DNA of 64,000 nt, taken from positions 62,001-126,000 of the forward strand of contig JAIXKK010000126.1 in assembly GCA_026954325.1 (NCBI GenBank). The letters run 5' to 3'. Every line of letters starts with the position of its first letter. Position 1 is the first letter of the stretch. The notes beneath the pieces are model-generated. The model was given only the letters and a program-made list of their open reading frames with translations, ran no database searches and was not told the origin of the DNA. Positions 1 through 64,000 of this stretch are shown piece by piece. This stretch comes from Bryobacterales bacterium. Its GTDB lineage: Bacteria > Acidobacteriota > Terriglobia > Bryobacterales > Bryobacteraceae. The translations under genes were made by a program, and so were the position numbers.

Positions 1-10
1 GAGCGGCGCA

Positions 11-1174
11 GTGCTTGGAAAGATTCGCCATCTGTTCGCATCCTCGATGGCGAGAGGGCTGATGCCGGCGGGCGAGCGTTTCGTGGATGAGATGGCGCTG
101 CAAGAGGAAGTGCTGGCGATGGCGGCCCGGATCACATGCGCGGGCGAGATGGTGGATTGCCATTCGCGGTGGCTGCAAGAGGCCTGGCAGAGGGGGCGGA
201 GCTACGGATCCGTCACGTTGTCAGAACCGTCACGGCCGGCAGGGCGGCCACCGGCGGAGGTACGGTTACCGCCCAGGGTTCCGGACAAGGCTCCACCGGC
301 GGTGAGAATCTCGCCGGCGGGCCGCAAGGCGTTCGCCTTGCTGGTGGCATTCAGCACGGCGGGAGCGCTGGCTCCCTGGCTCGGATGGGGATTGGCGGCT
401 TGCGCGATGGTGTTTGTCGCGGGGGTAGTGCAGGGGTTCGCCATCCGGTGGAGGATGTGGGCGGAGGAAGGAACGCTCGAATCCGACGCGGTTCAGGAGA
501 CGAGGCGGTTGTTGACGGCGAAGGCGGTTGGGGAGACGTCGGAAAGGCTTGGAGGAGAGGCGGCACAGGCAAGTCCACTGCTGCGCAGGATCCACGCCAC
601 GTTGAAAACAGGCGATATGGCAGGGGCGTGTCTGCCGGCCGAGCAGCATGAGCAGGCCGATCGACATTCGTTGAGAGCCAATGTTCACGAGATCCGGATG
701 CACGCCTGGGGGGTTGCGGCGGCGGCGGTATGCTCGCTTTCGGCAATGGCGGTCTTCCAGGGGGCGCGGTCAATGAACATGGAGATGCCCCGCCTGGCGC
801 TTGCCGGGATTACGGGGTTCGTGCTGTTGCAATGGATGGCGAGCCTGCTGCTGGTGAACGGAGAACGGATGCTAGGCGTAATCCGGAGGGAGATGGGGAG
901 CCTGTGGCTGCCGCTTCTTTCGACGGTCGTACCGGCTCAGAAGGCGCAATTCGGCGGCATCGAGAAGGCTCTGAGTGAACTGACGCAGGAGTTTCAAACG
1001 ATGCGCGGCGCCTTGGACCGGCGAAGAGACGGGGAGTTCGTGGAAACGATGGCGGAACTTCGCCGGGCGATTGATCAGTTGACGCCGGTGCTGGCCGGAT
1101 TCCGCGAACCGTTCGTGTTGCAGGCGGCGCCGGCGCCCGTAGCGCGGCCGAAAGTGATGGGCGCGACAGCCTGA
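11..1174 (+). CDS. Membrane protein of unknown function, possibly 5'-partial
   Basis: I do not recognise the family. The frame opens at a GTG close to the left edge and has no upstream stop inside the window, so the true start may lie outside. The 387-residue product has a Pro/Arg-rich linker (about 70-105), a hydrophobic hairpin (about 108-145), a charged stretch, a second pair of hydrophobic segments (about 230-285), and an amphipathic C-terminal part (about 310-365) that could form a coiled coil. The layout resembles a membrane-anchored scaffold or sensor, but no enzymatic motif is visible. Codon use matches the neighbours. The next gene follows after about 120 bases with no clear terminator. 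Confidence 0.6.
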   Translation: MLGKIRHLFASSMARGLMPAGERFVDEMALQEEVLAMAARITCAGEMVDCHSRWLQEAWQRGRSYGSVTLSEPSRPAGRPPAEVRLPPRVPDKAPPAVRISPAGRKAFALLVAFSTAGALAPWLGWGLAACAMVFVAGVVQGFAIRWRMWAEEGTLESDAVQETRRLLTAKAVGETSERLGGEAAQASPLLRRIHATLKTGDMAGACLPAEQHEQADRHSLRANVHEIRMHAWGVAAAAVCSLSAMAVFQGARSMNMEMPRLALAGITGFVLLQWMASLLLVNGERMLGVIRREMGSLWLPLLSTVVPAQKAQFGGIEKALSELTQEFQTMRGALDRRRDGEFVETMAELRRAIDQLTPVLAGFREPFVLQAAPAPVARPKVMGATA

Positions 1175-1295
1175 TCGCGGTTTGCCGGCAATGAGGGGCC
1201 GCCACGGGGGCGCGGCGCACGTTTTAACAGACTGGTGTAGTTGGCGGCGGCATTTCTAAACTCTTTGGACTAGCGGCCCACGCACGCCGCTGTTC

Positions 1296-2816
1296 ATGCG
1301 AGCCAACCCATTCCAGCGTCAACCCGCGCTCCTGGTGTGCACGGCGGCCGCCGCCCTCGTTGTGGTGGTGGTACGCGCGGCCACGCAGTCCATCACGATT
1401 GATGAAGCGGATACGTTTCTCAGTTGGGTGGCTCCCTCATCGCCTTCGCACTGGGCGCCGGCATCAAACAATCATCTGCTGAACTCGATGTTGATGCGGC
1501 TGGCGGTCTCGATGTTTGGCGTCTCGCAGTTCACGGTGCGCCTGCCGGCGGTTGGCGGCGCAATCCTCTATTTAGGGGCCTCCTATTACCTGTGCCGGTT
1601 GATTGCACGAACTGTAACGCGGCAGTGGATATTGCTGGCGTGCCTTGTCTTCAATCCGTTCATCCTCGATTACCTGGTGGCGGCGCGCGGTTACGGTTTG
1701 GCTTTGGGATTTCTGTTGAGCGCCATCGCGGGGACGGCATACGGAGAGGGGGCCGGCGGGAACAAGCGCGCGGTTGCGCCGGCATGCCTGGCGCTTTCCT
1801 TTGCCGCGAATTTTTCTTTCGCGTTCGTGGATGCGGCAGCGCTGCTCTTTCTGTTCCTTTGGAACTGTTCGCGCGGACCTCACACGCGGGGAGCGCGCAT
1901 TCGCCTGTTGATCTGTACCGTACTGCCGGCTTTGGGAGTGAGCCTGCTATTGACGGCATCCACCGTGGCTCACTGGCCGAAGGGCCAATTATGGTTCGGG
2001 GCATCTTCGCCCGGCGAGACGTTCAGGGGGGTCGCCGAGTCGTCTTTCCACCAGTTGAATCCGAACCTGGCCAATCCATGGATTTCCCGGATTCTGCAAT
2101 TCTGCCGGCCAGCCGTGCTGCCGCTGCTTGGCGTATTGTGCCTGTGGCGGATTGTGCCGATTGCGAGGAACGGCAGGATTCTCGCGGACCGGCACAACCG
2201 TCGTCCGGCCTTATTCGGCGGAGTGGTGGCGGGCATCTTCCTGACGGCGCTGGCGCTGCACGGGCTCGCCTTCCAGGTGTTTCATCTGCTGTTGCCCAAA
2301 GAGCGCACGGCGATCTTCTTTGTCCCTCTATTCACACTGATGGCCGCCATCGCCGTGGAGTTGACCACGCCGGGCTTTGCGGGAAGATTCACTCGGGCAG
2401 GGCTGATTGCGGTGATGGGGTTCACGGCGTGCTATTTCCTGTTCTGTTTGCGCCTGAGCTACTTCAAGGAATGGAAATGGGGCGCGGAAGTAAACCAGGC
2501 ATATCCGGTCCTTTCTTATTACAACCACACATACGGAGTCGAGAATGTTGGAACAACCTGGATGTATGTGGCAGCCCTGAATTTTTACCGGACACTTTCC
2601 CGCGGAGATAGTCTGGAGGAATTTACCAGCGCGGCTCCGGCTCCGCCCCCGATTGGAAGGGCGGCCTATGTACTTCATGCTGTCCTCGACCGGGAGTTTC
2701 TCGAGCAGGAAGGGCTGAAGGTTGTCTATCGCGGCCCATTGAGCGACGTCGTGGTGGCCGTGAGGCCGGGCATGCTGTTACGCCGGGAGGGGTGCGCATT
2801 GTGGAACGGGTTCTGA
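1296..2816 (+). CDS. GT-C type integral membrane glycosyltransferase
   Basis: A 506-residue polytopic membrane protein with roughly ten hydrophobic segments. After the first membrane helix it carries a short loop with ITIDEADTF (about residue 32), the acidic loop-1 motif expected of GT-C enzymes (PMT/ArnT/GT39-like), then an SNNHLLNSM stretch, as is typical of the family. Such enzymes transfer a sugar from a polyprenyl-phosphate donor on the outer face of the inner membrane. The acceptor cannot be told. The C-terminal 100 residues form a soluble domain. It stands alone; no other polysaccharide genes flank it. No strong ribosome site precedes the ATG. Confidence 0.7.
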   Translation: MRANPFQRQPALLVCTAAAALVVVVVRAATQSITIDEADTFLSWVAPSSPSHWAPASNNHLLNSMLMRLAVSMFGVSQFTVRLPAVGGAILYLGASYYLCRLIARTVTRQWILLACLVFNPFILDYLVAARGYGLALGFLLSAIAGTAYGEGAGGNKRAVAPACLALSFAANFSFAFVDAAALLFLFLWNCSRGPHTRGARIRLLICTVLPALGVSLLLTASTVAHWPKGQLWFGASSPGETFRGVAESSFHQLNPNLANPWISRILQFCRPAVLPLLGVLCLWRIVPIARNGRILADRHNRRPALFGGVVAGIFLTALALHGLAFQVFHLLLPKERTAIFFVPLFTLMAAIAVELTTPGFAGRFTRAGLIAVMGFTACYFLFCLRLSYFKEWKWGAEVNQAYPVLSYYNHTYGVENVGTTWMYVAALNFYRTLSRGDSLEEFTSAAPAPPPIGRAAYVLHAVLDREFLEQEGLKVVYRGPLSDVVVAVRPGMLLRREGCALWNGF

Positions 2817-3028
2817 CGAACACAAGTTGGGAAAGCAGCACTTGCCGCCGGTCCCGGCAGTGATGACCGGATGCGGCAGGGCGTGTACGCCTCCATGTAT
2901 CTCCGGCCCTCATTGAACATCGTGGTGAACGCCGGCCACGGACCGGCATGGTTCGCCACGGTAGCCGGCCTTAAACGACAAGAAGAGGCGGCGCGACGCC
3001 CCCCTGTGGTTTGCGGCGCGGCAGACGT

Positions 3029-3034
3029 GACATA
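3029..3034 (+). promoter_or_regulatory. Putative -10 box (CATAAT) of the mannonate-dehydratase-like gene
   Basis: CATAAT lies 33 bases before the ATG, and a GAGAGG ribosome site sits between them at about 3054-3059. No convincing -35 element is visible at normal spacing. Confidence 0.3.
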
Positions 3035-3067
3035 ATCCATAGCGACACCGACTCGAGAGGTTGCCAC

Positions 3068-4159
3068 ATGCCGTCATCCACACGCCGCACTTTTTCGAAG
3101 ATTGCCGCCGCGGGCGCCGCCGCCGCTCCGTTTCTTGCCGAGGGCGCCAGGAAATCCCTGGAGCCACTTACGCCCGGGATCAAGGTCTCCCTCCAGATGC
3201 CCACCGAGGTTCCAGAGGAAGACCTGACTCTCGCCAAACAGCTTGGAGTGGGGTGGGTCAACGTGCCAACGGGCGGTGACAAGGCCACCGCGGAGAATTT
3301 CATCCGCATTGTAAAGAAAGTGGAAGCCGCCGGCTTGAAGGTATGGAACATCGGAAACAGCAACGTCCACAATATGCCCGAAGTGACGCTGAACCTGCCG
3401 GGGCGCGACCAGAAGATCGAGGAGTACAAACAGTTTCTCCGCAATCTGGGGAGGGCCGGACTGACGTATACGACTTATGCGCACATGGGTAACGGAATCT
3501 GGAGTTCGGAGCGGGAGACCACCAGAGGCGGGGCGCCCGCGCGCGCTTTCCGGCAGGCCACGGCAAAGGGCTACTGGGCGGGGAAAGTATTCGAACCGCC
3601 ATTAACGCACGGCCGCAAGTTCAGCAAGGAAGAGATCTGGGAGAATTACACCTACTTCATCAAACAGGTGGTTCCAGTGGCGGAGGAGGTGGGAATTCGT
3701 ATCGGTATTCATCCGGACGACCCGCCGGTTCCGGAATTGGGCGGAGTGCCGCGATGTATCTTTGGGAATTTCGATGGATACATGAAGGCCCTGGAAATCG
3801 CCAACAGTCCCAACGTCGGTGTGTGCCTGTGCTGCGGCACCTGGATGGAAGGGGGCAAGTACATGGGCAGGGATGTATTCGGGGCAATCCGTGAGTTTGC
3901 GAAGTTGGGAAAACTGTGGAAGATCCACTTCCGGAACGTGAGCGGTCCCATTCCTTATTTTGTGGAAAGTTTCGTCGACAACGGGTATACGGATATGCGC
4001 AAGGTGATGCGCACGCTGGTGGAAGTGGACTTCCGGGGAAATCTCATCGCGGACCACGTGCCGGCAATGGTTGGGCATCGAATGGTGGGATGGGCCTACT
4101 CGATCGGATACATTCGCGCGCTGTTGCGGGACGCCAATGAAGACTTGAAGAAAGCCTGA
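3068..4159 (+). CDS. Tat-exported mannonate dehydratase (UxuA)-like TIM-barrel protein
   Basis: The ATG at 3068, with GAGAGG upstream, starts a twin-arginine signal (TRRTFSK, then an Ala-rich segment); a longer in-frame ORF begins upstream but lacks this logic. The 363-residue product resembles mannonate dehydratase/xylose-isomerase-like TIM barrels: YAHMGNGIW near residue 140, HPDDPP near 217, and a Cys-containing VCLCCGTW motif near 255, matching the metal and substrate site of UxuA. UxuA makes 2-keto-3-deoxygluconate from mannonate in the cytoplasm, so an exported member may act on another acid sugar or as an epimerase. It is followed one base later by the relic of a DUF1080 gene, its former operon partner. 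Confidence 0.7.
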   Translation: MPSSTRRTFSKIAAAGAAAAPFLAEGARKSLEPLTPGIKVSLQMPTEVPEEDLTLAKQLGVGWVNVPTGGDKATAENFIRIVKKVEAAGLKVWNIGNSNVHNMPEVTLNLPGRDQKIEEYKQFLRNLGRAGLTYTTYAHMGNGIWSSERETTRGGAPARAFRQATAKGYWAGKVFEPPLTHGRKFSKEEIWENYTYFIKQVVPVAEEVGIRIGIHPDDPPVPELGGVPRCIFGNFDGYMKALEIANSPNVGVCLCCGTWMEGGKYMGRDVFGAIREFAKLGKLWKIHFRNVSGPIPYFVESFVDNGYTDMRKVMRTLVEVDFRGNLIADHVPAMVGHRMVGWAYSIGYIRALLRDANEDLKKA

Positions 4160-4160
4160 A

Positions 4161-4433
4161 ATGAGAGTGCGTGCGCCGGTTGCAGTTGTTTTGGTGTGCG
4201 CAGTGGTTGTTTCCGGGCAGGAGCAGAAGGGGTATCGCACTTCGCCGGCGGGAGATTCGGATACGCCGGTGCTGCCGGGGCAGAAGTGGCGGGTACATGA
4301 CATCGCGCGTCCGCAACCGGCAGGGGTCCCCCCTGGGGCAAAGCCAGGCGATCCACCATCGGATGCCGTTGTTCTATCATGAACCGCTACGAACATCCGG
4401 GTGCGGCGGCTGAAGGGATATGACCAGCCGTAG
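4161..4433 (+). pseudogene. Internally deleted DUF1080 (3-keto-disaccharide hydrolase-like) gene
   Basis: The first 72 codons encode a signal peptide and the conserved N-terminal stretch of exported DUF1080 proteins (VLPGQKWRVHDIARPQP, then PPSDAVVL). A TGA at 4380-4382 stops this frame. The same frame then continues as NIRVRRLKGYDQP and a stop at 4431, which is the usual C-terminus of the family. The central domain, about 200 codons in relatives, is therefore missing, and both ends stay in register across a single TGA. The start overlaps the upstream gene's end region, as expected for an operon partner. This is a relic, not a small functional gene. The family assignment rests on recognition of the two ends and was not searched. 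Confidence 0.7.
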
Positions 4434-4618
4434 CGCTGGGATCAACATCCGCGCGCCGCTGCCGGCCCCGTAGCCCGAACGCGGATGCTCGTGATCGCGC
4501 AGGCGGCGGGCATTCTCACCATAGGGCGCCAAACGTCTCACGTCGAGGAACCGGTAACCAAATGGGTGGGAGGAAGCATCTTATAGCCACTGGTCTCGTG
4601 TCGCTGAACTGGTTAGTC

Positions 4619-6433
4619 ATGCATTCAGGACGCCTCAGACTTATTCTGTTCATTGCTTCCGTGTGGTTGAGTGGGGCGCAAACCCTGGATCTGCGCAATA
4701 CGCTGCGGACAGATACCCGTACGAGGTTCACGCTGCCGCCGCCGCGGAGTCTGGCGGAATGGTCGGCGCGCAAGACGCAGCTTCGCAGACAGATCCTCAC
4801 CGCCGCGGGACTCTACCCCATACCTTCGCCCACGCCGCTGCATCCACGCCGGTTCGGGCGCACCAGCCATGGAAGCTATGTGGTGGAGAAGGTGCTTCTG
4901 GAGACCATGCCGGGCTACTTTCTCGCGGGCAATCTGTATTATCCGAAGGCGCATGCCGCGCAGCGAATGGCAGGCGTGCTGGCGCCTCATGGGCACTGGA
5001 AGCATGGGCGGATTCACGATGCGGCGGACTATTCCGTACCGGCGCTATGCGCCAATCTGGCCGCTCAAGGCTACGTCGCCTTTGCCTACGACATGGTGGG
5101 GTATAACGATACTATCCAGACGCCGCACGATTTCGGGGAGTCCCCTAGCGAGGAATCGTGGGCATTTCATCCGCTCGGGCTGCAATTGTGGAATTCGATG
5201 CGAGCGCTGGATTTTCTCAGTTCGCTCGATATCGTGGATCCATCCCGTATCGCGGCCACCGGCGCCTCGGGCGGCGCAACCCAAACGCTGTTGCTCGCGG
5301 CCGTGGATGAGCGCATAGCGGTGGCTGCTCCGGTGAATATGATTTCCGCGATCTTTCAGGGGGACGACACGTGCGAAATGGCGCCCGGGTTGCGCGTGGG
5401 CACCAACAATGTCGAGATAGCCGCCATGGTGGCGCCCAGGCCGATGCTGTTGGTTTCTTCGTCGAAAGACTGGACGAGATATACTCCGAGCCTGGAATAC
5501 CCGGCGATTCGAGCCGTGTACCGGCTGTTTGGGGAATCGGGGCGGTTGGCGGTGACGCAGATCGATGCCGGGCACAACTACAACCGCGCAAGCCGGGAAT
5601 CGGTTTACCGGTTTTTCCGCCGTGTCTTGTCGCCCGCGCCCGGCCCCACCCCGAAAGAGACGGTGAGCATTGATTTTGACACGAAGGATTTGCTGATTGG
5701 GCCGGAGATATTGAAGTCTCTGCATATCACTCCCAATCTCGACTATGTATTCGCGGAATGGCAGAAGCTGACCGCGGTGCATTCAGCCGGTAGCCAGGCC
5801 GCGAACCTGGAGGATGCGCTTCTGGCCGTGACCGGGGCCGAATGGTCATCGGAAGTGAGCGCCGTAACCGCGGGAGATCGGGTATTGTTGAACAGGCAAG
5901 GCTATGCCGATCTGGTTCGGGCGGCGTGGTACCCCGGCCTGTCGAGGAACGTAACAATCGTCGTGCATCCGGATGGTCCGGACGCGGCGCGCCGGTTGCC
6001 GAAGGTAGCTCAGGAACTGGCGCGTGGTTCGTCGGTGTTACTGATCGAGCCCTACGAAAGGGCGCCCGCCAACTCCAGGGCTCCCGTGCGAGGCAAGGAC
6101 TATCTCACCTACCATCTTTCCGATGACGCCTACCGGGTGCAGGAAATCCTCACCAGCATGGCTTTCGTCGCTCCCATGGACTCTCCCCGCCGGCGTCTGC
6201 TGTGTTTCGGCCGCGCGCGCGCGTGGTGCCTGCTGGCGGAGGCGCTCTCACCGGAGGTTTTCGATTTCGACGATGACCTGAATGATTCGAGCGTCACCGA
6301 TGAGGAATTGCGGAAAAATCTTTTCATCCCCGGACTCCAGCGAGCGGGAGGAGTTGCGGCCGTGCGAGAGTTGGTCCGGGGAAAACTCATGCTCTCCTCT
6401 GCCCGTACCGCGACAGACGCCGATGAGAACTGA
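4619..6433 (+). CDS. Exported alpha/beta-hydrolase (acetyl-xylan-esterase/dienelactone-hydrolase-like)
   Basis: The chosen ATG gives a clean signal peptide (basic HSGRLR, then a hydrophobic core to about residue 20). An upstream in-frame ATG at 4562 has a GAGGA at a suitable distance and is the alternative start. The hydrolase core carries the nucleophile motif GASGG (Ser about residue 217), an Asp after SSSK, and a His in DAGHNYN, giving a plausible catalytic triad. Large exported acidobacterial members of this group are often annotated as acetyl-xylan esterases. The C-terminal 230 residues form a second, alpha/beta-looking domain without a visible triad. Substrate unknown. It follows the DUF1080 relic by about 185 bases. 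Confidence 0.7.
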   Translation: MHSGRLRLILFIASVWLSGAQTLDLRNTLRTDTRTRFTLPPPRSLAEWSARKTQLRRQILTAAGLYPIPSPTPLHPRRFGRTSHGSYVVEKVLLETMPGYFLAGNLYYPKAHAAQRMAGVLAPHGHWKHGRIHDAADYSVPALCANLAAQGYVAFAYDMVGYNDTIQTPHDFGESPSEESWAFHPLGLQLWNSMRALDFLSSLDIVDPSRIAATGASGGATQTLLLAAVDERIAVAAPVNMISAIFQGDDTCEMAPGLRVGTNNVEIAAMVAPRPMLLVSSSKDWTRYTPSLEYPAIRAVYRLFGESGRLAVTQIDAGHNYNRASRESVYRFFRRVLSPAPGPTPKETVSIDFDTKDLLIGPEILKSLHITPNLDYVFAEWQKLTAVHSAGSQAANLEDALLAVTGAEWSSEVSAVTAGDRVLLNRQGYADLVRAAWYPGLSRNVTIVVHPDGPDAARRLPKVAQELARGSSVLLIEPYERAPANSRAPVRGKDYLTYHLSDDAYRVQEILTSMAFVAPMDSPRRRLLCFGRARAWCLLAEALSPEVFDFDDDLNDSSVTDEELRKNLFIPGLQRAGGVAAVRELVRGKLMLSSARTATDADEN

Positions 6434-6467
6434 GCCTCCGGTTGCCGGATGGCCACGGCCGGAAGGA

Positions 6468-6473
6468 TATAAT
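6468..6473 (+). promoter_or_regulatory. Consensus -10 box TATAAT upstream of the GNAT gene
   Basis: A perfect TATAAT lies 17 bases before the ATG at 6491. The nearest -35-like sequence, TTGCCG at 6442, is 20 bases away, longer than ideal. Confidence 0.45.
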
Positions 6474-6490
6474 TCTTCGAAGAACCTGTC

Positions 6491-6952
6491 ATGACCTTCC
6501 GCCTGGCCCGACCCGAAGAATACGCGCGCTTGCGCGAAATGATTATCTCGAGCTTTGAGCCGATTACCTGGTACAAGACACTTGACGAAAAGTATGGGCC
6601 GCTGAACGGCTCCGATTGGCGGGAGCGCTGGGAGAAGCGGTTGGACCACGTCTTCGAGGCTCAGATCATTCTCGCCGGCGAAGTGGATGGCGAGGTTGCG
6701 GCCGTGGCCACGGGGACCGTGGACGAACGCGCCGGGCTCGGCTTCATCGACTTGCTCGGCGTGGATATCCGGTTTCAAGGAAAGGGCTATGGCCGGTTGA
6801 TGCTGCGCGGCATGCTCGACCATTTCCGGTCTCGTGGAATGGAGTACGCGAACCTGGAATGCCTCACGGACAACCGCAAGGGCAATGCGCTCTATGCGAG
6901 CGAGGGATGGGAAATCGTGGCCAGTTCCCATCGTTGGTTCCGGCGGATTTAA
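6491..6952 (+). CDS. GNAT-family N-acetyltransferase
   Basis: A 153-residue single-domain protein of normal GNAT length. The acetyl-CoA pyrophosphate loop is RFQGKGYGR (about residues 97-105, fitting Q/RxxGxG/A), preceded by the beta-4 strand FIDLLGVDI and followed by the usual C-terminal strand motif NALYASEGW. The acceptor amine cannot be inferred. It is monocistronic, with its own TATAAT box and a GC-rich palindrome straight after the stop. Confidence 0.8.
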   Translation: MTFRLARPEEYARLREMIISSFEPITWYKTLDEKYGPLNGSDWRERWEKRLDHVFEAQIILAGEVDGEVAAVATGTVDERAGLGFIDLLGVDIRFQGKGYGRLMLRGMLDHFRSRGMEYANLECLTDNRKGNALYASEGWEIVASSHRWFRRI

Positions 6953-6955
6953 GGA

Positions 6956-6971
6956 AGCGCGCCGGCGCGCT
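6956..6971. terminator. 16-base perfect palindrome after the GNAT gene
   Basis: AGCGCGCCGGCGCGCT begins four bases after the stop and can form a six-pair G+C stem with a CCGG loop. No T-run follows, so this is a weak or Rho-assisted terminator candidate for the convergent gap 6953-7241. Confidence 0.35.
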
Positions 6972-7109
6972 CCTTGCGGCTTGACGGGCCACCCGTGAGG
7001 ACTCACTTGAGGTTGGGATGGGAGGCTAGCGTTCCGAGGCTATTTCCTCAATCCGTCTTTCCGCGTAAATTCGAATTAATCGTTCAAGACAATACGTGGT
7101 AGTTTGTCC

Positions 7110-7146
7110 TTGGCGCGTTCGCACGGATGGCGAGCGGACGCGCCAA
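7110..7146. repeat. Inverted repeat with 9-base perfect arms
   Basis: TTGGCGCGT at 7110-7118 pairs with ACGCGCCAA at 7138-7146, and inner TCGC/GCGA bases extend the stem. It lies in the 289-base convergent gap between the GNAT gene and the isomerase gene. Its role is unknown; it may be a terminator for the minus-strand gene or a small repeat element. Confidence 0.4.
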
Positions 7147-7241
7147 TCTCTCCCTTGCTACGGTTTGCTCGCGCCGGGAATAGTCTGACGATGAGGCAAG
7201 CGCATTGGGGGAGCCGATGCGCGCCCCGCCGGTTAACGCAG

Positions 7242-8063
7242 TCAACAAGCGGAAACAAACGACCTCAGAAACCGTGCCCCGCGCGGGATGGCCGTCAACT
7301 CATCCTCCTGTCCTTCATACACCAGGCTGACGAAGCCGTTGTAGCGCACTCCGCGGAGGATGTTAAAGACGCGGTTGTAGTCGATGAACTGCTCGTGGCC
7401 GCGGCCGTCAAGTTGGTACAACTTGGCGCGCACGAACTGAGTGAGCGGGGCCACCTGTTCGATCGAGTGGTAGTAGTTCTCGTAGGTGTGGCCAGGGATC
7501 TTCGGGCCATTGGGGCCGTCGCGTCCGGTGAAGTGGCCGGTGTCGAGCAGGAGGCTGAAGTTAGGGTGGTTCACTTCCTTGCGGAAGCGGAGCATGTCAT
7601 CGCCGGTGGAGGTGAGTCCGCTGTGGTTCTGGAGCGCCACGAGCATGCCAAGTTCGGCTCCGATTTCGGCGCACTTGCGCAGGGCTTCGACGCTCCGCCG
7701 GAAGGCTTCTTCCCGTTTGTCCGGCGAAGGAGCCGAGCCAACGAACACACGGCACACCGGCGAGCCCAGCACCATCCCGGCTTCCATGGCGATACGGGCT
7801 TTTTCGATCTCCGACGGCACGGCCGCGGCATTGCGCCCGAACTCGGTGGTGACGCAGATGCTCGAGATGCTGAGCCCGTTGTCGATGGCGGCGCGGCGCA
7901 CGCGTTTCACCATGTCCCGGCCGGCGCCGCCGAGGTCGCGGTAGTGGGGATCGAAACCATCGAGGTTCAGGGCGCGGCACTGGCGGATGAACGAGAAGAT
8001 ATCCATCTTCCCGGCCTTGAACTGTCTTTGGTAGCTGAGAGAGAGGCAACTCAGGTGCATCAT
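7242..8063 (-). CDS. Sugar phosphate isomerase/epimerase-like TIM-barrel protein
   Basis: A 273-residue protein of the AP-endonuclease-2/xylose-isomerase-like superfamily. Visible metal-site features are ALQNHSG near residue 145, LLDTGHFTG near 178 (Asp and His ligands), and LVYEGQEDE near the end (Glu ligand). Such enzymes isomerise or epimerise free or phosphorylated sugars, inosose or keto-acids; the substrate is not predictable. No export signal is visible: the N-terminus MMHLSCLSLSYQRQF is short and not hydrophobic enough. It lies downstream of the TonB receptor gene in the same direction but has its own promoter box, shared with that receptor. TAGAAT lies nine bases before the ATG. Confidence 0.7.
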   Translation of the reverse strand: MMHLSCLSLSYQRQFKAGKMDIFSFIRQCRALNLDGFDPHYRDLGGAGRDMVKRVRRAAIDNGLSISSICVTTEFGRNAAAVPSEIEKARIAMEAGMVLGSPVCRVFVGSAPSPDKREEAFRRSVEALRKCAEIGAELGMLVALQNHSGLTSTGDDMLRFRKEVNHPNFSLLLDTGHFTGRDGPNGPKIPGHTYENYYHSIEQVAPLTQFVRAKLYQLDGRGHEQFIDYNRVFNILRGVRYNGFVSLVYEGQEDELTAIPRGARFLRSFVSAC

Positions 8064-8066
8064 ATG

Positions 8067-8095
8067 CAGGACATTCTATGCTACTTGGGATGAAG
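8067..8095 (-). promoter_or_regulatory. Shared 29-base box, copy A (upstream of the isomerase gene)
   Basis: This segment matches 11715-11743 at 25 of 29 bases; all four differences are transitions. Read on the minus strand it contains CATAGAATG, a TAnnnT -10 hexamer placed nine bases before the isomerase ATG. It may be a common promoter/operator for the two minus-strand genes. Confidence 0.5.
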
Positions 8096-8102
8096 GCGGA
8101 AG

Positions 8103-8136
8103 CCGGGGGCCCCCACGCCGCGCCAGGCCCCCCCGG
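8103..8136 (-). terminator. GC-rich hairpin after the TonB receptor gene
   Basis: CCGGGGGCC-type arms (8103-8114 and 8126-8136) can pair around a 12-base loop, just beyond the receptor's stop. There is no T-tract, so termination would be imperfect; the element separates the receptor from the isomerase gene. Confidence 0.35.
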
Positions 8137-8151
8137 TTTCCGGAACGATGG

Positions 8152-11100
8152 TTACCAGGACAGCTTGAGCGTCAGGTCCATGAGCGGCATGCCGCCCCAG
8201 TTGGCGGTTCGCTGGTCGGAACTGATCTTCCCGAACGCCTTCGGGTTCTGGTAGTCCACGGTGGTCGTGGGCGGGTCAAAGTTGAACGTCTTCAGGGTAT
8301 TGTTGTAATCCAACCGCAGTTGCAGATTGAACCTCTCCGTGATCTTGAAGTTCTTTTGCGCCGAGGAAGTGGACCACACCAGCGGCAATCCGGTGACAAT
8401 GTTGCGTCCCGCATTGCCGGGAGTGAAGGCTGCCGGATAGCTGAACGGATCCATGGAGATGACCGGGTTTTCATTGTTCGTGACAAACCGGTCCGGACCC
8501 ACATCTCTCCAACCGTCGCGAATCGCCGGATTGCCGTTCACGTTGGGACGCCGTGAACCTACCCAGGTGGGATAGTAGTTGTAAGGGCTGTTGGCAAAGC
8601 CGAACGTCAACGGGTTCCCGGTTTCGAGTGATTGGACCCAGGAAATCTCATAGCCGCCGAAAAGCACGTTGAGAACTCCGCCACGGTTCATAAAGCGCCG
8701 GCCTTTACCGATGGGGAGTTCGTAACTGGCATGGGCGGAATAGCGGTGGTTGCGGTCGTAGCCGGCGCGGGCTTTTTCGAGCGCGCGGCTCTGGATGGGC
8801 GCCACGCCGGTGCCCGCGTTATCGTCATCCTGGCTGTCGATCGCTTTCGAGTAAGTGTAGAAGGTGCTGAACGTCAGGCCGTGGGAATAACGCTTCTCGA
8901 GTTTGATGGTGCCTGAGTTGTAAGTGGAGTGGCCGAAGTTCGAACGCATCAGAACATCGCCGAAGTTAGTGAATGGCCTATAATTTTGCGGAGCGGCGAA
9001 CACCTGGTTCAGCAGAGCCGGATTGCCTACCGCAAAGTTTACCGGGAAGGTGTTCAATTGCCACCGTTCGAGCAGGCCGATGCCCGCCGAGCCCTGGTAG
9101 CTGACTTCCAATAGATAGCTCGGATTCAGCTCGTATTGGACGCTGAGGTTATAGTTCAACACGTATGGGTTGCGGATGTTCGGGTCCCACATATCCGCGC
9201 TGCGGGAACTGAAGTTGCTTCCGCGGTAGGGCGCTGTGCCATTCGGCCGGATGAGATAGGGGATGGTCGGCGGACCGGCGGCCAACCGGAAGGCCGGGGT
9301 GGGATCGCCCGGCGGCGACTGTAAGTTGGCGCTTGCCGTATACTCTTCAAATTGTCCGAACGCCTGTGGGAACTTGATATCCACGGTATTGACGGCGAAT
9401 CCGCCGCGAATCACCCATTTCTGCAAAGGGTGCCACGCAAGGCCGATACGCGGCTGAAAATTGTTGTTGTCGCGCTTGTTCAGCGCGGACTTGGTGTGGA
9501 CGAAGGCCCCCTTCAAGCCGGTGACGTCATCCGTCGCCGCCGGATCCCAGTTGGTCATGCTGCCGTACTTGGTGTTGAAGGGGCTTTCGTTCGAGTAGCG
9601 AACGCCGAGGTTGAGTGTCAGGGACGGGCTCACCTTCCAGTCATCCTGAAAGTAGAAGCTGTGGACGGCTGACCGCGGCAACCAACTGGTCAACTGCGAC
9701 GAAAAACTCGCCTGCCCGACGTATCCCATGAGGAAACCGGCAAAATCGTTGCCGGTACGGGGCGACGTGTTGCCGGTGGGCTGCAGGCCCGCGGTCATTC
9801 CCGAGAAGTTATAGTTACCGCTCGGATAGGTGCTTTGGATACCGTTCAGCCGGAAGCGCAGCACTTCGTACCCCATTTTGAAGGCGTGCGTGCCTCTGAT
9901 CTTAGTCAGGTCGTCACGGAAGGAAAGTGTTTCGCCGATGGTCCGGTTCGGGCCGCTGACCGTCAGGCCGTAGACGCCAAACCCGGGCATCAGGTCCTGG
10001 GGAACATTGGGGATACCAAGCGTCTGGGGCCAATTCCCGCCATAGGAAGGTACTCTCTTATCGTTCCGGTTCCGGAAGTAACCCACGCGCGCGTCGTTAA
10101 TCATCGAGGGGTTGATCACGTACGACCCGCCGATGGAGTAGTTCTGCGCGGTATGCGGGGTTTCGTTTCCCTGATCCCCGTCAAAGGGCTGGAATTTCAC
10201 AATGTTCGGGCGGCCGCGGCCGCTGTTATGGTCGTAGCTATAGCTGCCGTAGATCTTGAAGTTGGAATTGAACTGGTGGTCCAGGCGCCCGTTGTACCAT
10301 TCATAGAACGTGCGCGATTTTTCGTCATACAGCAGGTTGTTGGAAGGCCCGGTCGCCAGGTAACTGGCGCTCGAAACGTTGGGCGCGTTCCAAGGGTTGT
10401 AGCTCAGGATCTTACTCGCCACCGGATCGAAACGTGCCTTCGGTATGATATTGCCCGGGATGGGGTCCCGCATCCAGGCGCCGTCAGGCATTCGGCGCGT
10501 CGTGGCTGGATCGAAGAGCGGGTTGCCGATGCCGCCGAATGTGAAATCGCCATTCAACATGTCCGGAGTGGGCGTCGATTGATAGAACTGGTTGGCTTTC
10601 TTCTCGATCAGCTTCTGGTATCCGACGAACCAGAACGTCTTGTTCCTCCCGTTGTAGAGGCCGGGGATGACGACTGGTCCGCCGCCGTTGGCGTCAGGTT
10701 GCATGAAAAAGCTATCCTGCGGAACGCAATTCTGGTCCTTCTGCGAGGTCTTGCACCGGTCAAAGAACCGGCGATGCGTCATGGAGCGCGTACGTCCGTA
10801 TTCGGAAGCCATTCCGTGAAAGCTGTTGGTCCCCGTTTTCTTGACAACGCTCATGATGCCGCCCGCGGAGTGGCCGTATTCGGCGGGAAGCGCGGTGGTG
10901 AGGATTTTTACTTCCTCGATGGAGTTTTGGATGGTATTCGTATTCGTGTTCCCGCTCATCTGGTCCTGTGCATTGACGCCATCCTCGAAGTAGCCGATGG
11001 AACTGGCGCGCTGCCCGGCGATGTGATACCCGCCGAGGCTGCCGCCCCAGGCGTAGCCTGACTGAGTCATGCCCGGGGTTAACTGAAACGTCGAATTTAC

Positions 11101-11556
11101 CCAGCGCTGATAGATGGGCAGTTTGTAAATCATCGAGCCTTCCACCGTCGTCCCGGTGGCTGACGTCTCCGTCTCCAGAAGGGAAGGCTTTCCCGTGACT
11201 TCCACCTGCTCGGCGACAGCGCCTATTTCAAGAGTGATGTCCACGGCCAGGGTATCCCCCACCCGGAGAGTGACGTTATCCCGGACCACGGTCTTAAAGC
11301 CGCTTGCATTAAACGTGATGCGGTAGGACCCGGGTTGAAGCGACTGAACGCGAAAGATGCCTTGCTCATTGGTTGGAGCCGTGAAGGTGAAGTTTGTTCC
11401 CGTGTTTATAACGGTTACTTGAACCCCAGGGACAACGGCGCCGGTCGGATCTGTCACTCGCCCCGTCACCGTGGATGTGCCGATTTGCGCATATCCGGGG
11501 ATGGCGAGAACAATCGCCGCGATCAGTGGGGAAAGAAATTTGTGGACTGGTTTCAT
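8152..11556 (-). CDS. TonB-dependent receptor with carboxypeptidase-regulatory-like domain (Oar-like)
   Basis: The start at 11556 has a GAGG site and gives a clean signal peptide (KFLSPLIAAIVLAIPGYAQ); the ORF runs further upstream but without these features. The 1134-residue product has, in order, a CarboxypepD_reg-like beta-sandwich (about 25-110, STVTGRVTDPTGAVVPGV), a plug-like domain (about 130-250), and a long beta-barrel that ends in LTLKLSW with the terminal aromatic residue expected of an outer-membrane barrel. Acidobacteria carry large families of such receptors, thought to import oligosaccharides or other large substrates with TonB-ExbBD energy. No TonB box is evident. The gene upstream on the other strand is an exported acetamidase, and the gene downstream is a sugar isomerase. 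Confidence 0.85.
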   Translation of the reverse strand: MKPVHKFLSPLIAAIVLAIPGYAQIGTSTVTGRVTDPTGAVVPGVQVTVINTGTNFTFTAPTNEQGIFRVQSLQPGSYRITFNASGFKTVVRDNVTLRVGDTLAVDITLEIGAVAEQVEVTGKPSLLETETSATGTTVEGSMIYKLPIYQRWVNSTFQLTPGMTQSGYAWGGSLGGYHIAGQRASSIGYFEDGVNAQDQMSGNTNTNTIQNSIEEVKILTTALPAEYGHSAGGIMSVVKKTGTNSFHGMASEYGRTRSMTHRRFFDRCKTSQKDQNCVPQDSFFMQPDANGGGPVVIPGLYNGRNKTFWFVGYQKLIEKKANQFYQSTPTPDMLNGDFTFGGIGNPLFDPATTRRMPDGAWMRDPIPGNIIPKARFDPVASKILSYNPWNAPNVSSASYLATGPSNNLLYDEKSRTFYEWYNGRLDHQFNSNFKIYGSYSYDHNSGRGRPNIVKFQPFDGDQGNETPHTAQNYSIGGSYVINPSMINDARVGYFRNRNDKRVPSYGGNWPQTLGIPNVPQDLMPGFGVYGLTVSGPNRTIGETLSFRDDLTKIRGTHAFKMGYEVLRFRLNGIQSTYPSGNYNFSGMTAGLQPTGNTSPRTGNDFAGFLMGYVGQASFSSQLTSWLPRSAVHSFYFQDDWKVSPSLTLNLGVRYSNESPFNTKYGSMTNWDPAATDDVTGLKGAFVHTKSALNKRDNNNFQPRIGLAWHPLQKWVIRGGFAVNTVDIKFPQAFGQFEEYTASANLQSPPGDPTPAFRLAAGPPTIPYLIRPNGTAPYRGSNFSSRSADMWDPNIRNPYVLNYNLSVQYELNPSYLLEVSYQGSAGIGLLERWQLNTFPVNFAVGNPALLNQVFAAPQNYRPFTNFGDVLMRSNFGHSTYNSGTIKLEKRYSHGLTFSTFYTYSKAIDSQDDDNAGTGVAPIQSRALEKARAGYDRNHRYSAHASYELPIGKGRRFMNRGGVLNVLFGGYEISWVQSLETGNPLTFGFANSPYNYYPTWVGSRRPNVNGNPAIRDGWRDVGPDRFVTNNENPVISMDPFSYPAAFTPGNAGRNIVTGLPLVWSTSSAQKNFKITERFNLQLRLDYNNTLKTFNFDPPTTTVDYQNPKAFGKISSDQRTANWGGMPLMDLTLKLSW

Positions 11557-11714
11557 CGTGCAGACCTCAGATTGAAAAAATTCGTACGCATCCCAGATTG
11601 GAACGTCACCAATGGAAGATACCATGATTGCGGCGCTCGATAAACGAGAAAATGTCCAGCCGCCGTGAAGCGGCCTTGACCGTTGAGGGAGAAGCGTCTC
11701 ATGCGAATCATGTT

Positions 11715-11743
11715 CAGAACATTTTATGCTACTTAGAATGAAG
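11715..11743 (-). promoter_or_regulatory. Shared 29-base box, copy B (upstream of the TonB receptor gene)
   Basis: See copy A at 8067-8095. On the minus strand it contains CATAAAATG as -10 candidate, giving the receptor an mRNA leader of about 155 bases. A small palindrome, TGTTCAGAACA (11711-11721), overlaps it. The box also contains both candidate ATG codons (11726, 11738) of the divergent acetamidase gene. Confidence 0.5.
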
Positions 11744-12703
11744 ATTGTCATCCTGTGCGGAATAGCGGCGGCATGGCCCGGCTTGGCGGCCGAGCATCGT
11801 CTGGTGGCGGAACACTACTGGCACACGTTTTCCGCGGCGCACCCGGTCCTGTTGACTGTAGACCCGGGCGACCGGATTGTGACGAAAACCGTCGATTCCG
11901 CGGGCTTCGATTTCTCGGGCGTGCGGCGGACCAAGACACACGGTAATCCGCTGACCGGCCCGTTTTTCGTCAAAGGCGCGCAGCCAGGGGACACGCTGGA
12001 GGTGCGGATTGAGCGGCTGCGGTTGAATCGCGCAAGCGGCTATACGGGCTATCAGGTGGGAGTGAAGGACGCCGCGCCCGCGGGAGTGAAGCCAGGGGCC
12101 GCTGCCGTGTACAAAGGCTATGACACGCTGGTCCCTTGGACCATCGACTTGCGCCACGCCCTTGTGCGCCATGGGAGGCTGGAGTTTGCCGCGCGGCCCA
12201 TGCTCGGTTGCATGGGCGTGGCTCCGGAAGGCGATTATTCCCCGAGGTCCGGTCCCGCGGGCTATTGGGGGGGCAACATGGATTACAACATGGTTCGCGA
12301 GGGCGCCACGGTTCTACTGCCGGTCTTTCATGAAGGCGGCCTGTTGTTTTTCGGCGACGGGCACGCGCTGCAGGGCGATGGGGAGGCCGTGGGGTCGGGT
12401 GTGGAGACATCGCTCGATGTGGAGTTGACCGTCGGGGTGCGGAAAGGGCGTACGCTGACGGGGCCCCGGTTGGAGACGGCTGAATGGCTGGTGTCTATAG
12501 GCGGAAAGGAGGACGCAAGCCTCAACGAGAGCTCGGCCATCGCGGTCCGTGACATGCTCCGCTGGCTCACCGGAGAACAGGGTCTCGGCGCGGAGGAAGC
12601 CCACCTGCTCATCGGAGTGCGCGGACGGTTTGACGTCATCACTCTCGGCGGCGGTGTGGGATTGCGGGTACCCCGAAAGGATGTGGAGCGCCTCCGCCGC
12701 TAG
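11726..12703 (+). CDS. Exported acetamidase/formamidase family protein
   Basis: A 325-residue member of the FmdA/AmdA family, which hydrolyses short amides to ammonia and the acid. Family signatures are visible: GNPLTGPFFVKGAQPGDTL (about residue 73), RPMLGCMGVAP (about 156), GGNMDYNMV and LFFGDGHALQGDGE (about 185-225). An N-terminal hydrophobic segment (KIVILCGIAAAWPGLAA) indicates export, as in several acidobacterial paralogues. Translation could start at 11726 or 11738; neither has a ribosome site. It is divergent from the TonB receptor gene and its 5' end overlaps that gene's promoter box. It ends ten bases from the convergent gene at 12714. Confidence 0.8.
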   Translation: MLLRMKIVILCGIAAAWPGLAAEHRLVAEHYWHTFSAAHPVLLTVDPGDRIVTKTVDSAGFDFSGVRRTKTHGNPLTGPFFVKGAQPGDTLEVRIERLRLNRASGYTGYQVGVKDAAPAGVKPGAAAVYKGYDTLVPWTIDLRHALVRHGRLEFAARPMLGCMGVAPEGDYSPRSGPAGYWGGNMDYNMVREGATVLLPVFHEGGLLFFGDGHALQGDGEAVGSGVETSLDVELTVGVRKGRTLTGPRLETAEWLVSIGGKEDASLNESSAIAVRDMLRWLTGEQGLGAEEAHLLIGVRGRFDVITLGGGVGLRVPRKDVERLRR

Positions 12704-12713
12704 CGCGGGGAGG

Positions 12714-13373
12714 TCACCTCAACGGCAACACAACCGTCCCGGCGGGGTCCGTATAAGCAAGTTCCAGCTTTCTGATCTTGCCTGCATTCCCCTTGTAGAC
12801 GAAGTAGAGGTAGCCGCGCGCCGGTTTCTCCGTCTCTCCTTCTCTCAGCGCGGCGCGGGTGATGATCTCCTCCGCGCTCAGCTTCTCCGGCTTTTCGATT
12901 CCGCTCCGGTCTTCCGGGGCAGGCGCCTTGGGGGGCGAGGGCAGGCGGTCCCGCGTTTGCGTGGGATCGCCGGGGAACCGCGCGCCGGTCCGCGGGCGGC
13001 CGAGGATCACCGAGGCATCGCCCACCCCGGCCGTGGCCTCGAGTTGCTTGTGCTGCTCCCAATCCGCGTATTTCACCGACGCCGCCACCATGCCGGCTGT
13101 TTGCGCCGGCATGGCTGTTTTCTGCCCGTTGACGCGCAGGGAAAACTGTCCCTGGCTGATCTCGAGGCGTTCACCCTTTACGGGAAACAGAGCCACCTCG
13201 ACGGCAAGGTAGTCACGCACGAACACCGTCTCGCCGCCGTGGATCACTGAGTGGACCATGTACTCGGCGCCGACCTCCGCCTTGCCGGCGGCGGCATGCA
13301 CGGGCCAATCGGATGCCTTTTCCCGATTCGCGGCGGACAAGACAACGGCGGCCATCAGGACCAGGCGCGGCAT
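12714..13373 (-). CDS. Exported protein of unknown function
   Basis: The chosen start (MPRLVLMAAVVLSAANR) gives a signal peptide and has TACACT seven bases and AAAAGG just before the ATG. The 219-residue product has a beta-rich N-terminal half (EYMVHSVIHGGETVFVRDYLAVEVALFP, discussed by position 25-60), a Pro-rich linker (about 145-165), and a C-terminal strand pair (YLYFVYKGNAGKIRKLELAY) reminiscent of DUF4352-like adhesion or stress domains, but I do not recognise the family. It is downstream of a hypothetical gene and hemB in the same direction. Confidence 0.55.
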   Translation of the reverse strand: MPRLVLMAAVVLSAANREKASDWPVHAAAGKAEVGAEYMVHSVIHGGETVFVRDYLAVEVALFPVKGERLEISQGQFSLRVNGQKTAMPAQTAGMVAASVKYADWEQHKQLEATAGVGDASVILGRPRTGARFPGDPTQTRDRLPSPPKAPAPEDRSGIEKPEKLSAEEIITRAALREGETEKPARGYLYFVYKGNAGKIRKLELAYTDPAGTVVLPLR

Positions 13374-13392
13374 GCCTTTTAGTGTAAGGCGC

Positions 13393-13812
13393 TCAGCGCG
13401 GGGCCAGCAGAATCGGGAGGAAGTTGCCGTGCTCCCGGGATACGGGCTTCGTCTTGAGAACACGCGCGTTCGGGACGCTCACGAAGCGAGTCGCATCCTC
13501 GTGGGGTTCAGGGTACAGCTTCAACTCCAACATGTCTGCGGAAGACTCGAACTGCCTGGCCTCATCCGCGGTCATGTATCCGATAAGGTGGACATCGTCC
13601 TTGCCCAGTTTGTGGACCTCGAACGACTGGAATATCTGTCTGGCGAACATGGGCGAGCCCTCCGTGCCGGGAGATCCGGTGAATCCGTACACGCCGGCGG
13701 AGACTTGCTCGATGCTCTCCCCCTGCTCCTTGTCATCGATCACACGGAGCTTTCGCTCCGCGCGGAGTTTTTCTCGTTCGCCGCTTACGGCGGATGTGGA
13801 TGTGCTGGACAT
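13393..13812 (-). CDS. Conserved hypothetical protein, cytoplasmic
   Basis: A 139-residue protein with no signal peptide or membrane segment. It has a Ser/Thr-rich start, a charged helix (about 12-35), then an alpha/beta part (VHLIGYMTADEARQFES at about 74-90) and a Pro-rich tail. I do not recognise a family. It lies 21 bases after hemB in the same direction and is probably co-transcribed, with a TAAAAT sequence about 18 bases upstream of its ATG as a possible internal promoter. Confidence 0.55.
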   Translation of the reverse strand: MSSTSTSAVSGEREKLRAERKLRVIDDKEQGESIEQVSAGVYGFTGSPGTEGSPMFARQIFQSFEVHKLGKDDVHLIGYMTADEARQFESSADMLELKLYPEPHEDATRFVSVPNARVLKTKPVSREHGNFLPILLAPR

Positions 13813-13833
13813 GATGCTTTGGAAATTTTTATT

Positions 13834-14805
13834 TTACCCGACCAGCCGCGCCACGTCCTTGGCGAAGTAGGTGAGGATGAGGTCCGCGCCCGCCCGCCGG
13901 ATAGAGGTGAGCGACTCGAGGATGGCGCGGTCCAGGTCGAGCCATCCGTTCCGCGCGGCGGCGGCGATCATGCTGAATTCCCCGCTCACCTGGTAGGCGG
14001 CCAGCGGCAGATCGAAGCGGTCGCGAGCCATGCGGATGATATCCAGATACGGTCCGGCCGGCTTCACCATGATCATATCGGCTCCCTCTTCGACATCGAG
14101 CGCGATCTCGCGCATCGCTTCGCGCGCGTTTGCCGGGTCCATCTGGTAGCTTCTCCGATCGCCGAACCGCGGCGCGGATTCGGCCGCCTCGCGGAACGGC
14201 CCATAGAACACCGAGGCGTATTTGGCGGCGTAGCTGAGGATGGGGGTCTTCTGGAAGCCCGCCTCATCCAGCCCTCTTCGGATGGCCGCCACGCGGCCGT
14301 CCATCATATCCGAAGGCGCCACGATATCGGCGCCGGCGCGCGCGTGGGAGACGGCGGATCGCGTCAGCCACTCGAGCGTAATGTCGTTGTCCACATCCTG
14401 GCCCACAATTTTGCCGCAATGGCCGTGATCGGTGTACTCGCAGTTGCAGACGTCGGTGATCACCACCAGGCGCGGGACGGCGCGCTTGATGGCGCGGACC
14501 GCCTCCTGCACAATGCCGTGTTCGGCGTACGCTCCGGAGGCGCGCTCATCCTTGATGGCGGGAATGCCGAAGAGAATAATTCCGCCGATACCGAGCTGGT
14601 GAATTTCCTCGCACTCTCTTACCGCGACATCGAGCGACATCTGGTAGTTGCCTGGCATGGCCCCGATCTCTCGCTTCACGTCTTCGCCGGAGACGATGAA
14701 GAGCGGCAATATACAGTCGCCGGGGCCAAGCCGGGTTTCGCGCACAAGGCCGCGCAACTCCGCGGTGGCGCGCATTCGCCGCATGCGTTGAATGGGAAAG
14801 GCCAT
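13834..14805 (-). CDS. hemB: Delta-aminolevulinic acid dehydratase (porphobilinogen synthase)
   Basis: This enzyme condenses two 5-aminolevulinate molecules to porphobilinogen in cytoplasmic tetrapyrrole synthesis. The 323-residue length is normal. Catalytic lysines are visible as K195 ([15 protein letters not shown]) and Schiff-base K248 ([11 protein letters not shown]). The active-site zinc-type cysteines are C120, C122 and C130 in [14 protein letters not shown], so this is a zinc-dependent rather than a purely Mg-dependent form. It starts nine bases after queA and is probably co-transcribed; a TAAATT hexamer six bases before the ATG overlaps the queA stop. Confidence 0.95.
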
Positions 14806-14814
14806 GACTCAAAT

Positions 14815-15831
14815 TTACACGATCAGCATCGCGTCGCCGTAGGAATAGAAGCGGTAGCCGGAATCGACGGCGTGGCGGTAGGCCTCTAGGATGAGATCTT
14901 TTCCTCCGAAGGCGCATACCAGAACCAGCAGACTTGATTGCGGCAGGTGGAAGTTCGTCAACATGGCATTGACGCGGCGGAACTGGTATCCGGGGTAGAG
15001 GAATAGCCCCGTTTCGCCTTCGAGCCGCGTCCAGTCGTGCGCGGCGGCGGTTTCCACGGTGCGCACGCTGGTCGTCCCCACGGCAATCACGCGTTTTGCC
15101 GCCTGTATCGCCACAGCTGCCTCCCGCGTGATCGAATAACGTTCCTTATGCAGTTTTACTTCCTCGATCACCCGCGTATGCAGCGGCTGAAACGTGCCGA
15201 GCCCCACGTGCAGCGTCACCCGCGCGATCACCGCCCCGGCCGCCTCACATTGGCTCAGGACTTCGGGAGTGAAGTGCAAACCGGCTGTAGGCGCGGCCAC
15301 CGAACCGGGCTCTCGCGCGTACACTGTCTGATAGCGAGTGTGGTCCGCCGCCGTGTCGCCGCGATGAATGTACGGCGGTAACGGCATGTGTCCGGCTTCG
15401 GCGATGGCTTCGTAAAAATCACCCTGGCTGGTGAAGCGGATGAGCCGCTCTCCGAACTGATCTCGCCCGATAATCTCCGCCCGCAGTTTTTCCGAGAAGA
15501 CGAGGTGTTCCCGGGTGCGGAGCTTTCTCCCCGGGCGCGCCAGCGCCAGCCACGTCAGGTGATCGTCACTACGAGGGCTTACCAGCAATACTTCGACATG
15601 TCCGGTGTAGCCTTCGCGGTGTCCGAAAAGACGCGCGGGCAGCACCTTGGAATCGTTCAGCACCAGGCAATCGCCTGGGTGAAGAAATTGCGGCAGGTCT
15701 CGAAATGCGCGGTCCTCCCAACGTCTTTCCCGGCGATACACCACGAGCATCCGTGAAGCCGCGCGATCCTCGAGCGGCTGTTGCGCAATTCGATCTTCAG
15801 GCAGATCATACTGAAACTCGTCGAGGTTCAC
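14815..15831 (-). CDS. queA: S-adenosylmethionine:tRNA ribosyltransferase-isomerase
   Basis: QueA transfers and isomerises the ribosyl part of S-adenosylmethionine to 7-aminomethyl-7-deazaguanine in tRNA, giving epoxyqueuosine. The 338-residue product has the family start ([14 protein letters not shown]), the [13 protein letters not shown] motif near residue 60, the [11 protein letters not shown]-like segment ([16 protein letters not shown]) near 200, [10 protein letters not shown] near 225, and [13 protein letters not shown] near 300. It starts with GTG. It is divergent from tsaD with only 20 bases between start codons, so both promoters overlap the ends of the two genes. Confidence 0.95.
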
Positions 15832-15839
15832 TTAGCCGC

Positions 15840-15845
15840 TACAAT
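15840..15845. promoter_or_regulatory. Two-way -10 box between queA and tsaD
   Basis: CTACAATAG (15839-15847) reads as TACAAT toward tsaD, six bases before its TTG, and as TATTGT toward queA, nine bases before its GTG. One near-symmetric -10 element could serve both divergent, nearly leaderless genes. Confidence 0.45.
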
Positions 15846-15851
15846 AGCAAG

Positions 15852-16922
15852 TTGCAGATCCTCGGAATCGAGTCTTCCTGTGATGAAACGGCGGCGGCGG
15901 TGGTCCGCGGCGGGAGGGAAATCCTCTCGAGCGTCGTCTCCTCCCAATTCGATGTGCACGGAAAGTACGGGGGCGTAGTTCCGGAACTCGCCTCGCGCGA
16001 GCATCTGCGCGCGATCACCGCCGTGGTGCGGCAGGCCATGGAGCAGGCGCGCTGCCAGTGGGGCGATCTCGCCGCCGTGGCGGTGACGAGAGGGCCGGGT
16101 CTGGTTGGCTCCCTGCTGGTGGGAATTACCTACGCCAAGGCCATCTGCTTTGCCCGCAAACTGCCGCTCATCGGCGTGAATCACATCGAGGGCCACATCC
16201 ATGCGGTGGCGATGGAGGCCGGTGAGCGTCTCGAATTCCCGGCCCTTGCCCTGGTGGTGAGCGGCGGCCATACGCATCTGTTCGAGATGAGCGCCGGCTT
16301 CAGCTACCGGTTGCTCGGCAAGACCCGCGATGACGCCGCCGGAGAGGCCTACGACAAAGTGGCGAAGCTATTGGGCTACAACTATCCCGGCGGCCCCGTG
16401 CTCGACCAACTGGCTGTGTTCGGCAATCCGATGGCGGTCCGCTTCCCCATGGCGAAGATGAAGGGAAACACGCTCGATTTCAGCTTTAGCGGCCTGAAAA
16501 CAGCCGTGCTGCGGTGGGTGCAGGCTCATGATATGGAGGCGGAAATTGCAGCGCGGAAGGCGTTACCGCGGACGAACCCCAGCCCTGGTGTGGAGGAGTG
16601 GCGGAAACTCACCCCGCAGCGTACCCTGGACCTCATCGCCTCTTTCCAACAAACCGTAATTCAGGAGTTGCTGACCAGGGCGGAGGCAGCCGCCGAACAG
16701 ATCGGGGCCCGCTCTTTGGTAGTCTCCGGCGGTGTCGCCTGCAATGCCGGCTTACGGAGGGCGGCTCTCTGCTCTCGCATTCCCTATCCCGTTTTCTTTC
16801 CCACCCCGGCGCTGTCCACCGACAACGCGGCGATGATCGCCGCCGCGGCATACCCTAAGCTCCGGCACGGCGAGTTCTCGGACTATTCCATGAAAGCTCA
16901 AGCCGGCCTTGTGCTGGCGTGA
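15852..16922 (+). CDS. tsaD: tRNA N6-threonylcarbamoyladenosine synthase subunit TsaD
   Basis: TsaD transfers the threonylcarbamoyl group to A37 of ANN-decoding tRNAs together with TsaB and TsaE. The likely start is the TTG at 15852, giving [13 protein letters not shown], the usual N-terminus; a longer frame from 15705 would overlap most of the queA start and lacks family support. Metal-binding histidines are in NHIEGHIHA (about residue 110), and [23 protein letters not shown] and [11 protein letters not shown] mark the ASKHA fold. The 356-residue length is normal. A TACAAT box six bases before the start suggests a leaderless transcript. Confidence 0.93.
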
Positions 16923-16927
16923 CGGGG

Positions 16928-16952
16928 CCGCGGCGGGTAATCCCGCGGCGCC
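16928..16952. terminator. Imperfect hairpin between convergent genes
   Basis: CGGG-TAAT-CCCG with flanking G+C pairs forms a stem of about eight pairs with one mismatch, between the tsaD stop and the end of the convergent exported-protein gene. It could end transcription from both sides. Confidence 0.35.
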
Positions 16953-16970
16953 GCAGGCTGATTATGGGAC

Positions 16971-17450
16971 TCAATAGACCTGGAAGCAGAACACAGTGTT
17001 CGAGCCCTCCGGGCTGAGGGCATATTCGCCGTTGGGGAGGAACTCATTCGCTTCGATGCGGTAGAGCCCGTCGCCCAGCCGGCGCAGGCTCAGGTGCATC
17101 GGCCGCGGCGCATCCTTGCGGCGCTTTCCGGGAGGCGGAAACACGATCTCCCGCTGCCCGTTCTTCACTTCCATCCGGTAGAGCTGTAATCGTTCCGGAC
17201 TCAGCGACTTGCTTTCGAGAATGAAGATCGGCTCGGCGACGGGAGTTTTCGCCGGAGATTCGGCCCCGCTCACCGTGTATGTCGTGTCGTCCTTCTTCTT
17301 TCCTTCCGTGGCCTCGGCCTGTTCGGCCGGAACCAGATTGGAAGCGTGGACGATATAGATGACATCGGGTTTGGGCGGTTTTGGGCCAGTGTACTTCTCC
17401 GCGGCGGGAAGAGGGGCCGCGAGTGCGAGGAGAAAGACAATTCGCCACAT
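16971..17450 (-). CDS. Exported protein of unknown function
   Basis: A 159-residue protein with a short signal peptide (MWRIVFLLALAAPLPAAE). The mature part is beta-rich with a Lys/Asp-rich insert (about 48-60) and conserved-looking strands (PIFILESKSLSPERLQLYRM; RLGDGLYRIEANEFLPNGEY). Similar short exported proteins occur in acidobacteria, but no function is known to me. TAAAAT lies six bases before the ATG, so the mRNA may be leaderless. Confidence 0.6.
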   Translation of the reverse strand: MWRIVFLLALAAPLPAAEKYTGPKPPKPDVIYIVHASNLVPAEQAEATEGKKKDDTTYTVSGAESPAKTPVAEPIFILESKSLSPERLQLYRMEVKNGQREIVFPPPGKRRKDAPRPMHLSLRRLGDGLYRIEANEFLPNGEYALSPEGSNTVFCFQVY

Positions 17451-17585
17451 GTCTTCATTTTAGCGGCTGCCGGCCGGCGGCGAAGAGTTTGCGGCCGATT
17501 CGGCATGGATCCCGGCATCGCAGTCAATGGGAACCGGCGCGTCGGCCGACATGCCAATCTTTTTCTGTTTCAAACAAAAAAACGC

Positions 17586-17614
17586 TTGAATGTTTTAGAC
17601 TCTTCTGCCACAAT
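17586..17614 (+). promoter_or_regulatory. Promoter of the cold-shock gene (TTGAAT-17-CACAAT)
   Basis: TTGAAT (17586-17591) and CACAAT (17609-17614) are separated by exactly 17 bases. Transcription would begin near 17621, leaving a leader of about 230 bases before the GTG at 17852. This accounts for the 401-base gap 17451-17851. The last third of the leader is very G+C-rich and can fold strongly close to the ribosome site. Confidence 0.45.
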
Positions 17615-17851
17615 GCGGGAAACGCAAGCAGTTGCGCGGTACGAATGCGTGGATTCATCCAAACGGATCTCATCGCCGCCGGCCACGGGAACTTCGGCTC
17701 CCGTGGCTATTTTCGTTTTGACCGCGATCAGGCTCGATACCGGAAGTTCGCTCCGCGGGGAGGGTCCGGAAATGCTCCCCGGAATCATGGATGCGCGGCC
17801 GCGGCGCCGCCGGCGCCCTGCCGCGCGCTTTAGCGCTCAGGAGAGAAAAAC

Positions 17852-18064
17852 GTGTTGAAGGAAAAGGAAAAAGGCACAGTCAAGTGGTTCAACGCCGCCA
17901 AGGGATATGGCTTCATCCAGCGGGATACCGGCGAGGATGTCTTCGTGCATCACTCCTCGATCCAGATGAACGGCTACCGTACCCTCAACAATGGCGCCAT
18001 CGTGGAGTTCGAGGTAAAGGAGGGGCCAAAGGGCCTTCACGCGGAAAACGTGTTCTGCAATTGA
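17852..18064 (+). CDS. Cold-shock domain protein (CspA family)
   Basis: A 70-residue OB-fold RNA chaperone. RNP1-like KGYGFIQ and RNP2-like VFVHHSSI motifs are intact and lie after the usual GTVKWFN start of the domain. It begins with GTG, preceded by CAGGAGAG. Such proteins melt RNA structure and are often induced by cold through a long structured leader; a leader of about 230 bases is predicted here, so similar control is likely but not shown. A strong hairpin follows. Confidence 0.92.
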
Positions 18065-18105
18065 ATTTCGGCCGCATGCAGGTTTTCGATACGGTTGCGA
18101 AGTAG

Positions 18106-18140
18106 CCGGGAGCGCACGGAGCGCTCACGCCCGCTCCCGG
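18106..18140. terminator. Hairpin between the cold-shock gene and a convergent gene
   Basis: Perfect nine-base arms CCGGGAGCG (18106-18114) and CGCTCCCGG (18132-18140), with further partial pairing inside the loop. It sits midway in the 89-base convergent gap and is a likely bidirectional terminator, though without a T-run. Confidence 0.5.
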
Positions 18141-18153
18141 CGGCGGTTCCGGT

Positions 18154-18555
18154 TCAATCGTTTGTGATGTCGTGTGTGCGGCTTTCTCCGCGCACCGGCA
18201 GGTATACCTTCTCCCACGCCTTGTGCGCGGGGTGGTTGTCATAGGCTTTGAAAGCGGCCGCGCTTTCAAACTCCATGGCGAACGCCGATTCCAGTTTCCT
18301 GCCGTCGGCGTCTCCCTGCACCTTGATGCTTTTCAGCCAGACATTCCTGATGCCCGGTATCTCGGCGCCCATCTTTTCGATCCCGTCGAAGACAGCTTTT
18401 TTCTGGGCGGCGGTGGTCCCCTCTTTCCAGTAAAGAGTCACCACATGGATGATCGACTTCGGTTTCCCCGCCGCTGACAGTGTCGTGGTTCCCGCCAGCG
18501 CCAGGGCCGAACCTCTGAGAAGCGTACGTCGTGTCCAATTTTTCATTGCGTTCAT
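18154..18555 (-). CDS. Tat-exported Dabb (stress-responsive A/B barrel) protein
   Basis: The start at 18555 has a GGAG site and overlaps the upstream stop as TGATG. The product (133 residues) begins with a twin-arginine signal (NWTRRTLLRGSALALAG), then a single Dabb-type ferredoxin-like domain: IIHVVTLYWKEGTT at the start and a YDNHPAHKAW motif near the end, which matches the conserved HPxH region of the family. Dabb proteins dimerise into a barrel; their role in export is unknown. Translational coupling to the membrane protein upstream suggests a shared function. Confidence 0.75.
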   Translation of the reverse strand: MNAMKNWTRRTLLRGSALALAGTTTLSAAGKPKSIIHVVTLYWKEGTTAAQKKAVFDGIEKMGAEIPGIRNVWLKSIKVQGDADGRKLESAFAMEFESAAAFKAYDNHPAHKAWEKVYLPVRGESRTHDITND

Positions 18556-18953
18556 CAATCTCCTTTTTGTTTCATCGAATCCGGCCTTGCCATGCGGATG
18601 CCGCTCCATTCCTCGCTCAAAATGATCGAGTTGGCCGGATTCGCTCGCGAATAGCGGATGAGGGCCGGTCCCAGAAGAAGCGAGGGATCCCGCGGCATGA
18701 GATGGCGGAACGGAGCCAAATCCTGCACCACATGATAGGTAACGCCCCCAACCTGATAGGAATAGCCTACCAGTTCGCCCTGCACGTCGGTAATCTCCGC
18801 TTCGCTCACGCGTCCCTGCGTGCCGAGGAAGATACGCCTGGCGCGCTCTTTTTCATCCGGCGAGCGCCGCCTGCCGAAGAGGAGAAAGCCCGCCACGACA
18901 AGCAGAACTCCGCCGAGAACGCCAAGGATGATGATTGCCGCCGCCGTGCTCAA
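18555..18953 (-). CDS. Single-pass membrane protein, DUF3592-like
   Basis: A 132-residue protein with an N-terminal transmembrane helix (about 4-28), an RRR stop-transfer signal, and a small beta-rich domain. The pattern GRVSEAEITDVQGELVGYSYQVGGVTYHV resembles DUF3592-type domains but is not certain. It starts with TTG, preceded by AGGAAA. Its stop shares a base with the start of the downstream Dabb gene, so the two are one operon. A GGATAATATC sequence about 60 bases upstream may hold the -10 box. Confidence 0.6.
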   Translation of the reverse strand: MSTAAAIIILGVLGGVLLVVAGFLLFGRRRSPDEKERARRIFLGTQGRVSEAEITDVQGELVGYSYQVGGVTYHVVQDLAPFRHLMPRDPSLLLGPALIRYSRANPANSIILSEEWSGIRMARPDSMKQKGD

Positions 18954-19063
18954 TTTCCTGTCACTCCGACGAACCTGAGAGTGTGGCAGCCGGAGGGCTA
19001 CCGTCTATCGATATTATCCGGTGGCGGAGTAGGTTTGCACTGCTGATTTTCACGTCCCATTGC

Positions 19064-19855
19064 TCACCCGCGGATTACCGTGTTCTCCAACACGCCGATC
19101 CCCTCAATTTCGACGCGCACGGTGTTGCCCGGCTCCACCGGCCCCACGCCCGGAGGCGTGCCTGTAGCGATCAGATCGCCAGGCTCCAGCGTCAGAAATT
19201 GCGTGATATACGCGATGATGACACTCGGGTGAAAGATCATATCCCGCACGGAGCCGTCCTGCTTGAGTTGCCCGTCCACCCAACTGCGGATGCGAATACT
19301 GTCGAAATCGAGTTCCGCCCGGGGGACGATACACGGGCCGGCGGGACAAAAAGTGTCGCAGCCTTTGGCGCGCGCCCACTGGCCATCTTTTTTTTGCAGA
19401 TCCCGCGCCGTGATGTCATTGACGATGGTGTAACCGAAGACATAGCCCATGGCGGACTCCGCCGCAACATGCCGGGCCTGCCTGCCGATAACCAATCCGA
19501 GTTCTCCCTCGAAACTCACCATCTGCGAGATGGGCGGATAGACAATATGGTCTCCGCCGGCGATGAGGGAGGAAACGGGCTTGTAAAACAGCAGCGGTTC
19601 CGCCGGCACGGGGTTCCCGAGTTCCTTTGCGTGATCCACGTAATTCCGGCCCACACAGACGATCTTCGACGGCCAGCACGGGGGCAGGAGCCGCAGATCC
19701 GCCAGTGGAAACTCGCCTTTCTTCTCCGTGCTCCACAGCGAGCCGGTCTCAAAAACGCGGTCCCCCTCGATAATGCCGTACCGCGCGAGCGGCGATCCGT
19801 CCGGCAAAGTGGACCAGGCGTTCCTGTTGTGGCTGAACCGGATGTACTTGCTCAT
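19064..19855 (-). CDS. Fumarylacetoacetate hydrolase (FAH) family protein
   Basis: A 263-residue protein with the FAH C-terminal fold. Metal-binding acidic residues are in SFEGELGLVIG (about residue 115) and NDITARDLQ (about 146), and KIVCVGRNYVDHAKELG and GTPPGVGPVEPGN are family hallmarks. Members hydrolyse, decarboxylate or hydrate keto-acids (acylpyruvase, oxaloacetate decarboxylase, 2-keto-3-deoxy-acid enzymes); the exact substrate cannot be told. It lies 14 bases after the fibronectin-type lipoprotein gene and is the last gene of the hslVU cluster, with no visible functional link. Confidence 0.85.
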   Translation of the reverse strand: MSKYIRFSHNRNAWSTLPDGSPLARYGIIEGDRVFETGSLWSTEKKGEFPLADLRLLPPCWPSKIVCVGRNYVDHAKELGNPVPAEPLLFYKPVSSLIAGGDHIVYPPISQMVSFEGELGLVIGRQARHVAAESAMGYVFGYTIVNDITARDLQKKDGQWARAKGCDTFCPAGPCIVPRAELDFDSIRIRSWVDGQLKQDGSVRDMIFHPSVIIAYITQFLTLEPGDLIATGTPPGVGPVEPGNTVRVEIEGIGVLENTVIRG

Positions 19856-19869
19856 AGCTATCCTTTTGA

Positions 19870-20859
19870 TTATGGCTGGAAAGTGATGGTGACGGGTTCC
19901 GACTTTGCGCTTTCATTGCCCGCCTGATCGACAGCGCTCACCGCGTAGTGATACGACTTGCCGGATTCGACGGCCTTGTCGCTGTAGGCCGGGGATTCCA
20001 CCAGCGAAGCGATGCGCTCCATTGGCCCGTCACCCGTCGCGCGGTAGACCTGGTAGCCGCGCAGATCCTTATCAAGATTCCTCTCCCAGGCAAGTTCCAC
20101 CGAACTCACCCCCGAGAGAACGGTGAGGCTCGCCGGCGCCGCGGGGGCGAAGGTATCGACGGGCGTGATCTCCATCGTGGCCGACAGGTCGCTTTCCGCT
20201 TCCCTCTCGCCTGCCTTCTGTACGGCCTGCACCCGGTAGCGGTAGGATTTGCCGAAATCCGCCGTCTTGTCGGCATAGATCAAGCCCCGTGCTTCCCCTA
20301 TCCGGGTGAACGTCTCTTCCTTTTCGGCCTGCCGGTAGATCCGGTAGCGGCCTTGCGGTTCTCCCTGCCACGAGAGGCGGACTCCATCCGCGGAAGCTTC
20401 GGCCGAGACGCCCGTGGGAGCCTCGAGCGGCTTGACCACCTTTACAGTCAACACGTTCGACCAGCCCGACCATCTTCCCTTGGGGTTCGATGTTCTAACC
20501 GCGGCAAACACTTCATTGCCCGCGAACTCGCCCACCGGCGCTTCCACCACCATTGCTCCGTCCTGGTTGGCGGAAGCGGCGGATGCGGGCACACGCCGGG
20601 CCGCGGGCGCCCAGGCGTCCACGTTGAATTCGCCTCCGCCCGGAACCCCGACGCGGACATCCAACTCTCCCCGTTCCCGGATCAGCAGATCTTCGGTGGT
20701 CATCTTCGGCAGGGCAAACGTCAGCCGTAGAGAGGCCCCGTGCTGGATCGCGCCGAGGTCTTCGATGCGCTTGGGAATATTGAGCGCCGGCGGGCGCGGG
20801 TCGCCTACGTAGCCGCAACCCGCCAACAGGACACTCGCGAAGACGAGAGTGAGGCGCAT
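19870..20859 (-). CDS. Lipoprotein with fibronectin type III domains
   Basis: The 329-residue product has a lipobox (VFASVLLAGCGYVGDPRPP; Cys15), so it is probably lipid-anchored. Then come a beta-sandwich of about 110 residues and two fibronectin type III modules (about 145-230 and 240-325; APTGVSAEASADGVRLSW and PASLTVLSGVSSVELAWER starts, YxYxVxAVxxxG ends). A role in surface or envelope interactions is likely. Its start overlaps the hslU stop as TGATG, which couples it to the protease operon, an unexpected partner. Confidence 0.75.
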   Translation of the reverse strand: MRLTLVFASVLLAGCGYVGDPRPPALNIPKRIEDLGAIQHGASLRLTFALPKMTTEDLLIRERGELDVRVGVPGGGEFNVDAWAPAARRVPASAASANQDGAMVVEAPVGEFAGNEVFAAVRTSNPKGRWSGWSNVLTVKVVKPLEAPTGVSAEASADGVRLSWQGEPQGRYRIYRQAEKEETFTRIGEARGLIYADKTADFGKSYRYRVQAVQKAGEREAESDLSATMEITPVDTFAPAAPASLTVLSGVSSVELAWERNLDKDLRGYQVYRATGDGPMERIASLVESPAYSDKAVESGKSYHYAVSAVDQAGNESAKSEPVTITFQP

Positions 20860-22217
20860 CAGAGAATGTACTTGCTCAGGTCCTGATCCTTCACGATCTC
20901 CGCCAGGTGCTGCCGCACGTAACCGGCGTCGATCTTCACGTTCTTCTTCTTCAGGTCGGGCCCCAGGAAGGAAATCTCCTCGAGCACCTTCTCCATGATG
21001 GTGTGCAGGCGGCGCGCTCCGATATTCTCTTGCTGCTGGTTCACCTGAGCCGCGAAACGCGCGATCTCCTCAAGGGCATCTTCGGTGAAATGCAACTTGA
21101 TGCCCTCGGTTTCGAGCAAGGCCACGTACTGTTTGGTGAGCGCGTTCTTGGGCTCCTTGAGGATCCGGATGAAATCCTGCTCGGTGAGCGACTTCAACTC
21201 GACGCGAATCGGGAAGCGGCCCTGCAGTTCCGGAATCAGATCGCTCGGCTTGCTCACGTGGAACGCGCCGGCGGCGATGAACAGGATGTGGTCCGTACGC
21301 ACGAATCCGTAGCGCGTGTTGACCGTCGTACCCTCGACAATCGGCAGGATGTCCCGCTGTACGCCCTCGCGGCTCACATCCGGCCCGTGCCCTCCCTCGC
21401 GGCCGGCAATCTTATCGATCTCGTCGAGAAAGATGATGCCGTTGCTTTCCACCCGTTCGAGCGCGGTGCGCGTCACCTGATCCATGTCGATGAGCTTCTG
21501 CTCTTCTTCCTGGATGAGGTAGTCGAGCGCTTCATGCACGCGCATCTTCCGCCGCCGGGTACGCTGCCCGAAGAGATTGGGGATGAAATCCTTGAGGTTG
21601 ATATCCATCTCTTCCATGCCCGTATTGGTGGTAATCTCGAAGCTCGGGCCGCGCTCCTTGACGTCGATCTCCACCACGCGGTCATCCAGTTTTCCCACCC
21701 GCAGTTTCTCACGCAATTTCTCGCGCGTCCGGTCCACTGACTCGGATGGCTCCGGCTGCGGGGGCATCAGCAGGTCCAGCACCCGCTCCTCCGCGTTGCG
21801 CTCGGCCCGGTCGGCCACCTCGTCCAGCCGTTCTTCCCGCACCATGTCGATTGCGATGTCGACCAGATCGCGGATCATCGTTTCCACGTCCCGGCCGACG
21901 TAGCCTACCTCGGTGAATTTGCTCGCTTCCACCTTGATGAACGGAGAATTGGCCAGCTTGGCCAAGCGGCGCGCGAGTTCGGTCTTGCCGACGCCGGTCG
22001 GGCCGATCATGAGGATATTCTTGGGCATCACCTCCTCGGCCATTTCCGGCTCCAGGCGCTGGCGGCGGATGCGATTGCGCAAGGCGATGGCCACGGCCTT
22101 TTTCGCCTCGGCCTGGCCCACCACGTGCCTGTCGAGTTCTCTGACAATCTCCTGCGGAGTGAGTTCATCGAGAGCAGGCGTCTCCTCGAGCGACTGACTG
22201 GGAAGGTAGATCACCAT
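20859..22217 (-). CDS. hslU: ATP-dependent protease ATPase subunit HslU (ClpY)
   Basis: HslU is the hexameric AAA+ unfoldase that feeds proteins to HslV. The 452 residues are normal length. Walker A is GPTGVGKTE (72-80), Walker B is FLDEIDKI near residue 265, and the extreme C-terminus (DLSKYIL) is the tail that inserts into HslV. The I-domain lies between. Start and upstream hslV stop overlap as TAATG, so translation is coupled. Confidence 0.96.
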
Positions 22218-22756
22218 TACCCAAGCTCCTCATAAATGATGTTCCGGTTGGTGTAGATGCAGATATCGCCGGCAATGGCCATGGCCTTTTCGGCGATGGC
22301 CCGCGCCGGAAGCTGCGTATTTTCCATGAGCGCGACCGCGGCGGCCTTGGCGAATGGCCCTCCGGATCCGATGGCGGCGATTTCGGCATCGGGATCAATG
22401 ACATCGCCGTTGCCGCTGACAATGTACGTATTGACAAGATCCGCAACCAGCAGCAACGCTTCCAGATGGCGCAACACTTTGTCCGTGCGCCAGTCTTTGG
22501 CCAGTTCCACGACGGAGCGCGAAAGATTCCCGCCATGCTGTTCGAGCTTGCTTTCAAACCGCGCAAACAGCGAGAACGCATCGGCTGTCGACCCGGCAAA
22601 GCCGGCAAGGATTTTGCCGCTGTACAAACGGCGCAGTTTCTTGGCGGAAGACTTCAGAACTTCCGAGCCCATGGTGACCTGTCCGTCGCCGGCCATTACT
22701 ACTTTATTGTCTCTGCGGACGCAGAGGATGGTGGTGGAACGTATGCGGGATGACAT
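22217..22756 (-). CDS. hslV: ATP-dependent protease subunit HslV (ClpQ)
   Basis: HslV is the threonine peptidase of the HslUV complex. The chosen ATG yields MSSRIRS, a short propeptide, before [21 protein letters not shown]; the first Thr after removal is the nucleophile. The frame continues upstream, but that part has no family support. 179 residues, normal. GSGGPFA and the GDICIYTN end are typical. A TACAAT box lies about 17 bases before the start. Confidence 0.95.
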
Positions 22757-22798
22757 CAATTGACTAGTCTTCCATTGTACCGTTAGGATCGAAGTGAG

Positions 22799-23215
22799 GT
22801 GAACCGCTACGACTTTCAGAAGCTCGCGGTTGAGCGAGTGATAGATGCGCGGACGTTGCTCGTCGCGGGACGGTTTGAGGCGGCGTATTACCTGGCCGGA
22901 TATGCAGTGGAGTGCGCACTGAAGGCTTGCATCGCAAAGCAAACGAGGAGATACGATTTCCCGGCTCACAGAAAGTGGTCGGAGAAGGTCTATACACATG
23001 ACTTGGTTGCCTTGTTAAAATGCGCAAACCTTGAATCGAGCCTGGATGCAGAAGCGAGAATGCGGACAGAGTTTGCCGCTAACTGGAACACAGTGAAAGA
23101 CTGGAACGAGGAAAGCCGTTATTCGGAAACCAGCAGCGGGGACGCTCGGGGCTTGTTTGATGCGGTTACAGACCGTAGATTCGGAGTGCTTCGATGGATA
23201 AGACGACACTGGTAG
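22799..23215 (+). CDS. HEPN-domain protein
   Basis: A 138-residue all-helical protein. The helix containing [21 protein letters not shown] (about 28-48) is the hallmark of the HEPN superfamily, many of which are RNases in toxin-antitoxin, phage-defence or RNA-processing systems. An Rx4H motif (R132...H137, RWIRRH) at the C-terminus fits the nuclease motif but is unusually close to the end, so activity is uncertain. It starts with GTG after GAAGTGAG. The downstream gene overlaps it by 22 bases. It is divergent from hslV with 42 bases between. Confidence 0.7.
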
Positions 23216-23574
23216 AGAAGGACATCGAAGAAGGAAGAAAATTCATCGAACTCCTTCAAGACGCCGGTATTGAAGTGAACAGCGCGCTTTGGAGCAAAGG
23301 TCTGTTTGATCGATGGAATCTGGTCCTCGTATCTCCGGTTGTCGATGAGGCCGGAGTCCGAGAGGCCTATTTGAAGCTTCTCAAAATCCTGAGACAAGCG
23401 CCTGTGAGCGAAAGACCCAAGATCGACGAACTCAGCCTTTCGCTGCTTACTCCGAAATCACACTTCGCCAAGAGCCTCCGTCGAGGTCTGAAAAAAGCGC
23501 GCGATCTCCATGTCAGCCACCAACCCTTCGGAGACCACTTCATCGACGAGGGCTTCATCTATTTCGTCAACTGA
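23194..23574 (+). CDS. Small partner protein of the HEPN gene, unknown function
   Basis: A 126-residue protein starting 22 bases inside the HEPN gene, the usual layout for a two-gene module. It has an N-terminal helix ([19 protein letters not shown]), a beta pair around SPVVDEAGVREAYLKLLKIL, and a C-terminal half with HFAKSLRRGLKKARD. It lacks the GSxxxG...D motif of MNT nucleotidyltransferase antitoxins, so it is not the standard HEPN partner. I recall similar small proteins next to HEPN genes but know of no function. Candidate antitoxin or accessory factor by position only. Confidence 0.6.
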   Translation: MDKTTLVEKDIEEGRKFIELLQDAGIEVNSALWSKGLFDRWNLVLVSPVVDEAGVREAYLKLLKILRQAPVSERPKIDELSLSLLTPKSHFAKSLRRGLKKARDLHVSHQPFGDHFIDEGFIYFVN

Positions 23575-23637
23575 ACCGCCGCGCCCAACTCTCTGCGGGT
23601 TTGATAGAATGACCCTTCTCTAAGAGGGAACACACAC

Positions 23638-24645
23638 ATGTACCGTCTGATCCTACTTGCCGCCGTCACGGTTCTGGCGCTCCCCGCGCAGACCAAAAAG
23701 ATTCTTGCCTACGGTATGTCGCCCGCCGACGCTCAGGACTATCAATCCGTCTCCAACAAGGTCAGGATTGTGCCCGTCACCAAGCAGAACGTGATGCGGG
23801 AAATCGGCGATGCGGATGCCTTCATCGGCAACATTACGCCTGAGATGGTCCGCGCGGGAAAGAATCTGAAGTGGGTCGCCGTGCGCAGCGCCGGCGTGGA
23901 AAATGTTCTCTTCCTCTCCGGCGGCAATGATTTACGGGATTCCAACATTGTGTTGACCAACAACCAGATTGTGCAGGGGCCGGAGATTGCCGACCACGCG
24001 CTGGCGATGCTGCTCGCCCTCACCCGCAGAATCCCCCAGTTCATCGAGATGGATAAGAGCGGCAAATGGGTTGGCGACCGGACGGGCCTGCTCGAGTTGC
24101 GCGGCAAGACCGCGGTGATTATCGGCGTGGGCGGCATCGGGACGCAGATTGCCATCCGCGCCTGGGCTTTCGGCATGACGGTCATCGGCGTCGATCCGAA
24201 AGACATGCCGATGAATCCATTCGTCAGCCGCTACGTCAAGCCCGATCAACTCGACGAAGTGATCCCCTTGGCCGATGTCGTCTTCATCTCCGCTCCGCAT
24301 ACCGAGAAGAGCCACAAGATGATGGGGCCCTCTCAGTTCGACCTGATGAAACACGGCTCGTTCTTCATCGCCGTGAGCCGCGGCGGAATTTACGATCTTC
24401 CGTCTCTCGTCAAAGGTCTTGACTCCAAGCGCCTTGCGGGCGCCGGCGTCGACGTCACCGACCCCGAACCTCTCCCCCAGGGCCACGCCTTGTTCAAGTT
24501 CAGCAACGCCATCGTGACGCCGCACATCGCCGGCCGCTCTGACCGCGACGCCGAGCGCATGACGGATACCATCAAGGAAAACATCCGCCGGTTTGCGGAA
24601 GGGCTGCCCTTCATCAACGTAGTCGACAAGCAGAAAGGCTACTAA
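23638..24645 (+). CDS. Exported D-2-hydroxyacid dehydrogenase
   Basis: A 335-residue NAD-dependent D-isomer 2-hydroxyacid dehydrogenase. The Rossmann motif GVGGIGTQ is near residue 163, and the catalytic triad is visible as Arg in VSRGGIYD, Glu in DPEPLP and His in TPHIAGRSD. It begins with a signal peptide (YRLILLAAVTVLALPAQ), unusual for an NAD enzyme. TAGAAT upstream at about 23606 and AGAGGGAA before the ATG give promoter and ribosome site. It may act on hydroxy- or keto-acids in the periplasm or be a retargeted paralogue. Confidence 0.8.
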   Translation: MYRLILLAAVTVLALPAQTKKILAYGMSPADAQDYQSVSNKVRIVPVTKQNVMREIGDADAFIGNITPEMVRAGKNLKWVAVRSAGVENVLFLSGGNDLRDSNIVLTNNQIVQGPEIADHALAMLLALTRRIPQFIEMDKSGKWVGDRTGLLELRGKTAVIIGVGGIGTQIAIRAWAFGMTVIGVDPKDMPMNPFVSRYVKPDQLDEVIPLADVVFISAPHTEKSHKMMGPSQFDLMKHGSFFIAVSRGGIYDLPSLVKGLDSKRLAGAGVDVTDPEPLPQGHALFKFSNAIVTPHIAGRSDRDAERMTDTIKENIRRFAEGLPFINVVDKQKGY

Positions 24646-24717
24646 GGGCCGAAACAGCGAATCTGGCGGAACTTCCGGCGGCCGATCGGCGTATACCCAA
24701 CTGGAGAGCGTTGCGTC

Positions 24718-25344
24718 ATGACTTCCTCACTTGTGCCGCTCGCGGGTCTACTCGGAATTTCCTTCGCTTCCGGGGTCAACCTCTACGCCGCAGTGTTGGT
24801 GGTCGGCCTTGGAATCCGCTACCACTGGCTCACCGGATTTCCCCCGGAACTCGCTCCCTTAGGCCATCCGCTCGTGCTGGCCGTGGCGGCGGTTCTATAC
24901 TGCATGGAGTTTTTCGCTGACAAGATCCCCATTGTGAGCGCGATCTGGGATGCCATCCACACGTTCGTTCGCCCCATCGGAGCAGTCGTGATTGCGCTGA
25001 CCGCCGCCTCACATCTCAGTCCGGCTGACCAGACGATCGCCGCCCTTACCGGCGGCGCCGTCGCCCTCGCCTCGCACACCACCAAGATGGGAGTCCGCCT
25101 TCTCGCGCACGGCTCCGGAGAGCCTTTTACGCAAGCCGCCATGAGCGCCGGTGAGGACGTCTTCGCCGTCACCCTCGTCGTCCTGGCGTCCCGGCATCCC
25201 TACGTTGCGCTCTCAATCGTCTGCCTGCTGCTCGTCCTCATCGCCTGCCTGCTGCCGCTGCTGTGGAAAGCGATCCGCGGCGTCCTCCGCGGAATTGCCC
25301 GATGGTGGAATAAATGGTTTGGCCCGCGGATCGTGCCCAATTAA
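24718..25344 (+). CDS. DUF4126 membrane protein
   Basis: A 208-residue polytopic membrane protein with about five hydrophobic segments. GISFASGVNLYAAVLVVGL at the start and ADKIPIVSAIWDAIHTFVRP near residue 65 are the conserved DUF4126 motifs. Function is unknown. It is 72 bases downstream of the dehydrogenase and may share its transcript. The C-terminus is a basic, aromatic tail (RWWNKWFGPR) that probably lies on the inner face. Confidence 0.75.
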   Translation: MTSSLVPLAGLLGISFASGVNLYAAVLVVGLGIRYHWLTGFPPELAPLGHPLVLAVAAVLYCMEFFADKIPIVSAIWDAIHTFVRPIGAVVIALTAASHLSPADQTIAALTGGAVALASHTTKMGVRLLAHGSGEPFTQAAMSAGEDVFAVTLVVLASRHPYVALSIVCLLLVLIACLLPLLWKAIRGVLRGIARWWNKWFGPRIVPN

Positions 25345-25398
25345 ACTTCTTTATCCCTGACGGAACACGGCGCTCTTTGATGAAATGGATAAGACTCC

Positions 25399-27723
25399 AT
25401 GCTCCGCATCCCCAAGTCCGTTCCGTTCCTCATCCTCGCGGCTACGTGCGCCCTGGCCGCTGACCTCGATTTACGCGAGGCCGCCATTGTTCCGCCGCCA
25501 AATCCCTCCAAACCGGAACAGAAGGCTGTCCAAATGCTGGTGGAGGAGATTGCCAAACGCACGCAATGCGAGTTGAGGGTGACGCACTCCCCCGCTGCCG
25601 GGAAACCGGTGATCCGTCTGCTGCGCGCCGCTGCCGGGCGGCCCGCCGAGGGTTACCGCCTGCGGACCTCCTCGACGGAAGTGATCATCGAGGGCAACGA
25701 CACCCGTGGCGTCCTGTTCGGAGCAGGCCGCTTCCTGCGGCTTGCCCGCATGTCGCGTCAATCATTTTCCATTCCCCAGGGAATTCATCTCGATACAGCG
25801 CCCAAATATCCGCTCCGCGGCCATCAACTGGGCTATCGTCCCAAGACCAACAGCTACGACGCCTGGAGCCTGCCGATGTGGGAGCAATACATCCGCGACC
25901 TTGCCGTCTTCGGCACGAATGCCGTCGAACTCATTCCGCCGCGCTCGGATGATGATGATGACAGCCCCCATTTCCCGTTGCCGAAGATGGAGACCATGAT
26001 CGGGATGTCGCGCATCCTCGACAGTTATGGGCTCGATGTGTGGGTCTGGTATCCGGCGATGGACAAGGACTACTCGGATCCAAAGACTGTCGAGTTCGCG
26101 CTGAAGGAATGGGGTGAGGTGTTCCGCAAACTGCCGCGTATCGACCATGTCTTCGTCCCGGGAGGCGACCCCGGCCATACGCAGCCGCGTTACCTCATGG
26201 CGCTGCTTGAAAAGCAGACCGAAAACCTGCACCGCTACCACCCGAAAGCCAGGATGTGGGTGGCTCCCCAGGGCTTCAACCGGGAATGGCTCGAGGAGTT
26301 CTACGCCATCGTGAAGAAGGAACCGGCCTGGCTCGGCGGCATCGTCTTCGGCCCGCAGGTGCGCGTCAGCTTGCCGGAATTGCGCGCCGCCATCCCGAAG
26401 AAATACCCCATCCGGCACTATCCGGATATCACTCACGGCATCCGCTGCCAGTACCCCGTGCCTGATTGGGATCTCGCCTACGCCCTCACCATCGGCCGCG
26501 AGGGAATCAATCCGCGGCCGCGGGACATGGCCGCTATCTTCCGCCTGCTCGCGCCCTACACCAACGGCTTCCTCACCTATTCCGAAGGGTGTAACGACGA
26601 CGTGAACAAGTTCCTCTGGAGCCGGCTTGGCTGGGATCCGGATGTCGACATCGCTGCCGCACTGCGGGACTATGCGCAATACTTCATCAGCCCAGGCTTT
26701 GCCGATGGGTTCGCGCAGGGACTGATGGCCCTCGAACAGAACTGGCGCGGGCCTCTGCTCACCAATAGCGGGGTCGACACCACCCTCGAGCAGTTTCAAT
26801 CCATGGAACGTGCCGCGACGCCGCGGGATTTGCTGAACTGGCGGTTTCAGCAGGCTCTCTATCGCGCCTACTACGATGCGTATGAGCGCGCGCGGCTAAT
26901 CTATGAAACGGACGCCGAAGGGCGTGCGATGGAGGTCTTGCGGGAGGGCGGAGACACCGCCATCGGCCGCGCCGGGCAAATCCTGGACGACGCCGCGGCG
27001 CACAAGCCCGCGCAAGCCTTGCGGGCGCGCGCGTTCGAACTTGCCGAGGCCCTTTTCCAGAGCATCCGCATGCAACTGAGCGTCGAACGCTATAAGGCCA
27101 TCGCCGTGGGCCGCGGCGCGAATCTCGATGCCATCGACACGCCTCTGAACAACCGCGCGTGGCTGAAGCAGCAGTTCGCCGGAATTCGCAAGATGGAGCC
27201 ATCGGAACGCCCGGCGGCGATTCGGGAGATCCTTGACTGGACGAACCCCGGTCCTGGCGGATTTTATGACGATCTGGGCAATCCCGCGGCCGAACCTCAT
27301 CTGGTCCGCGGACTCCCCTATGCGCGGGACCCCGCGCATCTGAAATCCCCCCTCACCGGTTTTGCCATCAATCCCGATACTCAAGTCGCCCCCTGGCGCA
27401 CCTCCTGGCTGCGGCATGCCGAAACGCTCCAAGACACTCCATTGACCATGCGGTACAACCACCTGGATCCCGCGGCGCACTACCGAATCCGCATCGTCTA
27501 TGCCGGCGAGAACGTGCCGGTGGACTTGCGCCTGGTTGCCGATGGCCAATACGAAATCCACTCCTTTCGTCCGAAGGACCGCCCCGTGCGTCCCGTGGAA
27601 TTCGACATTCCCCAGGCGGCTACCGCCGATGGTAAGCTGACACTTCGCTGGGAGCACAAGCCCGGGTTGGGTGGTAACGGGCGCGGCACGCAAGTCGCCG
27701 AGGTATGGCTCGTCCGGCGATAG
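25399..27723 (+). CDS. Exported glycoside-hydrolase-like protein with GH67/GH20-type N-domain
   Basis: A 774-residue protein with a signal peptide (KSVPFLILAATCALA). Residues about 20-125 form the small alpha/beta domain found before GH20 and GH67 barrels (EEIAKRT, then VIIEGNDTRGVLFGAGRFLRL). A TIM-barrel-like part follows: RGHQLGYRPKTNSYD (about 138), FVPGGDPGHTQP (about 252), and TYSEGCNDDVNKFLW (about 393), where Glu and Asp could be catalytic. A C-terminal helical and beta-sandwich part completes it. Probably an exo-acting glycosidase or glucuronidase-like enzyme; specificity unknown. The aldolase gene starts seven bases later. Confidence 0.65.
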   Translation: MLRIPKSVPFLILAATCALAADLDLREAAIVPPPNPSKPEQKAVQMLVEEIAKRTQCELRVTHSPAAGKPVIRLLRAAAGRPAEGYRLRTSSTEVIIEGNDTRGVLFGAGRFLRLARMSRQSFSIPQGIHLDTAPKYPLRGHQLGYRPKTNSYDAWSLPMWEQYIRDLAVFGTNAVELIPPRSDDDDDSPHFPLPKMETMIGMSRILDSYGLDVWVWYPAMDKDYSDPKTVEFALKEWGEVFRKLPRIDHVFVPGGDPGHTQPRYLMALLEKQTENLHRYHPKARMWVAPQGFNREWLEEFYAIVKKEPAWLGGIVFGPQVRVSLPELRAAIPKKYPIRHYPDITHGIRCQYPVPDWDLAYALTIGREGINPRPRDMAAIFRLLAPYTNGFLTYSEGCNDDVNKFLWSRLGWDPDVDIAAALRDYAQYFISPGFADGFAQGLMALEQNWRGPLLTNSGVDTTLEQFQSMERAATPRDLLNWRFQQALYRAYYDAYERARLIYETDAEGRAMEVLREGGDTAIGRAGQILDDAAAHKPAQALRARAFELAEALFQSIRMQLSVERYKAIAVGRGANLDAIDTPLNNRAWLKQQFAGIRKMEPSERPAAIREILDWTNPGPGGFYDDLGNPAAEPHLVRGLPYARDPAHLKSPLTGFAINPDTQVAPWRTSWLRHAETLQDTPLTMRYNHLDPAAHYRIRIVYAGENVPVDLRLVADGQYEIHSFRPKDRPVRPVEFDIPQAATADGKLTLRWEHKPGLGGNGRGTQVAEVWLVRR

Positions 27724-27729
27724 GAGCAT

Positions 27730-28530
27730 ATGCCGATACCCAAAACCTGGAAGAATCCCGTCCGAGAGACCTTGGAGGCGGGCAAGCCCGTGGTGGGCAT
27801 GACCATCACTGCGGCGAGCGTGGAAGTGGCCGCGCAGGCGGCGCAACTTGGCTTCGATTTTCTGTGGATCGAAATGGAGCATTCGCCGCTCACGCTCGAA
27901 ACCGTTCGCGATATCATCCTGGCGACGCGGGGGTTGCCGGCGATGCCTTTCGTCCGCGTGCCCGTCGTCGAGACCTGGACCGCGAAACGCGCCCTGGACA
28001 TGGGCGCGATGGGCGTCATTTTCCCCTTTGCCGGCACTCCGGAACTCGCGCGCACGGCGGCCGATGCCTGCAAGTATCCCCCAATCGGAAAGCGAGGACA
28101 TGGTTCGGGGCTCGCCGCCTTCCGCTGGCAGGCAGAGGACGGCTACCCCGATTTCGCCGACCGGAACGTGATGGTGGTGGCGATGATCGAGGAATACCGC
28201 GCCATCGAGCGCATCGATGAGATCGCGGCAACCCCCGGCATCGATGTGCTCTTCGTCGGATCGAGCGACCTCTCCTTCTCCATGGGCTTCCGCGGGAGGC
28301 AGGATGTGCCGGAGTTGCAAAACGCCCTCGCCGGCGTCGTGGCGGCGGCGAAAAAACATGGCAAGTTCGCCGGCCGGCCCGCATTCAGCAATGCGTCTAT
28401 TCCCGGTCTCATCGAGCAGGGGTTCCAGTTTCTACAAGCGCCCTCGGAAGTGCGTCTCATGTCGGATGGGGCAAAACCGATTCTCGATATGCTCGGCAAG
28501 ACGGGTGTAACGAACCGCGCCATGTACTGA
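27730..28530 (+). CDS. HpcH/HpaI-type aldolase (2-keto-3-deoxy sugar acid aldolase-like)
   Basis: A 266-residue class II aldolase. Metal-site acids are in MVVAMIEEYRA (about residue 154) and SSDLSFSMG (about 177), with the phosphate/carboxylate loop around GKRGHGSG (about 118). Family members cleave 4-hydroxy-2-oxo acids such as 2-keto-3-deoxyglucarate. It is seven bases after the exported glycosidase gene, so the pair may degrade a uronic-acid-containing glycan: release outside, acid sugar cleavage inside. Confidence 0.82.
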   Translation: MPIPKTWKNPVRETLEAGKPVVGMTITAASVEVAAQAAQLGFDFLWIEMEHSPLTLETVRDIILATRGLPAMPFVRVPVVETWTAKRALDMGAMGVIFPFAGTPELARTAADACKYPPIGKRGHGSGLAAFRWQAEDGYPDFADRNVMVVAMIEEYRAIERIDEIAATPGIDVLFVGSSDLSFSMGFRGRQDVPELQNALAGVVAAAKKHGKFAGRPAFSNASIPGLIEQGFQFLQAPSEVRLMSDGAKPILDMLGKTGVTNRAMY

Positions 28531-28652
28531 CACCCCGGCCGCGCGGTAACCTGTTGCGCGTATGACCCGACGCGCACTGCCCGCACGTCTGGAAGAAGCA
28601 GGCTGACGGATCGTGGAAAGTGGCGGCCGATCTCGGCAATTGACGCCGCCGT

Positions 28653-29786
28653 TTACTCGAGCCCGCGGCTTGCCGCCAGCGTAATCCGCTTGTTCGCTTT
28701 GCGGTCCTCGATCACCAGTTTGCCGGATTCCAACCGTACGTCATCCACCTTGTCAAACCCATCCGGCGTCTTGGCCAGGAACATGAGAAACTTCGTCGAC
28801 ACCTTCGATTTCGCGGGCAGCCACCGGAAGGTCGGTTTGGCGAACATCGGCGTCAGCGCAAGAATCTCTTCCTTGGTCATGTCGTAAGGCTGCATGCCGA
28901 ATTCGAGCCCCCAGGAATATGTTCGATTCGACGGGTAGTTCATCCAGTGCTGGACCCAGGGGTAGTCTCCGCGGCGAATCAGGTAGCCGATCAGCAAGTG
29001 GTCGGTCAGACTGATTGCCGTGATGAATTCATGCTCGCGCTTCGGATCGAACAGGCATCCGATGTGGTTCATGGTTCCGTCTTTGCCCGGGGCGGCGCGC
29101 GCATTCACTTCGCCTCCCGCTGTCTTCACCATGGGCCACGTGAAATTCTCACCGCTGGGGAATGTCCTTGGCCCCTTCGCCCCCTGGTACGGCTTGGTTT
29201 GGCATTGCGACGTGGACTGATCCACAACGGTCTTCCCCAATGCGAGAAACGGCGCGCCGATGGTGGCGTGCTCCGCCCACAGCATCACGCGGTCAAACGG
29301 CAGCAGGCTCTCGAGGTCGCTTTCCACCAGCGCCACCTGCTCGCCCGAAACCATGCTGATCTTTCGCGTCAGCACTTCCCGCGCCTTTGGCAGCAGCACC
29401 CGGAACGTCACTTCATTCTCCTTGGAAGTAACGACGTTCCAAGGCAGTTCGTGCGCTTCGCCATGTCCGGGGAATCCGGCCGCCTGCTCGGCCTTCGTCA
29501 CGGGGCCGAATCCGTCCACGCACAGGAAATGACCCATACTGGCGCCGAAGTTCGGCCGTAGCCCGGCCTCTCGCGCCATGCGTAGCGGGTCCCATAAAGG
29601 ATTTACATGTTTCTCATCATCCGCCAGCACGAAGCTGACGAACGCCCCGCCTTGCGGCAGCACCACCAACTCCGCCTTTCCGCTCGAAAGCTGAAGACCT
29701 TCGTGCCCTTCCTGTGTCACTACTTTTTGAGCGAGCGCGGACTGAGCCGGCGCCGCCAGCATCCAGACGAGCAGCCATTTGGTCAT
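28653..29786 (-). CDS. Exported galactose-mutarotase-fold protein
   Basis: The ATG at 29786 follows GAGG and starts a signal peptide (KWLLVWMLAAPAQSALAQ). The 377-residue mature protein is all-beta, with the pattern of the aldose-1-epimerase-like superfamily: ELVVLPQGGAFVSFVL near residue 35, FVVTSKENEV/TRKISM central strands, and HWMNYPSNRTYSWGLEFG near 285. The catalytic His/Glu pair of true mutarotases is not clearly identifiable, so it may be a sugar-binding or epimerase-like protein. It is convergent with the aldolase gene and divergent from rpoB. Confidence 0.6.
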   Translation of the reverse strand: MTKWLLVWMLAAPAQSALAQKVVTQEGHEGLQLSSGKAELVVLPQGGAFVSFVLADDEKHVNPLWDPLRMAREAGLRPNFGASMGHFLCVDGFGPVTKAEQAAGFPGHGEAHELPWNVVTSKENEVTFRVLLPKAREVLTRKISMVSGEQVALVESDLESLLPFDRVMLWAEHATIGAPFLALGKTVVDQSTSQCQTKPYQGAKGPRTFPSGENFTWPMVKTAGGEVNARAAPGKDGTMNHIGCLFDPKREHEFITAISLTDHLLIGYLIRRGDYPWVQHWMNYPSNRTYSWGLEFGMQPYDMTKEEILALTPMFAKPTFRWLPAKSKVSTKFLMFLAKTPDGFDKVDDVRLESGKLVIEDRKANKRITLAASRGLE

Positions 29787-29889
29787 ATTTGCCTCAGACA
29801 TGATACTTTAATTGGAAGGTCTTCGTGCGATGCCGCACGTCTCTTCCCGAGACTCCCTGAAGGCTCTCCCCGCCCGGTTTGACGGAGCC

Positions 29890-30269
29890 TTGACAGTTTT
29901 GTTACCCTGGGAGAGATTCGGGCGGTAGCGTTTCCGGGCTTTGCGCGTGTGATTTTTGCTTCCTGCGTTTCTACACAACAGCCAGCAGGCTGTTTCGTCG
30001 AGGGAAACGGCTTCGGGAATTTTCCTGTGCCCACAGGTTCCTCGAACGTCCTCACTACTCGTGTGTCCTCGGTTTCTTCCCCTTCCACGCCAGGGCCGGA
30101 ACCCGCTCTGCGTCCCCGTGTGGAGTACTCTTCCGCCGGCGGTCTTCCAGTGCCCCCGATTCGCGATTTTTCGCGCGGCACCCTCGCGGGCCGCGTAACT
30201 GCTTTGGTTTGTTTGATTAGTGCGTAATCAGTCCGTGCCAGCGGCTTGCCGGCCTTGAGGAGTGGATCA
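29890..30269 (+). promoter_or_regulatory. rpoB promoter candidate and long leader with two hairpins
   Basis: TTGACA at 29890-29895 is a perfect -35; the matching -10 at 17 bases is only GAGATT. If used, the leader is about 345 bases. It contains two short perfect hairpins: AACAGCC-AGCA-GGCTGTT (29977-29994) and CCTGTG-CC-CACAGG (30024-30037). This explains the 468-base gap before rpoB. Small ORFs here look like noise. Control of rpoBC through this leader is possible but unproven. Confidence 0.35.
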
Positions 30270-34571
<4,302 letters not shown>

Positions 34572-34575
34572 CCCG

Positions 34576-34602
34576 CGGAGGGGCTCCTTTTCGAGCCCTC
34601 CG
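34576..34602 (+). terminator. Hairpin between rpoB and rpoC
   Basis: CGGAGGGGCTC and GAGCCCTCCG form a ten-pair stem with one bulged G around CTTTTC-type loop bases, five bases after the rpoB stop. No T-tract follows, so it is more likely an attenuator or RNA-processing site than a full stop. Confidence 0.4.
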
Positions 34603-34665
34603 TTCAATGCGCCGGCGGCCGAGACGCGCCGCGGGCCAGTCAAGTGAGCATAGGAGTCACATTGA

Positions 34666-38889
<4,224 letters not shown>

Positions 38890-38920
38890 CCGGGCGCCTC
38901 AGTTCCGTCCCGGGCGAGGG

Positions 38921-38934
38921 GCAGGGCGCCCTGC
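38921..38934. terminator. Palindrome after rpoC
   Basis: GCAGGGCGCCCTGC is a perfect 14-base palindrome, flanked by AGGGG and CCTTTCCCCT, which lengthens the stem. It lies in the 64-base convergent gap between rpoC and the CadC-like gene and could stop both transcripts. Confidence 0.5.
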
Positions 38935-38953
38935 GCCTTTCCCCTCTCCATCC

Positions 38954-40819
38954 TTATTCTGCCGGCAGGCCGACCCGCCGGATCAGATCTCGAAACCGCG
39001 GATCCGAGCTGTACGCGTCATTCTTTTCCCACACCGCGAGCCAGGCAATTCCTTGTTCCCGTTGCTGATAGGCATTCTCGAGCGAAGCAAACATCTGTTG
39101 CCCGTCACCGAGCCCGATGTAGGCGTGCGCGAAGGCGATCGCCGGGACATACCGTTGGCGGGCCTTTGCCTTCAACTCGTCCAACAGCTTGCGCGCCTCC
39201 GCCTTGCGGCCCGCCAGACCGTAAGTTTCCGCGAGCGTTCCCACAATCGCCGGGCTTCTTCCGGAAAGTTTCGCCGCCTTTTCCAACGCCTCAATCGCCT
39301 CGGCAAACATGGATTTCGAGGTGTAACTGGAACCTATGCGCCATAGCGCCCACAGATAATCCGGGTCGGCATCGAGCACCTTCCTCAGTTGCCGGATCGC
39401 TTCGTCGCACCGGCCTGCGTGCTGCAGGATCCACCCGACCTGCGTCTGTATGATGAGAGAAAGGGGATCGAGTTGTTGCGAGAGTTGCACCTCCCGTAGC
39501 GCTTCCTCATGGCGCTTCCTCATCGACAGGTAGTGGGAGTACCACAAATGCGCGGAGGCATAACTGGGATTCAATCCCAGTGCGTGCTGAAATCCAGCCT
39601 CGGCCTCGGCCCACTCCCAGTCGTAGAGCTTCGCGTATGCCAAAGCGGCGTGCGCTTCGGCCAGTTGCGGATTGATCTCCAGCGCCCTCTTTGCGGCCGC
39701 GATAGCGAGCGGCCGGATTTCCGTAGGTGGCGCGCCGCCGATCAACACCGTCCCCAGTTGGTTATAGCAGTCGGCTAAGCCCGCATAGGCCTCCGCGTAG
39801 GCCGGGTCCGCATCAATTGCTTTGCGGAAGAATGCTATGGCTTTGCGAATGTGATCCGCGGTTCGCTTGTTCCAATAGTAGCGGCCCCGCAGGTAAGCCT
39901 CGAAGGCGTCCCGCTGAACCGGACCGCCGCCGGGCCGCGCATCCGGCTGGATCTGCGCCTGGATCTCATGCGCAATAGAAATGGCCACTTCACCCCACAG
40001 CCTGGGTATATCCGCCAAATCGCGTTCGTATGTCTCTCCCCACAAATGCTTATCCCCGGCCCCGTCGAGGAGGTGAACGCTCACCCGCGCCCGGGCGCCA
40101 AAGCGGGCGATGGACCCTTCGATCAGTGCCTCCGCATGCAACTCTTGCGCAATTTGTGAAAGCGGCTTTCTGTTATCCCTGTACTTCATCACCGAACTCC
40201 GGGAAATCACCCGCGGTACTCTGATTTTCGCTACTTCGCTGATGAGGCTCTCCGTCAGTCCGTCGCAAATATAATCGTCGGCAGGCTCACCCGAGAGGTT
40301 ACGGAACGGCAGCACCGCGAGCGACTTGTATAGTGGCGCCTGGGGACTGCGATGAGTCAGCCACCAGAATCCTACCAGCCCACTCACCGCCGGGAGGGTA
40401 ACCGCGGCTATGATGGCCCGTCGCGTCCCGTGGGATCCTGCATGCGCGGCTGAGGGATCGTGGTGGGCCTCCCCGGTTTTCTCGATGGCATCCTCGGTGG
40501 CTTCCTTCACCTCGCCCACGAAGCGATAGCCACGCTTCGGGATTGTCTCAATATAAGCCCTGCCGCTCTCCCCCTCGCCGAGTGTCCTGCGCAGCACCGA
40601 GACGTGGTGTGCGAGGTTGGTTTCCTCGACGAATGTGTCTGGCCAGACAGTGTGGAGCAGCGTCTCTTTGTCCACGGGTTGCCCGGCGCTCTCGAGAAGC
40701 GCCAGGAGGATATCGACTGCTTTGGGTGGTATACGGATCACATCCCCGCTGCGAAGCACAACCCGAGTATCCGGATCCAACCGGTAGGAACCGAAGATGT
40801 AGAAGCGTTTTGCCTGCAA
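38954..40819 (-). CDS. CadC-like one-component regulator with TolB-like and TPR domains
   Basis: A 621-residue protein with an OmpR/PhoB winged helix (residues 1-102; VDKETLLHTVWPDTFVEETNLAHHVSVLRRTL), a linker, one transmembrane helix (about 134-155), a periplasmic FlgO/TolB-like domain (about 165-285; LAVLPFRNLSGEPADDYICDG is its usual start) and some seven TPR repeats (300-600). Such ToxR/CadC-type proteins bind DNA while anchored in the membrane and are abundant in acidobacteria. Neither target nor signal is evident. It is convergent with rpoC. Confidence 0.82.
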   Translation of the reverse strand: MQAKRFYIFGSYRLDPDTRVVLRSGDVIRIPPKAVDILLALLESAGQPVDKETLLHTVWPDTFVEETNLAHHVSVLRRTLGEGESGRAYIETIPKRGYRFVGEVKEATEDAIEKTGEAHHDPSAAHAGSHGTRRAIIAAVTLPAVSGLVGFWWLTHRSPQAPLYKSLAVLPFRNLSGEPADDYICDGLTESLISEVAKIRVPRVISRSSVMKYRDNRKPLSQIAQELHAEALIEGSIARFGARARVSVHLLDGAGDKHLWGETYERDLADIPRLWGEVAISIAHEIQAQIQPDARPGGGPVQRDAFEAYLRGRYYWNKRTADHIRKAIAFFRKAIDADPAYAEAYAGLADCYNQLGTVLIGGAPPTEIRPLAIAAAKRALEINPQLAEAHAALAYAKLYDWEWAEAEAGFQHALGLNPSYASAHLWYSHYLSMRKRHEEALREVQLSQQLDPLSLIIQTQVGWILQHAGRCDEAIRQLRKVLDADPDYLWALWRIGSSYTSKSMFAEAIEALEKAAKLSGRSPAIVGTLAETYGLAGRKAEARKLLDELKAKARQRYVPAIAFAHAYIGLGDGQQMFASLENAYQQREQGIAWLAVWEKNDAYSSDPRFRDLIRRVGLPAE

Positions 40820-41002
40820 CGGAGGCCTCCGTTAGAAAAATCCACACTTCGTAAACAACTTCAATGACGCCGGATGCTGGCGTGGGGCGGCAGTCATTCG
40901 CGAGCCTTTCTGGCCTCGGCTGAGATTGTAGCACTCGGTTCGGGAAACGGCGGCCAGCCGGCCCGGCAGGAGATCTCTGCCCGCCGAGGATTCAGGGGCG
41001 GT

Positions 41003-41134
41003 GCCATGGACTACCCTGGCGCGACTCACACCATGGTCCACGGTCTAAACTCAGAGGGCGAAATGTGCGGCATGGTCAGCTTTTCGCCTTTCGGAGCGCC
41101 AATTGTAGGGGGAGGGTTCTCTCGAACATGGTGA
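41003..41134 (+). pseudogene. Possible relic of an exported HAF-repeat protein
   Basis: The frame reads AMDYPGATHTMVHGLNSEGEM, which resembles the repeat of extracellular HAF-type proteins (IDYPGAT...GINDxGxIVG) common in acidobacteria. Only one to two repeats remain and no start fits. The rest of the 618-base gap 40820-41437 holds the hairpin at 41155-41183 and nothing else I can support. Confidence 0.3.
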
Positions 41135-41154
41135 AAACCTTGTAGAGGCGATTC

Positions 41155-41183
41155 CGGATTGGTCCGCACCGCGGACCAATCCG
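41155..41183. repeat. Perfect 13-base inverted repeat (hairpin)
   Basis: CGGATTGGTCCGC (41155-41167) and GCGGACCAATCCG (41171-41183) are perfect complements around a three-base loop, followed by TCTTTC. It looks like a terminator left behind after the relic upstream, since no intact gene ends here. Confidence 0.6.
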
Positions 41184-41437
41184 TCTTTCGCCGCCCGGCA
41201 GCCGTCGCCCAGCCTCAACCGGCCGGCTCGCGAAGTTGCCTAAGGAAGCACCGGTTCTGGGGCCTCCTACATGCCGCGTAAGAGTCCTCGATTTCTCATT
41301 CACAATCGGATGTGGTTAATTTCGACATTCCCAACTCATTGAAACCGTATCACTTCTCTACATCTCTCCCTTCTCCGCCCCTCTGCGCGCTCAAGCCCGC
41401 CCTGTATCCTGTAATCGAGTCGAGACTTCGACGTGGA

Positions 41438-42283
41438 ATGAGCCAAACAATGCGCAATTTGGAACAACAGCAACAGATCGCCAGGGAAAACGGCAAAAAA
41501 TCGAAAGGCCCCATCACCCCGGAAGGCAAAAAACGCTCCTCCCTCAACGGCATCACTCACGGACTCGCCTCCAAGTGCGTCGTCCTCGCCAACGAATCCC
41601 AGGAAGCCTATGACAACCTCCTCGCCGCCCACCGCGCCGAATGGCAGCCCGCCTCCCTCACCGAAAGCAACCTCGTCACGGCAATGACCAACTCCTACTG
41701 GCGCCTCTGCCGCATCTGGTCCATGGAAACCGCTCTCTTCGACTCCGAAATGTTCACCCAGAAAGAGGACTTCGAAGCCGCCTGGTCCCACCACCACCCC
41801 GCCATGCGCGCCATGGACGCCATGGCGTCCGTCGAGTATATGGCCCCCGGAACCCTCGACATCCTCCACCGCTACGAAGTCCGCTACGAACGCTTCTACC
41901 GCTCCTCCATGGACCAACTCCTCAAACTCCGCCGCCTCCGCCACGCCCCGGACATCGCACCCACGCTCTTCGTCACCCCCGCCGATCTTACCGCGCCCGA
42001 AACGCCCGAAGAGTCCGCCCCCGCCCCGGAATCACCCTCGGCCCCTGCCGGCTGGGTCACCCGTATCCTTGCCTTCCTCCTCTCCCTGCTCGCGTTCCTT
42101 CGTCCTTCTTCCCGCAGATCCTCCAAATCCCGCCGCAATCGCCTCCATTTTCCGACCGAACCGGCCGCGCTCCCCGAACTTCCGTCCTTCACCTTCTATT
42201 TCCCCGAATTCTTCTCCTGGCTCTCGGTCTTCACCCGCCATCCCGAGCCTCCCGCGCCGCCTCCCGCCCCTATGCCCGAATAG
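41438..42283 (+). CDS. Hypothetical protein with KSxGPxTPEGK motif
   Basis: The ATG at 41438 fits better than the upstream frame start. The 281-residue product begins with a Gln-rich helix, then ARENGKKSKGPITPEGKKRS and SLNGITHGLAS, a motif pattern I associate with a large family of acidobacterial hypotheticals, sometimes in many copies per genome. The middle (about 60-170) is helical with many Trp and Met; the rest has a hydrophobic basic stretch (WVTRILAFLLSLLAFLRPSSRRS) and a Pro-rich tail. Function unknown. Its codons are almost all C-ending, like rpoB/rpoC and unlike its neighbours. Confidence 0.6.
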   Translation: MSQTMRNLEQQQQIARENGKKSKGPITPEGKKRSSLNGITHGLASKCVVLANESQEAYDNLLAAHRAEWQPASLTESNLVTAMTNSYWRLCRIWSMETALFDSEMFTQKEDFEAAWSHHHPAMRAMDAMASVEYMAPGTLDILHRYEVRYERFYRSSMDQLLKLRRLRHAPDIAPTLFVTPADLTAPETPEESAPAPESPSAPAGWVTRILAFLLSLLAFLRPSSRRSSKSRRNRLHFPTEPAALPELPSFTFYFPEFFSWLSVFTRHPEPPAPPPAPMPE

Positions 42284-42349
42284 CACCCCACCACCGCGCT
42301 TGACCTCGACCATCGTCTGTCGCCGCCGAACCATGTACCATGAGAAACC

Positions 42350-43113
42350 ATGCACATCGCCGGTAAGTCGGTAGTCGTCACAGGCGCGGGACACGGCATT
42401 GGCCGGGCGCTCGCAATGCGCTTCGCCCTCGAAGGGGCCAAGGTTGCCGTGGCCGATGTGGAGGAAGCCGCGGCCCGCCATACCGCCGAGACAATCGGAG
42501 GAATCGCCTTCTCTACCGATGTTTTCCGGGAAGCGGACATCCGGAAACTGGTACGGACAGATCGGCCTCTTTTGCTCGAACGCAGGCATCTTCATCGATG
42601 GTGGGCTCGAGACTCGCGATGAGGAATGGGAGCGCATCCTGTCCGTCAACTTCCGCGCGCACCTCTACGCGGCGCGGGCGGTGCTGCCGCGGATGCTGGA
42701 GCATGGGGAGGGGTACCTGCTGCAAGTGATGTCGGCGGCAGGTTGCTGACGCAGATTGGCTCGGTATCCTATGCCGTTACCAAGCATGCGGCTCTCGCTC
42801 TGGCGGAGTGGATCGCCATGGAGTACGGGGATGCCGGAATCAACGTGTCGTGCGTATGCCCGCGGGGTGTGAGGACGCGCATGTTGCTTGGCGAGGATGG
42901 CGGGCAGGACAGCTTTCTGAAAGCCGGATCCATTGATCCCGAGGATGTGGCGCAGTCCGTGATGGATGGGTTGCGCTCGGAACAATTCCTCATTCTGCCG
43001 CATCCGGAAGTAGCCGCCTACTTCCAGCGCAAGGCCTCCGATTATGACCGGTGGCTACACGGCATGCGGCGGTTGAAAAACAGGGGGACGATGCGAAATC
43101 GAAGAAAATCTGA
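42350..43113 (+). pseudogene. Short-chain dehydrogenase/reductase gene broken by frameshifts
   Basis: The SDR coding potential is complete but jumps frame. Frame 1 (from ATG 42350) gives VVVTGAGHGIGRALAMRFAL, the NAD(P)-binding TGxxxGxG motif. Near 42550 the frame changes and several codons are missing, after which YGQIGLFCSNAGIFIDG (the NAG motif) and the helix [15 protein letters not shown] follow. At about 42742 one G is lost in GGCAGGTTG, restoring the first frame: [23 protein letters not shown] with the catalytic YxxxK. After LHGMRRL a third shift in an A/G run would allow a stop at 43111. With three lesions it is very likely inactive. Confidence 0.75.
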
Positions 43114-43123
43114 AACCGGGACC

Positions 43124-44215
43124 CTACAACAAACTGTCGCGTTTCTGTTTTTCCAGCAGCTTCACCAGGTCGCCGACCTTTTGCGCCTGGTTGCGATCCG
43201 CCACCAGCAGGGCGTCCCGCGTGTCCACGATCACCAGGTCCTTCACGCCCAACAGCGCTACCAGTTTGCCCGCCGCATCCACGTAGTTGCCGCTGCTCCA
43301 CTTCTGAATCATCTCCGAGCGCGCGGCGTTGCCATCCCGGTCGCGGCGCGCCAGTTCATAAACGGCATTCCAGCTTCCGACATCGTTCCATCCTACGTTG
43401 TCCACTGCGAGGCCCACCACGTTTCTGGCCTTCTCCATCACGGCATAGTCGATGGAGATGCTCTCGCAGAGCGGGAAGATCTGCGAGAGCTTGGCGCCGA
43501 AGGCGCGGCTCGAAAACGGTGGCAATCCCGCGAGCAGCGTCGCGGTTTTCGGCAGGTAGAGCCGGAGCGCTTCCAGAAATACACCCGCGCGGCCGAAAAA
43601 CATGCCCGCATTCCAGCAGAAATTGCCGGCCTCGACAAACTTCTCCGCCGTGGACGCGTCGGGCTTCTCGCGGAAGCTCAAAGTGGGGACGGCGTTCGTA
43701 TCGCCCACCTCGAAACCAGGCGGAAATTCGATATACCCGTAGCCCGTCTCCGCCCACATCGGCTGAATGCCGAGAACGGCGAGGTTTCCACTTCCTCCGG
43801 CCCGGAAGGCCGGGCGAACCATGCGCAGAAACCGCGACGGCTTGGTAATGTAATGGTCGGCGGGGAAGACTCCCATCACGGAGTCCTGATCGAGAGAATG
43901 CAGAATGTGGGCAATCAGGCCGATGGCGGGGGCCGTATTCCGTCCCACCGGTTCCGCCAGGATCTGCCTCTTGGGGACTTCGGGGAGTTGCCGTACAATC
44001 TCTGTCCGCAGGTAGCCGTTGGTCAGCACCCAGATTCGCTCCGGAGGCAGAACCGGCCTCAGGCGGCGGACGGTTTGCTGAATCAGGGATCCCTCTCCAA
44101 AAAATGGCAACACCTGCTTCGCTTTCGCTCTGCGGCTGCGGGGCCAGAAGCGAGTGCCGCGACCCCCGGCCAGAATGAGACCGTAATAGTTGGATTTCCC
44201 GGGTTGGGTCGCCAT
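43124..44215 (-). CDS. manC: Mannose-1-phosphate guanylyltransferase (GDP-mannose pyrophosphorylase)
   Basis: It makes GDP-mannose from mannose-1-phosphate and GTP for glycan synthesis. The start at 44215 gives [28 protein letters not shown], with the nucleotide-binding GGxGTRxxP loop. FREKP (about 185) and [10 protein letters not shown] (about 282) are the other sugar-nucleotide motifs. The 363 residues contain only the pyrophosphorylase domain; the phosphomannose isomerase domain of bifunctional ManC is absent. Its start lies six bases after the lepB stop. Confidence 0.85.
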
Positions 44216-44220
44216 GCTCG

Positions 44221-45009
44221 CTATTGAATCTTGTACGGGCGAATGAGCATGAAAGTGCGCTTCCACCTCGTCTTCGAGAAGAAGTTCTGCGCCAGGTCCA
44301 GCACGTGGTCGAGGCCGATCGTCGAACTGGCGAGGGCTTCCGTCGGGGCGTCATAAGACCAGTAGATGATCAGCGGTTTCCCGATGATATTCTCCCGCGG
44401 AACAAAGCCCCAATAGCGGCTGTCCAGTGAGGAATCACGGTTATCGCCCATGGCGAAGAAGCTGTGTGGAGGCACTATCACGTCGCCGTTCACCACGTGC
44501 TTTTCCAGCATTTCGTCCGCCTTCCCAAGCAGGCGCATGTTGGGCGTGCTCGGGAAGTTATCGCGGTAGGAGTCGATATATTCGGTCTTGTTGACCTTGT
44601 AGGGCTCGTTCAGCGGGTGGCCGTTGAGATACACCACTTTGTTGACCAGATGAATGCGGTCGCCAGGCACTCCGACGACACGTTTGACGAATGTCTGCCG
44701 GATATCCACCGGATAGCGGAAGACAATGATGTCGCCGCGGTGGACCTCGGTATACGGCAGCAGATACTTACTGATGGAACCAGGCGGCGAATACGCGAGT
44801 TTGTCCACCAGGAGATGGTCGCCGATCAACAGCGTGTCCTCCATCGAACCCGTCGGGATGACGAAGGCTTGGACGAGCGTGGTTGTGCCGAACAGCAGCA
44901 GCAGGATGGTCACCGTCCATTCGGCAATAGCGCCGCGAGGGGTTTCCTTCTTGCTGTCCGCGGCCGTGTTGGGGACCTGCTCGGGAGTGGTAACTTCGGA
45001 CTGGTTCAC
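44221..45009 (-). CDS. lepB: Signal peptidase I
   Basis: LepB removes Sec and Tat signal peptides at the outer face of the inner membrane. The 262-residue protein has one membrane helix (about 31-50). The Ser-Lys dyad is S55 ([10 protein letters not shown]) and K109 ([12 protein letters not shown]), and box E is [16 protein letters not shown]. It begins with GTG. TAGAAT ends six bases before the start, so the transcript is probably leaderless, with AAAGG in between. manC follows six bases after its stop. Confidence 0.95.
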
Positions 45010-45054
45010 GCCTTTATTCTAACAGGCGGCGTATGACCGGGTTACCGTCATAAA

Positions 45055-46290
45055 TCAGGACCAGAAGGGTTCACCGGGCATCAACTGCGAACGGAGGTAG
45101 TCCTCGTTGGGCTCGAATCCGAGCCCGGGGACTTGGGGAACGGTGAGATGCCCGTTCTTCACTTCCGGCGGACGGACGGCGGACATCTTCTCCACGTGGC
45201 GCGTGGGGCGGCCGAGCGCGCTTTCCGAGCGGTAGAAGTTGTGAATCGCCGAGCCGAAGTGGGCGTTGGCGTAGCAGAGAACCAGGCTGCCCACGTTATG
45301 CAGCGCCACCGGCGTGCGAGTGAGTTGCGCGTAATCGGCGATCTTCTTTGTTCCCGTGAAGCCGCCGGCGAAGGCGAGGTCGGGATGCACGATGTCCACC
45401 GCCTGGCTATCGAGGAACGGCTTGAAGCCGCGCACGAGTTCCAGCTTTTCGCCGGTCAGCAGCGGGATTCGCGCCGCGCGGCGCAGTGCGGCCCACCCTT
45501 CCGAGAAGGGTACGTTGAGCGGGTCCTCGAGAAACAGCGGATTCATCGGCTCGACGGCTTTCGCCACCTGCATGGCGCTGGTGGTGTCGAGTTCATTGTG
45601 GCAATGGACGGCAATGTCGATCTCCTCGCCCACCGCTTCGCGGGCGTTGCGGAAAGCGCGGGCGACGCGGCGGAGTTGATCGCTGTCGAGCGTGGTGGCA
45701 TAGCGGGCGGCGGGCACGCCGATAATCGAATCGATGCCGCACTTGAAGGCCGTGAACTTCTCAGGCATTTCCTTGATGCGCTGCGCCCACGCGCGGCACG
45801 ATGCCGCGTCGAGTAGGTTCACTCCAATGCCGTGGGAGTACATCCGGATCGAGTCGCGGAACGGGCCGCCCAGCAGCACATTCACGGGCTGCCCGGTAAT
45901 CTTTCCCGCGATATCCCACAGCGCCATGTCGATCCCGCTGATGGTGGGGATGTGCGCCATGTAGGTGTGCATGAGAGTAGTGAGGTTGTGGAAGTGCCGC
46001 TCGATAGGCAGCGGGTCCTGCCCGACGAGATATTGCTTCATCGTTTCCACCCGGGCTCGAGCCATCGGCCCGGTGGAGCCGGCCTCGCCATAGCCGGTGA
46101 TCCCGGCGTCGGTTTCGATCCGGATGAGACAGTTGCCGGCGATATCTTTGATCTGCATTACCTTGATTGCGGTGATCTTGACCTTTCCCCGGTGAGGTTC
46201 CGCTAAGGCTTCGTAGCGGGCGAGCCAGGCGCCGGCGGGGAGGGCCAGCGCGCGGCGGATCCATTCGCGGCGAGTGACGTGGCGATTCAT
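45055..46290 (-). CDS. Tat-exported mandelate-racemase/muconate-lactonizing-enzyme family dehydratase
   Basis: The ATG at 46290 starts a twin-arginine signal (TRREWIRRALALPAGAWLA), so export is likely. The 411-residue product is an enolase-superfamily acid-sugar dehydratase/racemase: metal ligands are in IAVHCHNELD (Asp/Glu), LFLEDPL (Glu) and LTGEKL (Glu), and VALHNVGS carries the catalytic His as in galactonate/mannonate dehydratase subgroups. Substrate unknown. It is divergent from the CoA-transferase gene with 30 bases between; TATGAT lies six bases before its ATG. Confidence 0.8.
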   Translation of the reverse strand: MNRHVTRREWIRRALALPAGAWLARYEALAEPHRGKVKITAIKVMQIKDIAGNCLIRIETDAGITGYGEAGSTGPMARARVETMKQYLVGQDPLPIERHFHNLTTLMHTYMAHIPTISGIDMALWDIAGKITGQPVNVLLGGPFRDSIRMYSHGIGVNLLDAASCRAWAQRIKEMPEKFTAFKCGIDSIIGVPAARYATTLDSDQLRRVARAFRNAREAVGEEIDIAVHCHNELDTTSAMQVAKAVEPMNPLFLEDPLNVPFSEGWAALRRAARIPLLTGEKLELVRGFKPFLDSQAVDIVHPDLAFAGGFTGTKKIADYAQLTRTPVALHNVGSLVLCYANAHFGSAIHNFYRSESALGRPTRHVEKMSAVRPPEVKNGHLTVPQVPGLGFEPNEDYLRSQLMPGEPFWS

Positions 46291-46296
46291 GGCTAC

Positions 46297-46313
46297 ATCA
46301 TATCCGGCACAAT
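46297..46313. promoter_or_regulatory. Overlapping divergent -10 boxes
   Basis: On the minus strand TATGAT (46297-46302) ends six bases before the dehydratase ATG. On the plus strand CACAAT (46308-46313) ends seven bases before the CoA-transferase ATG. Both genes would be leaderless and their -35 regions lie inside the opposite gene. Confidence 0.4.
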
Positions 46314-46320
46314 GGTTCCC

Positions 46321-47862
46321 ATGCGTGTGCGTATCATGACGGCCGCCGAGGCCGTAAGAGAAATCAAAGACGGCGCAAATGTAGCCACCGGCGGATTTGT
46401 CGGAGCCGGGCATCCCGAAGCCCTCACCGTAGCCTTACGGGAACGCTTCCTTTCGGAAGGAAAGCCGCGGGGCCTTACGCTCATCTATGCGGCCGGACAG
46501 GGGGACGCCAGGGATCGCGGACTGAACCATGTCGGGTTGCCGGGATTAGTGCGGCGCGTGATTGGAGGTCATTGGAATCTGGCCCCGGCGCTGGCTCGGC
46601 TGGCGGTGAATAACGAGATCGAGGCCTATAACTTTCCGCAAGGCGTCATCTCGAAGTTGTTCCGCGAGATCGCTTCCGGCAATCCCGGCATGCTCAGCCG
46701 CATCGGCTTGGGCACGTTTGTCGATCCGCGTTTGGGCGGGGGTAAGGTGAACCGCGTGACGCATGAGGATCTGGTGGAGGTGATGCAGATCGGCGGCCGG
46801 GAGATGCTTTGGTACCGGGCCGTGCCGGTGGACGTGGCGTTGATTCGGGGCACGGCGAGCGATGAGTTCGGTAACGTCAGCTTCGAGCGCGAGGTGATGA
46901 CCGGAGAGGCGCTGGCGATCGCCCAGGCGGCCAGAAACAGCGGCGGGATGGTGATTGCGCAGGTCGAGGAACTGGTCCCAAACTACAGCCGCGATCCGAA
47001 ATCGATCCGCGTGCCCGGGATTTTCGTCGACTGCGTTGTGATCGCGCCGCGCTCGCACCATCCGCAGACCTACGACTGCGAATACGACGAGGCTTTCGCC
47101 CGGCAGGGCAACTGTAGGCACATGCCGATGCAGCGCTTGGAAGCGGGGCCGAGGCGGTATATCGCGGCGCGATGCTTGGCGGAGTTACGGAGGGGCGACA
47201 TTGTGAACTTGGGAATCGGAATACCGGAAGGTGTGGCGCAACTGGCGGCGGAGCGGGAAGCAATGGAGGATTTTGTGCTGACCGTGGAGGCGGGGGTGAT
47301 CGGCGGCGTCCCCGCGGGCGGTTTGAGTTTCGGCGCATCGCGATATCCCCAGGCGATTATTGATCAACCCTACATGTTCGATTTTTATGATGGAGGCGGG
47401 TTGGATGTCGCGGTGCTGAGCATGGCGGAGTGCGACGAGGCGGGCAACGTGAACGTAAGCAAGTTTGGCAACCGGCTGCCGGGGATCGGAGGGTTCATGA
47501 ACATTGCGCATTCCGCGCGCCGCGTGGTGTTCGCGGGGACCTTCACGGCGGGACAACTGGGTGTCGATTGGGACGGGAAACGGCTGCGGATTGTGGAAGA
47601 GGGTGCCAGCCGCAAGTTCGTAAACCAGGTGCAGCAGATCAGCTTCGCCTCGCGCGTGGCGTTGCGGCACGGAGCCGAGGCGATGTACGTCACCGAACGC
47701 GCCGTCTTCCGGCTGCGCGAAGACGGCCTGGAATTGATCGAGGTTGCTCCCGGAATTGATGTCGGGAAGGACGTGCTGGCGAAGATGGACTTCCGGCCCG
47801 CGGTAAGCTCGCCGCTGAAGCAGATGGATCAGGAGATCTTCAGGCCGGCTTGTGCCTCTTGA
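46321..47862 (+). CDS. Family I CoA-transferase (propionate/acetate CoA-transferase-like), fused subunits
   Basis: A 513-residue enzyme with alpha- and beta-type domains in one chain, as in propionate CoA-transferase and 3-oxoacid CoA-transferase. The GxGxxG loop is GGFVGAGH near the N-terminus, and the catalytic Glu is E323 in LTVEAGVIGGVPAGG, within the usual (S)ENG/EAG motif. It exchanges CoA between short acids. The ATG at 46321 is preferred over two upstream in-frame starts because of the CACAAT box. It is divergent from the exported dehydratase and has no acid-metabolism genes downstream. Confidence 0.82.
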   Translation: MRVRIMTAAEAVREIKDGANVATGGFVGAGHPEALTVALRERFLSEGKPRGLTLIYAAGQGDARDRGLNHVGLPGLVRRVIGGHWNLAPALARLAVNNEIEAYNFPQGVISKLFREIASGNPGMLSRIGLGTFVDPRLGGGKVNRVTHEDLVEVMQIGGREMLWYRAVPVDVALIRGTASDEFGNVSFEREVMTGEALAIAQAARNSGGMVIAQVEELVPNYSRDPKSIRVPGIFVDCVVIAPRSHHPQTYDCEYDEAFARQGNCRHMPMQRLEAGPRRYIAARCLAELRRGDIVNLGIGIPEGVAQLAAEREAMEDFVLTVEAGVIGGVPAGGLSFGASRYPQAIIDQPYMFDFYDGGGLDVAVLSMAECDEAGNVNVSKFGNRLPGIGGFMNIAHSARRVVFAGTFTAGQLGVDWDGKRLRIVEEGASRKFVNQVQQISFASRVALRHGAEAMYVTERAVFRLREDGLELIEVAPGIDVGKDVLAKMDFRPAVSSPLKQMDQEIFRPACAS

Positions 47863-47948
47863 CAGGAAGCTCACGCCGGCGTGTTGTTTGAACTTCTGAC
47901 GGTGTTCTGACCGGTTCCGGAAGACGCCGGCGTTACACTGAAATTAAG

Positions 47949-48938
47949 ATGGCTCCATGGACGGAGTGGTTGAAGCCGCCAAGGAAGCTCCTGCTCTCTC
48001 TGTTTCTTCTCACCCTGGTTTCGGTTTCCGCTGTGGGCTGGTTCGGCTGGCGGCTGTTGGCGCAGCAGCGCCTCGTGGAGGCGCAGCGTTCTCAAGAACG
48101 GCTGGAGCAGACGGCGGAGCGGATGGCGACGACATTCCGCGGCGCCCTCGCGGAAGTGGGAGACCGGCTGGGTGACTGGGAGTCCGGAGCGCGGAATGCC
48201 CTGCCCGTCCAGGATGGAATCATTCTCCAGATGAAGGAGAACGGATTGGCTGCTTTCGCGGATAAGCGGCTGCTCTATTACCCCTTGCCCTCTTCCGATC
48301 CCGAACTTGGTTTGGAAGATGATCTGACCATGGAGGGTTACAAGGTGGAGGTGGTAGCGGACGGGAACAGCGCGTCGCGGCGCGCGGTGGAATCAGCATT
48401 CGACTTGATCCTGCTGGATGTCATGCTTCCCGGCAAGGACGGATTCGAAGTTTGCCGCGAACTGAGGCGGAGGGGCATGAAGACTCCCATCCTGATTCTG
48501 ACGGCGAAGGCGCGAGAGGCGGAGAAGGTGATGGGGCTCGAACTGGGCGCGGACGATTACGTCACCAAGCCATTTGGCACGAGGGAACTGCGCGCACGCA
48601 TCAAGGCGCTGCTGCGGCGGAGTAGGGGGGAGGAGAGGGAAAGCTACTCGTTCGGCGAGGTGGAGGTGGATTTTGCGCGCGGAGAACTGCGGAGGAACGG
48701 CGAGGTGGTGAACCTGACGCCGCTCGAATTCAAACTGCTCGAGTTGTTCATCCGCTCGCGCGGGCGTGTGCTGAGCCGGGAGCGGCTGCTGGCCGGAGCG
48801 TGGGCGCCGGATACGTTCGCTTCGGACCGTGTGGTGGACAATCACATTGCGAACCTCCGCGGAAAGATTGAGCCGGACCCCGCCAATCCACGATATCTGC
48901 GGAATGTGCGCGGCTTGGGTTATCGCTTCGATGGCTGA
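47949..48938 (+). CDS. Histidine-kinase N-terminus fused to a response regulator lacking receiver beta-1
   Basis: Residues 1-115 are the start of a sensor kinase: basic tail, membrane helix (about 14-33), coiled region (RLVEAQRSQERLEQTAERMA) and the beginning of an extracytoplasmic domain. Near residue 118 the sequence passes directly into an OmpR-type regulator (GLEDDLTMEGYKVEVV). The first receiver strand and the acidic pair before it are missing, while the phospho-acceptor D157 (LILLDVMLPG), the Thr in ILTAK and K207 (VTKPFG) remain. A complete PhoB-type winged helix follows (about 238-329). The kinase catalytic core is absent. An in-frame deletion in a kinase-regulator operon explains this. 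The fusion could be a membrane-tethered DNA-binding protein or dead. Confidence 0.72.
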   Translation: MAPWTEWLKPPRKLLLSLFLLTLVSVSAVGWFGWRLLAQQRLVEAQRSQERLEQTAERMATTFRGALAEVGDRLGDWESGARNALPVQDGIILQMKENGLAAFADKRLLYYPLPSSDPELGLEDDLTMEGYKVEVVADGNSASRRAVESAFDLILLDVMLPGKDGFEVCRELRRRGMKTPILILTAKAREAEKVMGLELGADDYVTKPFGTRELRARIKALLRRSRGEERESYSFGEVEVDFARGELRRNGEVVNLTPLEFKLLELFIRSRGRVLSRERLLAGAWAPDTFASDRVVDNHIANLRGKIEPDPANPRYLRNVRGLGYRFDG

Positions 48939-48999
48939 AATCTTACGGAATCGTGACACTTTCCGGACGGGCTCGGGAGCCGGCGGGCGTAGTCTGGGG

Positions 49000-49827
49000 A
49001 TGAGAGGAATGATTGCCGCGGCAATAGGATTCGTGATGACTCTGGCGGCTGCTTCCACGGGCTCGCCTGACATCGAGAGACGGCTCGAGGCAGCGATCCA
49101 CGGGGAGATCGTTCTCGGCGGCTTGAAGGACGCTATTGAGGAGTATCAGCAAATTCTCAAGCAGCGGGATGCCCCAAGACCTGTTGCGGCACGGGCGCTG
49201 TATCAAATGGGCCGGTGTCTGGAGAAGGAGGGGAGGCGCGCAGAGGCGCGAGACGCCTACGGGCGAGTCATCAAAGACTATGGAGACCAGAGTGGGCCGG
49301 CGGCCGAAGCAAGGGCGCGCCTGGCGGATCTGGAGAAACCGATTCCAGGACCGCTCAATCTGAACTTCGATCAGGGAGAGCCGGGAAAGTTGCCGCCGGC
49401 GTGGTTTGTTCCGGCTCTTCCGAACGAGGCGGATCAATGGGCGCGGTACACGAAGCATGGGTGCCGGAACAGCCGGAGTTGCGCCGTGGTGCTGGTGCCG
49501 GACAACGCTCCGGTACACGTAGGCAACCTGATGCAGAGTTTCGGCGCAAAAGCTTACCAGGGGAAGACAGTGCGGCTGCGGGCATGGATACGGTTGGAGG
49601 CGGTGGATCCGGATGACCACGCGCAGATGTGGCTCAGCGTGGACCGGGCCAGAGACAGGAGGAGGTTTTTTGACAATATGAGCGACCGGCCGGTGAGGGC
49701 CGGGAATTGGACGATGTGCGAGATCCGCACCAAAGTGGACGCGGACGCGACGTTCATCAAGTTCGGCGTAATGTCCATTGGCCGCGGCCGTGTGTTTGTG
49801 GATGACGTCTCCTTCGAGGCGTTCTAA
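49000..49827 (+). CDS. Exported TPR protein with C-terminal beta-sandwich domain
   Basis: The start at 49000 gives a signal peptide (MIAAAIGFVMTLAAASTGS). Alternatives are 48931, overlapping the upstream stop as ATGGCTGA, and 49009 after GAGAGG. Residues about 20-100 carry TPR-like helices (AIEEYQQILKQ; ARALYQMGRCLEKEGRRAEARDAY is the second, given by position 55-78). The rest is a jelly-roll-like beta domain (VRLRAWIRLEA; FFDNMSDRPVRAGNW; GRVFVDDVSFE) as seen in exported acidobacterial proteins. Function unknown. It follows the kinase-regulator fusion. Confidence 0.65.
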   Translation: MRGMIAAAIGFVMTLAAASTGSPDIERRLEAAIHGEIVLGGLKDAIEEYQQILKQRDAPRPVAARALYQMGRCLEKEGRRAEARDAYGRVIKDYGDQSGPAAEARARLADLEKPIPGPLNLNFDQGEPGKLPPAWFVPALPNEADQWARYTKHGCRNSRSCAVVLVPDNAPVHVGNLMQSFGAKAYQGKTVRLRAWIRLEAVDPDDHAQMWLSVDRARDRRRFFDNMSDRPVRAGNWTMCEIRTKVDADATFIKFGVMSIGRGRVFVDDVSFEAF

Positions 49828-49879
49828 AACCGGCGCGGAAACGGGGAGATTCAACGGGAAGAAAAGGGAGGAACGGGAA

Positions 49880-51211
49880 GTGCGCTCAAGGAGACTATTG
49901 ACGGTTGCTGTGCTGTTATTGGCGTTTGGCCTTGCCGGGGTGTGCGAGACAAAGAAGAATTACAAGGACCGGGCGGAGTTCGATCTCTACTCGGCTGTGT
50001 CGAAGGATTTTGAGAGCAAGGATTACAAGAAGGCTATTTCGGATCTGGACGTGTGGAACGAGAAATATCCGGAGTCGGATTTCAAAGACGACCGGCAAGT
50101 CTTGTATGTCCATGCCTATGCCGGCCTGAATGAGCAGGCGAAGGCGCTCGATGCGGGATCGGGTCTGCTCGTCAAGGATCCGGCGAGCGTGTTTCGGGCC
50201 GAAGGCGACCGTATCCGGCTGCTCTATGCTTTGGTGACGGCGGTGGAACACGTTGCTTCGCCCAGCGCCGAGCAAGCGGCTACGGCGAATGAAGCGGCAC
50301 GGCAGTTGGAGGCTATGAGCAAGCCTCCGGCAGGGATGAGTGACGCGGACTGGCGGAAGGCGGAGAAAGGCTTGAAGGCGGCGGCCCGCAGCGCGCAGCT
50401 CTATCTCGCGTTGAATCCAGTCGCAAAGGCCTTACAGGCGAGGGATTGCAAGGCGGCCGAAGCGGATGCGCTCAAGGCGCAGGGGCAGTTTCCGGAAAGC
50501 GTGCAGGCGGCATGGTATTTGGGTTCGGCGCAGCTTTGCCTGTCGCGCACGGACCCCTCGAAAGCGTCTCCGGCTCTTTACGAGTTTGCCCGGGCCGCCG
50601 CGCTCGATCCGGTGAAAGGGATGGTGGATCCGAAATGGCAGCAGGCGACAGTTGTTCCTTACCTCGAGAAAGCATACACGCAATATCATGGCGCTGATCC
50701 CGAGGGGCTGAACCAATTGAAGCAACTGGCCGTGAATTCACCTCTCCCCGCGGAGGGTTTCACCTTGAAGTCTGCGGCTCAGGTGGCCGAGGCCAAACAG
50801 GCGGATCTCGAAAGCAAGCATCCGGAATACGCGCTGTGGCTCAAAATCAAGTCCGCGCTCACAGCAAGCGATGGCGAGCAGTACTTTGCCACTGGGATGA
50901 AGGGGGCCGCGATTCCACGGCTCGAGGGAGTGCTTGCCGGCGCCAAGCCGGCGTGTAACCCGAAGGAACTCCTGGTTGCAATTCCGAAGCCTGGTTCGGC
51001 GGCGGGTAACGCCGAAATTGCCCTGGAACTCGACAAACCGCTTCACGGGAAGCCCGAACTCAATACGCCGTTGAGTTGGGAGGGCGTGGCCAGCGGTTTT
51101 GACAAGGAGCCTTTCCGGCTGACCATGCAAACGGAGGCGGGCAAGATCAGCGGGTTGAAGACTTCGAGCTGTAGTGTGGCTCCGCGAACCAGAAGAATCT
51201 CGCGGCGGTAA
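49880..51211 (+). CDS. Exported TPR-type protein of unknown function
   Basis: The GTG at 49880 follows GGGAGG and starts a signal peptide (RRLLTVAVLLLAFGLAGVC). The 443-residue product begins with TPR-like helices (about 35-110; FESKDYKKAISDLDVWNEKYP pattern) and continues as helical repeats with Cys at wide spacing. A C-terminal beta domain has GNAEIALELDKPLHG and PFRLTMQTEAGKISGL. The last 15 residues (SCSVAPRTRRISRR) look unlike the preceding domain, so a late frameshift may have altered the C-terminus; the OmpA relic follows directly. Confidence 0.6.
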   Translation: MRSRRLLTVAVLLLAFGLAGVCETKKNYKDRAEFDLYSAVSKDFESKDYKKAISDLDVWNEKYPESDFKDDRQVLYVHAYAGLNEQAKALDAGSGLLVKDPASVFRAEGDRIRLLYALVTAVEHVASPSAEQAATANEAARQLEAMSKPPAGMSDADWRKAEKGLKAAARSAQLYLALNPVAKALQARDCKAAEADALKAQGQFPESVQAAWYLGSAQLCLSRTDPSKASPALYEFARAAALDPVKGMVDPKWQQATVVPYLEKAYTQYHGADPEGLNQLKQLAVNSPLPAEGFTLKSAAQVAEAKQADLESKHPEYALWLKIKSALTASDGEQYFATGMKGAAIPRLEGVLAGAKPACNPKELLVAIPKPGSAAGNAEIALELDKPLHGKPELNTPLSWEGVASGFDKEPFRLTMQTEAGKISGLKTSSCSVAPRTRRISRR

Positions 51212-51876
51212 GACCTGGAAATTATTCCCAGCAGCTTTCCGCGGTCCCGCGGAAGTACGAAGAAGATCCAGACCCTCGCCTGCAACGTGACGCAACTGGC
51301 CGAGGATGCGCGGCTCATTCCCGGTAAACGGATGGAAGAAGAGAAACGGGAAGCCCAACGTCTCGCCGCGCAAGATCAACTGGCGGAGCGAAACCGGAAG
51401 CCGGGAAGAAGGCTCGCGGGCGGGCTCAGTCCTGGGCGAACAAGCGTTTGGAGCTGCGCCCTAAAGTTGAGACCGCGCTCGAGATACGCGAAACAGCGCG
51501 CGGGCTGATCATACGCAGGCCGGCTGTTCCGTTTGATCTCGGCAAGTACACACTGCGGCAAGGGGCGCGTGAAACACCGGCGAAGATATCAGGCATCCTG
51601 CCGATCCGCTCGGATCTGAAGATTAAAGTGGATGGCTACACCCACGACATTGGAAACGAGCGTTTCAATCAGACGCCATCCGATGAGCGCGCCGAAAACA
51701 TTCGCCACGTACCTGATTGACCGGGAAGTGGCGTCTGATCGTATGACCGCGCGAGGTTGGACGCCGGAAGAACCGGCGTGTTGAACTGGTAGTAAACGGT
51801 GAGCCGGTCAATCCAGCCGGAGCGCCGGCGACTCCGGATAGTGGTAGAGGGGTAATAGACGCAGTCAGGAGGTGTA
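51212..51876 (+). pseudogene. Decayed OmpA-family gene
   Basis: The whole 667-base gap is a frameshifted OmpA-like gene. In successive frames it reads TQLAEDARLIPGKRMEEEKR (start of the charged coiled region), LEIRETARGLII, FDLGKYTLRQGAR, LKIKVDGYTHDIGNERFNQT and DERAENIR (peptidoglycan-binding OmpA domain), then after a shift TYLIDREVASDRMTARGW, and after loss of about 20 codons RRVELVVNGEPVNPAGAPATPD, the usual C-terminus. No single frame spans it. The intact protein would have been an outer-membrane/periplasmic peptidoglycan linker. Confidence 0.75.
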
Positions 51877-51878
51877 CA

Positions 51879-52481
51879 TTGGGCTACAAGGTTACGGTGC
51901 TGGTAGCCGCTTTCGCGGCCATCTCTTTCGGACAAAGCATTGAAGAAGGCATCGAACAGTTGCACGCGGCGAAGAATGCGGAAGCGGCTGCTACACTCCG
52001 TTCGGCTGTCGAGCAGGACCCAACCAGCGGACGCGCCCGCTATTACCTGGTGCAGGCTCTGACAGACGACAAAAAGATGGATGAAGCCACGAAGACGCTG
52101 GCGGATGTTCCCAACGAGTGCAAGGACAATGACTACCTGGAACTTGCCAGAGCGTGGGTCGCAATTAACTCCAAGCAGTACGAGGGTGCGCAGAAGTCGA
52201 TCGGGAAGGCGCTCGACATGAACGCCGACAATCCAGAGTTGCCTTACGTGCGCGGAGTGCTCGAGTTGACGCGGAAGAATTATTCCGCTGCCGCCGCGGA
52301 TCTCGAGCGCGCGGCGGAGATCACCCCCTCGAACGCGAACGCGCATTACTACGCCGGGCTGGCGTACAACGGACTGAAGAAGCCCGACAAGATGGTGAAT
52401 CAATTCCAGACTTTTCTCAAACTGGCGCCTGATTCGCCGAATGCGGCGAAAGTGCGCTCTTTGCTGAGAGCCGTCAGGTAG
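51879..52481 (+). CDS. Exported TPR protein
   Basis: A 200-residue protein starting with TTG after a strong AGGAGGT at six-base spacing. A signal peptide (KVTVLVAAFAAISFGQ) is followed by about five TPR repeats (EAAATLRSAVEQDPTSGRAR, ARAWVAINSKQYEGAQKSI, YYAGLAYNGLKKPDKMVN), covering the whole mature part. TPR proteins act as scaffolds, for example BamD-like or YfgC partners in outer-membrane assembly. It ends 14 bases before the giant TamB-Omp85 gene, so it is a good candidate accessory factor. Confidence 0.75.
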   Translation: MGYKVTVLVAAFAAISFGQSIEEGIEQLHAAKNAEAAATLRSAVEQDPTSGRARYYLVQALTDDKKMDEATKTLADVPNECKDNDYLELARAWVAINSKQYEGAQKSIGKALDMNADNPELPYVRGVLELTRKNYSAAAADLERAAEITPSNANAHYYAGLAYNGLKKPDKMVNQFQTFLKLAPDSPNAAKVRSLLRAVR

Positions 52482-52495
52482 CCGCGGACGCTCTT

Positions 52496-55400
52496 GTGCG
52501 CAAGGTCAAGTGGGTAGCGGGTTCACTGCTTGTTCTGATTGTGGCGTTCGCGGTGTGCATCCGGTTGCTCGAATCCGCGCGAGTGCAGCGTCTGGTGGCC
52601 GATGAACTGATTTCGGCGCTTCAACAACAAGGCATGCAATTGGAGTTGAAGTCGCTCGACTACAGCATTCTCCGATTGTGCGCTGTCGCCACCGGGGTCA
52701 CGATTCGATCGAGCGCCGCGCCGGCGCTGCCGCCCATTGCTTCGGCGGAGCGCGTGCAGTTGCGGATGGATGCCGCGCGCCTGTTGCGCGGCTCTTACTG
52801 GATAGAGTCGGCCGTAGTGGACGGGCCGAAGGTTCGCCTGGTCATGAAGGCGGGCGGGGGAGACAACATCCCAAGGCTACCGCCCCGGAACCCACAAGCA
52901 AAGCCCGCCGATATTCTCATTCAGTCTCTTACGGTGAAGGGCGGCTCGCTGCAAGTGGAGGATGAGGCGCACCAGGTTGCAATCAGCATTCCCGGGTGGG
53001 ATGCGGAGGTACACGGCGACGCGGCGACTCTGGCTCACGAGATCCAACTCTCCGCGCGGCGGGCGGGCGAATTGAGTTATCAAGGCCGGGGCGAGGCACT
53101 GGCGGGTTTCACGGCGCGCATACTGGCGCGTAAGGACGGCGTTGTCATCCGCGGTTTCAATCTTCAGGCAGGCGACGCGGAGTTGAAGGTGGCGGGAACC
53201 GTGCAGCCGCTCTCCGCCCCGCTGCTGAATTTAAGCATCGAGGCCAAGGCAGCCATCGGCCCGCTTGCGCGGTTGGCCGGGCTCGGACAAAACCTTGCGG
53301 GCAGCGTGCAAACGCGTCTCGCGGTCACTGGACCGGCGGCGAAGCCTGTCGTGCAAGGTTCGTTGAGCGCCTCGGAGTTCGGCTACGATGAGTACCTGAG
53401 AGGCGTGAACCTCGCCGCCGGAGTGGGTTATGATGGCGCGGCCGGGCGCCTTCGAATCGGCTCTTTCGAGATGCGATCACCCGCGCTGGCGCTGAGCGGC
53501 AATGCCGATCTTGCTTTGAACAAAGGCCTCAGCCGGGCGTCGATTCATCTTTCGCGCGCCGACCTGGGTGAACTCAGCGCCAGATTTTCCAAGGTGAGGA
53601 TCGCCGGGAGCGCGCAGGGTGACCTGCATGCTTCCTGGGAAGGGCTGGCCGCGGAAAGAGCTTCCGGCGAGGGCACGTTTTCCCTTCAGCGTGGAGCGGC
53701 CGCGCAGGACACAGTGCCGGTCTCGGGGACTGTACACGTGAAGGCCCGGCAAGGCGGGATGGAACTGGCGATCGCTCCGCTTGATATGTTCGGGGCTCAA
53801 CTCAACGGTTCGGTGGCGGTTGATGCGAGGCGGCGCCTGAGCGGACATGTCACGGCAGCCGTGCCGGATCTTTCAAAAACAGAATCGGACTGCAATGTTT
53901 TTTGGGGCAAGGATCTGGATGTCGCCGCCGCGGGGCCGGCGGAAGTGACGGCGGATCTTGCCGGGACGCTGGAGGCTCCCGAGGCTGCCTTAGCGCTCAC
54001 CGCGCCGAGGACGGCCATCGGCAGGCTACAAGATGTCGCCCTCCGTCTGCGCGCGACTTACTCCCCGCAATCGGTGCGCGTGAGTGAAGTGGAGACGAGT
54101 TGGCATGGCCAGTCCATTCGGGGGGAAGGCTCCATCGGTTTTTCCGGAGAATCCCCATCGCTCGACTTCCGCCTGCGCCTGCACAACGCCACGCTCGAGG
54201 ATATTTTCGCCGGCGCGAACCGTTCCGATATTCCTCTGCGGGGGACGATCGAGGGCGAGGCGGCGATCACCGGCGCCGTTTCGAAGCCACAGGGCACGGC
54301 GACACTCTCGGCGACGAACCTCTCAGCGTACGGGGAGCCATTCGGCAAGGCGTCTCTGCGGGCGCGCGCCGACAGCGTAACCGCGCGTCTCGAGCAGTTG
54401 CGGCTCGATAAGGCTCCGGGGCAAACCCTGGAGGCGAGCGGCGTCTATGATCTGTCCACGCGCCGCATGTCGTTTACGGCCACGGGCAGAAATCTGGTTC
54501 TCGAGCGCCTCACGCCCACGGGTGGAAAGCCCTTGCAGGCAACCATGGATCTGACGGCCACCGGCAGCGGGACAATTGACAATCCGGAAGCAACGTCACA
54601 ACTCAGAATCCGGAAGGCGCGCTACGGTGACGACTCGATCGGCTCGGTAGATGTTCAACTCACGGCGGCGAATCACCAAGTCAGCACCGCGCTGGATTCA
54701 CCTGATTTCCGTCTTCATGCGGAAGCAACCGTGGGGACAGGCAGTCCTTATCCGGCAAGATTCGAGGTTCAGGCACGCGGCACGGAGATCGGAAAACTGC
54801 CCCTGCATGTTCCGGAGCCGTTGAAGGGAACGCTCCAGGGCGTCGTCCGCGGCTCCGGCGATCTCGCGGATTGGCAGAATGGCACGGCCAGCGCGGAATT
54901 CGACACGGTGTCTCTCGAAGTCCGCGGCCAGAAAGTTCGCAACGATGGCCCGGTACGGTTCTCTTACGGCAACGGCACCCTACAGACGACGCATGCCGTG
55001 CTCGTCTCCTCGCAATCGCGGCTCGAGCTTGCGGGTGCGTTTCCCTCGCAACTGCAAGTGAAAGGGTCGGTCGATCTTGCCGGCGTGAGTGCTTTGTTTC
55101 CCGAGCAAAAGGCGAAGGCGAGCGGGAAATTGACGATCGACGGCGATCTGCTCGGCACGTGGAAGAAACTCGACGCGGCGATGCGATTCCAGGTCACGGA
55201 CGCCAATATCGATGTCGCCGGGATGCCGCCGGTCGCTCACCTGTCTCTGCAAGGCCAGATCCGCAACGGTACGGTGACGGAAGAACTTTCCGCCCAATGG
55301 GCCTCGGGGCAGATCACGTCTTCCGGTGAAGTACCGCTTGGTCTGTTCCCTCTGCCCGAGGAAATTGTGCGTAAGGAGGGGCCGGCCAACCTGTCACTCC

Positions 55401-58400
55401 AAATCAAGGGTGTCAATCTCGCTTCGCTGCCGGGAATGCCTTCCACGCTGGGCGGCGCTGTTTCGCTGCGCCTCGATGCGGAAGCGCCGAAGGCCGATCT
55501 CGATTCGCTCACGGCGCACTTGCGGATTGACGAATTGCAACTCCGCGGCGGCGGTGTGCGCGTGCAACAGAGCGGGGTCTCCTCGATCCGCATCGAGCAT
55601 CGCATCGCGAGGATCGAGCGGTTCAACCTTACCGGATCCGGCACGGATATCCGCTTGAGCGGCGCCGCGGGCCTTTCGGGAGAGCACCCGCTGGATCTGA
55701 AGGCCGAGGGCAGCTTCAACGCCGCGATTGCCGGGGTTTTGACCGACGGAGTCAAACTGCAAGGCCCCAGCCGTCTGCAACTGGCTGTTTCGGGCACAAT
55801 CGCAAGACCCGGCATGAACGGCTTCGTCGAGACGGACAACGCCACCGTGGTGATCCCTTCTCCCAAACTGGCCGTGGACAATCTGAAGGCGCGGGTCGAT
55901 GTCCAGGGCACGCTCATCCGCCTGACGAGACTTTCGGGAGTATTGAACGGCGGCGCGCTCACCGCCGGCGGGCGCGTGCGGTATCAGCGGGGTTTTCTGA
56001 ACGACATCAACCTGGGCATGAAGGCCGACAACGTATATCTTGACTTTCCACAAGGTCTGAAAACCATTTCCAAAGCGGATGTGAACCTGCACGGCACAAG
56101 TGACCGGATGGAAGTGAGCGGCCGGGTGACGATCGAGGAAGGGTCCTACAAAGAGCCGCTGACCTTGCAGGGGGGGCTGCTGCAATACATCCGGTCAGGA
56201 CAGGATGTGCGCGCGGGGACGGCGGACGAAGAATCACTGCTATCCAAACTCGAATTCCGCATCAACGTGAACACCGCGCAGCCCCTGCTCATCGAAAACA
56301 ACATCGCCAAGGCAAACGTTTCGGCGCGGCTGCAACTGGCCGGCGATTATACGCGGCCGGGAATGACCGGCCGCATCACCATTGACGAGGGCGGCCAGTT
56401 GATGCTCAATGAGCGCAACTATTCGGTGGAGCGCGGAGTGATCACCTTCACGAACGAACAGCGCATTGAACCATCGCTCGATATTCTGGCGCGGACGCAA
56501 TTGAAGGATTACGACGTTTCCGTGCAAATCAGCGGAGGGGGCAGCGAGAAGATCACGACCACGCTGACGTCCGACCCGCCGACGCCGGAATCGGACATAC
56601 TCGCCATGCTGCTCACGGGGCGTACGCTCGAACAGGTCCGCGGGCATGAATCCGAGGTCGCCAAGGACCAGGTATTGAGCTACCTCGCGGGCAGCGCGAG
56701 CGCGTCGTTGACCAGCCAGTTGCAGAAGGTGACGGGCATCAGCGAGGTGCGCATCGAGCCGCAGTTGATTCAGGACGAAGCCAATCCGACGGCGCGTCTC
56801 ACAATCGGCGAGGATATCACGCCGAAGCTGAGCCTGATCTACTCCATGAATCTCGCTGACAGCCGGGACCAGATCTATATTGCGCGATACGACATCACCC
56901 GGCGGTTCGTGACGCAACTTACCCGCCAGAGCGATAGCAGCTATCGCATGGAGTTACGGCAGGACCTGCGGTTGGGCGGCAGGCGCCGCCGGGCGAGCGC
57001 CGCTGACGAACGCATCGAGCGGCTGATCGGGAAAGTCCGTTTCCTTGGGGAAGATTACTTCGGCGAATCGAAGCTGCGCGACCGGTTCAAGGTGAAACCG
57101 GAGCAGAAGTATGACTTTTTCAAGATCCGCAACGGACTTGACCGGCTGGAGAAGATGTACTCGAGTGCCGGGTTGCTGGAATCGAGTGTGAGGCTCGAAA
57201 AGGAGACGCAAGAGAAGACGGTGGACCTCACGGTGAACATCACGGAAGGTCCGAAAGTGGAATTCGTCTACGAGGGATGGAGCGTTCCGGGGTCAGTGCG
57301 GGACGCCGTGAAGAAAGCGTGGCGGGATGGGGCGTTTGACGAACAGCGGATGGAGGATTCGAAGCGGCGGATTCTGGGGGCATTGCTGAAGGATGGCCGC
57401 CTCGATGCGACTGTCGAGGCAACGGAGGGTATTCCGGAAAAAGGGGAGCGCAGGGTGCTTTTTGATATTCATCCGGGCGAGCGCTTCGCCAGGGTGGATC
57501 CAGCGTTTGACGGCGCGAAGGGGATTTCCGTGGACGCGCTGAAAGAGCAGTTACAACGCGCCAGGCTGATGATGGCGCTTTATGTGGAGCCGCGGAAGGT
57601 GACGGATGCGCTGGAGGCTTACTATCGCCAGCAGGGTTATCTCGCAGCATCGGTATCCAGCCCTCGGATAGAGAAGAACGCGGCGATGCATACGGCACGC
57701 GTTGTGATCCCAATCAAGGAAGGGCCGCTGTTTCACGTGGGGAATGTGGAGTTCAGCGGCAACCACGCAATCTCCTCGAATACGTTACGGAGCGGACTTC
57801 CCTTACATCCCGGTGACCTCTATTTCCCCAAACTGCGCGAGGACGCCACCGGCAAGCTGCGTGATCTTTATGGAGAAGAGGGATACAACCGCGTGGACAT
57901 TACCTCTTCGCTCGATTTGGAGGCGGCCGCGGGCAAGGTAAACGTGAAGTTCGCCGTCACCGAAAACAAACAAGAGGTCATTGAAGAAATTGCCGTGCAG
58001 GGGAACCGGTACACCAGCACGAATCTGGTGCTTACCCAGTTGCATCTGGCAAAAGGCGATCCCGTCGTTCTGAACAAGATCGGAGCGGCTCGGCGGAACC
58101 TGTACAACACGGGCGCGTTCGCGCTGGTGGATGTCGAGCGGGTTGCCGTGCCCGGCGCCGCGGGAGGCAATCAGCAACCGGTTCGTTTGACAGTCCGGGT
58201 GCAGGAGATACAGCCCTGGGAGATACGTTACGGCGGGTATTACGATACCGACCGGGGACCGGGCGGCATTGTCGATGTCTCGAACCGCAATATGCTGAGA
58301 AGTGCTAGGGTGCTCGGCATGCGGTATCGTTATGACGCCGACCTGCATGAGCTGCGGCCCTATTTCAGCCAGCCCCTGCTGAAGAGATTTCCCCTGCAAA

Positions 58401-59218
58401 CTACTGCTTCCGGCTTTCTGCGCAGGGAAATCATGCCCGGCTTCATTACAGACCGGCAGGGGTTGCTGCTGCAGCAGCAGGCGCGCCCGGCCAAGCACTA
58501 CGTGATCGACTACGGCTACAACATCGAGAAGACCCATACGTATGAGCCGAACCCGGATTCGCTGTTTCCGCTTGACGCGACTCTACGGTTCGCTTCTCTG
58601 CTTACCAGTGTGACGCGGGAGACTCGAGACGACCTGCTCGATGCGACGCGCGGGTCGATGGTCTCCCAATCCTTTGAATGGGGCCCCGCGGTATTGGGTT
58701 CGCAGCTTCGGTATGTCCGCTATTTTGGACAGTACTTCAAGTTCATCCCGTTGTCGAAGCCCGCGCCGGTTCCGTTCTCCACCATGGAGCGGTCTCGCGT
58801 TGTGTTCGCGGGCGGGGCGCGGGTGGGGTTCGCGGGCGGACTCGGCGGCGACGAATATCCGATCGCAAAGCGATTCTTTTCGGGCGGCGGCACGACGATC
58901 CGAGGTTTTGATTTCAATTCCATCGGGCCGCGAGACGCGTTGGGAAATCCTGAGGGGGGCGACGCGGTGATTGTTCTGAACGGCGAACTGCGCTTTCCTC
59001 TCTTCAAGATGTTCGACGGCGTGGGTTTTATGGATGCGGGCAATGTATACCGGCGAGCGAGCGACTTCGATCTTGGCGACATGAGAAAATCAGCCGGGTT
59101 TGGACTGCGTGTGAGAACCCCCTACATTCTCATCCGCGTGGATTACGGCGTGAAACTGGATCGCCGGCCGGGGGAAGGGTTCGGGAAGCTGTTCTTCAGC
59201 ATCGGCCAGGCGTTTTGA
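52496..59218 (+). CDS. TamB-like protein fused to a five-POTRA Omp85 (BamA/TamA-type) barrel
   Basis: One 2240-residue frame joins two envelope machines. Residues 5-24 are an inner-membrane anchor; 25-1160 are AsmA/TamB-like repeating beta structure (LxxxLxIxxGxL strands); 1160-1490 is the TamB C-terminal domain (DUF490), with VSGRVTIEEGSYKEPL, GRITIDEGGQLMLNERNYSV and SLIYSMNLADSRDQIYIARY. After a basic linker (GGRRRRASAADERIERL) come five POTRA domains starting near 1511, 1587, 1664, 1745 and 1826, then a barrel from about 1907 with the Omp85 loop-6 motif IRGF (2135-2138) and a C-terminal Phe. It starts with GTG. TamB normally partners separate TamA or BamA proteins; five POTRAs suit BamA better than TamA (three). 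The chain would span inner membrane, periplasm and outer membrane. Confidence 0.88.
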   Translation: MRKVKWVAGSLLVLIVAFAVCIRLLESARVQRLVADELISALQQQGMQLELKSLDYSILRLCAVATGVTIRSSAAPALPPIASAERVQLRMDAARLLRGSYWIESAVVDGPKVRLVMKAGGGDNIPRLPPRNPQAKPADILIQSLTVKGGSLQVEDEAHQVAISIPGWDAEVHGDAATLAHEIQLSARRAGELSYQGRGEALAGFTARILARKDGVVIRGFNLQAGDAELKVAGTVQPLSAPLLNLSIEAKAAIGPLARLAGLGQNLAGSVQTRLAVTGPAAKPVVQGSLSASEFGYDEYLRGVNLAAGVGYDGAAGRLRIGSFEMRSPALALSGNADLALNKGLSRASIHLSRADLGELSARFSKVRIAGSAQGDLHASWEGLAAERASGEGTFSLQRGAAAQDTVPVSGTVHVKARQGGMELAIAPLDMFGAQLNGSVAVDARRRLSGHVTAAVPDLSKTESDCNVFWGKDLDVAAAGPAEVTADLAGTLEAPEAALALTAPRTAIGRLQDVALRLRATYSPQSVRVSEVETSWHGQSIRGEGSIGFSGESPSLDFRLRLHNATLEDIFAGANRSDIPLRGTIEGEAAITGAVSKPQGTATLSATNLSAYGEPFGKASLRARADSVTARLEQLRLDKAPGQTLEASGVYDLSTRRMSFTATGRNLVLERLTPTGGKPLQATMDLTATGSGTIDNPEATSQLRIRKARYGDDSIGSVDVQLTAANHQVSTALDSPDFRLHAEATVGTGSPYPARFEVQARGTEIGKLPLHVPEPLKGTLQGVVRGSGDLADWQNGTASAEFDTVSLEVRGQKVRNDGPVRFSYGNGTLQTTHAVLVSSQSRLELAGAFPSQLQVKGSVDLAGVSALFPEQKAKASGKLTIDGDLLGTWKKLDAAMRFQVTDANIDVAGMPPVAHLSLQGQIRNGTVTEELSAQWASGQITSSGEVPLGLFPLPEEIVRKEGPANLSLQIKGVNLASLPGMPSTLGGAVSLRLDAEAPKADLDSLTAHLRIDELQLRGGGVRVQQSGVSSIRIEHRIARIERFNLTGSGTDIRLSGAAGLSGEHPLDLKAEGSFNAAIAGVLTDGVKLQGPSRLQLAVSGTIARPGMNGFVETDNATVVIPSPKLAVDNLKARVDVQGTLIRLTRLSGVLNGGALTAGGRVRYQRGFLNDINLGMKADNVYLDFPQGLKTISKADVNLHGTSDRMEVSGRVTIEEGSYKEPLTLQGGLLQYIRSGQDVRAGTADEESLLSKLEFRINVNTAQPLLIENNIAKANVSARLQLAGDYTRPGMTGRITIDEGGQLMLNERNYSVERGVITFTNEQRIEPSLDILARTQLKDYDVSVQISGGGSEKITTTLTSDPPTPESDILAMLLTGRTLEQVRGHESEVAKDQVLSYLAGSASASLTSQLQKVTGISEVRIEPQLIQDEANPTARLTIGEDITPKLSLIYSMNLADSRDQIYIARYDITRRFVTQLTRQSDSSYRMELRQDLRLGGRRRRASAADERIERLIGKVRFLGEDYFGESKLRDRFKVKPEQKYDFFKIRNGLDRLEKMYSSAGLLESSVRLEKETQEKTVDLTVNITEGPKVEFVYEGWSVPGSVRDAVKKAWRDGAFDEQRMEDSKRRILGALLKDGRLDATVEATEGIPEKGERRVLFDIHPGERFARVDPAFDGAKGISVDALKEQLQRARLMMALYVEPRKVTDALEAYYRQQGYLAASVSSPRIEKNAAMHTARVVIPIKEGPLFHVGNVEFSGNHAISSNTLRSGLPLHPGDLYFPKLREDATGKLRDLYGEEGYNRVDITSSLDLEAAAGKVNVKFAVTENKQEVIEEIAVQGNRYTSTNLVLTQLHLAKGDPVVLNKIGAARRNLYNTGAFALVDVERVAVPGAAGGNQQPVRLTVRVQEIQPWEIRYGGYYDTDRGPGGIVDVSNRNMLRSARVLGMRYRYDADLHELRPYFSQPLLKRFPLQTTASGFLRREIMPGFITDRQGLLLQQQARPAKHYVIDYGYNIEKTHTYEPNPDSLFPLDATLRFASLLTSVTRETRDDLLDATRGSMVSQSFEWGPAVLGSQLRYVRYFGQYFKFIPLSKPAPVPFSTMERSRVVFAGGARVGFAGGLGGDEYPIAKRFFSGGGTTIRGFDFNSIGPRDALGNPEGGDAVIVLNGELRFPLFKMFDGVGFMDAGNVYRRASDFDLGDMRKSAGFGLRVRTPYILIRVDYGVKLDRRPGEGFGKLFFSIGQAF

Positions 59219-59223
59219 GGAAG

Positions 59224-62200
59224 CTATGAGAGCAGCAACTCGAGATCCTCGCGCTTGAGATCGGCGATGAAGCTGTTGCTTTCGGAAATGATGGCGTCGG
59301 CCAAGTCCTTCTTCGATCTCTGAAGATCAAGAACTTTTTCCTCGACGGTGTCGCGCGCGATGAGACGGTAGGCGAAGACGGGGCGAGTCTGTCCGATGCG
59401 GTGGGTGCGATCGATGGCCTGCGCCTCGACGGCGGGATTCCACCATGGATCGAGGAGGAAGACGTAGTCCGCCGCGGTGAGGTTGAGCCCGAGGCCGCCG
59501 GCTTTCAGACTGATGAGGAACAGTTTGCAATCCGGGTCGTTCTGGAAGTGCTCCACCGAGCCCTGGCGGTCGCGGGTGGAGCCATCCAAATACTCGTAGG
59601 TGGTTTTCCTCGCGTCCAGGTGGCCGCGGAGGATGCCGAGCATGGTGGTGAATTGGGAGAAGACAAGCGCCTTGTGGCCTTCACTGAGCACTTCCTCGAG
59701 TTGTGGCAGCAGCGTGTCGAGTTTGGCGCTCGATTCGCCCGCGTGTTTCTTATCGATCAAGCCCGGATGACAAGCCGCCTGGCGCAGGCGGAGGAGCGCT
59801 TCGAGGATCTGGATCTTGGACCGGCGGAAACCACTGCGTTCGATGCGGCCGAGGAGGTTGCCACGGTAGTAATCGCGCAGTTCATCGTAGAGTTTCCGCT
59901 GCGGCGGGTCCAGTTCACAATAGATGGTCTGTTCGCTTTTCCCGGGCAGTTCGCGCGCAACCTGCTCCTTGGTGCGGCGGAGGATAAACGGACGGACGGC
60001 GCGCGCCAGCAGGCGCCGTGTCTCTTCATCGGGATTCCGGAGGACACTCGCGGTGGCCTGCAAGGCGGAAGCGCCGCCGAGCATGCCGGGGTTGAGGAAC
60101 TCGAACAGGCTCCACAGTTCGCCGAGGTGATTTTCGATGGGTGTGCCGCTGAGAGTGAGGCGGTGGCCGGCGGTGAGGAGGCGCGCGGCCTTCGCGGATT
60201 CACTCGTTGAGTTCTTGATGGCCTGTGCTTCGTCGAGGATGACGTAGTCGAAAGAAAAATCCTTGAGATCGAGGACATCGCGGCGCAGCATGCCGTAGGT
60301 GGTGAGCACAAGGTTGTACTGAGAGAACAGCGCCGGATCCTTCACGCGGCCGGCCCCGGAATGATCGAGCACGGCGAGGTGAGGAGTGAAGCGGGCGGCC
60401 TCGTTTTTCCAGTTGTAGATGAGAGAACGTGGGACCACCACGAGAGAAGGGCCAGCGCCCTGCTGGCGGCGGTATTCGAGCAGCGCCAGCACTTGGGCGG
60501 TTTTGCCCACTCCCATGTCGTCGGCGAGGCAACCGCCCCAACCGAGTTGGGCGAGGAATTCCATCCAGCCCAGGCCCTCGCACTGATAGCCGCGCAACTC
60601 TCCGCTAAAACCGGGCGGCTGCTGCCTGGGATGGATCCCTTCAAACGAACCGAGCCGCTCGCGGGCTGCGCGGAACCTCTCGTCCACCTGGATCTCTTCG
60701 CGCCCGGCGAGGAATACATCGAGCAGGCCGGTCTGCGATTTGGAGTAGCGCAGATGATCTCCTTCGGCTTTTCCAAGGCGGAAGAGCGTTCCGTAGCGGG
60801 AGAGGAGTTCTTCCGGGAGAAGGCCGTAGGCGCCGTCGTCGAGCAGGACCATGCCTTCGCCCTTCTGGAGGGCTTTGATGAGTTGGGGCAGGGGGACATG
60901 GCCTCCGCCGAAATCAACGGCTCCGTGCAGTTCGAACCAATCGATGCCGGAGGTGAGTTCGGCGTGGAAAGATTCCGGCTTGCGGAACATCTTGCCCTCC
61001 GCTTCGACGTGCCAGCCTTCCTTGACGAGTTGCCGAACGACACCCGGCAGTTTCTTGGAGGGGAGTTCCCAAATGAGGCCGGACTCGTAGTAGGCATAGG
61101 TTGGCCTCTTGAGGCCGGCCTCGATCAGGAGTTCAATGGCCGTCTTCTCGGCTCCCGGATCGCGGTGAATGAATCTTTTTGCTCCGGCTTCGTAGGCGCC
61201 GGTGTTATTTTCGTCGGGTTGGAAGGTATGGCCGTCGTATTCGAAGGACAGCTCGCCGCGAAGTTTGCCGCCTGCCTGCATGCGGTAGGCGTAGGATCGC
61301 AGGGTTGGGGGTGAGATGCGCAGGCAAGGCCGGGGCGCGACGCGCACCTCTTCGTAGCGCAGATCTTCCGGAAGGGATACCCGAGGAGGGCGAGGAAGTT
61401 TGACGAATTCCTCGAGAAATTGCGGGCCTTGGCTGACGGGAATGACGATCTGCTTTTCCTTGCGCAGCGCCTGAGTCCAGGAGAATGCCCCGTGGTGCTC
61501 GTAGCGGGCGATACGGTTCCGATGCAACAGGAGGCCATCGGAAAAAAGGACATCGAGATCTTCTATGCTACGTTCTTCCGAATCACGGGTGAGGGAGCCG
61601 CGAATCTTGTAGTAATCGCCCTCCTGGTCAATCCGGAGGGAGAAATCCCAGATGGGGCCGTTATCCCATTCGAGAACGGGCATCTCCTCGGCGGGATCAG
61701 AGTTGTCCTTGCGCAACAGGAAGCGGCCGCTCGCGCAGAGCCGGGGGATGACGGAATCGGCGAGCGGTGGAGTGAGGTAACACCCGGAAGGCACCGCCTC
61801 GTAGGCCCACCCATACGAAGATTGCGACGTGCCGAAGAGCACGGCGAGAATCTCCCGTTCCTCCGGTTGAGGGAGGAAAGCAACGTGGGCGCGATTGATT
61901 TTGTGCGGCCTCAGCTTCCCGAGCCGGCCGCCCTGAATGGGATCCCGGACCTCGATGGCCACGTAGAAGCGACCGGTGGCAAGGCAGGTGCGCCATTCGA
62001 GGATGTAGTAGATCTGGCGGCCGGGCAGCCAGTGGTCCGCGAGATGGGCGCCGGGCTGAGAAGACGTGCGGATATCGGAGAGCAGCGTGCGCCAGGTGGG
62101 AGGCGGCGGGGCGGAGGGCTTCCTCAATATCGACCGCCGCTTGATAGCGGGGCGGTCGCGGCGAGGCGCCGGCGCCACTATTGCCTCACTGGCTTCCGGG

Positions 62201-62517
62201 TTTTCCAATTGTCCCGCGAGGTACGGCCGGCCGCCCATTCTTCCGAGGAGGTAACTTTTCGAGTCCGCGGCGAGGACGGCGGCCCACATGTGTTTGCATA
62301 ACCCGCCTTCCCCGGGCTGCAGACAGTCGCAGGACGGGGTAACGCAGTCCCCCTCGCGGCGGAGTGATACCTTCCACTCGCGTGGATCCCGCACGACGGC
62401 ATCGATACTCCACTGGTTTCCGCCGAGGATACGCACAAAGCCGCCGTCGAACAGAGAAGCGCCGGCAGCGCGTGTCGAGGCATGGAAAGAATGCGAGAGG
62501 AACCGCTGTAGGTACAT
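59224..62517 (-). CDS. SWIM zinc-finger SNF2-family helicase/ATPase
   Basis: A 1097-residue protein. The N-terminal SWIM finger is C63, C65, C74, H76 (CDCLQPGEGGLCKH). A long middle region (100-630) is typical of bacterial SNF2 proteins. Helicase motifs follow: I at about 665 (DDMGVGKTAQ), II at about 760 (ILDEAQAIKN), III LSGTPIENHLGELW, and in the second lobe IV-VI with LISLKAGGLGLNLTAADYV and AIDRTHRIGQTRPV. Such proteins remodel nucleoprotein, often RNA polymerase (RapA-like) or repair complexes. It is convergent with the TamB-Omp85 gene, five bases apart. Confidence 0.92.
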   Translation of the reverse strand: MYLQRFLSHSFHASTRAAGASLFDGGFVRILGGNQWSIDAVVRDPREWKVSLRREGDCVTPSCDCLQPGEGGLCKHMWAAVLAADSKSYLLGRMGGRPYLAGQLENPEASEAIVAPAPRRDRPAIKRRSILRKPSAPPPPTWRTLLSDIRTSSQPGAHLADHWLPGRQIYYILEWRTCLATGRFYVAIEVRDPIQGGRLGKLRPHKINRAHVAFLPQPEEREILAVLFGTSQSSYGWAYEAVPSGCYLTPPLADSVIPRLCASGRFLLRKDNSDPAEEMPVLEWDNGPIWDFSLRIDQEGDYYKIRGSLTRDSEERSIEDLDVLFSDGLLLHRNRIARYEHHGAFSWTQALRKEKQIVIPVSQGPQFLEEFVKLPRPPRVSLPEDLRYEEVRVAPRPCLRISPPTLRSYAYRMQAGGKLRGELSFEYDGHTFQPDENNTGAYEAGAKRFIHRDPGAEKTAIELLIEAGLKRPTYAYYESGLIWELPSKKLPGVVRQLVKEGWHVEAEGKMFRKPESFHAELTSGIDWFELHGAVDFGGGHVPLPQLIKALQKGEGMVLLDDGAYGLLPEELLSRYGTLFRLGKAEGDHLRYSKSQTGLLDVFLAGREEIQVDERFRAARERLGSFEGIHPRQQPPGFSGELRGYQCEGLGWMEFLAQLGWGGCLADDMGVGKTAQVLALLEYRRQQGAGPSLVVVPRSLIYNWKNEAARFTPHLAVLDHSGAGRVKDPALFSQYNLVLTTYGMLRRDVLDLKDFSFDYVILDEAQAIKNSTSESAKAARLLTAGHRLTLSGTPIENHLGELWSLFEFLNPGMLGGASALQATASVLRNPDEETRRLLARAVRPFILRRTKEQVARELPGKSEQTIYCELDPPQRKLYDELRDYYRGNLLGRIERSGFRRSKIQILEALLRLRQAACHPGLIDKKHAGESSAKLDTLLPQLEEVLSEGHKALVFSQFTTMLGILRGHLDARKTTYEYLDGSTRDRQGSVEHFQNDPDCKLFLISLKAGGLGLNLTAADYVFLLDPWWNPAVEAQAIDRTHRIGQTRPVFAYRLIARDTVEEKVLDLQRSKKDLADAIISESNSFIADLKREDLELLLS

Positions 62518-62568
62518 TCCGAAAACTTAGAATCGCATATTCCAGGGGGGGAGGCGCCAGAAGGAGAG

Positions 62569-64000
62569 CTAGCGCTTTGGATACGGCACGCCGTAGCCAC
62601 GTACCGAATGCCAGATGGCCCGGTTGAGCAGATCCTCCGGCGCTTCATCGGGCTCGTCGAAATCCATGCGCATGGAGGCTTGGGCCAATTGGCGTTGGAG
62701 GCCGTGAAGGGCTTTGAGCGGAGGGTTCATCTCATCGAGAGGAATGCGGTTGGGCAATGCCGTGTAGGGAGAATCGTCGGGTTCGGAGGTGAAGACGGAA
62801 AACATCGGCTCTGCCGCCAGATCGAACTGGCTGGTGGGCGGAAGACCGAGGATTTGCTCTATGGTGCGGTACATATTAATGGTGGTGTAGAAATTGGAGT
62901 CAACGGCTTTCCGCCGCACCCAGGGGCTGATGACCATGGCGACGGTGCGGTGGCCGTCCACGTGGTCGAGACCGTTCTGGGCATCATCTTCGACGACGAA
63001 GATGGCCGATTCCTTCCAGTAGCGGCTATGCGAAACGGCTTCCACCAGACGGCCGAGGGCAAGGTCGTTGTCGGCGACCATGGCGCGCGGCGTGGGGAAT
63101 CCGGGCGCAGTGCCGCTTGTGTGGTCATTGGGCAACAGCAGGAGCACGAGGGGCGGCAAATCGCCGTTCTTTTCGTAACCGCGGAAGTCTTCGAGGAACC
63201 GGTCGACGCGATACTGATCGGTGACGAGCATGCTGAAACCGGGATAGCGGGTGGAGTAGATGCCCTGAAGGCCGAGGATGGGCGTGCGGGCGGTGATGGA
63301 GATTCTGCCGGCTCCCGATTTCCAATCTTGGTAGATGTCCGTCCACGTGGATTTGGAAGGGGTGATGGTGACAAGCCCGCGTTCGCCGTAGGAACGCACC
63401 GGGAGCCCGTGTTCCTTTGCGTTGTCCCAGAGGAACCCGGTGGGGGCGAAGAGCATGGGATTCTGGTCATTGCGGCCATTACTGTATTTGTGGAGCCAAT
63501 CGCCGGCGTACCCCTGCGTGCACCAGCGGTGGCCGAGCGCGGATTGATCGCCGGGCGCGTAGAAGTTATCGAGGATGGTGTATTTCCCGGCAAGCGCGTG
63601 ATGGTTGGGAGTGACGTCGCGGCCGAATTGGACAAGCGAGGGGTCGCCGTTCGCCTGGGGGAGATCGCCGAAGACCTGATCGTAGGTGCGATTCTCCTTG
63701 ATCACGTAGAAGACGTGCCTGATGGAGGAGGGCTGCCGGCCGCTGACTGGCACAGGCTGCGCCGCATGGTTGTTCTGCATCACCTGCTTCGTGAAGCCGG
63801 CGAGTTGTTTCCCGGAGGGAGCATCCATGAGGGAGACGATGCCCACGCGATCGCGGTAGCTGCGTCCCTTGGCTCCTTGGCGCGTGGGAGCGATGGAGCC
63901 GAAGCCGTAGCCGCTGGCGATGTACAGCCGCCGCGAATCCGGAGAAACGGCGACAGCCGTGGGGTACCACCCGGTGGGGATGAAACCTTGCACGGCGGGC
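62569..64000 (-). CDS. Phosphoesterase family protein with N-terminal beta-propeller (5'-partial)
   Basis: The frame runs off the right edge, so the N-terminus is missing; the GTG near 63993 is inside the gene. The visible 476 residues begin in a YVTN/WD-like propeller repeat (PTGWYPTAVAVSPDSRRLYIA) and continue as a PF04185-type phosphoesterase (alkaline-phosphatase-like superfamily): VFYVIKENRTYDQVFGD near residue 95, a GDQSALGHRW stretch and VVEDDAQNGLDHVDGHRT near 330, which supply metal-binding Asp/His. Exported acidobacterial members are common; substrate unknown. The start of the helicase gene lies 51 bases beyond its stop. Confidence 0.85.
   Translation of the reverse strand, partial: PAVQGFIPTGWYPTAVAVSPDSRRLYIASGYGFGSIAPTRQGAKGRSYRDRVGIVSLMDAPSGKQLAGFTKQVMQNNHAAQPVPVSGRQPSSIRHVFYVIKENRTYDQVFGDLPQANGDPSLVQFGRDVTPNHHALAGKYTILDNFYAPGDQSALGHRWCTQGYAGDWLHKYSNGRNDQNPMLFAPTGFLWDNAKEHGLPVRSYGERGLVTITPSKSTWTDIYQDWKSGAGRISITARTPILGLQGIYSTRYPGFSMLVTDQYRVDRFLEDFRGYEKNGDLPPLVLLLLPNDHTSGTAPGFPTPRAMVADNDLALGRLVEAVSHSRYWKESAIFVVEDDAQNGLDHVDGHRTVAMVISPWVRRKAVDSNFYTTINMYRTIEQILGLPPTSQFDLAAEPMFSVFTSEPDDSPYTALPNRIPLDEMNPPLKALHGLQRQLAQASMRMDFDEPDEAPEDLLNRAIWHSVRGYGVPYPKR

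Follow-up and report, generated by a model that had tools for sequence, protein, structure and literature searches.

The window analysed here is a 64,000-nucleotide stretch of contig JAIXKK010000126.1 (assembly GCA_026954325.1, Bryobacterales bacterium), and its source organism, a member of the Acidobacteriota, is a soil bacterium. Positions 52496–59218 hold one uninterrupted frame of 2240 residues, without an internal stop, that carries a TamB half and an Omp85 half in a single chain, and a small gene for an exported TPR protein ends 14 nt before its start. The features of the two genes are as follows.

51879–52481, forward strand: small exported TPR protein, 200 aa, TTG start; matches Pfam TPR families; candidate periplasmic partner.
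52496–59218, forward strand: TamB-Omp85 fusion gene; GTG start, 2240 aa, stop-free open reading frame.
52505–52576, forward strand: N-terminal inner-membrane anchor, about residues 4–27; sole hydrophobic segment, cleavage site not apparent.
52577–55933, forward strand: AsmA/TamB-type beta groove, about residues 28–1146; AsmA, DUF748 and YhdP matches in Pfam, extent presumed.
55934–56974, forward strand: TamB domain to its natural C-terminus, residues 1147–1493; PF04357 at 1147–1479, end taken from alignment.
56948–56974, forward strand: last TamB strand, residues 1485–1493; aligned with E. coli TamB 1251–1259.
56975–57028, forward strand: linker, residues 1494–1511; length near-fixed and sequence variable in 61 fusions.
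57026–58210, forward strand: five POTRA domains, about residues 1511–1905; five PF07244 stretches, last boundary presumed.
58211–59215, forward strand: Omp85 barrel, about residues 1906–2240; PF01103.

The first-pass annotation, made from the letters and their translations, had already described an anchor, a groove, a DUF490 domain, five POTRAs and a barrel with a C-terminal Phe in this frame, and profile searches of both halves bore it out. The TamB domain (PF04357, DUF490) was matched at residues 1147–1479 with an E-value of 8.8e-41 and 140.9 bits, against a curated cut-off of 22.4, and AsmA/DUF748 matched at the N-terminus of the protein; the POTRA profile PF07244 matched five stretches (best 1511–1585, 6.8e-41), and PF01103 matched residues 2032–2240 (1.5e-38, 133.6 bits). 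An RGF motif is located at residues 2136–2138 (58901–58909) and the terminal Phe at 59213–59215. When compared by sequence with known structures, the TamB half matched TamB chains and the Omp85 half matched BamA and TamA chains, and no Pfam match to an MCE domain was found in the protein up to an E-value of 1. The chain contains a single hydrophobic segment of membrane type, at its N-terminus, and hydropathy stays below zero throughout the junction. Orthologues likewise carry an N-terminal hydrophobic stretch. As the earlier reading had it, no cleavable signal is apparent in the sequence, and the segment is predicted to stay on the protein. AlphaFold2 was run on residues 1140–2240 with four window/Bryobacterales sequences, and the model (pLDDT 28.7, shallow alignment) was discarded and not used.

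Around the two genes, a SNF2/SWIM-type helicase of 1097 aa (59224–62517, reverse strand) is convergent with the fusion gene, the stops being 6 nt apart; it matches the PADLOC models DpdE and ZorD, probably via the shared SNF2 domain, and adjoins the fusion in the closest relatives only. Four kb upstream of the fusion, a 477-aa protein (49778–51211, forward strand) gave a sub-threshold YfiO/BamD match (3.9e-5). At two places in 30246–38889, frames of ~1280–1440 aa occupy both strands of the same DNA, and one strand at each overlap is probably a shadow frame of high-GC DNA.

The source assembly is a draft of 228 contigs, and adjacent unfused tamB and omp85 genes occur in the phylum, both of which would suit an assembly or sequencing error that joined two neighbouring genes. 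Such an artefact, including a lost stop, was ruled out by homologues in many genomes and by selection, and we give it practically no weight. The dN/dS ratio against a close homologue (L008) was 0.04–0.38 in each 160-residue window of the entire protein, and against a second one (L009) it was 0.07–0.25 from residue 961 onward; purifying selection thus runs across the join. Full-length single-frame homologues of 32–41% identity were found in many genera, with full-length fusions in ~30 additional genomes; dozens of genomes carry the fusion as a single frame, one of them (G526) a one-contig genome of 6.0 Mb, and in G104 the fusion lies on a 4.26-Mb contig. The homologues are unsplit at 56950–57030, where the first-pass annotation had allowed that orthologues might prove to be divided. 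Frame breaks within the fusion gene were seen at two loci from sister genomes (L064 and L066), away from the junction. One broken copy, in G118 (L066 9549–14676; L136), is interrupted in the barrel and has lost its first ~540 residues, reflecting either gene decay or assembly error.

By alignment, separate TamBs of Acidobacteriota and E. coli TamB end near residue 1493 of the window protein, which places the join directly after the natural TamB C-terminus, so that a complete TamB is joined to a complete Omp85. In the E. coli complex, TamB residues 1251–1259, with which the last TamB strand aligns, pair with barrel strand 1 of TamA in a hybrid barrel seen by cryo-EM (PMC12800296). The linker that follows was compared in 61 fusions, some of them partial and a few near-copies of one another. 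Its length was 16–27 residues with a median of 18, which is also the length in the window protein. Arg, Gly and Pro are abundant in it, and conservation is at its lowest there (0.35 vs 0.54 and 0.45 in the flanks); no conserved motif was found among the 61. A constant length combined with a free sequence suggests that the linker is under a geometric constraint.

The variable sequence and basic composition would also fit a polyprotein that is exported whole and then cut in the linker by a periplasmic protease, yielding equal amounts of ordinary TamB and Omp85, and the POTRA part indeed lacks a separate export signal. Cleavage of the basic linker could occur; however, a mere cut site would not need a length as tightly conserved as that of this motif-free linker, and we consider a polyprotein unlikely. 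The first-pass annotation had also named a separate start for the POTRA part as a finding that would count against a single chain. Start codons near the join are at residues 1472, 1485 and 1493, and of these only 1485, which falls within the last TamB strand, is conserved in close relatives. None of the three is followed by a hydrophobic export signal, and since the junction has no hydrophobic segment, a POTRA-barrel product from an internal start would be made without an export signal; this candidate was rejected.

The fusion is a widespread Acidobacteriota family and is not peculiar to the window genome. Our survey covered Acidobacteriota, the named relatives being Bryobacterales MAGs, and it found the same single-frame fusion in many genomes of the phylum, as the earlier reading had invited us to look for. 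In its own family the fusion is present in 23 of 150 genomes, 22 of them seen across the junction and one (G071) with the fusion split over two contig ends; in two more genomes outside this count (G107 and G016), an N-terminal part of the fusion runs off the contig end. At an E-value of 1e-60, a profile of the junction matched 24 of 399 genomes of the class and 52 of 396 of the phylum; at a looser 1e-45 it matched 21 of 99 genomes, all at least 95% complete, and no stop codon occurs in any of the matches listed. Nearly all of 33 distant loci carry a full-length, single-frame fusion of ~2000–2540 aa, the longest of which (e.g., L097) probably contain read-through from upstream. The distribution is patchy, and the fusion is missing from some genomes even within its own genus, which makes it non-essential. 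No match was found on plasmids.

Two variants were seen beside the common form. In a shorter fusion of 1855 aa (L112 3204–8771; L113 3–3161), a single weak POTRA separates the TamB domain from the barrel, and G491 has both this shorter fusion and a full-length one. A 1549-aa frame with an open 5' end (G521, L117 7350–11999, reverse strand) ends in an Omp85 barrel.

Quick trees, with SH-aLRT support only, were built for each half and for the two concatenated. The Omp85 halves group with TamB-linked Omp85s, outside the canonical BamA clade (support 98–99, starred), and they form two sets, of 43 and 5 members. The TamB-half tree contains the same two sets, indicating that the halves travel together. 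In the TamB tree (91) and the concatenated tree (90), all fusions fall to one side of a single branch; the Omp85 tree takes two changes for the fusion state. The fusions of L079, L080 and L088, which come from three other families, are nested among those of the window genome's own family (98, starred, in the concatenated tree), a placement suggestive of some horizontal transfer; in G622 and G807, two of the genomes concerned, there is also a second fusion, of the type typical of their own families. The five-member set (L094, L097, L103, L104 and L110) comes from genomes with the fusion as their only TamB and is placed by the trees near unfused pairs of TamB and Omp85; it may have arisen by a second fusion event or else represent the deepest branch. 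Two loci (L124 and L127) have an unfused tamB followed by omp85 with an overlap of ~1–11 bases, so fusion by stop loss would be an easy step.

The type of the Omp85 half was assessed with equivalog-level models. It scored 270.6 bits with the BamA model TIGR03303, below the cut-off of 297.15, which other Omp85s of the same genome (on C54 and C113) pass; it scored 90.2 bits with the TamA model NF047950 (cut-off 625), having five POTRAs and not three, and 69.2 bits with the TamL model NF052279 (cut-off 400), the barrel part having no N-terminus of its own. The TamB half scored 96.1 bits with the proteobacterial TamB equivalog NF047952, against a cut-off of 825. The first-pass annotation had suggested, from the five POTRAs, that the barrel is BamA-type rather than TamA-type: the scores agree with this, but the tree places the half with TamB-linked Omp85s and not with housekeeping BamA.

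The first-pass annotation had also raised the point of whether separate bamA and tamB genes are kept beside the fusion. In the window genome they are: a canonical BamA is encoded on C54 (TIGR03303, 433 bits) and a separate Omp85-TamB operon on C113 (977 and 1336 aa), so that the fusion could be specialised there. In several other families a separate tamB is not kept. The fusion chain is the only TamB (PF04357) match in 10 of the 40 fusion genomes. In nine of these, which belong to families f31, f41, f61, f64 and f69, the matching chain spans the junction; in G505 the sole TamB match is at a contig end, and in G647 both of the two PF04357 matches are fusions. All 40 genomes have further Omp85 matches; in G580 a single 887-aa Omp85 accompanies the fusion. 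Where no other TamB matched, the fusion is the sole candidate TAM.

These data bear on the possibility that the fusion is an export system for one substrate or one lipid class, in which the TPR protein acts as substrate adaptor, and that the separate Omp85-TamB operon does the TAM work. The genes retained in the window genome, the patchy distribution and a TPR gene that goes with the fusion are all in its favour; on the other hand, several families have the fusion as their only TamB, and apart from the TPR gene no conserved gene for a substrate lies in the neighbourhood. As a general explanation we find it doubtful, although a specialised, substrate-specific role could hold in part alongside a single-chain TAM.

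The first-pass annotation had picked out the small TPR protein 14 bases upstream as a candidate partner, and its linkage to the fusion strengthens that suggestion. Every own-family fusion locus that retains an intact 5' end together with the region before it has a same-strand TPR homologue ~4–29 nt upstream, and three other loci (L083, L099 and L100) have one likewise at 25–79 nt. At eleven distant loci a convergent homologue lies downstream instead, in most cases no farther than 150 nt and never more than ~845 nt away; another two loci have weaker matches 2.9–3.9 kb off, and others have none. At fusion-free loci the homologue is rare. With a TPR profile at an E-value of at most 1e-42, 25 of 150 own-family genomes were positive, namely 22 of the 23 fusion genomes vs 3 of 127 others (Fisher p 4e-22, uncorrected for genome kinship). 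In two of the three exceptions the fusion sits at the end of a contig, the third being G054, and the single fusion genome without the TPR gene is G118, whose fusion is broken. Linkage in two gene orders together with co-occurrence is good evidence that the TPR protein and the fusion share a function. The protein was tried as a BamD and rejected (TIGR03302, 19 bits vs 81.4), and in the main text of open-licence PMC papers no description of a periplasmic TPR subunit of TAM was found.

Several known systems resemble the fusion in part. The TamA-TamB complex (TAM) of Proteobacteria likewise combines an inner-membrane-anchored TamB, whose C-terminal domain is complete, with an Omp85 barrel bearing POTRAs, and the E. 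coli TamAB, studied by cryo-EM, is known to bind lipid and to pair at the gate (PMC12800296); TamA and TamB chains are in the PDB as 9xdc, 9xdd, 23sp and 23sq. TAM, however, consists of two proteins in the order tamA-tamB with three TamA POTRAs, whereas the fusion puts TamB ahead of Omp85 in a single chain, carries five POTRAs and has a TPR gene beside it. The BamA-TamB operons of Acidobacteria and Spirochaetes (PMC4494059; the BAM-TAM hybrid of Borrelia, PMC13382580) also pair TamB with a BamA-type Omp85, in Spirochaetes in the TamB-Omp85 order, but they encode separate proteins, and the order reported for Acidobacteria is BamA-TamB, as in the C113 operon; no fusion is mentioned there. TamL-TamB of Bacteroidota is a TAM with a non-TamA Omp85 partner, but TamL is a separate lipoprotein (PMC12045153). 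An elongated MlaD of Veillonella has an inner-membrane anchor and an outer-membrane barrel in one chain (PMC10665443), and it offers a precedent for one chain spanning to both membranes; it differs in belonging to the MCE-domain proteins and in its model, a hexamer whose barrels are small, and it is unrelated to TamB/Omp85. In the main text of open-licence PMC papers, we found no published description of a TamB-Omp85 fusion. Heinz 2015 notes a few TamBs of very long length, which might include one, and database records of such fusion proteins surely exist under automatic names.

The frame, the domains, the homologues and the selection all agree with the one-chain TamB-Omp85 reading, and we estimate at roughly 70% the probability that the gene encodes a single-chain TAM with a candidate periplasmic TPR partner. 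In such a protein, the uncleaved N-terminal helix would anchor the TamB half in the inner membrane, the lipid-binding beta groove would cross the periplasm, and the five-POTRA Omp85 barrel would be inserted into the outer membrane, presumably by the separate BamA. The covalent tie would fix a 1:1 pairing and hold the exit of the groove at the barrel. The last TamB strand is kept and, by analogy with E. coli, would dock at the barrel gate as it does at that of TamA; with the strand docked there and only ~18 residues (at most roughly 60 angstrom) leading to POTRA1, the five POTRAs would probably curl beneath the barrel. Most likely the fusion would pass phospholipid outward along the groove, help to fold a subset of OMPs at the barrel gate, or do both, and the exported TPR protein probably serves as a soluble subunit in the periplasm, docking onto this complex.

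With somewhat less assurance, we think it probable that the fusion is an uncleaved polypeptide integral to both membranes, a self-contained phospholipid/OMP conduit with a new TPR subunit that replaces the two-chain TAM in several Acidobacteriota lineages. The fusion provides Rosetta-stone evidence, beyond Proteobacteria, that TamB and an Omp85 work as one unit. As a natural construct of fixed stoichiometry and near-constant linker, it may serve to probe how TamB is placed relative to the barrel gate and the POTRAs and how lipid exits the groove. It also poses a puzzle of biogenesis, as BAM would have to insert the barrel while the other end of the chain stays in the inner membrane, and it points to a periplasmic TPR subunit.
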